Position numbers and translations under genes: made by a program. From IMG/VR virus record IMGVR_UViG_3300003876_000004, positions 1 through 39,726 of that record: a stretch of 39,726 bases of DNA; one strand, given 5' to 3'. Positions within the stretch are counted from its first letter, which is position 1, and each line of letters opens with the position of its first letter. The stretch comes from a virus. This document shows positions 1 to 39,726 of this stretch, one piece after another. A model generated the notes under the pieces. The model saw only the letters and a list, made by a program, of their open reading frames with translations. It made no database searches and was not told where the DNA came from.

Positions 1-41
1 TTTAATCTTTACTTAAACACTATATCTATAGGAGATATATC

Positions 42-389
42 ATGACTGCTACTAATACTAACATCACCAAGAAGGCAAACACTTTCATCGCTAGGGGCAT
101 CAAGGTGGGTGATACACTCGACGCCATCAAGGTAGGCTTATACACCAAGTTTGAGGGCTTATCTCTTGGACAGGCTGCTAAGCTGACCGCTAAGTACATG
201 AAAGATAACGGCTTAGTTGTTAAGCGCATCGGGTTCACCGCAATGTTCTACGACTTCCTGAAGGAAGGCAAGAAGACAGAGAAGGATGTGGATGACTTTA
301 TCGCAGCCAACGGTAGCGATAACACTAAGCGTCACGCTAAGCATTACAAGGGCATCGCTGAGTTGACCAATGACCTTCACAGTAAGTAA
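42..389 (+). CDS. Small protein sharing its C-terminal domain with the 12037-12702 protein
   Basis: 115 residues, family not recognised. It has an AGGAG ribosome site at 31-35 and starts at ATG 42. Its last 55 residues match the C-terminus of the protein at 12037-12702 (FYDFL, then DNTKRHA.HY.GIA.L..D), so the two genes are paralogues sharing a domain. The segment before it (SLGQAAKLTAKYMKDNGL) is lysine-rich and predicted helical, compatible with nucleic-acid binding, but that is inference. The gene is visibly richer in G+C and in codons such as ATC, AAG and GGC than the plus-strand genes after 4580, which suits high expression or a different origin. Its promoter is probably cut by the left window edge: a TATATC at 21-26 would need a -35 box at or beyond base 1. 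Confidence 0.85.
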   Translation: MTATNTNITKKANTFIARGIKVGDTLDAIKVGLYTKFEGLSLGQAAKLTAKYMKDNGLVVKRIGFTAMFYDFLKEGKKTEKDVDDFIAANGSDNTKRHAKHYKGIAELTNDLHSK

Positions 390-433
390 GCACTAACTAA
401 CCAGGCCAGGGACGGCCTAACAATGAGGATAAT

Positions 434-601
434 ATGATGGAAATATTGATCACACCAGACCACACCACCATAACAGGTGATGATGGGCAAGAGACAGACT
501 ATAGACCAGAACAGATACGAGTTGTCATTGAGAAAGATGGCGATGAACATTGGGTTGATATTGATGTTCTTGTATCAGTATATGTAGGTGGAATAGAGTA
601 A
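434..601 (+). CDS. Small hypothetical protein, 55 residues
   Basis: A short acidic ORF that begins with two Met codons (ATG 434 and ATG 437) and has GAGGA at 425-429 just upstream. It ends at TAA 599-601, right before a short hairpin (612-635). It is rich in Asp, Glu, Val and Ile and ends in a likely beta-strand (DVLVSVYVGG). There are no Cys residues, signal or membrane segment. It follows the 42-389 gene by 44 bases in the same orientation and is probably co-transcribed. Function unknown. Confidence 0.6.
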   Translation: MMEILITPDHTTITGDDGQETDYRPEQIRVVIEKDGDEHWVDIDVLVSVYVGGIE

Positions 602-611
602 TTTTAACAAA

Positions 612-635
612 GTGACCTTGGGTAACTGAGGTCAC
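612..635 (+). terminator. Hairpin at end of left plus-strand unit
   Basis: GTGACCT (612-618) and AGGTCAC (629-635) form a 7-bp stem with a 10-base loop, 11 bases after the stop codon of the 434-601 gene. There is no good T-run after it, so it is a weak terminator or a processing/operator dyad. Confidence 0.4.
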
Positions 636-705
636 TTGATTAAGATTATTAAGCATTCACTAATCATTAAGTGTGTAAATGAAGGATGACACCTGGGTGC
701 TCTGC

Positions 706-765
706 ATACAAGGCAAGCAAGCGTAAGCCACCTCGCTAGTGTCTGGTGGTTGCTATGCTTTGTAT
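706..765. other. Two-tier inverted repeat at convergent gene ends
   Basis: The outer arms ATACAAGGC (706-714) and GCTTTGTAT (757-765) pair over 9 bp with one G-T. The inner arms AGCCACC (726-732) and GGTGGTT (745-751) pair over 7 bp. The element covers the last codons of the leftward resolvase gene (stop at 753-755) and lies between convergent units. It may be a transcription end or mRNA-stability structure. No T-tract follows on either strand. Confidence 0.4.
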
Positions 766-1145
766 TTAAAGGGCAAAACAGGGCCAGCCAAACATATCTT
801 TACAATGACAGCTCCTTGCTTGACAGTATCTCCACGATAGATAAACAACTGATCTATCTGTGAATCATCTTCCCATACCTTAGCATGTGTTATAGCATCC
901 AACAGAGGCTTCATGTAATTATCAAGGTCACGTCGCCTCCTATCCGGCGGATACAGTTCAACCTCCACCAGCAGGTTATCACCGATGTTTAAGTATCCAA
1001 CCTGTTCCGCTATCTGTTGCTCACAGGCTCCTCTGAATAGCTTACCCTTTGCCTTAATGTATGGGATTCGTCGTTTCTTTACAATACGAACACCATAATA
1101 ATCATTAACAGTTGGTGGCCACGGTAAATATAGTTCTATGTCCAA
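753..1145 (-). CDS. rusA: RusA-like Holliday junction resolvase
   Basis: RusA family enzymes cut Holliday junctions and branched DNA, and phages use them to resolve recombination intermediates before packaging. The signature is present: a PWPPTVNDYY N-terminal motif, then PPDRRRRDLDN with the acidic DLD pair, then the conserved KVWEDDSQID. These supply the catalytic Asp residues. I place the start at TTG 1145 because GAGGAT (1157-1152) lies 6 bases upstream and RusA proteins normally begin close to the first beta-strand. A GTG at 1175 would add 10 residues but has no ribosome site and would put the GTTAGT dyad inside the gene. It is the last gene of the leftward early unit, downstream of the phased repeat region. 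The call is firm; the start is not. Confidence 0.88.
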   Translation of the reverse strand: MDIELYLPWPPTVNDYYGVRIVKKRRIPYIKAKGKLFRGACEQQIAEQVGYLNIGDNLLVEVELYPPDRRRRDLDNYMKPLLDAITHAKVWEDDSQIDQLFIYRGDTVKQGAVIVKICLAGPVLPFKYKA

Positions 1146-1163
1146 TATTATATCCTCGGTCAA

Positions 1164-1179
1164 GTTAGTATACACTAAC
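1164..1179. promoter_or_regulatory. Inverted repeat GTTAGT-N4-ACTAAC
   Basis: A perfect 6-bp dyad with a 4-base spacer lies directly upstream of the preferred TTG start of the resolvase gene. Its size and place suit a dimeric repressor operator, but no protein can be assigned to it. Confidence 0.4.
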
Positions 1180-1196
1180 TAAAAAGTACGTTTTCG

Positions 1197-1234
1197 CTAC
1201 CTAAAAACTACCTATAATCTACTACAATAACTAC
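1197..1234 (+). repeat. Phased CTACC/CTACT repeats, left arm
   Basis: CTACC at 1197 and 1208, then CTAC at 1219/1222 and 1231, so copies recur about every 11-12 bases, i.e. one helical turn. The first copies share CTACCTA plus A-rich sequence. This is the left arm of a pair of inverted arrays in the longest intergenic region of the window (1176-1439). The AT-rich stretch 1235-1260 follows. Candidate origin iterons or cooperative operator sites. Confidence 0.55.
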
Positions 1235-1386
1235 TAATAAACTCTATATATATTAGTAACTTAGAAGGGTTGACGCTCTATAGAAGGCTTACACCCTTAG
1301 CGCGCCTAACTGTCGCCCCCTCGCAAGCTCTTTATCTACTTTACCCTAAAAAGACCCGTAAGTACTTGATTTATAACGAGTTTATT

Positions 1387-1434
1387 GGTAGTTTTACCGG
1401 TAGATAACAGGTAGTTAAGGTAGACGTTAGGTAG
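1387..1434 (-). repeat. Phased GGTAG (CTACC on minus) repeats, right arm
   Basis: GGTAG occurs at 1387, 1399, 1410, 1419 and 1430, spaced 12, 11, 9 and 11 bases. On the minus strand these read CTACC, so this array is inverted relative to the one at 1197-1234 and faces it across about 150 bp. That interval holds a shorter AAGGGT/ACCCTT dyad near 1265-1298 and a C-rich patch near 1310-1322. The array abuts the end of the 1440-1715 gene. Confidence 0.6.
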
Positions 1435-1439
1435 ATACA

Positions 1440-1715
1440 TTAGTGAATCTCACTTGATTCATCTATAAATATGTTATCAAATACAAGACCACGTATTTTA
1501 TAGTTACAAACATTATGAGTGAGAAACTTAATGGTACAGCCATAGACAACAGCGGTATTATTGCTTCTATCATATACATATGCGGCATCAAGCTTACGAA
1601 ATTGCTTTAATACATCTTCAACATCACTTGGATTATTGATTACCCATAGCATTGTTTTACCATCACCGTGGGTGGCTAGCCTTTCCAGTAAATAATATAG
1701 TAAATCTTGTCTCAT
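1440..1715 (-). CDS. Mini P-loop-like protein, 91 residues
   Basis: Not assigned to a named family. It contains THGDGKT near residues 15-21, like the end of a Walker A loop, and ends with IRGLVFDNIFIDES, which looks like a Walker B strand (hydrophobic strand then DE). Between them is a small alpha/beta unit. At 91 residues it is far shorter than a normal P-loop ATPase, so it may be a minimal or reduced nucleotide-binding protein that works with a partner. It overlaps the upstream gene by 4 bases (ATGA), so it is translationally coupled in the primase-helicase operon. The ATPase idea is inference from two short motifs. Confidence 0.65.
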   Translation of the reverse strand: MRQDLLYYLLERLATHGDGKTMLWVINNPSDVEDVLKQFRKLDAAYVYDRSNNTAVVYGCTIKFLTHNVCNYKIRGLVFDNIFIDESSEIH

Positions 1716-1921
1716 TTTATCACCTTTAATATTCTTTCTACAAAGATATCACCAATCTCATCTATGTATCCAGAGGAAGCATAACCTTCCTCATGATCTA
1801 CATGATTAAATGGCTCACAATACATCGGACGCAACCCTATCATGAATGTAGGCATACATTCAAAATAAGGATTGCCCGGTTTATCATTATTGTTTTCCAT
1901 AATTGATATTGATATGGTCAT
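1712..1921 (-). CDS. Hypothetical protein, 69 residues
   Basis: Unrecognised. It has a polar N-terminus, a middle with scattered Cys, Met and Tyr, and an acidic segment (HVDHEEGYASSGYIDEIGD) before a C-terminal helix. It starts at ATG 1921, 35 bases inside the 1887-2114 gene, with GAAG as a weak ribosome site. An internal Met at 1900 has no better site. The 3' end overlaps the 1440-1715 gene. Its place in a tightly coupled operon with the primase-helicase is the main support that it is real. Confidence 0.5.
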   Translation of the reverse strand: MTISISIMENNNDKPGNPYFECMPTFMIGLRPMYCEPFNHVDHEEGYASSGYIDEIGDIFVERILKVIK

Positions 1922-2114
1922 TAAGTATCTTCAACACTTCTTCAGTTGTATTTGAAGCATGTAATTTACCAACATAACCTACATGATCAGCAACTAATTG
2001 AATTACTTCTTTGACTTCCATCATGGATGTCTCTTCATTCAATGACTCAGCTATCTCATACACAGCGGGATACTTGACTTTGGCAAGATCACGTACACTC
2101 ATTAATCTACTCAT
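1887..2114 (-). CDS. Hypothetical helical protein, 75 residues
   Basis: A small, mostly helical protein of unknown function. AGAGGA lies about 5-7 bases before ATG 2114. It sits 12 bases downstream of the primase-helicase stop codon, so it belongs to the same leftward operon. There are no Cys, signal or membrane segments. The alternation of Leu/Ile/Val with Glu/Lys suggests an amphipathic helical bundle, possibly a small adaptor, which is speculation. Confidence 0.7.
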   Translation of the reverse strand: MSRLMSVRDLAKVKYPAVYEIAESLNEETSMMEVKEVIQLVADHVGYVGKLHASNTTEEVLKILNDHININYGKQ

Positions 2115-2126
2115 TGTATTTCCTCT

Positions 2127-4415
2127 TTATGACATTAATATCTTGAATTGCTCTGTTACTTTATAAACCTGTTTTCGTCTGCCGTTTGGATCCTTAACTA
2201 TCTTAAGGTACTCATATTGAATCATATGATCTATCACCTTCTGTAATCCTGTCTTTGGATTAGTTCTCATAGTTGGATCATCATCTAGCTTCTTGATTGA
2301 TGTATTACTCTTGAGATTAAATGACAATACGCTTAATGGTATAATGCCTGTATCTCTATCTCTTTTGTTTATCCCTGTCTTAGCAGCCTTGTACTTACCG
2401 TTTAACATCTTGATAATTGTTGGGCCAACTACATGAGTAACAATGTCTCCCATCTCTCCGCTGCCTGCTGATATGAAGAAGTTCTCAACACCCTCATATT
2501 CATATTTGACTATTGCCTCTGCCCATTCCCATTCAGCTTCACGTATGACAAGTTCATGATGATTAAAGACAGATGCTATAGCTGCGAACTTGAGAGCCTT
2601 CAATGGCATTCGGCTAGCCATATTTGCCTTAGTGTTGTTAGACCCTCTATGTTCATTATACTCATCAGTATAATACTTCTCAAGCTCATTTGCCTTTTCA
2701 CCTATTCCATCATCAAAGAAGAAATGCCATGACTTTGGATCACTTATTGCTTGAATCTTAGCGCATTTGACAGCTAATTCCTTTAGCTTATCCATACAGA
2801 TATCTGATATTTTACAAGTACCTGCTGCCCAGTTACGATATGGCTTATCCCCTACTACCCTATAAATAGATTGGCGAGGAAGATGACCAGAATCAATACT
2901 ATTATTGTCCTTAAATGCCTGTTGGAGGCTATCTGCTGTCGACTCATTAATAATGGACAGAGCAGGAGCACGTAAATTAGGAACAGATTTATCTTCATCA
3001 GAATATTCAGCTCCAATAAAGATATCATTACACCCTGACTTAGTATAAATATCCAATAAAGTACGAAGCAAACCAGATTGGTCTCCTGACTTGGTTTGCA
3101 TAAGGAGGCCAGCTTCTGTAAACACCGATATTTGAGATAATGCATTCTTCATCCTATTGGCGATTGCTTTAGCGCCAGTAAATTTAGACTTCCCAAGGAA
3201 ACTACTTGTAGTTAAACCATCACCTTCATCTACAACATCAAATAAAGCCTTTGATATAAACTTGACAATTGAATCCTTACCCATACCTGTATCCATGATC
3301 AGAGTCATATAAACATTCAACCCTGTATTTGATACATTGAACTTCCTACCAACAATGCCAGCTATCAATCCTATAGCGGAAACAACTGCTACTTCACGAT
3401 ATTGATATACTTGCATGTTATAAGCGTCATCAGATAATTTCCCTAGTAAGCCAGGTGGCCATGGTATCTTCTCAATCTTTACACTACCTGCTGTATTAAG
3501 ATCAGTGACGTCGATAGTCCCTTCATCAGCTAACTTGTTAATTGCTCCGTCTACACATCTTGGTATATCTGCGAATCTATCTTGCCATCTTTCATCTTGT
3601 GAAGGGCAAGCTGTCATCAATCCTTGTAATGTAGCAATAACTACAGCTGGAGCAATACCATCCTTAATTTGCATATATGAATATTTATTGATGGCATGAT
3701 GTAATCCTTCACCTCCATTTGTAATGGTTGCTATAATGTCCTGGATAGTGTCTGTACCCACCCTGCCACTATCATCATCCCTACTGCCGTTGTCAACAAT
3801 AGAATCAACATCAATGCTTCTTTTGCTATTTTTTTGAACTTCTTCATAGTCTTCACCTTCAAAATATTCATAATGTTCAAATACTCCATCATCAGGATTG
3901 TCCCTAGATGGAATAAACCAAGGTTGACTCCAAGTAGACATTTCTTTAACATTTTTAATGTCTACATCTTTGTCTTTTAATTCAGATAAAATCTTCTGAA
4001 CTGTTTCAGATAGATTTTCTTTACAACTTATGTTGCAAGGTATTACAACTCTGAACTTGTTTTTATTAAAAGTGTGTGAATGCGTTGTATATATAAAATG
4101 ATTCACTCCCAATTCAGTAAGAGCAATATTGACATCAATAGGTGGACAGCACGAATCATCGTTAGTGTTAGTTGCATCTCCATCAAGCACTAATACATCA
4201 GCACATTTAAGATTTACATCTTTCCGCTCTGGTGGGCTCAGCTCACCTCGAACAAAATATCCAAGAAACTTACCACCTTGTCTTGGTTCACCAAATAACT
4301 TTGATAACTCTACTATTGATATCTCTCTTACAGTACCTCCCTTGGCATTCATTTGATTGCCTTGAAAATTTGTTATTTTCACAAATTGAATCTCCAGTTT
4401 ATTGTAATTAGACAT
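2127..4415 (-). CDS. Primase-helicase (AEP-type primase plus DUF3987-like ATPase)
   Basis: 762 residues and probably the replicative primase-helicase. The N-terminal third resembles archaeo-eukaryotic primase/polymerase domains: VLVLDGD (catalytic acidic pair, residues 74-80), THSHT (111-115) and KFRVVIP (120-126). An acidic linker (about 190-220) follows. From about residue 320 it resembles DUF3987 helicases, with Walker A DTGMGKDS (375-382), an FTEAGLL segment and SIINEST further on. A single chain that primes and unwinds would replace host DnaG and DnaB. It is the first gene of the leftward early unit. The predicted -10 box (4427-4432) is so close to ATG 4415 that the mRNA may be almost leaderless. 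Domain calls come from motifs. Confidence 0.82.
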   Translation of the reverse strand: MSNYNKLEIQFVKITNFQGNQMNAKGGTVREISIVELSKLFGEPRQGGKFLGYFVRGELSPPERKDVNLKCADVLVLDGDATNTNDDSCCPPIDVNIALTELGVNHFIYTTHSHTFNKNKFRVVIPCNISCKENLSETVQKILSELKDKDVDIKNVKEMSTWSQPWFIPSRDNPDDGVFEHYEYFEGEDYEEVQKNSKRSIDVDSIVDNGSRDDDSGRVGTDTIQDIIATITNGGEGLHHAINKYSYMQIKDGIAPAVVIATLQGLMTACPSQDERWQDRFADIPRCVDGAINKLADEGTIDVTDLNTAGSVKIEKIPWPPGLLGKLSDDAYNMQVYQYREVAVVSAIGLIAGIVGRKFNVSNTGLNVYMTLIMDTGMGKDSIVKFISKALFDVVDEGDGLTTSSFLGKSKFTGAKAIANRMKNALSQISVFTEAGLLMQTKSGDQSGLLRTLLDIYTKSGCNDIFIGAEYSDEDKSVPNLRAPALSIINESTADSLQQAFKDNNSIDSGHLPRQSIYRVVGDKPYRNWAAGTCKISDICMDKLKELAVKCAKIQAISDPKSWHFFFDDGIGEKANELEKYYTDEYNEHRGSNNTKANMASRMPLKALKFAAIASVFNHHELVIREAEWEWAEAIVKYEYEGVENFFISAGSGEMGDIVTHVVGPTIIKMLNGKYKAAKTGINKRDRDTGIIPLSVLSFNLKSNTSIKKLDDDPTMRTNPKTGLQKVIDHMIQYEYLKIVKDPNGRRKQVYKVTEQFKILMS

Positions 4416-4426
4416 CGCCTATACCT

Positions 4427-4521
4427 ATTATATAACGAACAAACTATGAAAGTCTAATAGAATCTATTTATAAGGGTATAAAAATAAACGATTAGACTTA
4501 TCAGAATAGCTGGAGTATAAT
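4427..4521. promoter_or_regulatory. Divergent promoters with dyad -35 boxes
   Basis: AAGTCTAAT (4450-4458) and ATTAGACTT (4491-4499) are perfect 9-bp inverted arms. Read outward, each gives TTAGAC followed by TATAAT: rightward TATAAT at 4516-4521 (18-bp spacer) for the 4580 operon, leftward TATAAT at 4432-4427 (19-bp spacer) for the primase-helicase. The 32 bp between the arms hold TTATAAGGGTATAAAAA (4468-4484), which recurs at the promoter near 11900. The arrangement suits host sigma-70 RNA polymerase and a shared regulator. Confidence 0.7.
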
Positions 4522-4579
4522 CAATAATGTAAAGCGTTGAATTTTAATCATCGCTAGAAACCAACAGAAGGAAAGTATC

Positions 4580-4951
4580 ATGGAAATTAGTTCACAGAAA
4601 ATAGCTGCGTTTAAGTCAATTCAAAAGCAACTCAAAGATGTTAAGCAAAAAGAAGCAGACATGCGAATTGAAATTTGCGATAAACTGCTTAGAAGAAAGC
4701 CTGTCGGTACTCACTCCTTTAATATAGGTAATTTCCGCCTTAAAGTTACCAAGAAGATAACCACCTCAATTGACAAAGATCTTTTGTCAGCAATCTATGA
4801 TGATTTTACTCCTGAAGAAGCTGCCTGCTTCAAATTTGCCCCATCTTTCCTTAATGGCAAGTATAAAGAACTTGAAGATAAAACAAATGTTGATGCAGTT
4901 CTTGAAACTAAACCTGCTATGCCAACTATTGTAATTGAGCATATGGAATAA
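4580..4951 (+). CDS. Small phage protein, helical N-terminus, 123 residues
   Basis: First gene of the large rightward operon, with AGAAGGAAAG about 5-7 bases before ATG 4580. The N-terminal 40 residues form a charged coiled-coil-like helix (QLKDVKQKEADMRIEI). Next comes PVGTHSFNIGNFRLKVTKK, a beta-hairpin pattern I associate with small phage proteins of unknown role (L..vK..E...R..i.....p.GTh.f..g.fkl..t). Its position suggests an early, well-expressed product, perhaps DNA- or SSB-associated. Function unknown. Confidence 0.82.
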   Translation: MEISSQKIAAFKSIQKQLKDVKQKEADMRIEICDKLLRRKPVGTHSFNIGNFRLKVTKKITTSIDKDLLSAIYDDFTPEEAACFKFAPSFLNGKYKELEDKTNVDAVLETKPAMPTIVIEHME

Positions 4952-4985
4952 TTTCAAATATTGACCATTCTATAGGAGAATGATT

Positions 4986-5201
4986 ATGTTATGCAATAAA
5001 GGGTATTTTCAACAATTGAAAGATAAGTTGAAAGATTATGACCTATCTGAAGTGTCTGAAATTTCTGGAGTACCATATGCAACTATGTATGCTTGGTTAA
5101 ATAGAAAAACACAAAATTCACTCCAGTTTTGTAATTTTGTTGCTGTTGCTGAAGCAATTGGCTTTGATGTAAAAATAACATTGACAAGGAGTATATTATG
5201 A
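4986..5201 (+). CDS. Helix-turn-helix DNA-binding protein
   Basis: 71 residues from ATG 4986. The ATG at 4980 is only two bases from AGGAG (4973-4977), while 4986 has normal spacing. The middle reads LSEVSEISGVPYATMYAWLNRK, a typical HTH with turn (SGVP) and recognition helix (YATMYAWLN). This is the size and form of Cro/XRE-like or winged regulators and is the only obvious transcription-factor-like protein in the window. Candidate targets are the operator-like repeats at 4450-4499, 1164-1179 or the GGGTATAAA motifs. The HTH is well supported; the targets are speculative. Confidence 0.75.
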   Translation: MLCNKGYFQQLKDKLKDYDLSEVSEISGVPYATMYAWLNRKTQNSLQFCNFVAVAEAIGFDVKITLTRSIL

Positions 5202-5314
5202 TATTAGTTATATGTATATTCATTGTTATATTATTCACAGCACTTAATGTTGTATTCTTAATTGCAGCAAATAGAAACTTAAGAAAAATACAGTTGATAA
5301 GGAGCAAGTTATGA
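5198..5314 (+). CDS. Single-span membrane protein, 38 residues
   Basis: A very short ORF with AAGGAG at 5186-5191, starting at ATG 5198 (ATGA overlap with the gene before) and ending in an ATGA overlap with the gene at 5311. Residues 2-24 are almost all Ile, Leu, Val, Phe and Ala (one membrane span), followed by a basic tail (NRNLRKIQLIRSKL) that should stay in the cytoplasm. Small phage membrane proteins of this kind can alter the host membrane or block superinfection. No specific role can be assigned. Confidence 0.65.
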   Translation: MILVICIFIVILFTALNVVFLIAANRNLRKIQLIRSKL

Positions 5315-5523
5315 GCAAATTACAACAGCTTGCTGTAATGGAAAATAAAACTATTGATAAAATGCTTCAAGATGATACATTTGATTCAATAGTTTCTGGT
5401 ATTTGCATTAATAATGGCTGTGACTATTGTACTCAGATTGAACCTGATTGTACGGATGGATATTGCCCTGAGTGTAATACAAATACTGTAAAGTCTTCAC
5501 TTGTTATAGCGGGGTTAATGTGA
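5311..5523 (+). CDS. Small cysteine-rich (zinc-ribbon-like) protein
   Basis: 70 residues. The centre carries CINNGCDYC and then DGYCPECNTNTV, giving two Cys clusters about 16 residues apart that could hold one zinc ion. The pattern of a GCDY block, an E.D stretch and C..C.TNTV is one I have seen in many phage genomes, without a known function. GGAG (5301-5304) precedes ATG 5311. It lies in the small-gene run of the early operon. Confidence 0.75.
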   Translation: MSKLQQLAVMENKTIDKMLQDDTFDSIVSGICINNGCDYCTQIEPDCTDGYCPECNTNTVKSSLVIAGLM

Positions 5524-5717
5524 TGGAAAATACACCATATACTTCAAAAGACATTCGTGAATATAGTGAATATCATCAATGTTCACTAAAAGATGCTGAA
5601 AAAATATTAAAACGTAATTCATTTTGCAAAGAATTAAGAACTGATAAAACAATTAGTGATTTAGCAGATACAATAATAAGGATTTTAGATCATGAATTTG
5701 GAGATTACAATTCATGA
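5523..5717 (+). CDS. Hypothetical helical protein, about 64 residues
   Basis: Unrecognised. Start is ATG 5523, overlapping the TGA of the previous gene; GTG 5520 is an alternative one codon upstream. GGGG (5511-5514) may act as ribosome site. The sequence is mainly helical and polar (KDAEKILKRN, then DLADTIIRILDHEF) with two Cys. It ends in an ATGA overlap with the next gene. Confidence 0.65.
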   Translation: MENTPYTSKDIREYSEYHQCSLKDAEKILKRNSFCKELRTDKTISDLADTIIRILDHEFGDYNS

Positions 5718-5917
5718 AAGCAATTAGCATAACAAAGTGTCAAGTTTGCCCTTTTGTTAGATATGATATAAAGAAAATGGGTAAAGTAATTCATAAGCCA
5801 TATTGTTCAAATATGAATGATAAGCGTCTTGATTACACAACTGAACACATAGCAGGAATTGTAAAAGCTAATGTTGTCGATTATATACCTAAATGGTGTC
5901 CATTGGAGAATGCATAA
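5714..5917 (+). CDS. Small Cys-containing phage protein, 67 residues
   Basis: It has a CQVCPF motif near the N-terminus, a YCSNM segment in the middle and IPKWCPLE at the C-terminus. This spacing (CxxC ... C ... WCPL) is seen in small phage proteins of unknown function and may bind a metal. ATG 5714 overlaps the previous stop; TAA 5915-5917 overlaps the next ATG. Confidence 0.7.
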   Translation: MKAISITKCQVCPFVRYDIKKMGKVIHKPYCSNMNDKRLDYTTEHIAGIVKANVVDYIPKWCPLENA

Positions 5918-6336
5918 TGAAACTTATATTTGAACAATCTGGTGAAGAAGCACATGTTGGTGACCAAATAATTGATGATAATGGCAAATTGCTTAAGATT
6001 TTACGAGCAGATATGCCACATAAGCCTTCATCTAGCGGAATTGTGATTGTACAGGAAGATTATTGCCAACGTGAATGCTATGCTGGGGTATTTGGGTTGA
6101 AATGGATTGAGCGTGAAGACCAAGGATGGATTGATCCAAAAATTGCACATGCAAAGTTGATAGGATATGCCTCTACTGTAACTGGATATACAGAAAAGTA
6201 TTTAATTCAATCAATGAACCCAATTGAATTTTTAACTTTGGTTAAATCAATACCATTAGTGGAATTTATTAACCACCCTACTGAAGTTCGCTATCTTGTT
6301 GAATGGCTTAGGGGAGAGCATCAAAATGGCAGCTAG
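5917..6336 (+). CDS. Hypothetical protein, 139 residues
   Basis: Start chosen at ATG 5917, with GGAG at 5905-5908. A longer frame from 5893 lies inside the previous gene. The N-terminal half is beta-rich (LIFEQSGEEAHVGDQIIDDNGKLL...), typical of small phage proteins whose sequence runs 'G..v.D..G....I'. The C-terminal half is helical. No catalytic motif is seen. Function unknown. Confidence 0.75.
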   Translation: MKLIFEQSGEEAHVGDQIIDDNGKLLKILRADMPHKPSSSGIVIVQEDYCQRECYAGVFGLKWIEREDQGWIDPKIAHAKLIGYASTVTGYTEKYLIQSMNPIEFLTLVKSIPLVEFINHPTEVRYLVEWLRGEHQNGS

Positions 6337-6496
6337 AATATGCTATACTATTATTACAGGAGATAGTCCATGTTCATCATGTGACCATAATATCAACAAC
6401 CTTAAATACAAAGGCAAACTTGATATGGAGCAATATGGTCTAATTGATTACCTTATTTGTAGAAAAAAACAAATGGCAATATCACAAGCAAGTTAA
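6326..6496 (+). CDS. Small Cys-containing protein, 56 residues
   Basis: Starts at ATG 6326, about 8 bases after GGGGAGAG, and overlaps the previous gene by 11 bases. Contains SPCSSCDHN near the N-terminus (CxxC) and LICRKKQ near the end, so a small metal-binding site is possible. Function unknown. The structured leader 6499-6568 begins right after its stop codon. Confidence 0.6.
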   Translation: MAARICYTIITGDSPCSSCDHNINNLKYKGKLDMEQYGLIDYLICRKKQMAISQAS

Positions 6497-6498
6497 GA

Positions 6499-6568
6499 GG
6501 CAAGAGCTTGTACCAACTTCCTCTGTAGAGAAGGCTGGAGGTTAGAAGCCAGCTAAAGTCTTCTTGCC
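6499..6568 (+). ncRNA. Structured intergenic RNA, 70 nt
   Basis: GGCAAGA (6499-6505) pairs with TCTTGCC (6562-6568), closing a 56-base interior. Inside, CTTC/GAAG (6517-6520 with 6530-6533) and GGCTGG/CCAGCT (6533-6538 with 6549-6554) suggest two hairpins and a three-way junction. It is tRNA-sized but lacks T-arm and D-arm consensus. It lies between two genes of one operon, upstream of a five-codon ORF, so a cis-acting regulatory RNA is the likely reading. Confidence 0.45.
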
Positions 6569-6604
6569 CATCCTGTGTCATATGGCACCGTTAGGTGAGG
6601 AGCA

Positions 6605-6622
6605 ATGAATTTAATATTATGA
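6605..6622 (+). other. Five-codon leader ORF coupled to next gene
   Basis: GTGAGGAG (6595-6602) is a good ribosome site for ATG 6605, which encodes only MNLIL before TGA 6620-6622. That stop overlaps ATG 6619 of the next gene (ATGA), which has no ribosome site of its own. The arrangement predicts reinitiation coupling. Confidence 0.5.
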
Positions 6623-6933
6623 AAAAGAATCGTGATGCTGATATAACTTGCCAATGTAATGCATATGACCACCCTCATAGACTTGGTGGTGGCAAATGTG
6701 ATGGCTCTGCTTGGTGTGAAAGCATTAGGTCGATTGATTCATATCATTGTGAATGCTGCAATAAAAATGACAATGGGCATTGCCAGGTGATTACTGGACA
6801 AGAAGATATTAGTGATGGATGTGAATGTGTTGATGAAGAATTGAGAACAAAATCAATATATGAAGAATATGGCAATTTGCCTTTGGATATTGAAAATTAT
6901 ATGGAGAGGAAGTTCAAAAGCTATTATGAATAA
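6619..6933 (+). CDS. Cysteine-rich putative metal-binding protein
   Basis: 104 residues from ATG 6619 (a GTG at 6595 is in frame but would use up the only ribosome site). It has about ten Cys and several His: CQCNAYDHPHRLGGGKC, YHCECC, GHC and DGCECVDEE. The first block resembles a treble-clef or ring-type metal site. The C-terminal 30 residues are helical without Cys. Function unknown; binding of nucleic acid or a host protein through zinc is plausible. Expression probably depends on the five-codon leader. Confidence 0.65.
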   Translation: MKKNRDADITCQCNAYDHPHRLGGGKCDGSAWCESIRSIDSYHCECCNKNDNGHCQVITGQEDISDGCECVDEELRTKSIYEEYGNLPLDIENYMERKFKSYYE

Positions 6934-7078
6934 GATTATATTGTTATCTATATTGTTAATTGGATGTGGGAATAAAACAGAAGATAATTTCCAATGTGAT
7001 AACTGCAATAATGATGAATGTGATATAATGTATGTATCACCACAAACCGTAGATGTAGGCACTGGAGGTGTAAAATGA
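6926..7078 (+). CDS. Small phage lipoprotein, 50 residues
   Basis: From ATG 6926 the protein begins MNKIILLSILLIGCGN: a short basic n-region, a hydrophobic core and a lipobox (LIGC), so it should be cut and lipid-modified at Cys14. The mature part is about 37 residues with a Cys cluster (CDNCNNDEC), perhaps disulphide-bonded in the periplasm. T5 Llp is a known precedent for a small phage lipoprotein that blocks the phage receptor; superinfection exclusion is a reasonable guess here. It lies in the early operon, far from the lysis genes, which argues against an o-spanin. It overlaps both neighbours by a few bases. Confidence 0.68.
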   Translation: MNKIILLSILLIGCGNKTEDNFQCDNCNNDECDIMYVSPQTVDVGTGGVK

Positions 7079-7434
7079 AAAAGTATGATGAGTCTGAAAA
7101 TTGGAATAACAAAGGTGAGCTTTATCAAGCTTTTGTTGCTCTGATGGAGTTGTCGGTAAAACAGAATATCCCAATAATTTGCCATATAGCAATACAAGCC
7201 AACGATGATGGGTATCATTTGACAGGTGGTATTAATAAACGTAATGAAAATGATGGTGGCTGGTTGCCGCAAACATTTACTAACATGTATGATATTGTAA
7301 ACATGGACAATGAAGGCAAAAGTTTTATAACTGATGCTATTGGTATGGCAAGATCAAATATGGCAAGAAATGAAGCTTATGCCTTATCTGCCCAAATTGA
7401 AAAAGAGGTCAGTGATGCCCGTAAAGATAACTAA
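7075..7434 (+). CDS. Hypothetical protein, 119 residues
   Basis: GGAGG (7063-7067) precedes ATG 7075, which overlaps the previous TGA. It has a helical N-terminus (YQAFVALMELS), then a beta segment (PIICHIAIQAND), then a loop-rich middle and a helical end. No motif I recognise. It immediately precedes and overlaps the Sak4-type ATPase gene by 20 bases, so it may act in the same recombination/replication pathway. Confidence 0.75.
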   Translation: MKKYDESENWNNKGELYQAFVALMELSVKQNIPIICHIAIQANDDGYHLTGGINKRNENDGGWLPQTFTNMYDIVNMDNEGKSFITDAIGMARSNMARNEAYALSAQIEKEVSDARKDN

Positions 7435-8140
7435 TACTAGACAAGCACTTGATTCTGTAAAGATGACAGTATATGGCCCATCTGGAGTTGGCAAAACAAC
7501 ATTATGTGCAACAGCACCAAAGCCAGTAATAATTTCCGCTGAGAAAGGCCTGCTTTCATTGGCTGATGAAGATATACCAGTGATTGAAGTTGTGAATAAT
7601 ACTGAATTTGAAGAAGCATATGACATGTTGATGGGGGGTGAAGGTAAGAATTTTGATACAATATGTATCGACTCAATTTCTGAATTAGCATCTAAAATGA
7701 TTGGTGAATATACAAGCAAATACGCTGATGGAAGAAAAGCATATGGCAAACTAAATGATGAATTTCTAAAACTACTTTGGAAATTTCGAGACATATCTCG
7801 TAAACATGTATTGTTTATTGCTAAGCAGAATCGAATAACTGATGACCATACAGGTATTACAACTTATGGGCCATCATTACCTGGAAAAACATTGATAAGG
7901 GAAATGCCATATCTTACTGATGAAGTATTCTGTCTTAGAATTGGAACTATGCAAGTTGATGGTGTAAATGAGGAGTATCGGTATTTACAGACTCAGCCTA
8001 CAATAACTCATGATGCCAAAGACAGAAGCGGACAATTGAAAGATGTTGAACGTCCTGATCTTGGAATAATCATTAAGAAAATAATGGGAAAGGCGAAACC
8101 CAAAACAGTAGCCAAAGCAAAAGAGGTAACTAAAAAATGA
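7415..8140 (+). CDS. Sak4-like RecA-fold ATPase
   Basis: 241 residues from ATG 7415, with AGAGG 6 bases upstream (an upstream frame lies inside the previous gene). Sak4-type proteins are single-domain RecA-like ATPases that phages use for strand annealing or exchange with a phage SSB. Walker A GPSGVGKTT is at residues 21-29, Walker B DTICIDSIS at about 81-89, and KQNRI with a GPSLPGK loop follows. The basic C-terminal tail (KAKPKTVAKAKEVTKK) could bind DNA. It overlaps by ATGA with an SSB-like gene and is followed by a Cas4-like nuclease and helicase, the usual neighbourhood. Confidence 0.85.
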   Translation: MPVKITNTRQALDSVKMTVYGPSGVGKTTLCATAPKPVIISAEKGLLSLADEDIPVIEVVNNTEFEEAYDMLMGGEGKNFDTICIDSISELASKMIGEYTSKYADGRKAYGKLNDEFLKLLWKFRDISRKHVLFIAKQNRITDDHTGITTYGPSLPGKTLIREMPYLTDEVFCLRIGTMQVDGVNEEYRYLQTQPTITHDAKDRSGQLKDVERPDLGIIIKKIMGKAKPKTVAKAKEVTKK

Positions 8141-8628
8141 GTACGTTATTACCAACAGTGTTTCATGCACATGAACACGAAACAATGGATGATTTCAGTG
8201 CAATCCCTGTAGCTGATGAAAAAGGTGTATTGATTGATTTCATTGGCCAAATTATAAAGTCAGAAGTAGTAAAAACAAAAGCTGCTATTACTGACAACTC
8301 AAATTGTGGTCGTCGGTTGAATATGCAAATTAAGATTCTTGAAGGTGATCATGTTGATCGCATTATTTTCATTGGGCTTAATGTAGCGAATCCAAATCCT
8401 GTTGCTGTTGAAATTTCAATGAAGGAATTGCGTTCAATTTCTGATGCTTGCGGTGTAGCTGAAGTGGTTGATTCACAACAGCTTCATATGATTCCTTTTG
8501 GGTTCAATATGAAATTGATTCCTGCTTCTGATCAGTTTCCTGAAAAGAATGAAATCAAAAAGTATTGGGCATTAGAAGGTACAGGTGTCGCAGCTTCAGC
8601 TGACCCATTTGGTGAAGATGAAGATTGA
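8137..8628 (+). CDS. SSB-like protein (DUF669-like)
   Basis: 163 residues, coupled to the ATPase gene by ATGA. The central beta-rich region (GRRLNMQIKILEGDHVDRIIFIGLNVANPNP) matches the OB-fold-like DUF669 proteins that accompany Sak4 ATPases. The C-terminus is an acidic tail, DPFGEDED, similar in kind to the partner-binding tail of SSB proteins. Expected role: coat single-stranded DNA and recruit the ATPase or polymerase. A hairpin and a structured RNA follow before the next gene. Confidence 0.75.
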   Translation: MSTLLPTVFHAHEHETMDDFSAIPVADEKGVLIDFIGQIIKSEVVKTKAAITDNSNCGRRLNMQIKILEGDHVDRIIFIGLNVANPNPVAVEISMKELRSISDACGVAEVVDSQQLHMIPFGFNMKLIPASDQFPEKNEIKKYWALEGTGVAASADPFGEDED

Positions 8629-8636
8629 TTGTTGTT

Positions 8637-8652
8637 GGCACAGGGATGTGCC
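8637..8652 (+). terminator. Short hairpin after SSB-like gene
   Basis: GGCACA (8637-8642) and TGTGCC (8647-8652) form a perfect 6-bp stem with a GGGA loop, followed by TATTTATT. It could be a weak terminator, mRNA 3' stabiliser or the first element of the adjacent regulatory RNA. Confidence 0.4.
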
Positions 8653-8653
8653 T

Positions 8654-8752
8654 ATTTATTAAAGGGGATTGGCATTCCTATCTGCAAATAAGTTTCCGTA
8701 GATTGGGCTTATTTGTTGGTCAATCCCCTCCAATAAATTAACAAAGGGGTTG
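8654..8752 (+). promoter_or_regulatory. Riboswitch-like structured leader with alternative SD pairing
   Basis: Three stacked stems are visible: ATTTATT/AATAAAT (8654-8660 with 8732-8738), AGGGGATTG/CAATCCCCT (8663-8671 with 8721-8729) and CAAATAAG/CTTATTTG (8685-8692 with 8708-8715), with a 15-base apical loop. CCTATCT (8677-8683) in the internal loop can pair 6 of 7 with AGATTGG (8700-8706) in the apical loop, a possible pseudoknot. CAATCCCCT can instead pair with AGGGGTTG (8745-8752), which contains the Shine-Dalgarno sequence of the 8756 gene. This gives ON and OFF states. I cannot match it to a named riboswitch class. Confidence 0.55.
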
Positions 8753-8755
8753 TAA

Positions 8756-8956
8756 ATGGGGACTGAGAGCTATAAAGAAATAAATGACTCACTATCATTG
8801 TGCAATCACACTGATGATGATGGTGAAATTGAGTTTAACGTAAGCACGCAACGTTATGAACAATTAAATTTTAGTTACTATATTGATCGTGATGAATCAG
8901 TTGATGTAATACAACATTTGATGTCAATTTATAATATACACAAGGATGAATTATGA
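8756..8956 (+). CDS. Hypothetical acidic protein, 66 residues
   Basis: Start at ATG 8756, 6 bases after AAAGGGG (8743-8749), whose access may be controlled by the structured leader. Strongly acidic (CNHTDDDGEIEF, DRDESVDV) with a short C-terminal helix. No known motif. It ends in an ATGA overlap with the next gene, so the leader may control the following genes through coupling. Confidence 0.7.
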   Translation: MGTESYKEINDSLSLCNHTDDDGEIEFNVSTQRYEQLNFSYYIDRDESVDVIQHLMSIYNIHKDEL

Positions 8957-9258
8957 GTAATTATGTAATACAAAGAGTGCACCGTAATCCTGATGAAGAA
9001 GGGAATCCTATTCGTGAAGTGCTAGCAGCTGGATATGCTAACAAAGATAATGCTGCTAAGGCAATATTGAATATGCTTGATGATGGAGTTGGATATAAAT
9101 TACTTGACCACTCTGGGAATAAACGACGAAGATTGGTTGTTGATAGCCTTGATTTGTTCTATGAGATAACTGAAATAGCAAATTTGATGCTTGTTGATAA
9201 TGAACCTTGGGATTTACCAATACAGGAGGCTAATCATGGCTCTAATACCAAAGGGTGA
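8953..9258 (+). CDS. Hypothetical protein, 101 residues
   Basis: ATG 8953 overlaps the previous stop. It starts with a beta-strand (YVIQRVHRNPDEEGN) and then has the pattern AGYANKDNAAKAILNMLDDG, similar to small phage proteins that reformat a 'value plus counter' fold, but I cannot name the family. A basic KRRRL patch sits in the middle. Its 3' end overlaps the Cas4-like gene start by 23 bases. Confidence 0.7.
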   Translation: MSNYVIQRVHRNPDEEGNPIREVLAAGYANKDNAAKAILNMLDDGVGYKLLDHSGNKRRRLVVDSLDLFYEITEIANLMLVDNEPWDLPIQEANHGSNTKG

Positions 9259-10138
9259 TCCAATTAAAGAAGCTATGGAGTATGGCATTATTGAAGTATT
9301 GCCAAGGCCATATCTTGGATATTCTGGATTGGCTAGTCCTTGTAAACGATACTTGTGGTTAAGCTTTCGCTGGTGCTATAAGAAACAAATAAGCAAGCAA
9401 TTGCAAAGAATATTTGATCGTGGTAATATGGAAGAGCCACGCATAATCAAAGATTTGAAAGCAATTGGTTGTGAAGTATTTCGTGAAGATGAAAATGGAA
9501 AGCATATTGAGATATATGGCCATGAAGGTGAAATACAAGAAGAAATAGTTGGCTTAGCTGGTCATGTGAAAGGTCATTTTGATGGGAAAGTGCTTGGTTT
9601 GCCAGGAGCAGCAAAAACAAAGCATATACTTGAAGCAAAAACAATGAATGATAAGTATTTCAAAATGCTTATTAAAAATGGTGGCAATGAAACAGCTATA
9701 AAAAAAGTATTCCCTACATATTATGGACAATTTAATTCATACATGGGTAAGTCAAATGTAAAGCGCGCAATATTCATACCTGTAAATAAGAACAATGAAG
9801 AGCGTTTGTATATAAGAGTTCATTTTGATGAAAGAGAATTTGATCATCTTGAGAATATCGCGTTTGATATTCTTACTGCTAACATACCACCAAAGCGGAT
9901 AGGTGATAGAACTTGGTTTGAATGTAAATTCTGTGATGCTCGCCATGTATGTCATGATAAGGATGTTCCTCCGCTGGAGACCTGCAGAAGTTGTATAAAA
10001 GCATGTATTGAAGATGAAGGTAAATGGACTTGTGAATTGAATGGCAAAGAGTTAAGTCTGGAAGACCAGGAAAAAGGTTGTTTGAAACACAATGTAATTG
10101 TTGAAATAAAAGATATGTTGATGAATAAAAATGGGTGA
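9236..10138 (+). CDS. Cas4-like PD-(D/E)XK nuclease with Fe-S type cysteines
   Basis: 300 residues from ATG 9236, with AGGAGG just upstream (the longer frame from 9191 lies in the previous gene). Nuclease motifs are visible: RGNMEEP (Glu near 66), GHFDGKV (Asp116) and ILEAK (Glu133, Lys135), the D...ExK core. A Cys in SPCKRYLW (36) and the C-terminal CKFCDARHVC (230, 233, 239) match the four-Cys pattern that holds a 4Fe-4S cluster in Cas4/AddB-type nucleases. A further CRSC follows. Such enzymes resect DNA ends and work with phage annealing ATPases. No cas1 or CRISPR array is present, so this is a recombination nuclease. Confidence 0.85.
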   Translation: MALIPKGDPIKEAMEYGIIEVLPRPYLGYSGLASPCKRYLWLSFRWCYKKQISKQLQRIFDRGNMEEPRIIKDLKAIGCEVFREDENGKHIEIYGHEGEIQEEIVGLAGHVKGHFDGKVLGLPGAAKTKHILEAKTMNDKYFKMLIKNGGNETAIKKVFPTYYGQFNSYMGKSNVKRAIFIPVNKNNEERLYIRVHFDEREFDHLENIAFDILTANIPPKRIGDRTWFECKFCDARHVCHDKDVPPLETCRSCIKACIEDEGKWTCELNGKELSLEDQEKGCLKHNVIVEIKDMLMNKNG

Positions 10139-10307
10139 TATTACTAATTTGCACAACAAGAATAAAGTTCTTGAAAAATTAGATTGTGAAATTTGTAATG
10201 TCATAAATGATTTTACAAAAACACATCCAAATAAAATAGCTGTTGCTGAAGTTGTTGGTGTACTTGAAGCTATAAAATTTAGATTATTTTATGATGGAAA
10301 AATATGA
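10131..10307 (+). CDS. Small hypothetical protein, 58 residues
   Basis: A complete short ORF fills the gap between nuclease and helicase genes: ATG 10131 overlaps the nuclease stop by 8 bases and TGA 10305-10307 overlaps the helicase ATG. It encodes a helical protein with two Cys (LDCEIC) and a KIAVAEVVGVLEAIKF helix. No strong ribosome site, so it depends on coupling. Function unknown; the perfect fit between two overlaps supports it as a real gene. Confidence 0.6.
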   Translation: MGDITNLHNKNKVLEKLDCEICNVINDFTKTHPNKIAVAEVVGVLEAIKFRLFYDGKI

Positions 10308-11887
10308 GTAAAATAGTTCCATACTATTATCAAGCACCAATTCCTTATTTGGTAATTGATTTCTTTAGTAAGTATCCAGACAAGCATGGCTTAATAGCAA
10401 TGCCTACTGGGTCAGGAAAAACAATTATTTTGTGTATTGTAATTGAAGCAATATTAGCAAGATGGCCAAATGTATCAATTATAATATTATCAAATACAAA
10501 AGAGATTCTTGAGCAAGATCACAAAGCATTATCAAGTTATCTTGATCAAGATATTGGATTGAATTCAGCAGGACTTGGTCGTAGGGACTTTAAACAAATA
10601 ACAGTTGCTGGGATACAATCTGTATATAGACAAGATATATTTAATAATGTACAATTGGTTTTGATTGATGAGGCGCATACAATACCTGCCGAAGGTGAAG
10701 GCATGTACAGGACTTTCCTTGGCAAATTGAAACGTGCAAAATTATTAGGTCTAACAGCCACAAAATACAGACTTGGCACTGGATTGATATATGGTGAAGA
10801 TGGATTATTTGATAGTCTAATATGTGACTATACAACAATGGAGAAATTTAATGAGTTGGTTGATAAAGGCTATTTATGTAAACTTAGAACAAAATCAACA
10901 GAGTTAAAATTAGACACAAAAGATTTGCACCTTAGAGGTGGTGAATTTATAGATAAAGAAATGTCTCTTGCATTTGATAGACCTGCAATAACAAATAAAG
11001 CAATTCTTGAAATACAACAACTTGGTGCTGATTATAAAAAGTGGCTTATATTTGCTATTGATATTGATCATGCAGAACATATTGCTGAAAAGCTATTGCA
11101 AAGTGGTGTAAGAGCAATGGTTGTCCATTCAAAAATGGAGATGGATCGTGATACAGTTATTAGAAAATTTAAGGCAGGGAATTATAGAGCATTGGTTAAT
11201 GTCAATATTCTTACTACAGGTTTTGACAGTCCTGATATTGACCTTGTTGCTCTACTTAGACCTACCCAAAGCCCGGTCATGCACGTACAGACAATTGGGA
11301 GAGGGCTTAGGGTTGCTGAAGGCAAAGATCATTGTCTTGTTCTTGATTTTGCTGGCAATACTGCTAGACTTGGCCCAATCAATAATATAACAGTAAAGAA
11401 AAGAGTAAAAGGTGAAGGTGGTGAGCCAGTTACAAAAGTTTGCCCTAGTTGTAATATGATACAGCACCCATCAGCTAGAATATGTGATGTGTGCGGGCAC
11501 AAATTTGTATTTAAAGTTGGCATTACATCTTCCGCTGGCTCTGATGTAATACTTGCAAGTAATGAGGCAAGATGGGTTGATGTTGATAGTGTAACATATG
11601 CTCTACATAAAAAGAATAATGCACCAACTAGTGTGTTGGTAAGATATCATTGTGGACTACAGATGTTCAAGGAATGGATATGCATAGAGCACAATGGATT
11701 TGCTGGACATAGAGCAAAGCATTGGGTGAAAATTAGAGCGAAATCAAATGAAGGTGACTTACCAGAATCTGATATGCCTATTAGTGCAAAAGATTTACTG
11801 GACATATCAAAAAAGCTAAGAACTCCAAAACAAATTAAAGTGAAAACTGCTAATAAGTATCCAGAGATATTGGAGGCAGAGTTCTAA
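10304..11887 (+). CDS. SF2 DNA helicase (DEAH) with zinc ribbon
   Basis: 527 residues. All main SF2 motifs are visible: Walker A PTGSGKT (34-40), DEAH (122-125), TAT (151-153), TTGFDSPD (304-311) and QTIGRGLR (329-336). After the helicase core is a four-Cys zinc ribbon, CPSC...CDVC (380-397), then an uncharacterised 120-residue C-terminal domain. It resembles the RecG/SSL2-type helicases that many lytic phages encode for replication restart or recombination. It ends the operon segment; a dedicated promoter for the next gene follows. Confidence 0.88.
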   Translation: MSKIVPYYYQAPIPYLVIDFFSKYPDKHGLIAMPTGSGKTIILCIVIEAILARWPNVSIIILSNTKEILEQDHKALSSYLDQDIGLNSAGLGRRDFKQITVAGIQSVYRQDIFNNVQLVLIDEAHTIPAEGEGMYRTFLGKLKRAKLLGLTATKYRLGTGLIYGEDGLFDSLICDYTTMEKFNELVDKGYLCKLRTKSTELKLDTKDLHLRGGEFIDKEMSLAFDRPAITNKAILEIQQLGADYKKWLIFAIDIDHAEHIAEKLLQSGVRAMVVHSKMEMDRDTVIRKFKAGNYRALVNVNILTTGFDSPDIDLVALLRPTQSPVMHVQTIGRGLRVAEGKDHCLVLDFAGNTARLGPINNITVKKRVKGEGGEPVTKVCPSCNMIQHPSARICDVCGHKFVFKVGITSSAGSDVILASNEARWVDVDSVTYALHKKNNAPTSVLVRYHCGLQMFKEWICIEHNGFAGHRAKHWVKIRAKSNEGDLPESDMPISAKDLLDISKKLRTPKQIKVKTANKYPEILEAEF

Positions 11888-11902
11888 TAAATAATACTTA
11901 TA

Positions 11903-11971
11903 GGGGTATAAAAAACTTAATTGAACAAAGTTGAGATTTTTCTTTACTTTTAGGAAAAAAATAGTTATAAT
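11903..11971 (+). promoter_or_regulatory. Sigma-70-type promoter with upstream GGGGTATAAA motif
   Basis: TTTACT (-35, 11943-11948) and TATAAT (-10, 11966-11971) are separated by 17 bp. Upstream is GGGGTATAAAAA (11903-11915), nearly the same as the motif between the divergent promoters at 4468-4484. The block GATTTTTCTTTACTTT around the -35 box matches GATTTTCCTTTACTTT of the late promoter at the right end. It serves the 12037 gene, with TSS expected near 11978. Confidence 0.78.
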
Positions 11972-12036
11972 CAATTATGAAAATAAAAGATTTAACCAAA
12001 CCGTAGCATAAGCTACACTAACTAAGGAGACATAAA

Positions 12037-12702
12037 ATGTCTAAAGCAAAAGATGTATTTGAAACTGAAGAAGATGAGCTGAACCAGATTGAACAAAATG
12101 ATGCAGTTGAAGAAAGTAGTGAAAATGAACCTGAGCAGGAAGCTGAGCCTACTCCTGCTGAAGTAGCATTTGAAAATGGCATGTTGGAAAACAAGTCTGA
12201 AGATGAAATTATGCTTGATATGATCGGTGCCGGTGCAACGTTCAAAACAGTGAAAACAATCTTTAACAAATGCATGGTTGACAGTGGTTATCTTGACTCT
12301 CGCAAAGAAAAGACTGAAATCGTCGATGACACTTTGCAGGGGATGGACTTATCAACTGAAGAAGGTTTCCTTGCTGCATCTACAGCTTTGTTGGCCAATT
12401 TGAAAGGTGTTAATGACCGCTCTGTTGGCGCTTCTATTCGACAATATGCCAAGAAGAATGAGCTTGAAGTATTCAAGAAACCAAAAGGTACTGGTGCCGG
12501 TCGCTCAGGTATTACATCCAAGTTCTATGATTTCTTGCGCACAAGTTCTCCTGCAAATAAGGAGCAAGTTGCTGCCTGGATTGAAGAAAATGGTACTGAT
12601 AATACCAAGCGTCATGCGAATCATTACCAGGGTATTGCCAAGCTGTGTTCTGATATTGCATCAGGTGGTAATGCAAAATCTGAGCCTGAGTTAGTTGAAT
12701 AG
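12037..12702 (+). CDS. Separately expressed protein with C-terminal domain shared with the first gene
   Basis: 221 residues, AAGGAG upstream of ATG 12037. The first 50 residues are very acidic and low in complexity (EEDELNQIEQND..., EPEQEAEPTP). A helical middle follows, then a basic linker (KKPKGTGAGRSG) and a C-terminal domain matching the 42-389 protein (FYDFL..., DNTKRHA.HY.GIA). It has its own sigma-70-type promoter and a strong terminator, so it is a one-gene unit inside the replication region and likely abundant. The domain may bind DNA or a host factor, with the acidic head acting as a modulator. Family not recognised. Confidence 0.88.
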   Translation: MSKAKDVFETEEDELNQIEQNDAVEESSENEPEQEAEPTPAEVAFENGMLENKSEDEIMLDMIGAGATFKTVKTIFNKCMVDSGYLDSRKEKTEIVDDTLQGMDLSTEEGFLAASTALLANLKGVNDRSVGASIRQYAKKNELEVFKKPKGTGAGRSGITSKFYDFLRTSSPANKEQVAAWIEENGTDNTKRHANHYQGIAKLCSDIASGGNAKSEPELVE

Positions 12703-12722
12703 TTTTCATCATTGAGTGGTAG

Positions 12723-12752
12723 CAATAGGGGCTTTGCCCCTATTGTCATTTT
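12723..12752 (+). terminator. Rho-independent terminator
   Basis: CAATAGGGGC (12723-12732), loop TTT, GCCCCTATTG (12736-12745), then TCATTTTT. This 10-bp GC-containing stem with T-run is the strongest plus-strand terminator in the window and closes the 12037 gene unit. Confidence 0.9.
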
Positions 12753-12780
12753 TGCAATAAGAGAAAGCAATAGGAATACT

Positions 12781-13674
12781 ATGAACATTAATATTGATAT
12801 TTTAATAATTGGTGCTGGGTATTCAGGATTGATGATGCAAAAGAAATTGGACTCTTTTGATTGCACTAACAACTTGATAGTTGAACGTGGTTATGACAAT
12901 GGATATGGAGATTCAGAATATGTAATATTGCTAAAAGAAGAAACACCATTTGCCCATGAAGAGGTGAAAGTAATTACAAAGAGGATGAGCAGCGGAAGTC
13001 AAAAATTCTATAATGAATTTGTAAGGAAAGTATATAATTCAAAAACTGATATTGACTTGTATTATGATGAAGATGCTGAAGATATTGGTTATAAAATAAA
13101 CAATGAGCTTTTGTTAAAAAACTCAAGATGCTATGGCAACATTGATATAACTGAAATTGATGTTGAAAATAAAATAGCATATGGGAAAGTTCTACATTTA
13201 AAAGCAACAGTAAAAATACACTATAAGAAACTTGTAAGTACAATACCAGTACACAAATTTGAAAATTTAGTTGGCTTTAATTTCTTAAAGAAATTTGGAT
13301 TATTTATATCATATTTCCCAATAGGAATTGTTAAGAAATTCAGCGATGCTTTGCAAAAAAACATGAACATTGAATATTATTCAGACCCTGATATTCCATT
13401 TTACAGAAAGCAACTATACAACAATGCTATTTTTTATGAATATTGCTTGAATAGGCCATTAAATCAAAAATTCTCAGCAGTCATAATCCCTGGCAAATTC
13501 ACTGATTTGCACGAAGACATAATGGGTGCATTTTATGATTACTTTTCAAATAGAGATATATATTTTGCTGGACGATTTGCTACATGGGATTCTAAATTCC
13601 AGCTAAATGAAATATGGAGTCCTAGCAACTCATTATCAAATATGTTCATCACCCACTTATATGGAGAAGTGTAA
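12781..13674 (+). CDS. FAD/NAD(P)-binding Rossmann-fold protein
   Basis: 297 residues from ATG 12781 (AGGA 5-8 bases upstream; the longer frame from 12712 would run through the terminator). The N-terminus IDILIIGAGYSGL is a textbook dinucleotide-binding GxGxxG motif. VSTIP (about 180-184) is the second feature typical of flavin amine oxidase and UDP-galactopyranose-mutase-like enzymes, and GRFATWD near the end resembles their C-terminal FAD-contact segment (G.fa.w.). The substrate is unknown. It overlaps the ThyX gene by one base, so it may supply reduced flavin or act on a modified nucleotide. Shorter than normal mutases (about 370 or more residues). Confidence 0.75.
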   Translation: MNINIDILIIGAGYSGLMMQKKLDSFDCTNNLIVERGYDNGYGDSEYVILLKEETPFAHEEVKVITKRMSSGSQKFYNEFVRKVYNSKTDIDLYYDEDAEDIGYKINNELLLKNSRCYGNIDITEIDVENKIAYGKVLHLKATVKIHYKKLVSTIPVHKFENLVGFNFLKKFGLFISYFPIGIVKKFSDALQKNMNIEYYSDPDIPFYRKQLYNNAIFYEYCLNRPLNQKFSAVIIPGKFTDLHEDIMGAFYDYFSNRDIYFAGRFATWDSKFQLNEIWSPSNSLSNMFITHLYGEV

Positions 13675-14414
13675 TGATTGAAATAAAGAAGCCAAAAGTA
13701 ATATTGTATGACTATACAAATGATCCTGAAAAGGCAATTGGGCTAGCAGTATCTGCATGGAGCTCAGATAATTTCATTGAGTCAAAAGGGGAAATGGGAA
13801 CCATAGAGGCAAATGAACTTGCTGAAAAAGGAATAAAAGCATTCCACAGAACAGCTCTTGAATTTGTTTCAACTACATGGATTCTTAAAAATGTATCAAG
13901 AGCATTTCAACAACAGTTGACAAGAACTCGTCATGCTAGCTTTTCTATCCAAAGTATGCGTGTCATATTGAAAGCAGGATTTGCAGAAAATGGACACTAT
14001 ACAATGCCATCTGATTTGGATGAATTTGGCCAAGAATACTTTCATGAAAAAATGCTTATTGTACAAAATGAATATGATGGGCTTATAGCAAATGGTATGC
14101 AAATTGAAGAAGCTCGTGGCATATTGCCTATGAACATTCACTCTGACATATCTATGTGCATTAACTTGAATGCCTTATATCATATGCTTGGTCAACGATT
14201 GTGCGTACATACACAATGGGAATTTAGACAAGTAGCTGCCCAGATGAAACAATTGGTCAAAGACAATCTTGGTGAATTATTTTCCGCCCCTATTGATGCG
14301 CCGTGTGTTAAGACTAGGAACTGCCCTATGGCTCCTGACTTCTGTGGCACTTCTGTATGGACATTACCTGAAACACAACGTGTTAAATTCTATAAGGAGT
14401 ATTATCCAAAATGA
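13674..14414 (+). CDS. thyX: Flavin-dependent thymidylate synthase ThyX
   Basis: 246 residues. ThyX makes dTMP from dUMP using FADH2, NADPH and methylene-tetrahydrofolate. The family signature RHR-x7-S appears as RTR-x7-S (84-94: RTRHASFSIQS), with Thr for the usual His, followed by M-R. An upstream FHRTALEFVS (57-66) supplies the conserved His, and SRAFQQQLTR precedes the motif. Length is normal. It lies in a block with an FAD-binding protein, a methyltransferase and a dNTP pyrophosphohydrolase-like protein, so the phage adjusts nucleotide pools for its AT-rich DNA. The His-to-Thr change is unusual but the rest of the motif is intact. Confidence 0.9.
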   Translation: MIEIKKPKVILYDYTNDPEKAIGLAVSAWSSDNFIESKGEMGTIEANELAEKGIKAFHRTALEFVSTTWILKNVSRAFQQQLTRTRHASFSIQSMRVILKAGFAENGHYTMPSDLDEFGQEYFHEKMLIVQNEYDGLIANGMQIEEARGILPMNIHSDISMCINLNALYHMLGQRLCVHTQWEFRQVAAQMKQLVKDNLGELFSAPIDAPCVKTRNCPMAPDFCGTSVWTLPETQRVKFYKEYYPK

Positions 14415-15040
14415 GTTCACATACAATACAGAGATTTTTCCAAATTGGTATGAAAAGGGCACTGCCTGAATTATTACCAAACCATGGCAAACAACTTGAA
14501 TTTGGCCCAGGAAATACACCATATGGGTGTAGTAGTTTAGAGTATCCTGATTGGGATGCTGATTCAATGGATGTGCCAGAGCCAGATAATTCAATTGATA
14601 CAATTCATATGTATCACTTCCTTGAGCATGTGGAATCCCCAATTAAATTGTTAAGGGAGTGCGAGCGCATATTAGTACCTGGTGGCCATATCAATATTGT
14701 AGTACCTCACCAAGCCTGTTCGCTAGCATATGAAGACCTTGATCACAAAACATTTTTTGTTGAAGATACAATTCCAAAATTGTTACACAATAAAGGTCAT
14801 GAAAAGAATAATGGTTGGCAACTTGCTGTCCATATAAATTTCATGATGGCTATTGTTCATCGTAATTTATCAATTTTTACACAACTTGTGAAAACAAACG
14901 CTGATTATGAATCATTAGATAAATGTGGTAATTGTAAATTATTTCACTCAGCAGAGTGTTCAAAATTTGTTGGTGATATTCTTGTATTAGCGACAGATGA
15001 TCAATGCTCACAATTTATTTTGGATGAAGTGCCATTTTAA
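14411..15040 (+). CDS. Class I SAM-dependent methyltransferase
   Basis: 209 residues, coupled to thyX by ATGA. Motif I LEFGPGN (29-35) is followed by SSLEYPDWDADSMDVP and by DNSIDTIHMYHFLEHVESP, the methyltransferase-11 pattern in which LEH marks motif IV, then RILVPGGHINIVVPH (motif VI). These sites bind S-adenosylmethionine. There is no target-recognition domain or DPPY/PC motif, so it is not a typical DNA base methylase. Its closest role is small-molecule, nucleotide or surface-sugar methylation. Cysteines near the C-terminus (DKCGNCKLFHSAEC) may bind metal. Confidence 0.78.
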   Translation: MSSHTIQRFFQIGMKRALPELLPNHGKQLEFGPGNTPYGCSSLEYPDWDADSMDVPEPDNSIDTIHMYHFLEHVESPIKLLRECERILVPGGHINIVVPHQACSLAYEDLDHKTFFVEDTIPKLLHNKGHEKNNGWQLAVHINFMMAIVHRNLSIFTQLVKTNADYESLDKCGNCKLFHSAECSKFVGDILVLATDDQCSQFILDEVPF

Positions 15041-15061
15041 CACAAACAAAAGGAAAATGAA

Positions 15062-15394
15062 ATGAAAAAGCAAATGATGAGAAACAATACTGAGAAGCCT
15101 AAGTTGTCTTACATACTTGACTTCCCAAAAACAATGGAAGCAGTATCTAATGTAATGACAATGGGTGCTGAAAAATATGATCGCAATAACTGGAAGAATG
15201 GTGGCCCAATCACAGAAGCGGAAGACAGCCTACTTCGACACATGACCGCTTTCCATAACTGTCAAGATGAAGACCCTGAAAGCGGCCTTGGTCATCTTGC
15301 TCACGTTATCTGTAATGCATCTTTCATAATTGAAAACTATGAACGTTATGGCAGTGCTTTTGATGACCGTGATTGGGAGAATGCTAGTGAGTAA
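15062..15394 (+). CDS. dATP/dGTP diphosphohydrolase N-terminal-like protein (DUF5664-like)
   Basis: 110 residues with AGGAAA before ATG 15062. The sequence follows the DUF5664 pattern: KPKLSYILDFPKTMEAVSNV, GAEKYDRNNWKNG, LLRHMTAFHNCQDEDPESG and LGHLAHVICNASFIIE. This domain belongs to the all-alpha NTP pyrophosphohydrolase clan (MazG-like) and is linked in phages to control of dATP/dGTP levels. In some phages it serves the 2-aminoadenine (Z) pathway, but no purZ or datZ gene is seen here, so simple pool control is more likely. Confidence 0.72.
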   Translation: MKKQMMRNNTEKPKLSYILDFPKTMEAVSNVMTMGAEKYDRNNWKNGGPITEAEDSLLRHMTAFHNCQDEDPESGLGHLAHVICNASFIIENYERYGSAFDDRDWENASE

Positions 15395-15956
15395 TCTTCT
15401 GCTTACTGTATTTGATACAGAAACAACTGGTCTGTTAAAACCTAATGCAACAACTGTTGAAGCACAGCCTGAAATTATTGAAATCTATGCAGTGCAGATT
15501 GATCAAGATTTCAATGTAGTCAATGAGATTAATACATTTCTTAAGCCAAAAGGTGAAATATCAGATTTGATTACAAAAATAACAGGTATAACAGAAGACA
15601 TGGTCAAGGATGCCCCAAGATTTGCTAGTATGTATAAGAAAATTGGAAAAGTATTTGAGGGGTCAAGCTGCCTAGCTGCTCACAATGCATCTTTTGATGT
15701 TAGCATGGTAGCTAATGAATTAGTGCGAATTGGGAAAGTGTTACATTTCCCTTGGCCTATGCACCATATTTGTACAGTTGAGCGTTCAATGTCTTTAAGA
15801 GGCCACAGACTTAAATTGTCTGATTTGCACAAAATGGCAACTGGCAAAGAATTTGAAGGTGCACATAGAGCAAAAGCTGATGTTCATGCTACAGTAAGAT
15901 GTCTTCATTGGTTGGTGGAGGAAGGTCACATTGATTTATCTAGCTTCCAAAACTGA
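15387..15956 (+). CDS. DnaQ-like 3'-5' exonuclease (DEDDh)
   Basis: 189 residues if started at GTG 15387, which lies 6-7 bases after GGGAGA; the ATG at 15381 directly abuts that site. Motifs are complete: ExoI FDTETTG (Asp10, Glu12), ExoII AAHNASFDVSM, ExoIII HRAKADVHAT (His and Asp), so it is an active-type DEDDh exonuclease. It overlaps the C-family polymerase gene by 26 bases. The pair therefore looks like a phage version of the epsilon-alpha proofreading unit. Confidence 0.88.
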   Translation: MSNLLLTVFDTETTGLLKPNATTVEAQPEIIEIYAVQIDQDFNVVNEINTFLKPKGEISDLITKITGITEDMVKDAPRFASMYKKIGKVFEGSSCLAAHNASFDVSMVANELVRIGKVLHFPWPMHHICTVERSMSLRGHRLKLSDLHKMATGKEFEGAHRAKADVHATVRCLHWLVEEGHIDLSSFQN

Positions 15957-18801
15957 GTTTAGTTTTCGGCAGTGCTTTGGTCACATAGCAGAAATAGTCA
16001 AGGAAGACTATGAAGCTATGGGCATAGCAGATGTCAACAACACTCTGGGGCATGTACAGTTCAATAATGAATGCGCAAAGAAAGGTGTTAAGCCAATCTT
16101 TGGTGTTCGGTTGACTATATGTGATAAAATTGATAAAGCAAGATCAGCAAGAAAATCATATATTGGGAAAGTAGAAATGATTTTTCTTGCGAAAAATGAT
16201 CGTGGCTTGAAAGAGATTTATGAATTAACATCTTATGCCTGGGATAATTTTTATTACTTTCCCAGGGTAGATCAGGCACGCTTTCTAAGGCTATCTAAGG
16301 ACGTTTTAGTAATCGCTCCTTACCTTCCTATAGGTTTAGAAAAAAGTCTTGGCAGGGTCAATCTCCGGGCTGTAGGTGTGGGATTATACCCTCCTTACAA
16401 CCTCGAAAAGCCGACCGTAGCAATTGTTAGTGCAAAATATCCAGAACCTGCTGATAAAGAAGTGTATCAACTATTGGCAGGAGCTAGAAAAAATGGTACA
16501 GGATACAGTTACAACTTTGAGGATAATACATATCCAAATCACAATCTCTCAGATGAAGAATTTACCGCTGAGGTTGCCTGCCCAGATTATTCTATAACAA
16601 TGACACATGATATCGCAGATATATGCAATGCGCATCTTGAAGCTGCAAACATGGTGAAATATACTGGAGGAGATTCAATTGAAAAAGCTTGTATGCGTGG
16701 TGCTATTCATCTGGATGTTGATCTGGATGACCCAATGTACAAAGACAGATATGAATATGAAAAAGGACTTATTGAACAGAAAGGATATAATGACTATTTT
16801 CTAATTGTAGCAGATATGATCAGATATGCTAAGCAATCTATGTTTGTTGGGCCATCACGAGGATCATCAGCGGGAAGTCTAGTGTGTTATCTTATGGGCA
16901 TAACTGAAATTGACCCACTTAAGTTTGGCTTGCTATTTGAACGTTTCATTGATATCAATCGTTTTGATTTACCAGATATTGATATTGATTTTCCTGATAA
17001 GAAAAGAGCAAAAGTTGTCAAATATCTATCCCACAAATATGGACATAAAAATGTTAGATGCCTTGCAAATGTTTCTCGCCTTAAGCCTAAGTCTGCTATT
17101 GGTGATTTTGCTCAGGGATTATCTATACCCAAGTATGAAACAGAAGAGCTTAAAAACGCTATCATTGAACGTAGTGGTGGTGACGCTAGGGCAGCTATGT
17201 GTATTTCTGATACTTTCACTTCTACTGATATAGGGAAAGAATTCATTGCTAAATATCCTGCGATGAAATTGGTTGGTAGAATTGAGAATCATGCATCTCA
17301 TGCTGGGAAACATGCTGCTGGTATTATCGTAAGCACTTTACCTTTAAATACTTATGCAGCAACTAATAGTCGAGATGATATTATAATGTTGAATAAGCAT
17401 GATGCTGAACATCTTGGCTTATTGAAAATTGATTGTCTTGGTCTAAGAACACTAACTATTCTTGAAGAGACTATGGATCAGATTGGTATGGAATATTCTG
17501 ATTTATATCGACTTGAGCTTGAAGATCAAAAAACATTTGATATATTTAATACAGGAAGATACAATGGAATATTCCAGTTTGAAGGACAAGCACTTCAATA
17601 TCTCACTAATCAGATGGGCATACACAAATTTGATGATATTGTTGCTATCACCGCTTTGGCTAGGCCTGGCCCAATGCATAGTGGTGGGGCAAATTCTTTT
17701 GTTAAGAGACGAACTGGAGAATCAGAAGTTGAGTATATTAGCAATCACGAAGCATACATCAGAAACACAAAGGAGACACTAGGGATTATCATATACCAAG
17801 AACAGTTAATGTACATTGGTAGAGAATATGGTGGACTATCATGGGAAGATGTTTGTGACTTGCGTAAGGCTGCTTCCAAATCACTTGGTGAAGAATATTT
17901 CAACAAGTACAAGAACAACTTCCTAGAAGGAACAAGGAAGAATGGTATTGAAGATGAGGAAGCAATTGCTGTCTGGGAAAATATGGTAACATTTGGATCA
18001 TGGGGCTTCAATAAGTCTCATGCTGTTGCATATGGTTTAGTATCATATTGGACAGGATATATGAAAGCCCATCACCCAATGGAGTTTGCAATAGCAACAT
18101 TAAACAATGCAAAAGACAATGATTCCGCTATTAAGTTGCTCCGGGACTTGGTTGTAAACGAAGGACTTGAATATGTGGCAGTTGACCCTGATACGTCTGA
18201 GATAAATTGGACAGTACAAAATGGCAAATTGGTCGGTGGGTTGACTAATATGAGTGGAATAGCTGAAGCAAAAGCTAAGCAGATATTATCTGCTCGAAAG
18301 GCAGGAAGAGCACCAACTCCTGGCCTTATGAAAAAGCTAATGAATCCAGTTACTCCTTTTGACATATTATTCCCAACTCAACATTACTGGGGTAAGTTTT
18401 ATGAAGACCCGATAACATACGGATTATCAGAAGCACCTTCATTGATTAAAGATATAGATGAACAAGGACTCTATACCATCGTTGGCAAAGTTATAATGCG
18501 TGATCTTCGTGACCTTAATGATTACAATGAAGTTGTAAAACGAGGTGGCGAGAAATATGAAGAGAACAATCTATACCTTAGATTGCTTATTGAAGATGAT
18601 ACAGATCAGATTCTTTGTGTGATAAATCGCTTTATGTTTGATGAGATGGAAGGCAAGCTAATAGCGGAAAAAGCAATTGAAGGCGAAACATGGTTCCTTA
18701 TCAAAGGCAGGAAAAGAGGTGATTGGAGAAAAATTGATATTGATCAAATTCTCAATTTAACTGAATGGGAGAAAGAAAATGCAAATAGAAATACTAAATG
18801 A
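15931..18801 (+). CDS. dnaE: C-family DNA polymerase (DnaE-like Pol III alpha)
   Basis: 956 residues from TTG 15931, which has GGAGGAAGG 5 bases upstream. Catalytic-core motifs are intact: GPSRGSSAGS (307-316) and DLPDIDIDF (346-354, the catalytic Asp pair), ARPGPMHSGG, IIYQEQLM, DLRKAASKS and NKSHAVAYG. An OB-like region lies near residues 845-930. The N-terminal 60 residues are a PHP domain in position (GVKPIFGV) but the metal motifs are lost: HxH is replaced by LAS and TDH by ADV, so PHP nuclease activity is unlikely. E. coli alpha is about 200 residues longer. It would be the replicative polymerase, proofread by the overlapping DnaQ gene and clamped by the host. Confidence 0.93.
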   Translation: MIYLASKTEFSFRQCFGHIAEIVKEDYEAMGIADVNNTLGHVQFNNECAKKGVKPIFGVRLTICDKIDKARSARKSYIGKVEMIFLAKNDRGLKEIYELTSYAWDNFYYFPRVDQARFLRLSKDVLVIAPYLPIGLEKSLGRVNLRAVGVGLYPPYNLEKPTVAIVSAKYPEPADKEVYQLLAGARKNGTGYSYNFEDNTYPNHNLSDEEFTAEVACPDYSITMTHDIADICNAHLEAANMVKYTGGDSIEKACMRGAIHLDVDLDDPMYKDRYEYEKGLIEQKGYNDYFLIVADMIRYAKQSMFVGPSRGSSAGSLVCYLMGITEIDPLKFGLLFERFIDINRFDLPDIDIDFPDKKRAKVVKYLSHKYGHKNVRCLANVSRLKPKSAIGDFAQGLSIPKYETEELKNAIIERSGGDARAAMCISDTFTSTDIGKEFIAKYPAMKLVGRIENHASHAGKHAAGIIVSTLPLNTYAATNSRDDIIMLNKHDAEHLGLLKIDCLGLRTLTILEETMDQIGMEYSDLYRLELEDQKTFDIFNTGRYNGIFQFEGQALQYLTNQMGIHKFDDIVAITALARPGPMHSGGANSFVKRRTGESEVEYISNHEAYIRNTKETLGIIIYQEQLMYIGREYGGLSWEDVCDLRKAASKSLGEEYFNKYKNNFLEGTRKNGIEDEEAIAVWENMVTFGSWGFNKSHAVAYGLVSYWTGYMKAHHPMEFAIATLNNAKDNDSAIKLLRDLVVNEGLEYVAVDPDTSEINWTVQNGKLVGGLTNMSGIAEAKAKQILSARKAGRAPTPGLMKKLMNPVTPFDILFPTQHYWGKFYEDPITYGLSEAPSLIKDIDEQGLYTIVGKVIMRDLRDLNDYNEVVKRGGEKYEENNLYLRLLIEDDTDQILCVINRFMFDEMEGKLIAEKAIEGETWFLIKGRKRGDWRKIDIDQILNLTEWEKENANRNTK

Positions 18802-19132
18802 CAACAAAATATGCTTTATTTACATCCAGCAATCAGTTGATATAATAAAGAATGCGGAGGAAATTTGTGATAAAATCTATACTGCATTGAATGATGATTA
18901 CCACAAAGATTATAATCCATGGAGAGTAATTATTGTGCCAAATGGTGTTCCATGCAAAGGCTCTGTGAATCCTATGTTTTATGTATGTAGAGATTCTGGT
19001 ATTATGATGAATATAGTGAAAAAATTTGCTAACGTAAAGCCTGGTTCTATAATACCATTAACAGATATTGAAATGAGATGCATTACAAACCAAAATGATT
19101 TCATGGCAATACCATTGCCAGAAGGAGATTGA
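18779..19132 (+). CDS. Hypothetical protein, 117 residues
   Basis: ATG 18779 lies 23 bases inside the polymerase gene with GAGAAAG just upstream, so it is coupled. A beta-strand, helix, then proline and glycine loops (IIVPNGVPCKGSVNPMFYVCRDSG). No motif recognised. Its position between polymerase and ligase suggests a replication accessory, for example a clamp- or polymerase-binding peptide, but nothing in the sequence proves it. Confidence 0.7.
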   Translation: MQIEILNDNKICFIYIQQSVDIIKNAEEICDKIYTALNDDYHKDYNPWRVIIVPNGVPCKGSVNPMFYVCRDSGIMMNIVKKFANVKPGSIIPLTDIEMRCITNQNDFMAIPLPEGD

Positions 19133-19133
19133 A

Positions 19134-19433
19134 ATGAAAAAAAATGAAGCAAAAAGTAAAGTATGCCCACATCCTGGAATGGGCACTTGTGTTGCATCAA
19201 ATTGCATGATGTGGGAATCAGATTACAAAAGTATAAGTGAGAGAATTGAGCACAAAGCATTGAATTATTCTGAGCTACAGCCAATATTGAATAATCAACG
19301 ATATGGAGATTATAATTATGCAAGAAAAGTTGATGGTGTTTTGGTGCCTGGTTTTTGGGATAAGCTTACATGGATTGAAGATGACTCAGGTGATTGTGGA
19401 TTAAAAACAAAGGAGTGTAATTGTGAACATTAA
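19134..19433 (+). CDS. Cys-containing hypothetical protein, 99 residues
   Basis: Begins at ATG 19134 with GAAGGAGA 8 bases upstream. The first 35 residues hold KVCPHPGMGTCVASNCMMWESDY, a CxnCxnC cluster seen in small phage proteins that may bind zinc. The C-terminus DCGLKTKECNCEH adds three more Cys and overlaps the ligase GTG by 11 bases. Function unknown. Confidence 0.7.
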   Translation: MKKNEAKSKVCPHPGMGTCVASNCMMWESDYKSISERIEHKALNYSELQPILNNQRYGDYNYARKVDGVLVPGFWDKLTWIEDDSGDCGLKTKECNCEH

Positions 19434-20487
19434 TCCAACATATCTTTATATGCAAGACAATAATGGAAAAGTTCGTGAATGGTCAATTGGTGTTATTGAT
19501 TGGACTATAATTATTAGGCATGGAGAAAAATGTGGTTCTATGCAAGAAGTAACTGAAGAAGTTTTTGATGGTAAAGCAAGTAGAACTAGAGAAGATCAAA
19601 TACTTTCTCGTATTGCATCTAGGATTTCAAAACAAAGAGACAAAGGATATAGCAATAGCATATTAGATGCTTATAAGAAAGCTGTAAATGCACTTGGCTT
19701 AGAAAAGCCAATGTTAGCAACTGCACTAAAACATGTAAAAAATGTAGATTACAAAGGTGCATTTGTGCAAAGAAAGTATGATGGTAATCGATGTTTGATA
19801 ACTAAACAGAAAGGTAATGTAATTGCATATACAAGAAATGGAAAAATTATTGGAACTATAGGCCATATTCTTGATGGACTTGAATTGTGGGAAGGGCAAA
19901 CACTAGATGGTGAATTATATTGCCATGGAGAAGCTTTGCAAACAATAGTGTCCTGGATAAAAAGAAAACAAGAAAATACATTGAAATTGAAATATCATGT
20001 GTATGATGTTATATCAACAATGGCATACTACAACAGGTATAAAATGTTACAAACAATTCCGCTATCTGATGCTATGGAGATAGCTCCAACTGAAGAAGTA
20101 ACTTGTTTTGAAGAAGTGCAAGAGCATTTTAAAGAAAGCAGGAAGCTTGGGTATGAAGGGTCTATTGTAAGATTGCACACTCACGGATATGAAGATGGGA
20201 AACGGTCAAGAAGTCTTATTAAAATAAAAGCATGGGATGATGATGACTTTAAAATATTTGACATAACTCCATCCAAAGATGGATGGGCAATATTAAATTT
20301 AACAGCTAAAAATGGCAAAACATTTTGTGTAACTTGCCCAGGAACTGTTGAACACAAACATCATGTTATGGATAATATGGTAAAATATTTGGGTAAATAT
20401 GTTCGAGTTGAATATGCCCAATTAACGAAGGATGGAATTCCTTTTCATCCTATTGCAACTTTAATAATACATGAGGATTTATTATGA
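19423..20487 (+). CDS. ATP-dependent DNA ligase with N-terminal WGR-like domain
   Basis: 354 residues from GTG 19423, with AGGAG 7 bases upstream. The adenylation motif KYDGNR (nucleophile Lys118), then LDGELYC, a YHVYDV strand, YEGSIVRL and LIKIKAW are the ordered motifs of ATP-dependent ligases, followed by an OB domain. Residues about 5-75 resemble a WGR domain, a nucleic-acid-binding module also found in PARP. This fusion is uncommon in small ligases and may hold the enzyme on nicked DNA. It seals Okazaki fragments and recombination nicks for the phage replisome. Confidence 0.9.
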   Translation: MNINPTYLYMQDNNGKVREWSIGVIDWTIIIRHGEKCGSMQEVTEEVFDGKASRTREDQILSRIASRISKQRDKGYSNSILDAYKKAVNALGLEKPMLATALKHVKNVDYKGAFVQRKYDGNRCLITKQKGNVIAYTRNGKIIGTIGHILDGLELWEGQTLDGELYCHGEALQTIVSWIKRKQENTLKLKYHVYDVISTMAYYNRYKMLQTIPLSDAMEIAPTEEVTCFEEVQEHFKESRKLGYEGSIVRLHTHGYEDGKRSRSLIKIKAWDDDDFKIFDITPSKDGWAILNLTAKNGKTFCVTCPGTVEHKHHVMDNMVKYLGKYVRVEYAQLTKDGIPFHPIATLIIHEDLL

Positions 20488-20993
20488 GACTGTATATTGG
20501 TAGTAAATTAATTAAAGCAAAACCTATGAATCGTTTGGTGTATAACAGGTTTCGCGGATGGGAATTGCCAGATGATGAAGATGGTAATGATGAAGGCTAT
20601 TTAGTTAAATATCTAAATAGACCAACTAAAAATACTGAACAATATGATAATTACATTAGTTGGAGTCCAGTTAAAGAGTTCAATGATGCTTATCATCAAT
20701 CAGGCAGTATGACCTTTGGTGATGCTATCCAGTTAATGAAGGCTGGTTATAAGATGTCTCGTACCGGTTGGAATGGTAAAGGTATGTGGTGTATTTTTGT
20801 GCCTGGTACTAAAGGTGTGTGTCCTCGCGCTGGTACTCCATATGCTAATTCACTTGGAACTGAGGCTACTATTGATATTCTTCCTCACTTTGATATGTTT
20901 ACAGTTAATGCAGAAGGTAGACGAGCTATGCTTCCTGGATGGTTAGCATCTCAGAGCGATATGGATGCTTGTGATTGGGGGATTATTTACTAG
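20484..20993 (+). CDS. Tad2-like (DUF2829) anti-Thoeris protein with N-terminal extension
   Basis: 169 residues. From residue 76 the sequence reads MTFGDAIQLMKAGYKMSRTGWNGKGMW and ends LPGWLASQSDMDACDWGI, the DUF2829 pattern. Tad2 of this family sponges the signalling nucleotide of the Thoeris defence system. Residues 1-72 form a separate domain with YNRFRGWELPDDEDGNDEGYLV and YISWSPVKEF, a module common in phage proteins and often fused to this domain. The last gene of the rightward operon, before a bidirectional terminator. A defence role is inference from the family. Confidence 0.8.
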   Translation: MRLYIGSKLIKAKPMNRLVYNRFRGWELPDDEDGNDEGYLVKYLNRPTKNTEQYDNYISWSPVKEFNDAYHQSGSMTFGDAIQLMKAGYKMSRTGWNGKGMWCIFVPGTKGVCPRAGTPYANSLGTEATIDILPHFDMFTVNAEGRRAMLPGWLASQSDMDACDWGIIY

Positions 20994-21001
20994 CAACTAT
21001 T

Positions 21002-21020
21002 TGGGGAGCATAGCTCCCCA
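21002..21020. terminator. Bidirectional rho-independent terminator
   Basis: TGGGGAGC (21002-21009), loop ATA, GCTCCCCA (21013-21020), followed by TTTATTATTTG rightward and, on the minus strand, by AAATAGTT. It lies between the convergent operons 4580-20993 and 39544-21025 and can stop both. Confidence 0.85.
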
Positions 21021-21024
21021 TTTA

Positions 21025-22834
21025 TTATTTGTCTTTGTCACCTACACCAGACATTCCATATCTACCACCTACTGTAGTAAATAATCGATCAATTGACAAT
21101 TTATTACTAGCACCAGAAATTGGTCTACCTCTGAACTTTCCTTTTGGCATATTAATGCTATTAGGCAATCTCAAAGAAGTATCGCCTCCACGACGATATA
21201 GCCCAATCATAGCATTATTCAATGGACCAACTTCTTTAGACAATGGATTAAGAAGCATATTGCCTAGACCTCTTGATCCCATACTTGGATTTTTCAAAGC
21301 CATCCCAAGTGCTTCAGAAATACCTAATGAAGTTCCATTTTGTCTTCTTAGCAAATCACCATAATCTGCAATTTTGTAAATATCTTTCATATAGTCTGGG
21401 ACATGACCTCGTTTGCCACCAACAAAAGCATTTGGGTCTTTCTTGTTCAGATAGTTGAATAACTTGCCTGGTTTAATATCACCTGCCTCAATGTTATCTT
21501 GAGCCATTTTCAGCATACGATATTTTCTTCTGGCAGTTTTCCATCCTTTCAACTTGTCTTTTCCAATGCCATCTTCAACCATATCATCCAGTATGTCTTT
21601 TATTTTGATTGCAAATTCACCTTCTGGCTCACCTTTTCTGACTGAATTTGATATGAATTTGTTTAAGTTCTTGGTGACTCTCTGATATTGCTCACCAGAC
21701 ATATGTGCATCAAGTCCTTGATCAGAAAGTCTAATTATTTCATCTGCATATTCTTTTATTGCTGGAGATTGATATTTATAAACATCATAAAATTCATTAG
21801 ATAATGATTTTAATCTGTCATGCGTATCCTTCATTAAACGTGGACTTGTACCTTCCGCTAGTTCATCCATCCGTCGCCCAATACGGGCGTAGTTTCTAGC
21901 CATGTATTCTGGATCCATAGAATCACTAGCTTCACCAATTGCTTTGCCAAAAATGCGATTGACCTTGACTGCATTTTCATTATCAAGAGTGGTGAATATT
22001 TTATCAGTACCATGTCTTGAGCGCAATGCACTATCAACTTTTTGTAAAGTTGGATCACCTTGGCGTAATCCAGGGAATGTTTTTATTTTATTTCTTTTAA
22101 CCCAATCAACAGTACTGCGGTCAAATTTGCGCAGTTGATCAGGAGCTTTTGACAAAAGCCTACCAGCTGCTTTGAAAGCAAGTGATCCTGTAGCTGCTGA
22201 TCCAGCACCTTCTAATACAGAAGTGTCTGAATCATTAAGACTCGCTGCGCCACCAAATAGTGCACTATCCAAAACAGCACTATTTTTTAATTTTCTAGGC
22301 AGCTTTTGCACACCAGCACCAATGTTTTTCATAACATCGCCAGTTGCATTATACAATGGATTGTATGGTTCACGTTTCATCAATTTGCTTCCTTTATCAA
22401 ACAAATTGCGTGATACGTTTTTCCCTAATGTGGAGCTTGTAACTTTGCTGACAGCTGACCCAACAGGCTTTGAGAATGTACCAAATGGTACTGCCATATA
22501 AGGCAATGCTTCACCAAGACCAGTTGCAATAGGACTTTCTTTTTTCAAAGAATTATATAATTCTCTTTCTGATTGGAATAATGGGTCAGGCTTGCCAACT
22601 TCACCTTTTATCATTCTTATCGGTGATGAATTAGCCAAGCGTGTAACTTCCGCTCCTGCGCCAATCATAGCGGCATCAAATGGCCCAATGCTTTCATTAT
22701 ATTTTTCGAGATTTGTTTTCCCAGGACTAGATGCACCAAATGATGGAATTGATGCAAAATCAGATGCTTTACGTGGTGTTATTTTACCAGATAGAACATC
22801 AACATTGCCACCAACTATTTCATCACTCAGCCAT
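21025..22834 (-). CDS. Large ejection/internal virion protein (start needs +1 shift)
   Basis: Last gene of the late operon, about 602 residues. The open frame begins right after the TAA of the upstream gene but has no ATG until 22668. ATG 22834, in the normal TAATG overlap, reads M-A-E then TGA (22825-22823); a +1 shift at that TGA continues as D-E-I-V-G-G-N-V, an excellent N-terminus. CTG 22830 is an in-frame alternative. The protein is long, basic and helical with Gly/Ala-rich hydrophobic stretches (GGAASLNDSD, AAGRLLSK), typical of podovirus internal proteins that help DNA cross the envelope. No lysozyme motif is visible. Function by position and composition. Confidence 0.7.
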
Positions 22835-24312
22835 TATGGCATCTCCAATTTAACACGTTTTTCACGTCCTTGTTGATCAGTACCATATACGTATCCACCT
22901 TTGAATTCTTTGAATACCATGGCATTTGCTGATGACACTTTACGATACATATCCATGAATACATTAGCAGTATCACCAGTTGCTTGGCCACCTTTCATCC
23001 TCATCCCTGCTACTGCTTGTGAACGTAATTGTTTCTTGAACTTAATTGTAGAATCCGAATCAAACGCTCTTGGGAAATATATGTTTTTATATTTCTCCAT
23101 CTCTTCTTCTTTAATAGTTGCACCAGATTCATCACGACCATTAGTCTTTATGATGTTTGATAAATTTATAGGTAACCAATTGAGAGTTTCAGCAAGCTCC
23201 TGTCTAATCATGTCTTGATCCCAACCACTCTCAGGAGTAAGTGCTTCAATTTGTGGCTCAAGAGCTTCCATCATACCAGCAAATGCCGCAGATTTTCTTT
23301 CAGACTCTTGTGGCAATTTGATATTTACTGCTTTTGGTTCACCATTTCTATCCCAAAGCATTGGTGTCTTGACAGGACGGCCACGATTGTCAACCATCCC
23401 AAGTTTTAATTTCTCAGCATTAGTAACCATTCGTGGCTCACCACTATTTGTCATTATCTTATTGCTCCAATTCTTATATTCTTTTCGTGTAAGATTTGGA
23501 ATATCCTTCTTAGCAGATTTGAAATTACGCTCAAATGTTGTGTTATTTTTGCCATATAATTGATCTAACTTAGATTTGCGGATATTTTCAATCCTAGACA
23601 CTTCAGCAGGTGTAGTTGCATAATACAACTCATCATTGTAAATACTATTTATTTGCGATGCTTGTTCATCTATAGTAGGTTCATTACTAGCAGGTTGATT
23701 AACATAACCGGTTGGACCAAGACGATTAGTAGTATCTAGCGGAGATATTGGTGGCACCATTGGGCTTGCAGGAGCCGTTCTAATAGGCTCATTGCCAGGG
23801 CTAGGGATAGCTCCCGCGTTAGGCGAACGGAGCACATTGCCAGCCTGAGGAGGTGTCATAGGGGGTATACGGGCAGGAGCTGCGCTAGGCTGAGGAGTAT
23901 TATTTGCCCCTCTTGCATTCCGAATTCTCTGTCTACTTTGCTCAGAACGAATACGACTACGCTCAATATCACGATTGAGATTCTCAATAGTCTGTGAATT
24001 ATTCAACTCTGACATTGCAAGAGTATTGCCCATAGGACTTTGCACTTCCATTAAATCAGCTGCAAGACGCATCTTATTTGGATTCATTGTATTGTCTGCA
24101 AGAATACCACTTGCTTTCGTTGGATCAATAGTGGTTTGTGTTTTATAACCAGTTTCATTGCCATCCTGATCATAATCCATAAATGTTGATTTAAATGTAT
24201 CACCTTCATACCCAAGATTTTTTCTAAATGCATTTGCAGTATTAATAGCAATATTTTCTTTTGATACTCTTGCTCTGCCAGAACCTGTTAAATAATCATA
24301 CCAAGCTGCCAT
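22834..24312 (-). CDS. Ejection/internal virion protein, 492 residues
   Basis: Begins at ATG 24312 with a lysine/glutamate helix, then a long Pro/Ala-rich linker (about residues 140-200: PSAAPARIPP, ISPLDTTN), then a helical C-terminal half. Linker plus long helices without catalytic motif is typical of podovirus ejection proteins (P22 gp16/gp20-like by place). It sits between a smaller Asn/Met-rich ejection protein and the large one. Its stop is in the same frame as the downstream gene, so read-through alone would fuse the two proteins. Confidence 0.68.
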   Translation of the reverse strand: MAAWYDYLTGSGRARVSKENIAINTANAFRKNLGYEGDTFKSTFMDYDQDGNETGYKTQTTIDPTKASGILADNTMNPNKMRLAADLMEVQSPMGNTLAMSELNNSQTIENLNRDIERSRIRSEQSRQRIRNARGANNTPQPSAAPARIPPMTPPQAGNVLRSPNAGAIPSPGNEPIRTAPASPMVPPISPLDTTNRLGPTGYVNQPASNEPTIDEQASQINSIYNDELYYATTPAEVSRIENIRKSKLDQLYGKNNTTFERNFKSAKKDIPNLTRKEYKNWSNKIMTNSGEPRMVTNAEKLKLGMVDNRGRPVKTPMLWDRNGEPKAVNIKLPQESERKSAAFAGMMEALEPQIEALTPESGWDQDMIRQELAETLNWLPINLSNIIKTNGRDESGATIKEEEMEKYKNIYFPRAFDSDSTIKFKKQLRSQAVAGMRMKGGQATGDTANVFMDMYRKVSSANAMVFKEFKGGYVYGTDQQGREKRVKLEMP

Positions 24313-24325
24313 AATAATCTCCTAA

Positions 24326-25075
24326 TTAAGAACCAACACCAGCATTGAATGAACTGTTTTGACCATAACTTGAGCCACTTGATAATGTAAGTGGATTTCC
24401 ATATATATCAGATTCATTTTGCATAGGCATCCATTCTGCATTGAATGGATTCATACCTAAATTATATGTTGAATTCATAGCATTTATTGTAGCATTTGAA
24501 TTATTATATAATTGGTTATTTGCATTCATTCCTGAATTAACATATCCAGTTGCAGCGTTCATTGAACGATCCATATCATTCTGGTAATTACCACTACGCA
24601 TTGACACTTCCGCTTCAGTTGCTCTATCAACAGTATCTTTACGTGTTAGATAATCATCAATGCCATGCCGATCACTACCGAATTGGCCAGCCATCTGTGC
24701 TTCTGAGCGATTATCTCCCATCCCAAAAATATTCATATTATCAGCCATACCAGTTTTCATATCAGTAATTTGCTGATCAAGATATGGGTTACCTTGAGGA
24801 TCCATTAATGACCCAAATGTTTGCATGCCAAGATTATTCCCACTCATAACATCTTGGGTATAATTATTATTGCTCATAGTATCTATATTTTTTTGAGCAT
24901 TTGGCATATTACGACTTGTGAACTCATTTGAATACGCATTTAATGCATCAGGTTGTGTTGCACCAGTCTGTTGGCTTCTACCATATAAGTCTGTTAAGTA
25001 TGGCGATTGCGCATTCCAAACTTCTTGGTTAGAAGATGATGTGTCTTTGCCACTGCCTTGTCCAATGCTAACCAT
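24326..25075 (-). CDS. Asn/Met/Gly-rich DNA-ejection protein, 249 residues
   Basis: Rich in Asn, Met, Gly, Ser, Gln and Tyr, with the pattern GNPYLDQQI.DM followed by GSDRHGIDDY, which I associate with P22 gp7-like and other ejection proteins (G.RqgI). No membrane segment. It overlaps the upstream gene by one base and ends 13 bases before the next gene. Likely role: part of the trans-envelope channel, ejected with the DNA. Confidence 0.7.
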   Translation of the reverse strand: MVSIGQGSGKDTSSSNQEVWNAQSPYLTDLYGRSQQTGATQPDALNAYSNEFTSRNMPNAQKNIDTMSNNNYTQDVMSGNNLGMQTFGSLMDPQGNPYLDQQITDMKTGMADNMNIFGMGDNRSEAQMAGQFGSDRHGIDDYLTRKDTVDRATEAEVSMRSGNYQNDMDRSMNAATGYVNSGMNANNQLYNNSNATINAMNSTYNLGMNPFNAEWMPMQNESDIYGNPLTLSSGSSYGQNSSFNAGVGS

Positions 25076-25491
25076 TATGTCACCCTCTTAATTACTGTAG
25101 TGTATGCTTCTTCATAACTATATTCATTTAATTTCTTCACCCAACCTCTTCTACCATGAACAGATATTATATCTGATTGTGTTTCATTTGCAAGGATATC
25201 AATAGTTTTCATTATATCAGATATCCATTCATCAATTTGTGTGCCACCAACTAATAAAACAAGCATTTCACGCAATGCTGGTTTATCTACTATGGTTATG
25301 ATGCCTGCAGTAGCAACAATATCACCAACTAAGATAAGTAAAAGAATACCATCTTGGTCTTTGATCATAAAATAAGCATCATCAATATCCATTTCACCAT
25401 ACCCTTTTGATAATGCTTTTCCAATAAATGGCTTAGAAATAGGCCACCATTTATCTAAGTCATTTTTGTGTATTGCTATAACTTCTGCCAC
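25075..25491 (-). CDS. GNAT-like internal virion protein
   Basis: 138 residues. The order of strand and helix (DAYFMIKDQDGILLLILVGDIVATAGIITIVDKPALREMLVLLVGG, then a helix and VHGRRGWVKKLNEYSYEEAYTTVIK) follows the acetyltransferase-like virion proteins found next to ejection genes in many podoviruses. The acetyl-CoA loop (R/Q-x-x-G-x-G/A) is not seen, so it may be structural rather than enzymatic. It overlaps both neighbours in the late operon. Confidence 0.6.
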   Translation of the reverse strand: MAEVIAIHKNDLDKWWPISKPFIGKALSKGYGEMDIDDAYFMIKDQDGILLLILVGDIVATAGIITIVDKPALREMLVLLVGGTQIDEWISDIMKTIDILANETQSDIISVHGRRGWVKKLNEYSYEEAYTTVIKRVT

Positions 25492-25727
25492 GCACCACCT
25501 CTGTATTCATGTACTCCGCTAGTTGTTATGCTAGCATCAGCAGTTGAATCTATATATGCCATCACACCATCAACTGGACGTTCTGGCAATTCATAAAATA
25601 TTTTAAATTCAAGAGTGTCTGTTTCACCTAATAAGAATGCATCAGAAATTCTTTGCAACTCACGATATATATAATTGCCAAGATCATCTAAATCTTTATG
25701 TGTTAATGGATCAGGTTCATATGACAT
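25476..25727 (-). CDS. Small virion-associated protein, 83 residues
   Basis: MSYEPDPLTHKDLDDLGNYIYRELQRISDAF, a helix-forming N-terminus, then a beta-rich half with RPVDGVMAYIDS and GVHEYRGGAWQKL. The latter ends like many small tail or collar proteins where 'G.. y.g..W..l' closes the domain. Found between the tail-hub-like and GNAT-like genes. Probably a minor virion protein. Confidence 0.68.
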   Translation of the reverse strand: MSYEPDPLTHKDLDDLGNYIYRELQRISDAFLLGETDTLEFKIFYELPERPVDGVMAYIDSTADASITTSGVHEYRGGAWQKL

Positions 25728-27286
25728 TAGTATTTACCACCACCAACTACATTTACTTGAAAATCAATAATGCCCCATGAATATTCATCAGTTGACTCAA
25801 ACTTAAAAGAAAAATATCTTCCAGTTGCAAAGAAATCAATCTTTTCTTGGCTACCTATTGTGAATTGTTTTACTGAGCTCCAACTAATTGAATCACTTTG
25901 TATCATTTGTGTTCCAATTCTTATATTAATTACTTTGCCAATACTTCCGGTTAAATTTGGCCACAACTCATTGAGTGTTTTCAATTCAGCTTTTTTACCT
26001 ATTGCCATAGTATCTTTTTCAACATACGATGAGAAATTAACTCCATCATATGTTTCTGTTTCATCAATGTGATATATCTTTGTATCTGTATATCCAGCAA
26101 TAAGAACACTATCATTTGTCGCAGAGTATAATTTAGAATCCCAAATAGTTGAATCTGATTCCCAAGTAATTGTCGTTTCATGATCCCAACTATCATCAAC
26201 TGCAACAGGCACTACAACACCATTTTCAATATCATATGTTTCAGGTAAATCTTTTGGGTAAAATTCATCTTCACGATAATTGTACACCAAAACCTTATTT
26301 GGTATTTCAGAAGCCCCTGCAGGATAACATATTAATATTTCATCTTTTGGATAATCAAGAGATAAAAAGCATGTATCGATGTAATCATTATTGATTTGCG
26401 AAAATAACCATTTACGCATTTTGAAATCAATTTTTGAATCAAATGTATTACCATCATGCACTATGAAATCACCATTGGTGAGTACTGCATGCTTGTTATC
26501 AAATTCAACTACACAACCTTCAGCTATACACCCGAAGCTGCCAGCGAATAATTCACGAAATTTAAAGACATACCTGCCGCCAATGTATTGGCAAGAATGT
26601 ATACTTGTTTGTTTGTATATTAAAAATTCATCTCGCAGAGTCAACCCATCTATTATTTCATCAGGAGTCTCAGATAAAGTATTTGATCCTGCATCGTTAG
26701 TTGCAGCAGGAACCCATGTTGATGGCAGTGATCCTGGATTAGCAGCAGAAGACCATTTCAATTTGTTATTATATCTGACGCCTGATATCTCAACATTCAA
26801 AGCAAACAAATAATTTTTATATGATCTTAGTACATTACATTTTTCACCAGACACCCAACCAGTAATATCAGTCATTGCATTTGCAACAACACCATCCCAC
26901 CAAATTGGTGTATTTGTTTTATTATTTAAAATTGGAACACCATTCAAAAAACAACTAGTCCATCTATTGATTATTGTTGTGCTAGTTGCTCCAGAAGCTG
27001 GAGTTATATCAGTATGAGTTGTAGAGTCAGTTACATAAACGCCTGTTAGTCCTGCATATATCCAATAACTAGCAGTTGTAGTTAATACAGGTAGTAATTT
27101 GACTGGTTGCAATGATAATGCACCAAATACTTGACTATGCCCTTTACTTTTAATTGCTTTTCGATCATCAAAATACATATTGTATGAATCTGTATATGCA
27201 TCTAATTTTCTATCAGACGCATTGAGATCAGATGGATCAATATCTTTATTTAGACCAAATAGTTTAATAGGAATCAAATTAGACAT
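25727..27286 (-). CDS. Tail hub/packaged-DNA stabilisation-like protein
   Basis: 519 residues from ATG 27286 (AAAGG 7 bases upstream; 27292 adds two residues). All-beta, with repeated short strands and SYWIYAGLTGVYVTDS, SWDHETTITWESDS and YSWGIIDFQVNVVGGG, consistent with a beta-propeller like the P22 gp10 tail hub. Its start (LIPIKLFGLNKDIDPSDL) is typical of such proteins (a 'G.N.Di.p..L' opening). The gene follows the adaptor and fibre genes, matching a tail hub. Family call is by pattern. Confidence 0.68.
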   Translation of the reverse strand: MSNLIPIKLFGLNKDIDPSDLNASDRKLDAYTDSYNMYFDDRKAIKSKGHSQVFGALSLQPVKLLPVLTTTASYWIYAGLTGVYVTDSTTHTDITPASGATSTTIINRWTSCFLNGVPILNNKTNTPIWWDGVVANAMTDITGWVSGEKCNVLRSYKNYLFALNVEISGVRYNNKLKWSSAANPGSLPSTWVPAATNDAGSNTLSETPDEIIDGLTLRDEFLIYKQTSIHSCQYIGGRYVFKFRELFAGSFGCIAEGCVVEFDNKHAVLTNGDFIVHDGNTFDSKIDFKMRKWLFSQINNDYIDTCFLSLDYPKDEILICYPAGASEIPNKVLVYNYREDEFYPKDLPETYDIENGVVVPVAVDDSWDHETTITWESDSTIWDSKLYSATNDSVLIAGYTDTKIYHIDETETYDGVNFSSYVEKDTMAIGKKAELKTLNELWPNLTGSIGKVINIRIGTQMIQSDSISWSSVKQFTIGSQEKIDFFATGRYFSFKFESTDEYSWGIIDFQVNVVGGGKY

Positions 27287-27302
27287 AATCAAGCCTTTGA
27301 TA

Positions 27303-27836
27303 TTAAAATGTTAATCCAATCCAAATCCAGTGGTCACTAGAATCCATTGATGCACTATCTGTATCATATGAACATATTGGTGTTCCATTAGATGCATAAC
27401 ATGGAGAATTCAATACCCTTGACCCAACGAAATTATATTTTGATTGTGAATAAGTATATCGTACGAAATATGAATCAATATCATATTTTACAAATAAATG
27501 TAATCCAGTAGTATTGTCTTTACTAACAACATCAACACCAGTTAATTTAAATGTGGTATATCCAATATTAGAATGAACTCCTGCACCAAAACTTAAATTA
27601 TCGATTTTGGCAATCAATTCATAACCAGGTAAAATTTCACCATCACCTGCTCGAGCAAAAGCACCAAATCCGATATAGTCATTATGCATAACAGTAATAC
27701 CAGCACCACCAATTACATCCTGAGTAGTAACATCTGTGTCTGCACCTTCAACAAAAACATAACCGTTTACACCAATAGCATGTGATGTAAATGATAATGC
27801 AAATAAAGCAAAAAGTAAAACAATATATTTTTTCAT
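27303..27836 (-). CDS. Phage-encoded outer-membrane beta-barrel protein
   Basis: 177 residues. The first 20 are a clear Sec signal peptide (MKKYIVLLFALFALS...SHA). The rest is alternating hydrophobic/polar beta-strands (IGFGAFARAGDG, YELIAKIDNLSFGAG, LHLFVKYDIDSYFVRYTYS), ending IWIGLTF with a C-terminal Phe, the outer-membrane assembly signal. About eight strands, similar in size to OmpX, Lom or PagL-like barrels; the His-x-Ser pair of PagL is not seen. GAGG precedes ATG 27836. Lambda Lom is a precedent for such a protein in a tail operon. Role might be surface change or superinfection exclusion. Confidence 0.72.
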   Translation of the reverse strand: MKKYIVLLFALFALSFTSHAIGVNGYVFVEGADTDVTTQDVIGGAGITVMHNDYIGFGAFARAGDGEILPGYELIAKIDNLSFGAGVHSNIGYTTFKLTGVDVVSKDNTTGLHLFVKYDIDSYFVRYTYSQSKYNFVGSRVLNSPCYASNGTPICSYDTDSASMDSSDHWIWIGLTF

Positions 27837-27851
27837 TTGATAAACCTCAAT

Positions 27852-28655
27852 TTATTTATTGCCTACAGCTCCATTAACAGCACCGGAACCATCCCATGTA
27901 ACAGTATAACCATTTGTATCAATGGCATATCCAGCTGCCCCTCCACCTGCTCCTGATCCTACATTACCTAATGATGTTGTCCCATTGGAGCCAGAAGCAC
28001 CTGCACTGCCATATGATCCACCATTACCACCTGCACCACCATCGCTGCTTGGGCCGTTACCACCAGCACCTCCTGCACCTCCAGAAGTACTTCCTGTTCC
28101 ACCTGCAGCACCATCATATGATCCACCTGGTGCACCAGATGCATTGCCATATATGCCACCAGCAGATGTCTGATTACCTGCACCTCCACCACCTCCTCCA
28201 CCACCATTATTTTGGTAACCAATTACAGCATATTCTGCAGCACCACCACCTCCACCACCTCCACCTCCGCCTCTGATTGCTCCTCCAGCATTAGCAATAG
28301 TTACAGCATGGGATAGTGTGAATGCTTCTCCACCTGCACTGCCTGCTGCACCACTATATACATTTGGATATGGGGCATCACCACCTTTGCCACCATTTCC
28401 ACCTTTGCCTATGATAGAGCCATTATTGTCAATAACTATTTCAGTTTGTGAATGCCATCCTGAGCCAGTGACTAATGATGCAGTTCCAGTTGTGCTAGAT
28501 GATATAGTTCCAGTTATGGTAAATGTAACATGCATTGGATATGATGGAGCAGAACCCAATTGGCTTTGTAAATAATTATACAGATTCAAATTGGTTGAAC
28601 TTCCAATAGTGACTTTGAATCTTGGCTTTACACCACCTGGTAACATAGTTAACAT
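27852..28655 (-). CDS. Glycine-rich receptor-binding/tail adhesin
   Basis: 267 residues. The first 90 are beta-rich (VTFTITGTISSSTTG, SQTEIVIDNNGSIIG). From about residue 90 long glycine runs appear (up to ten Gly in a row), separated by short variable loops such as YAVIGYQNN and YGNASGAPGG, and the end is AGYAIDTNGYTVTWDGSG. This is the pattern of polyglycine-II adhesins, as in T-even gp38 of phage S16, where loops bind the host receptor. It likely sits at a tail-fibre tip. The + strand of this region gives long Pro/His-rich false ORFs. Repeats favour recombination and length variation. Confidence 0.75.
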   Translation of the reverse strand: MLTMLPGGVKPRFKVTIGSSTNLNLYNYLQSQLGSAPSYPMHVTFTITGTISSSTTGTASLVTGSGWHSQTEIVIDNNGSIIGKGGNGGKGGDAPYPNVYSGAAGSAGGEAFTLSHAVTIANAGGAIRGGGGGGGGGGAAEYAVIGYQNNGGGGGGGGAGNQTSAGGIYGNASGAPGGSYDGAAGGTGSTSGGAGGAGGNGPSSDGGAGGNGGSYGSAGASGSNGTTSLGNVGSGAGGGAAGYAIDTNGYTVTWDGSGAVNGAVGNK

Positions 28656-28665
28656 TTAAATTGCC

Positions 28666-29223
28666 TTATGAGTAATCTGACATCCAAGTGCCATATAGAT
28701 TTGCTCCATCAGAAACAAACGCTATCGCACAAACAGCTAGTGAAGTTGTAGACAATTCTGGAGCAGCACCAAATGCCCACTTATATGAAGTGCCAAAACT
28801 TAATGTTCTGCCACCAGTTGAATCTTGCTTTATGATCAATATATATGTTGATCCAGCTTTCATATTTGTTGGATTTGATAATGAAGTGTTGCCAGCTAAT
28901 GTTACTATGGCAACTTGTTGCGTATCCAAGTCCCACACAAGTGGAGATGCATATGGCATTGTTGCTGCATCAAAATTTTGCTGAGCAGTCCATTCCTGTG
29001 CAACACTAAGTTGTATCAAATCACCAACGTACCCAGCTAATTTATTAAGCTCAGTGTGAGTTGCAGTAACAGCTCCAGTTATAGCAGCAAATGTATTTAA
29101 CAATACATTCTTAACTCCTTGTATATGATTATCACCTTCACTACGCGGGTCAGTGCTACTTGGATTAGTATTGACCAATGCGTCAATATACTTATTTGTT
29201 CCAGTTAAGTCTTCAAGAGCCAT
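28666..29223 (-). CDS. Tail fibre-like protein, 185 residues
   Basis: The N-terminus YIDALVNTNPSSTDPRSEGDNHIQGVKNVLLNTFAAITGAVTATH matches the virion-anchoring start of many short tail fibres (NP..sD...EGD.Hi.G.K..l..TF). The C-terminal part is beta-rich (VAIVTLAGNTSLSNPTNMKAG, LSFGTSYKWAFG), like fibre tip or collar domains. It directly precedes the Gly-rich adhesin, which may attach to it. Transcribed after the adaptor gene. Confidence 0.7.
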   Translation of the reverse strand: MALEDLTGTNKYIDALVNTNPSSTDPRSEGDNHIQGVKNVLLNTFAAITGAVTATHTELNKLAGYVGDLIQLSVAQEWTAQQNFDAATMPYASPLVWDLDTQQVAIVTLAGNTSLSNPTNMKAGSTYILIIKQDSTGGRTLSFGTSYKWAFGAAPELSTTSLAVCAIAFVSDGANLYGTWMSDYS

Positions 29224-29780
29224 CAGACACTCCTAACTTGTAAAGAGCCACCAGGATATTTAATCTTATTGGCTCGGTTATTTGACTGAGTAATTGCATC
29301 TGTATAATATGTCAACCATGTTGTTTTTGACAATTCATCTTTTGACATAATTGCATATTCAAGCATTAATGCAGCAAGATAAACATTTGAATTTTTAATT
29401 AATGCATCATGTGTATCTGAATTATTTGATAATGCAGATTGTTCTGCATAATAATTGATATAAATATTAACAACATTTGAAGCACTAGCTACAGGCTTTA
29501 TCTTTATTGTTTTCCCAACTATTTCATATGAATCAAAATATCCATTTGCATCAACATCTTCATCATTAATCTTAGTTGCTTCTAAGAAATTAGATGGCAA
29601 TGATTCAAATTCTTCATCACACACTAGTGTTACATTAATTTCCATTTCTTGTGTGCGCAGATCATTAGCAATTCTCCGCTCTGACAAGCCTTGTAATGTA
29701 TCAATGTAATCATCAGAATCACTTCTGTGCGATAAGGCAACAAAAGCATCTTTTAAAGATTCATAATCTGTTATGGCCAT
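29223..29780 (-). CDS. Head-tail adaptor (P22 gp4-like)
   Basis: 185 residues with a mostly helical N-terminus (YESLKDAFVALSHRSDSDDYIDTLQGLSERRIANDLRTQEME) followed by SLPSNFLEATKI and mixed strands. This order, helices ending in 'aE..i...LR..em' then 'lP.dfl.....', is that of phage adaptor proteins which extend the portal and bind the tail hub. It follows the lysis genes and precedes fibre genes, as expected for a connector. Confidence 0.68.
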   Translation of the reverse strand: MAITDYESLKDAFVALSHRSDSDDYIDTLQGLSERRIANDLRTQEMEINVTLVCDEEFESLPSNFLEATKINDEDVDANGYFDSYEIVGKTIKIKPVASASNVVNIYINYYAEQSALSNNSDTHDALIKNSNVYLAALMLEYAIMSKDELSKTTWLTYYTDAITQSNNRANKIKYPGGSLQVRSV

Positions 29781-29998
29781 TATTTCTTGCCTATTCTTGA
29801 AAGTGTATCCCGTATTGTCCAGGCAAATAAAGAAATTACAATATAGAAGTTGCCAAGAATATTATATATATCATCAGCAACTAAGGTCATCCCATAGGCC
29901 ATAGTGACCATAGCGAGACGATTTGTTTTTGCTGAAATGAACTCCTTCCCTGACTGTGAAAATAACCCAGTTGCTAATTTGACTACTAAATCAATCAT
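29780..29998 (-). CDS. Putative holin-like membrane protein, 72 residues
   Basis: From ATG 29998 (GTG 30001 is one codon earlier; AGAGG upstream fits either). Two hydrophobic stretches, AMVTMAYGMTLV and ILGNFYIVISLFAWTI, could form two membrane spans with a charged end (RDTLSRIGKK), typical of small holins. It overlaps the endolysin gene by ATGA-type overlap, which is the main evidence for a lysis role. It could also be an anti-holin. Confidence 0.6.
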   Translation of the reverse strand: MIDLVVKLATGLFSQSGKEFISAKTNRLAMVTMAYGMTLVADDIYNILGNFYIVISLFAWTIRDTLSRIGKK

Positions 29999-30345
29999 CA
30001 CTGTCTACCTCTATATATAAATGAATAATGGTTACCATCATCATATTGGCCACCCCATCTAGCATCAGGGTGCATAGTAACCCACTTAGCACCTATTTCT
30101 GCATGGGCTTCTGTGGTTGTTTGATAGTGCCCATCAATAAATAAATCTAAATCATGAGCAAGCTTTATTTTGTGGTTAGACCATTTACGACCATAACCTT
30201 TTTGTTCACCCCATTTGCCAAACACACGTTTATCACGTTTGCCATCACCATAGGCAACTCGATACCCAAGCTCTTCATGTATCCAAACAACTAATTTTGC
30301 AAATTGATATGCAAATTCTTTTTGCTTGTCACCCAACACACTCAT
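29998..30345 (-). CDS. Endolysin, M15/VanY-like peptidase
   Basis: 115 residues. It carries the zinc-peptidase signature SNHKIKLAHDLDLF (His58, Asp65) and GNHYS (His106) with WGG before it, as in D,D/L,D-peptidase endolysins (T5-type) that cut the peptide stems of peptidoglycan. No signal peptide, so release needs a holin. Flanked by two membrane-protein genes, which gives a three-gene lysis cassette inside the late operon, between tailspike and adaptor. Confidence 0.88.
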   Translation of the reverse strand: MSVLGDKQKEFAYQFAKLVVWIHEELGYRVAYGDGKRDKRVFGKWGEQKGYGRKWSNHKIKLAHDLDLFIDGHYQTTTEAHAEIGAKWVTMHPDARWGGQYDDGNHYSFIYRGRQ

Positions 30346-30590
30346 GGTAATAAATCTCTTATCCTTGATACAATTTTTTCTTCATGTTCTTCAAGACGCG
30401 TATTCAGCTCAAGCAATATCTCTTGTTGGCAAATTTTCATCTTATTATCAATATGGGCTTCACTCAAAGGCGTAATTTGCGAAGTGCCTTTTGTTTTAGC
30501 ATACCACCCAAATAAAATAATAATTGATCCTGTTAATAATTCTTGCCACCAACGTATTGCAAAATGCATATGTTCTGGTTCAGGGGACAT
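30342..30590 (-). CDS. Lysis-associated membrane protein with coiled coil
   Basis: 82 residues: a short N-terminus, one membrane span (LLTGSIIILFGWYA, about 18-32), then a charged helix (KMKICQQEILLELNTRLEEHEEKIVSRIRDLL) likely to form a coiled coil. Topology suits an i-spanin (Rz-like) or a one-span holin. It overlaps the endolysin gene by 4 bases. No lipoprotein gene is nested in it, so a spanin call is weak. Confidence 0.65.
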   Translation of the reverse strand: MSPEPEHMHFAIRWWQELLTGSIIILFGWYAKTKGTSQITPLSEAHIDNKMKICQQEILLELNTRLEEHEEKIVSRIRDLLP

Positions 30591-30621
30591 CTAATAACCC
30601 TCTTGAATGTGGTGGAAAATA

Positions 30622-32100
30622 TCAATAATCTTTACGCTGAATACGCCATGCGAATGTTGCAGTATTAACGCCGGGAGCAACGTCAACATTAATATTAAAT
30701 GTCGCTGCGGTTATATTACTAACCCACCATTTTACTGCATTACCTAAATCATTCGTTGGTGTGATTGTAAAATCTTCTGGGTCTGGCTGAATACCCAAAC
30801 CGTGCACTACAAAAGAGGCTGATGTAGAACCTGATGCGACAACAGCGTTTCCTGTCACAGTATTAAGCAATGGTAATCCGCTATTAAGACTTGATACGAC
30901 TAACTTGTTTGAAGCTGCGTCTTTCGGCTTGACGTTTGTAGGGATTAATCTAGCATTGTCTGCTACAACTTCATCTGCAATAGAATCTTGTAGATACACA
31001 AACAAATCATTAGGGCTACCGCCAGTTTTAACCTGAGCAACTATTTTGCCTTCTTCAACACTACACGACATAGCTAATACAGTTTTAGTTGTTCCAGAAC
31101 CAACACCACCATGAAGTATAAAACCTAGGTTGTTTTTTGTTGCGTCAACGCATTTTACAGATACATTATTAACCTTATGTTCTTTTGTCGATTGCCAATA
31201 TGCAGCTTGAATACTTACAAGAGGCTGTACAGAAGGATTAGTTACATCAACTTCTGCATGGACATTGTTCATCTCAATTCTGTCTGCATGAAAAACAGAG
31301 TTTTGGTCTTTTGTACTAATATGTAAATTATTTGCGAAAATCTCAGCGCATATAAAACCAACAGCGTTTTTTGCTGTATTACCTTCGACTGAACGAATTA
31401 ACAGATTTTCTGCTACAACAGAAGAACCACATAGCTGCTCATCCGCAGTAGTAAAATTGCTATCGTAATTGCCAATAGGTCTATTACCATTTGTGTAGAA
31501 TATCGACAAATTACGCATTGCGAATCTGCCAGCACTAGGTATGGTTATTGAATTCCCGTTTGGCGTTGGAGCGTGTTCCAACGTAGTGTTGTGCATCGAA
31601 GCACCGCGAATTGTAACATTACCGCGCATATAATTTGATAAGTGATATAGGTCTGAGATTATATGACGTTCATTTGGCAACAAGAAAATATCCCATGAAG
31701 GCAAACGATAAAGTGTATAACTTACATTTGTCAGAGTTGCCCCTTCATACCCAGACGTTAGTATAATCTGTGCTATGCCATTGACTCTATCAAGCAATCG
31801 AAATTTACCATCACCCAAGTCAATCCACAAGGGTTCGATAAGTGATAGTGCTGATACAACACCAGCTATATTAAAGCTCTCACTCAGCCCAGTAAATGTA
31901 AGCACATCTGAATATTGCGCTACAGATACAGTTCCGCCATACGCTGCAAAAACAGCTTCTGGGTCTGGGGTATTTGCCATGACCATATCAAGCGCCGACA
32001 TTATATTTGATATCTTACCACCACTGCCAACAGTAATAAATTGAGTGCCAAAGCCAAATGCAGCTGGATGACCCATTGGAATAAGTTGTCTTCCTTTCAT
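30622..32100 (-). CDS. Tailspike-type receptor-binding protein, likely beta-helix
   Basis: 492 residues. Residues 1-160 form an N-terminal domain (head-binding or lead-in); about 160-370 have repeated short strands with Asn/Gly turns (RGNVTIRGASMHNTTLEHAP, FAMRNLSIFYTNG, NLLIRSVEGN, FANNLHIST) typical of a pectate-lyase-like parallel beta-helix. The C-terminus (VHGLGIQPDPEDFTITPTND, NINVDVAPGV, FAWRIQRKDY) resembles the small beta-sandwich often found at fibre ends. The gene is visibly richer in G+C than its neighbours and uses different codons, suggesting recent acquisition and host-range change. Catalytic residues cannot be identified. Confidence 0.75.
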   Translation of the reverse strand: MKGRQLIPMGHPAAFGFGTQFITVGSGGKISNIMSALDMVMANTPDPEAVFAAYGGTVSVAQYSDVLTFTGLSESFNIAGVVSALSLIEPLWIDLGDGKFRLLDRVNGIAQIILTSGYEGATLTNVSYTLYRLPSWDIFLLPNERHIISDLYHLSNYMRGNVTIRGASMHNTTLEHAPTPNGNSITIPSAGRFAMRNLSIFYTNGNRPIGNYDSNFTTADEQLCGSSVVAENLLIRSVEGNTAKNAVGFICAEIFANNLHISTKDQNSVFHADRIEMNNVHAEVDVTNPSVQPLVSIQAAYWQSTKEHKVNNVSVKCVDATKNNLGFILHGGVGSGTTKTVLAMSCSVEEGKIVAQVKTGGSPNDLFVYLQDSIADEVVADNARLIPTNVKPKDAASNKLVVSSLNSGLPLLNTVTGNAVVASGSTSASFVVHGLGIQPDPEDFTITPTNDLGNAVKWWVSNITAATFNINVDVAPGVNTATFAWRIQRKDY

Positions 32101-32450
32101 AATGTTTTACCACCTTTAAAATATTTTTGGTTTATCCCTTCAACTCGAACCATTGATGCCTTGCCACGTTCTGTATTTTTAAGAAAATTCATTAACATTT
32201 TCTCACGGCTTGTCTTATCAACTTTGCGATAATCTGGGTTATTGTGAAGAAACCATTCCCAATCTTCCAATGGAATGCTCGCCAATTGCCGACCAAAAGT
32301 TAAATCTTTTATTGCACCAGGATTATTGCGAAGTTGACTATTGCGCTCCAAGATCAAGTTTCTTGTTTTTTGCTCAAGAGTTGTAATAACTTCATCACCA
32401 TGTCTTTCTACTTTGGTTTTGAAAACTTGATCTTGTTGCACAAATGCCAT
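32097..32450 (-). CDS. Conserved virion-operon protein, 117 residues
   Basis: Start at ATG 32450, 5 bases after GAGGTG; a longer frame from 32477 has no ribosome site. Helical, with KVERHGDEVITTLEQKTRNLILERNSQLRNNP and later LTFGRQLASIPLEDWEWFLHNNPDYRKVD. This 'P..d...l...nPd' style is seen in phage proteins near capsid genes. Ends in an ATGA overlap with the tailspike gene. Function unknown. Confidence 0.72.
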   Translation of the reverse strand: MAFVQQDQVFKTKVERHGDEVITTLEQKTRNLILERNSQLRNNPGAIKDLTFGRQLASIPLEDWEWFLHNNPDYRKVDKTSREKMLMNFLKNTERGKASMVRVEGINQKYFKGGKTL

Positions 32451-32451
32451 A

Positions 32452-32751
32452 TTACACCTCGATAAAATGACGTTCAAGAGGGTCTTTTTTTGCTTCAGCT
32501 TTTGCTTCAGCTAAAGTAACATAGCCTTCACAATCTTTACAAATTTTACCAATTGATGTATGTACATTACGTTTGCAAATGTTCTTAACAAGAATTTTCC
32601 CAGGGATTTCAACTGCAGTAACTTTAGAATCTTCAGCGTCAACTTCAGATTCAGCTTCAGCAATTGCTTTGGCATCTGCAATATCTTTTGCTTCAGCTTT
32701 AGCTTTAGCCTCTTTTGCAATTGTTTCTTTTGTCTTTACAGGTTCAGTCAT
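32452..32751 (-). CDS. Ala/Lys/Glu-rich protein with C-terminal Cys motif, 99 residues
   Basis: Start at ATG 32751 with GGAG 8 bases upstream (the frame extends to 32799 without a ribosome site and would cover the terminator). The first 50 residues are an Ala/Glu/Lys/Asp helix with the repeat AKA.AEAKD, likely a coiled or single helix. The C-terminal part has ILVKNICKRN and GKICKDCEGYVTL, a possible zinc site. It may be a head-decoration or head-completion protein, which is only a guess from its place after the capsid gene. Confidence 0.7.
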   Translation of the reverse strand: MTEPVKTKETIAKEAKAKAEAKDIADAKAIAEAESEVDAEDSKVTAVEIPGKILVKNICKRNVHTSIGKICKDCEGYVTLAEAKAEAKKDPLERHFIEV

Positions 32752-32779
32752 AATAAAACTCCAAATCAAATAAAATGAA

Positions 32780-32797
32780 GCTCCCATTGCTGGGAGC
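32780..32797 (-). terminator. Terminator-like hairpin after capsid gene
   Basis: On the minus strand GCTCCCA, loop GCAA, TGGGAGC is followed by TTCATTTTATTTG. It lies 21 bases after the capsid stop and 29 bases before the next start codon, so partial termination would lower expression of later genes relative to capsid protein. Confidence 0.78.
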
Positions 32798-32817
32798 AAT
32801 AAAACATAATATTTCTA

Positions 32818-33843
32818 CTATGTAGTTACAGAGGCAGAATAATCAATATCAGCAATAACACCCTGTGCTTTTTCATTAAGGACTTTCAAAGTCCAATCAC
32901 CATGCATCAAACGTTTTTCTGACAAACCAGACTTGGCAATTTCATCAGTCTGGTAGCCACCAAGAAATGCCTGGCGCAAATGAGTTGGATCCATGATGTA
33001 TGCTTCGGTAGCTTCTGATCCAGAAGTGGAATTCGTTGCCTGCATGATACGATTTGGGATAAGTTCCAAAGTACCAAAATCAGTAACAAATACATTCACA
33101 GCACCAAGAGCAGTAGCAGCTTCCGCTGCTTTACCTTGATCAGACTGTAAAGTCGCAATCCGAGCAGACGAAGTAAACAGATACTGAGAGAACTGTTTGA
33201 TCACAGAAGGAATTGACATAAATACAGATGGATCACCACCCTGTTCATAGATAGACTGCACACAGTCGCGAACAAGAGTTTCAGTCAATGCACGAGTATT
33301 ACCATTAGTAGCTGCTGAAACAACACCTGAAGAGAAACCACCATCAGCACCAGTAGTGCCACGATAAGTGTTTGTTTCAAGCCAAGCACCTAAACCAGCA
33401 GACAGACCAGCAAGTGCACCATTGTCAGCACGAGAAGCCTGTTGAGTAAGCATGATAGCTTCAACATCACGACGTAGTTCACGTTGACGCATCATAACTT
33501 GATAACCAAGCTCATCAGAACGACCGATGTTGTTAGTGTTCTGTGCACGAGTTGATACAGTAACATATTTAACAGAAATTTGACAATGGTTGCCAACACG
33601 AGCACCATTGGCATTATTATCAGCAGTTATGTCAGCGCCATCAAGAACAGCATTGCTAACATTAGGAGAGGCAAGTTCATCAGTTGTCCATTCAGTATAT
33701 GAATTTTCAGCCGTGTCTTTGCCAAGCATGTCAGTAAGTGGCAGAGGGATTTTTGAAATATCCCAAATCTTATCCATTACATCTTCACGGATAAGACCTC
33801 CATAAGTTACTGCTTTTAGAACTGTAGCTGTTTGTAAAGCCAT
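32818..33843 (-). CDS. Major capsid protein (SU10/DUF5309-like)
   Basis: 341 residues. It begins MALQTATVLKAVTYGGLIREDV and has the layout of the DUF5309/SU10 major-head family, including a TRAQNTNNIGRSDELGYQ segment, a LRRDVEAIMLTQQ helix and a GTLELIPNR strand followed by MDPTHLRQAFLGGY near the end. These are HK97-fold shell proteins in short-tailed phages. It follows the scaffold gene and is followed by a terminator hairpin, which fits its high expression. Codons are more regular than in neighbours. Very likely the main shell protein. Confidence 0.88.
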   Translation of the reverse strand: MALQTATVLKAVTYGGLIREDVMDKIWDISKIPLPLTDMLGKDTAENSYTEWTTDELASPNVSNAVLDGADITADNNANGARVGNHCQISVKYVTVSTRAQNTNNIGRSDELGYQVMMRQRELRRDVEAIMLTQQASRADNGALAGLSAGLGAWLETNTYRGTTGADGGFSSGVVSAATNGNTRALTETLVRDCVQSIYEQGGDPSVFMSIPSVIKQFSQYLFTSSARIATLQSDQGKAAEAATALGAVNVFVTDFGTLELIPNRIMQATNSTSGSEATEAYIMDPTHLRQAFLGGYQTDEIAKSGLSEKRLMHGDWTLKVLNEKAQGVIADIDYSASVTT

Positions 33844-33858
33844 GATTTAAATCCTCAA

Positions 33859-34971
33859 TTAATTTGTGACAAGCAAATCCGCTATAGCACTCGCCTTTTG
33901 GCGGTCATCTCTGCTATTTGTAGCGGCAATAAGTTTACGTTTAAGCGCCACTGACTTACCGACTTTACGATTCTGTGTATTAGAACCAGCTAACTTTTTA
34001 GGGGTAATTCGCAATTTTTTCTTAGTCAAATTTACATCTTTTGCTTTTGTCCTAAGAAGCATAAAGTCACGTACTAACTTGGTTAGACGATGATCATATA
34101 CATTTTGAATTTCGTTTGAATCGAAACCATACTCAGACAACAATGGGCCCATAACATCAGCATCTTTCTGATATACAGCAGGATCAGTCCACTCAGGAAT
34201 ATTTTCCAAAGTTTTTCCTTTCTGATATGCCTTCATATCTGTAAATGCTTTTTGGCGTTGCTGTTCCAAAAATCCTTTAGCAGCTTCATACTCAGTTTTT
34301 GCCTGTGAATGTGCATCAGTCAATTTCTGACGTTGAAGAATTGCTTGAGTAGGGTCACTCTTCTCAAGTGCATCCCAATCAAAATTAGCATCGGCTTGTT
34401 CAATGGAAAGAACATTTGTTGCAGCAGCAAGAACCTGTTGATTAAATTCAGGCAATTTTTGGTTCTCTTCCCAGATACCTTGGTGATAACGAACGGCATT
34501 GTCAAAGTGATCTCGGTCTTCTGCAAATTTCTGTTGATCACGCTCCCGTGTCATGTATGAGTCTTTGAGAGTTGATATTGATACTGGGTCTAGGCCATCA
34601 CCCATCGGGACTTCCAATGAATAAATAGCAGATTCTTCAGCGTCAAGATGATCAGCCAATTGAGATATATTCTCTATATCTTGCTGTTCACCTTCTTCAC
34701 CTTCTTCACTGTTTTCATCTTCATCTTTGGATTCATCATCTTCAGATTCAGTATCAAGTCCATCATCTTCGCTTTCAGCCTCACCCTCTGTTTCTCCTGA
34801 ATTGTCATCAAGATTCTCATCTGTTTCATCTTCAGTATCGCCAGAGTTTTCTAGATCAGGTGTGTAATCATCAGCATCCTTGTCCTGCACTTCTTGAGTC
34901 TCCCCATCAGCAACATTAAGGATTTCTGTAACTTGTGCTAAAGTGTCTCCACTAGCTGCCTGCATTGTCAT
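33859..34971 (-). CDS. Capsid scaffolding protein
   Basis: 370 residues. The first 100 are extremely acidic (long Glu/Asp/Ser runs such as GETEGEAESEDDG), the middle is helical coiled-coil-like (about 135-260, with AKTEYEAAKGFLEQQRQKAF), and the C-terminal 60 are basic (KKKLRITPKKLAGSN, KSVALKRKL), the usual place where scaffolds contact the shell. Position between portal and coat is typical. The acidic head might help release or recruit proteins. No protease motif is visible. Confidence 0.85.
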   Translation of the reverse strand: MTMQAASGDTLAQVTEILNVADGETQEVQDKDADDYTPDLENSGDTEDETDENLDDNSGETEGEAESEDDGLDTESEDDESKDEDENSEEGEEGEQQDIENISQLADHLDAEESAIYSLEVPMGDGLDPVSISTLKDSYMTRERDQQKFAEDRDHFDNAVRYHQGIWEENQKLPEFNQQVLAAATNVLSIEQADANFDWDALEKSDPTQAILQRQKLTDAHSQAKTEYEAAKGFLEQQRQKAFTDMKAYQKGKTLENIPEWTDPAVYQKDADVMGPLLSEYGFDSNEIQNVYDHRLTKLVRDFMLLRTKAKDVNLTKKKLRITPKKLAGSNTQNRKVGKSVALKRKLIAATNSRDDRQKASAIADLLVTN

Positions 34972-35210
34972 TATTCAGTCTCCTGAGATTTTTGTGATGC
35001 ATCATACTCTGCATTTTGTATGATGCTTTCGAATTTGGACTGCACTAAAAGCACTCCAGATAATTGTGCATGAATAGTCTCCCGTTCATCCACAGTAGTT
35101 GATCCAATCCATCTAGTGAACATCTCCCATTTCATAACTTCAATGGTATCACCAAACGCAGGAATTCCTAAAATTTGTTCAATCTGGCTTATATTGATAC
35201 TATCACTCAT
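34971..35210 (-). CDS. Small protein between portal and scaffold, 79 residues
   Basis: A helical protein (QIEQILGIPAFGDTIEVMKWEMFTRWIGSTTVDERETIHAQLSGV) that overlaps the portal stop by 8 bases and the scaffold start by one. The form 'mKweiF..Wi...d...R..i..ql.g.' is seen in small proteins between portal and scaffold genes of related phages. Perhaps a portal- or scaffold-binding factor. Function unknown. Confidence 0.75.
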   Translation of the reverse strand: MSDSINISQIEQILGIPAFGDTIEVMKWEMFTRWIGSTTVDERETIHAQLSGVLLVQSKFESIIQNAEYDASQKSQETE

Positions 35211-37284
35211 TTACTTCACCCATTCCTTCACCAGGAATATCACGTTGGCTATTCACTTCAAGAGCAACATACTCAGCCTTCATTTTGTCATTATGTTTTA
35301 TCATATCTTGGACAAGTTTCTTGTCTTGCATCATCAATTTATTTTCTTCTTTAAGGACACTAATTTCATCTTTATTATCCTCAATTGTCTTTTGATATTC
35401 AAACATTTGCGTTTGCATTTGCTTAGCTTCTTCATCTTGATCACTAGCACCTTTTTGCTTTTTGGCCAATGCATCAACTGCTTTTGGACTATCCGGATCA
35501 ATCCAATAGCGACCAACATTATCTGTGCCAGACGCATGCAACATATCATTAATAGTGTTGTACATCTTCTTGCGATTTGTCAATATATCTTCAGCACCAA
35601 GCTCCATTGCTTTAAGCTGCAACTCAAGATTCTTATTAAGTGTGCCAATTTTCTTAACACGTTCGCCAGCAGACATTCCAATATCAATCTTGACTCTATC
35701 ACGCTTAAGCCATGAAGAAGGAACCACTTGCTTCCACTCATCACCAATCTTTATTGGATATTCATCAACAAATGATTCGCGCAAAGTTGCATGTATAATA
35801 AGATAAATTTGTTTAATCAATGTTTCCGCTAATGTTCTTGACATCAGAGCAGCCATTTTTTCTTTTGATGTATATTCTCTTTCAACACCTTCTGAGCCAA
35901 CATTGGATCCAATTTGCATATCAGCAGATTGCATATCAAGGCTAGCACCACCACGCTCAGAGCGCACCTTGTCAAGATAGTTCAAAGCAAGAATGCATGA
36001 TGGGCCAATATCATCAACAGGAATAGGATTTATAGCACCACGAATTTTTGATCGTACAACACCACCTGCACGTGAATTCAATACATCTTCAAGATTAACT
36101 TGTCCATCAATAATCTCAAGACGACGATTATTCATTTGAGTTGCATTGTTAATATATTGGCGAATGAAAGCAGTCTTTTGATCTTGTATATTCTTCAGCT
36201 TGTCAAATAATGACATGCCCATGAATCTATGAGATAACAAGAATGGTGATCCTGATGCAAAAGGAACAGTTTTTGCGTAAGTACGTTCAAGCAATTCATT
36301 ATCAGCCACAACAACACGATGCAATTCAGTAACACCATCACCATCATAATCCATTTGAATATAACAACGAAATACTTCAACTAATCCTGTTGCATCATCA
36401 CCTGTTTCAAAATTATCCTCACCTTGTGTGCGATTTCTTTTTGTTTCATTTGTATCGCCAGTATATTGTGTTAATGCATTAACAATTTCTTGGTCATGAC
36501 CTTGTGCTATAAGATCAGATTTGCTAACAATAAGTCTACGACCACAAAACCGAATACCAGATGTACTTGCTGATTTATGGTTTGTGGCAAACAAGAAATT
36601 TTCTGGTTCAACAGGCTCAACACATAACTTTTTTATTTTGTTAAGAGTTTTTACAGTAAGATCAATAAAGCCAGTTTCTTGATCTAATTCTGCTTTGACA
36701 ACTTCCTTCTTTTTATTCTTTTCTTCAACAAGAAGAGCTTCAATCTCAAAATCATTTAATCCTTTATACTCATCATACTCAACAACAACATGCTCATCAA
36801 CAAAAACTTCAACTATGCCATTTTTTTGCAACAATGAATCTTTTACAGCATTATACAATACTGTATAACCAGAATTCATTTCCATCAATGTATAATTGCA
36901 ATAATTAGATTCTAACTGAGATTGATCTTCATCACCCTCATTCACTGAATTGAAAGTGGCAATATTCAATTGTGAATACAAAGGCATTATTTCCGCTAAA
37001 GTTGCCTCAACCATATCAGCAACATCCATAGATTGGGTCTCTGAATTGCCTTCAGTTTCATCACCACGTGGGTCACCAAAGTAATATGCAAGAGCTTGTT
37101 CACGATCTGATTCAAGTTCAGTATCAAGATAATCTTCAGACAATTCAATTTCACGCTTACATATCTTGATCACATCTGCATCAGACATATATTCTGTATC
37201 AGCAGACAATTCAGTCAACTCATCCTCATATGTATCCTCATATGAGTCAGAAACATCTTGGACATATGAATCTTGCTCTTCCAT
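35203..37284 (-). CDS. Portal protein (P22-type)
   Basis: 693 residues, the length of large podovirus portals. An acidic first 50 residues are followed by DYLDTELESDREQALAYYFGDPRGDE, VADMVEATLAEIMPLYS, and later LFDKLKNIQDQKTAFIRQYINNATQMNNRRLEI, which is the conserved stem helix and wing region of this family. GAINPIPVDD marks the crown side. The C-terminus (about 600-690) is a long charged coiled coil (MQTQMFEYQKTIEDNKDEIS) that probably forms the barrel. It is coupled to the terminase gene, and the portal ring is the DNA entry and exit point. Confidence 0.9.
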   Translation of the reverse strand: MEEQDSYVQDVSDSYEDTYEDELTELSADTEYMSDADVIKICKREIELSEDYLDTELESDREQALAYYFGDPRGDETEGNSETQSMDVADMVEATLAEIMPLYSQLNIATFNSVNEGDEDQSQLESNYCNYTLMEMNSGYTVLYNAVKDSLLQKNGIVEVFVDEHVVVEYDEYKGLNDFEIEALLVEEKNKKKEVVKAELDQETGFIDLTVKTLNKIKKLCVEPVEPENFLFATNHKSASTSGIRFCGRRLIVSKSDLIAQGHDQEIVNALTQYTGDTNETKRNRTQGEDNFETGDDATGLVEVFRCYIQMDYDGDGVTELHRVVVADNELLERTYAKTVPFASGSPFLLSHRFMGMSLFDKLKNIQDQKTAFIRQYINNATQMNNRRLEIIDGQVNLEDVLNSRAGGVVRSKIRGAINPIPVDDIGPSCILALNYLDKVRSERGGASLDMQSADMQIGSNVGSEGVEREYTSKEKMAALMSRTLAETLIKQIYLIIHATLRESFVDEYPIKIGDEWKQVVPSSWLKRDRVKIDIGMSAGERVKKIGTLNKNLELQLKAMELGAEDILTNRKKMYNTINDMLHASGTDNVGRYWIDPDSPKAVDALAKKQKGASDQDEEAKQMQTQMFEYQKTIEDNKDEISVLKEENKLMMQDKKLVQDMIKHNDKMKAEYVALEVNSQRDIPGEGMGEVNE

Positions 37285-38681
37285 TAAATTACTGCCCTAT
37301 TAAGTTTTGAATAGTCAAGTGATGTATCCCAAGTGTCTGCACCAACAACCTTACCACCTTCTCCAGTGCCTAGCATGCCATACTGGAAGCTTTCGCAAAC
37401 ATGTGAGTATTTGTTCTTATCTGGCTTATCTTGGAAACGTTCTTCACCAGATACTTGAAGACGTTTGAATTTATAGCCACCATTCATACCCTTGCGAAGC
37501 ATAACAGCTTTTGGGCCAAGTAAAACACAAGGATGCCCAACCATATTCAATCTAGTAAGGCAATTTGCCACTGCTTCACGACGAATTGTATAGTCATTAG
37601 TGTAAGCAGGAATAGCCATAATACCAGCAGCATTAAGGACAAGGAATGGCGTATCATCACTAACTTCAGTGGCATGTTCACCAGCTGGATCACCATATAT
37701 CTGGTAATCAATAGTTGGATATTCACCATTGATTTTCTTGTTCAATAACTTAGCAAATGTTGTTGCGCCCATGCCCTCAGTGCATAATTCATCATATACT
37801 TGATATTGACCATTCACTTCTTGGAAGAAAGTGGCAGATGGTGTTCTGCCAAAATCAATTCCAATATAATGGTCAACATCATCAAGAATTTTAATTTCAG
37901 TCTGTGTAGTATGGATTTTATCATTAAACTCAGGGTAAATAGGCTTGCCATCTGATATAAAACCATACTTACCGTGAACATAAACATTAACCCACTCAGG
38001 GTCTTTACCAGATTGCATATTATGATAGTACAATGGTGGTAAATTGTCTACATTCTCTGCATCTACATCTGTACCACCAGGTTGGTGATATATTGAATAA
38101 TTGTCAGGACAATTCTCTTCAAAAAGTCTATACCACCAATGATCTGAGTCAGGTGGGTTCGTATCTGCAATGGCGCCAAACCAGCTAGGGCCACCAAGCC
38201 GCTTAGAAGGATAACGTCCAAGGCGACCAACAAGCATATCAAGCACCTGTTTAGGAATTTCCCTAGCTTCATTGAGCCATCCACCAGTAAGTTCTAATGA
38301 TAACAGCTTCTTGATATCATCTGGCTTATCAAGAGCACGAAATAATATTTCAAGGTATACTGAAGTGCCATCTTCAAGCTTTCTGAATAGTGTCCACTTA
38401 AGATCACCAGCTTTGTAATCTCCCATATCTCTTGGGAACCAATCAAAGAAGGTTAACATAGTTGTATCAATCAATTCACGATATGTGTTCCGAATAATGA
38501 CCCAGCGAGAGCGTCTTACACCATCTGCATATGGCTCTTGTGCCATAGCGCGAAACATAATCTCCCAACAGCAAGCAACTGACTTGCCAGAGCCAATTGG
38601 TCCCATTATAGCACGAACAAAATTATCATCCTTATGAAAGGCTTTCAGTGTTGGTGAAGCTTCATAGACAATATCAGTCAT
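37284..38681 (-). CDS. Large terminase subunit (TerL)
   Basis: 465 residues. Walker A GPIGSGKS is at 27-34 and RWVIIRNTYREL follows; LTGGWLNEAREIP is the Walker B region with its Glu. The nuclease half starts at HYIGIDFGRTPSATF (first catalytic Asp) and YQIYGDPAGEHATE gives another. It powers DNA packaging and cuts concatemers. It ends one base from the portal start and overlaps a 42-residue ORF upstream. Confidence 0.93.
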   Translation of the reverse strand: MTDIVYEASPTLKAFHKDDNFVRAIMGPIGSGKSVACCWEIMFRAMAQEPYADGVRRSRWVIIRNTYRELIDTTMLTFFDWFPRDMGDYKAGDLKWTLFRKLEDGTSVYLEILFRALDKPDDIKKLLSLELTGGWLNEAREIPKQVLDMLVGRLGRYPSKRLGGPSWFGAIADTNPPDSDHWWYRLFEENCPDNYSIYHQPGGTDVDAENVDNLPPLYYHNMQSGKDPEWVNVYVHGKYGFISDGKPIYPEFNDKIHTTQTEIKILDDVDHYIGIDFGRTPSATFFQEVNGQYQVYDELCTEGMGATTFAKLLNKKINGEYPTIDYQIYGDPAGEHATEVSDDTPFLVLNAAGIMAIPAYTNDYTIRREAVANCLTRLNMVGHPCVLLGPKAVMLRKGMNGGYKFKRLQVSGEERFQDKPDKNKYSHVCESFQYGMLGTGEGGKVVGADTWDTSLDYSKLNRAVI

Positions 38682-38802
38682 TTTTACAATTATCTAAATC
38701 ACGTTGTAATTCTTTCATTCGTTTTGAATACAGATTGGCGCAGTCTTTATTTTTATGGCATGGCTTATTACCATACACCTTTGATGAAGGCTTAGTGCTC
38801 AC
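38674..38802 (-). CDS. Small basic protein upstream of terminase, 42 residues
   Basis: GTG 38802 overlaps the TGA of the previous gene and the ORF ends at TGA 38676-38674, eight bases inside the TerL gene. The peptide has three Cys (KPCHKNKDC, DNC) and a basic helix (LYSKRMKELQRDL). It fits exactly into the only gap of the late operon's start, which supports it as a gene. Function unknown; a small packaging or virion factor is possible. Confidence 0.5.
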   Translation of the reverse strand: MSTKPSSKVYGNKPCHKNKDCANLYSKRMKELQRDLDNCKND

Positions 38803-39164
38803 AATTCATCCCACCAGGAATTGAATTTGGTCTTAACTTTCTTAGCAGCTTCCTCAGCTCCTTGCATCAAGTCTTTGCCATATTGTGCAGGAGAAGGTTG
38901 TCCAACAGGCCCAGTATTTGGATACATCTGATTGCCAATTGCCTGTGAACCATCATTGATAGCATCACGACCCATAGCTGCACCTTGCTGCATCATATTT
39001 GGCGCAGGTATCATGCCTTGGCTCTGATCACCTTGTTGCTGTGACTGTGCCTGAGCAATATACTGCTGTATTTGTTCTTCAGGAATTCCCTTCTGGCGCA
39101 TCATCTGGATTTGCATTTCAAACCCATTAGATTGCTCAGTAGCTTGTTGTAAATATGGATTCAT
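38799..39164 (-). CDS. Gln/Met-rich protein, 121 residues
   Basis: Gln/Met-rich with low complexity (MQIQMMRQKGIPEEQIQQYIAQAQSQQQ, MIPAPNMMQQ), then a Pro/Gly region and a Lys-rich helix (GAEEAAKKVKTKFNSWWDEL). The helix QKGIPEEQIQQYI resembles phage virion proteins in which 'G.s.eqi..y' repeats. It is second in the late operon, before terminase. Small terminase or minor head protein are possible; neither is proven. Confidence 0.65.
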   Translation of the reverse strand: MNPYLQQATEQSNGFEMQIQMMRQKGIPEEQIQQYIAQAQSQQQGDQSQGMIPAPNMMQQGAAMGRDAINDGSQAIGNQMYPNTGPVGQPSPAQYGKDLMQGAEEAAKKVKTKFNSWWDEL

Positions 39165-39544
39165 TATATTTTTGCTCTGAATACTAAAAGATCACCTTCT
39201 TTTACTTGATCATCACCTGGCCATTCTTTCGCAAATCTGCGAAGATAAGGAAGTGAAGCATTTTGCCCATTCCGATCACCCATTGTTGAGAACAATTTAT
39301 CAACAGCAACTTTCATAGCATTGGCTCTTCCGCGTTTGAATGCTTTTGTAAGCCATTTGATCTCATCTTCATCTAGTGTATCTGAAGTGTATGTGCCTTC
39401 ACCAGCCTCAACCAATTCAAAACCAAAATAGTCAGAAATTTCAATAAGTTCTAGGCCACGAGCAAACTCTTCAACTTCTGACAATATTGTTTCATCAAGA
39501 TGATCAGTTTTTAAAAATCTGTTATAGAACGTATCTCGCGCCAT
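39164..39544 (-). CDS. First late-operon protein, possible small terminase candidate
   Basis: 126 residues from ATG 39544. Helical N-terminus (FYNRFLKTDHLDETILSEVEEFARGLELIE), then acidic DTLDEDEIKWLTKAFKRGRANAMKVAVDKLFS and RRFAKEWPGDD near the end. Placement as first gene of a terminase-portal operon makes a DNA-recognition role (TerS) possible, but no HTH is obvious. Late-operon start supports strong transcription. Family not recognised. Confidence 0.68.
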   Translation of the reverse strand: MARDTFYNRFLKTDHLDETILSEVEEFARGLELIEISDYFGFELVEAGEGTYTSDTLDEDEIKWLTKAFKRGRANAMKVAVDKLFSTMGDRNGQNASLPYLRRFAKEWPGDDQVKEGDLLVFRAKI

Positions 39545-39569
39545 TTTGAATCCCTAAGGTGTTTAGGTA

Positions 39570-39617
39570 ACTATAGTATATACATCAGAGAAAGTAAAGG
39601 AAAATCTTTATACCCCC
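39570..39617 (-). promoter_or_regulatory. Late promoter P1 with GGGGGTATAAA motif
   Basis: On the minus strand TTTACT (-35, 39598-39593), 17-bp spacer, TATAGT (-10, 39575-39570). Upstream is GGGGGTATAAA (39617-39607), and the stretch GATTTTCCTTTACTTT matches the promoter at 11936-11950. TSS is expected about 18-20 bases before ATG 39544. Confidence 0.72.
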
Positions 39618-39639
39618 GTTCTGAGAGTGTGCAATATAG

Positions 39640-39666
39640 GGTGATTTTTTTTGAAAAAATTTTTAG
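39640..39666. other. A/T-tract segment between tandem promoters
   Basis: Runs of eight T, six A and five T (39645-39664) are near-palindromic (TTTTTT-TG-AAAAAA) and likely bend DNA. The segment sits between promoters P2 and P1 and may act as an upstream element. Confidence 0.4.
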
Positions 39667-39689
39667 CGTTGTCGCGCATGTTCTACATA

Positions 39690-39717
39690 ACTATAGCGGG
39701 ACTCCTAAATGTGTAAA
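39690..39717 (-). promoter_or_regulatory. Second late promoter P2
   Basis: Minus-strand TTTACA (39717-39712), 16-bp spacer, TATAGT (39695-39690). The -10 box continues as TATAGTTA in both P1 and P2, so the two look like tandem copies of one promoter type. It would transcribe across P1 into the late operon. Confidence 0.55.
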
Positions 39718-39718
39718 G

Positions 39719-39726
39719 CCCCCCCC
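39719..39726. other. C-run at right window edge
   Basis: Eight C residues end the window, directly outside promoter P2. This may be a true genome end, an assembly stop in a homopolymer, or part of a terminal repeat. The first bases of the window do not repeat it. Confidence 0.35.

What the first reader, a model, noticed from the sequence alone, without database searches (positions are those of the whole stretch)
8654..8755. Riboswitch-like leader that can hide the Shine-Dalgarno sequence of the next gene
Seen directly: 24 base pairs in three stacked stems (7, 9 and 8 bp), a possible pseudoknot between 8677-8683 and 8700-8706, and a 3' strand (8721-8729) that pairs perfectly with 8663-8671 or, with one bulge, with AGGGGTTG at 8745-8752 that includes the ribosome site. 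The aptamer-side strand AGGGGATTG mimics that ribosome site. This is the logic of a translational switch. The following genes are two small coupled proteins and the recombination nuclease. I cannot match the fold to a known class, so it may be a new one or may sense a metabolite, protein or phage RNA.
Basis: partly seen in the sequence, partly recalled or inferred. Interest (0 to 1): 0.8.

Follow-up and report, generated by a model that had tools for sequence, protein, structure and literature searches.

The report
Phage CsrA-like hairpin plus folded spacer
The RNA fold in front of this phage gene is real and conserved in relatives, but it is probably not a riboswitch: it sits behind a small hairpin that matches the docking site of the bacterial regulator protein CsrA, and many related phages carry that hairpin between genes.

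Summary
The stems at 8654-8738 exist as described and are conserved. In the only close relative found (L083, ~70% DNA identity), 22 of 23 pairs of the local structure are kept, six through changes on both sides. A covariance model then finds the same arrangement after the ssb gene in two more phages (L085, L169). The Shine-Dalgarno-hiding helix is not conserved (4 of 8 pairs kept), costs about 8 kcal/mol in the window, and the proposed pseudoknot has no counterpart. Nothing matches Rfam.

It is the high-affinity CsrA/RsmE consensus: an ANGGAN hexaloop on a C-G-closed stem. Related phages repeat a module: stop codon, 6-16 nt, C(ANGGAN)G hairpin, next Shine-Dalgarno. The loop is strand-specific (23 versus 1), the stem-loop-stop association is strong (Fisher 1e-12), and loop GGA to Shine-Dalgarno GGA is typically 15-22 nt, inside the CsrA bridging range. 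Two phages with such hairpins encode CsrA. The described fold starts at the hairpin base and ends 5-7 nt before the Shine-Dalgarno, so it may be a folded spacer. CsrA binding is inferred; the host is unknown and p66's Shine-Dalgarno lacks GGA.

The parts
8137..8628 (+). single-stranded DNA binding protein gene (ssb); its stop codon precedes the element
   Evidence: PHROG 6015, E 5.5e-24
8637..8652 (+). h1: hairpin GGCAC-AGGGAT-GTGCC, hexaloop ANGGAN closed by C-G; proposed CsrA/RsmA-family binding site
   Evidence: consensus in PMC4005645 and PMC7652899; stem pairs 8638-8651 and 8640-8649 compensated in L083; recurrence and enrichment
8642..8647 (+). h1 hexaloop AGGGAT with GGA at 8644-8646
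   Evidence: sequence
8653..8660 (+). U-rich tail of h1 (weak intrinsic-terminator look), whose 8654-8660 is also the 5' strand of P1
   Evidence: terminator scan
   Evidence: fold and shuffles; covariation with L083 and L085; covariance-model hits
8745..8749 (+). Shine-Dalgarno AGGGG of the next gene; partly to mostly unpaired in the default fold; contains no GGA
   Evidence: sequence
8756..8956 (+). p66, 66-aa protein without known relatives; absent at this position in L083
8953..9258 (+). p101, protein conserved in L083, where it directly follows h1+h2
9236..10138 (+). Cas4-domain exonuclease of the recombination operon
   Evidence: PHROG 1990, E 3e-69
403..418 (+). second C(ANGGAN)G hairpin in the window, AGGCC-AGGGAC-GGCCT, between the stop at 389 and a GGA-containing Shine-Dalgarno (GGA-to-GGA 17 nt)

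Best explanation
The gap between ssb and the downstream recombination genes is a protein-controlled translational leader, not a riboswitch. Step 1 (shown): a short hairpin (h1) with an ANGGAN loop follows the ssb stop codon. Step 2 (inferred): h1 is the high-affinity site of a CsrA/RsmA-family dimer, from the host or from another phage. Step 3 (inferred): the dimer's second pocket reaches a GGA at or near the next Shine-Dalgarno and blocks the ribosome, so the following genes (p66, p101, Cas4 nuclease) are repressed until CsrA is titrated away. Folded, it keeps h1 and the start site close although about 87 nt lie between them. It may also be an RNase III site or an mRNA stabiliser.
For: (1) h1's 10-mer ACAGGGAUGU fits the last 10 positions (ACARGGAUGU) of the SELEX consensus RUACARGGAUGU and the ANGGAX-hexaloop-on-a-stem rule. 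(2) ssb-adjacent copies in L083 and L085 keep C-A-R-GGA-U-G while the stem letters covary. (3) In related phage loci C(ANGGAN)G hairpins are 23 on the coding strand versus 1 for the reverse complement and 2.9 on average for permuted loops; 13 versus 8 in contigs that are mostly of Planctomycetota. (4) CANGGANG 6-30 nt after a stop is flanked by complementary arms in 15 of 25 cases versus 16 of 377 elsewhere (Fisher 1e-12); eight control motifs give 1 of 64 near stops. (5) Loop-GGA to next-GGA distances are mostly 15-22 nt in short modules, inside the reported bridging range of 10-63 nt, optimum above 18. (6) 2 of 14 motif-bearing phages encode CsrA above the Pfam cut-off, 0 of 50 other related phages; one of the two has its hairpin in this intergenic position. 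(7) h2 is conserved and abuts h1 in each case found.
Against: The Shine-Dalgarno of p66 is AAAGGGG, without GGA; the nearest GGA is at 8760-8762, in codons 2-3. The host is unknown, and neither the window nor L083 encodes CsrA. In the window, L083, L085 and L169 a U-rich run follows h1, so it could be an intrinsic terminator whose loop happens to fit. Most related phages have ordinary terminator hairpins or none after ssb. h1 stems of 5-6 bp are longer than most SELEX ligands. In phage G012 the ssb-near hairpin lies inside a coding frame, so only one CsrA-encoding phage clearly has the module. CsrA binding was not tested.
Confidence: 0.5

Rival explanations
1. h1 is a weak intrinsic terminator that lowers transcription past ssb, and h2 is an RNA-processing (RNase III) or stability hairpin that separates the ssb message from the recombination-gene message.
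For: h1 plus TATTTATT is called terminator-like; L083, L085 and L169 have U runs after h1; other relatives have conventional terminators at the same place; h2 is a long, mostly paired stem, and in L085 a continuous hairpin.
Against: Many C(ANGGAN)G hairpins in the same position have no U run (L116, L119, L128, L137, window 403-418), and the loop constraint is not explained by termination. The U run pairs with an A run in h2, which is pointless for a terminator.
Confidence: 0.27
2. Ligand- or protein-responsive riboswitch-like leader: opening of P2 frees 8721-8729 to pair with the Shine-Dalgarno 8745-8752 and shuts off p66 translation.
For: The complementarity exists: 9 bp in P2, and an 8-bp helix with one bulge to the Shine-Dalgarno.
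Against: The SD-paired state is 7.8 kcal/mol worse; the helix is not kept in L083 (4 of 8 pairs); no conserved loop core; no Rfam match; P2 forms before the Shine-Dalgarno is transcribed.
Confidence: 0.06
3. h1 is the operator of a phage-encoded translational repressor other than CsrA (for example the SSB itself).
For: The position directly after ssb, conserved in several phages.
Against: The same hairpin follows other genes (window 403-418; several intergenic sites in L143 and L146) and its consensus is that of CsrA.
Confidence: 0.1
4. The phage hairpins act as a sponge: abundant mRNAs with high-affinity sites titrate host CsrA, rather than regulating the genes in cis.
For: Several sites per genome in some phages (L143, L146), nearly always on the transcribed strand.
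Against: Only two strong sites in the window; tight spacing to the next Shine-Dalgarno suggests a role in cis.
Confidence: 0.07

Closest known systems
CsrA/RsmA-repressed mRNA leaders (E. coli glgC, Pseudomonas hcnA)
   Same: High-affinity GGA hexaloop hairpin upstream, second lower-affinity site at or near the Shine-Dalgarno, spacing compatible with one dimer bridging both (PMC7652899, PMC4005645)
   Different: Here the hairpin is intercistronic, right behind a stop codon in a phage operon; in the finding's own leader a folded ~87-nt hairpin is inserted and the Shine-Dalgarno itself has no GGA
Csr/Rsm sponge RNAs (CsrB, RsmZ) and TwoAYGGAY (RF01731)
   Same: GGA-loop hairpins of the ANGGAN type on short stems
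   Different: Sponge RNAs carry several hairpins in one non-coding RNA; here single hairpins sit between genes; no Rfam match
Phage-borne csrA genes (PMC7366521)
   Same: Shows that phages carry Csr components; two relatives here carry csrA
   Different: That survey, as far as I read it, concerns the protein gene and not binding sites in phage mRNAs
Translational riboswitches with Shine-Dalgarno sequestration
   Same: Structured leader with a possible alternative pairing to the Shine-Dalgarno
   Different: Alternative pairing not conserved, no aptamer core, no family match

Membership tests
CsrA/RsmA-controlled leader | ANGGAX hexaloop directly on a stem (high-affinity site) | tested here: met
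   8637-8652; consensus from PMC4005645
CsrA/RsmA-controlled leader | high-affinity site conserved in homologous leaders | tested here: met
   L083 and L085 at the same place with covarying stems
CsrA/RsmA-controlled leader | second GGA overlapping the Shine-Dalgarno within bridging distance | tested here: inconclusive
   met at window 403-418 and in most relatives; in the finding's leader the Shine-Dalgarno is AAAGGGG and the nearest GGA is at 8760-8762
CsrA/RsmA-controlled leader | CsrA present in the infected cell | tested here: inconclusive
   no csrA in the window or L083, csrA in 2 of 14 motif phages; host unknown
CsrA/RsmA-controlled leader | CsrA binds and represses | not testable with these tools
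   needs gel shift and reporter assays
riboswitch | match to a known class | tested here: not met
riboswitch | conserved ligand-binding core | tested here: not met
   the inner region differs in length and letters between window and L083 and is nearly absent in L085
riboswitch | conserved expression platform (SD-hiding alternative) | tested here: not met
intrinsic terminator | GC-rich hairpin followed by a U run | tested here: met
   (1 found, 0.3 expected) for h1; several other C(ANGGAN)G hairpins in the group have no U run

The most novel reading that the evidence does not exclude
A group of related bacteriophages places CsrA-type hairpins between the stop codon of one gene and the Shine-Dalgarno of the next, building a phage-wide Csr regulon that times replication and recombination genes or drains host CsrA. 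Some of these modules have gained a co-varying hairpin insert that keeps the two binding sites at bridging distance.
Probability: 0.4. Interest if true: 0.72.

Novelty: new variant of a known kind. Interest (0 to 1): 0.55.

Why it matters
Csr/Rsm is a global switch of bacterial metabolism and lifestyle. csrA genes on phages have been counted, but in my limited literature search I found no report of CsrA sites built into phage operons. If this holds, these phages read (or drain) the host's metabolic state through post-stop hairpins. The prediction is sharp: GGA-loop mutations in a 130-nt reporter should relieve repression only in csrA+ cells. The folded spacer would also be a neat case of structure conserved to keep a distance.

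Tried and rejected
Rfam on the whole window and permissively on the leader, on L083 and on 370-460: nothing credible. DNA pattern of the P2 arms in IMG/VR: one chance hit in an unrelated contig. Closer relatives by SSB, p101, Cas4 and helicase probes: only L083 is near. SD-sequestering switch: energetics and conservation speak against it. Pseudoknot: no counterpart seen in L083. Plain GGA-in-loop hairpin scan with GU pairs was too loose; the strict C-G-closed hexaloop scan gave the signal. MAFFT on the longer stretches shifts the 3' arm by one column; the ungapped anchoring on stop and start codon and the shorter alignment agree with the fold of each sequence. ssb-downstream gaps of known-host phages (Escherichia, Klebsiella, Vibrio, Pseudomonas, Erwinia, Cronobacter) show ordinary terminators without the motif.

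Full report
WHAT WAS CHECKED. The window is an IMG/VR virus record of 39,726 bases. The same region within a wider 151-nt segment is unremarkable (z -1.3), so stability alone would not have been decisive.

CONSERVATION. No similar DNA was found among 50,697 phage records. A helicase probe found one close relative, L083 (contig IMGVR_UViG_3300032212_000062), about 70% identical in DNA over several operon segments. Its ssb gene is followed by the same arrangement. Anchoring the two sequences on the ssb stop codon and on the next start codon, without gaps, 22 of 23 pairs of the upstream hairpin h1, P1 and P2 are kept, six through changes on both sides and three through a change on one side; none of 100,000 shuffles reaches this. 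A separate MAFFT alignment of the shorter stretch gives the same counts (97.8% of cells paired, six double changes; 35-50% paired when the partners are slid). A covariance model from the two recovers L085 at 39 bits (E 5.6e-5) and L169 at 29.8 bits (E 0.005) in 1.0 Mb of phage sequence, both directly behind the ssb stop codon. With L085 added, 11 of 23 pairs show double changes (0 of 500 shuffles), with the caveat that this alignment was fitted to the structure. A three-sequence model finds nothing at E below 1 in 0.84 Mb of control contigs. P3 exists in L083 as a hairpin but with different letters and register; in L085 the whole is one continuous stem with a short loop.

WHY NOT A RIBOSWITCH. 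The alternative helix between 8721-8729 and the Shine-Dalgarno costs 7.8 kcal/mol relative to the default fold, in which most Shine-Dalgarno positions are largely unpaired; exact values depend on the segment folded. In L083 the same positions keep 4 of 8 pairs: P2's two strands changed together, while the Shine-Dalgarno went from AGGGG to AGGAG. The pseudoknot has a central mismatch and no visible counterpart in L083. The inner region has no shared core. Rfam has no match.

Eight bases after the ssb stop codon lies h1, 8637-8652, GGCAC-AGGGAT-GTGCC. Its loop and closing pairs fit the high-affinity Csr/Rsm site: an ANGGAX hexaloop directly on a stem (PMC4005645); SELEX consensus RUACARGGAUGU (PMC7652899). 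L083 has GCCTC-AAGGAT-GAGGC and L085 GGCGC-AAGGAT-GCGCC at the same place: the stem letters vary by compensation and C-A-R-GGA-U-G stays.

A RECURRING MODULE. In about 150 related viral loci, C-G-closed hexaloop hairpins with loop ANGGAN occur 23 times on the coding strand. The reverse-complement loop occurs once and permuted loops 2.9 times on average. In genome contigs mostly of Planctomycetota the contrast vanishes (13 versus 8). Without requiring a stem, CANGGANG at 6-30 nt behind a stop codon is flanked by at least three complementary base pairs in 15 of 25 cases, against 16 of 377 elsewhere (Fisher 1e-12); eight control motifs give 1 of 64 near stops. Most hairpins start 6-16 nt behind a stop codon and shortly before the next start. 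The loop GGA lies 15-22 nt before the next GGA, usually in the Shine-Dalgarno, in most of the short modules measured; CsrA dimers bridge sites 10 to 63 nt apart with an optimum above 18 nt (PMC7652899). The window has a second module at 403-418 with spacing 17. Some phages have several (L143, L146). Two of 14 motif-bearing phages encode CsrA above the Pfam cut-off, against 0 of 50 others (one search gives weaker NCBIfam matches for one). In one of these two (G012) the hairpin near ssb is inside a coding frame, although it has two others elsewhere. ORF calling here was mechanical, and loci are related, so the counts are not fully independent.

PUTTING THEM TOGETHER. In the window, L083 and L085 the long hairpin h2 begins 0-1 nt behind h1 and ends 5-7 nt before the Shine-Dalgarno. 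With h2 folded, the distance from the loop GGA to the Shine-Dalgarno is about 17 nt in all three, as in the short modules; this is my arithmetic from the coordinates. I therefore read the element as a CsrA-type translational control module in which h2 is a folded spacer (inferred). Alternatives for h2 are an RNase III site or a stabiliser. The weak point is that the window's p66 Shine-Dalgarno carries GGGG rather than GGA. p66 is absent in L083, where the leader precedes p101 with AGGAG, so p66 may be a recent insertion (inference).

HOST. Unknown. Cronobacter phage Ss1 and Vibrio phage VA-RY-3 have annotated gene orders that resemble the window's (helicase, then a thymidylate synthase a few genes on), which suggests, but does not show, a gammaproteobacterial host, where CsrA is common (general knowledge).

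VERDICT. Observation confirmed. The mechanism is replaced by a better-supported one that still needs a binding experiment. Ordinary in kind (a Csr-type leader) if true, but unusual in its place and spread.

Noticed in passing
L260:1495-1683 (phage G006, the phage of L128) and G012:27514-27663: Phage-encoded CsrA homologues above the Pfam cut-off in two relatives; in G006 the gene overlaps the end of a DNA polymerase III alpha-like gene.
   Followed up: partly
window 8940-8949: The Shine-Dalgarno of p101 lies in ACAAGGATGA, which itself fits the CsrA core ACARGGAUG; whether it is unpaired was not tested.
   Followed up: no
window 8756-8956: p66, a 66-aa protein without any family match, sits between the leader and p101 but is absent from L083: a possible recent insertion.
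   Followed up: partly
L081:3476-3570, L103:2593-2760, L109:3722-3830, L134:3838-3960: Other complex folded elements sit between ssb and the next gene in more distant phages, several starting at the tail of a first hairpin; no shared sequence seen.
   Followed up: partly
L146:1660-1704: CAAGGATG hairpin followed by a short hairpin made from its U-rich tail (CTTTTC/GAAAAG), like a miniature of the window's element (E 0.23 with model R2).
   Followed up: no
L139:2760-2880, L148:3100-3240: tRNA-like sequence (GGTGGCGGAATAGGTAGACGC...) directly behind ssb; ARAGORN calls no tRNA there.
   Followed up: partly
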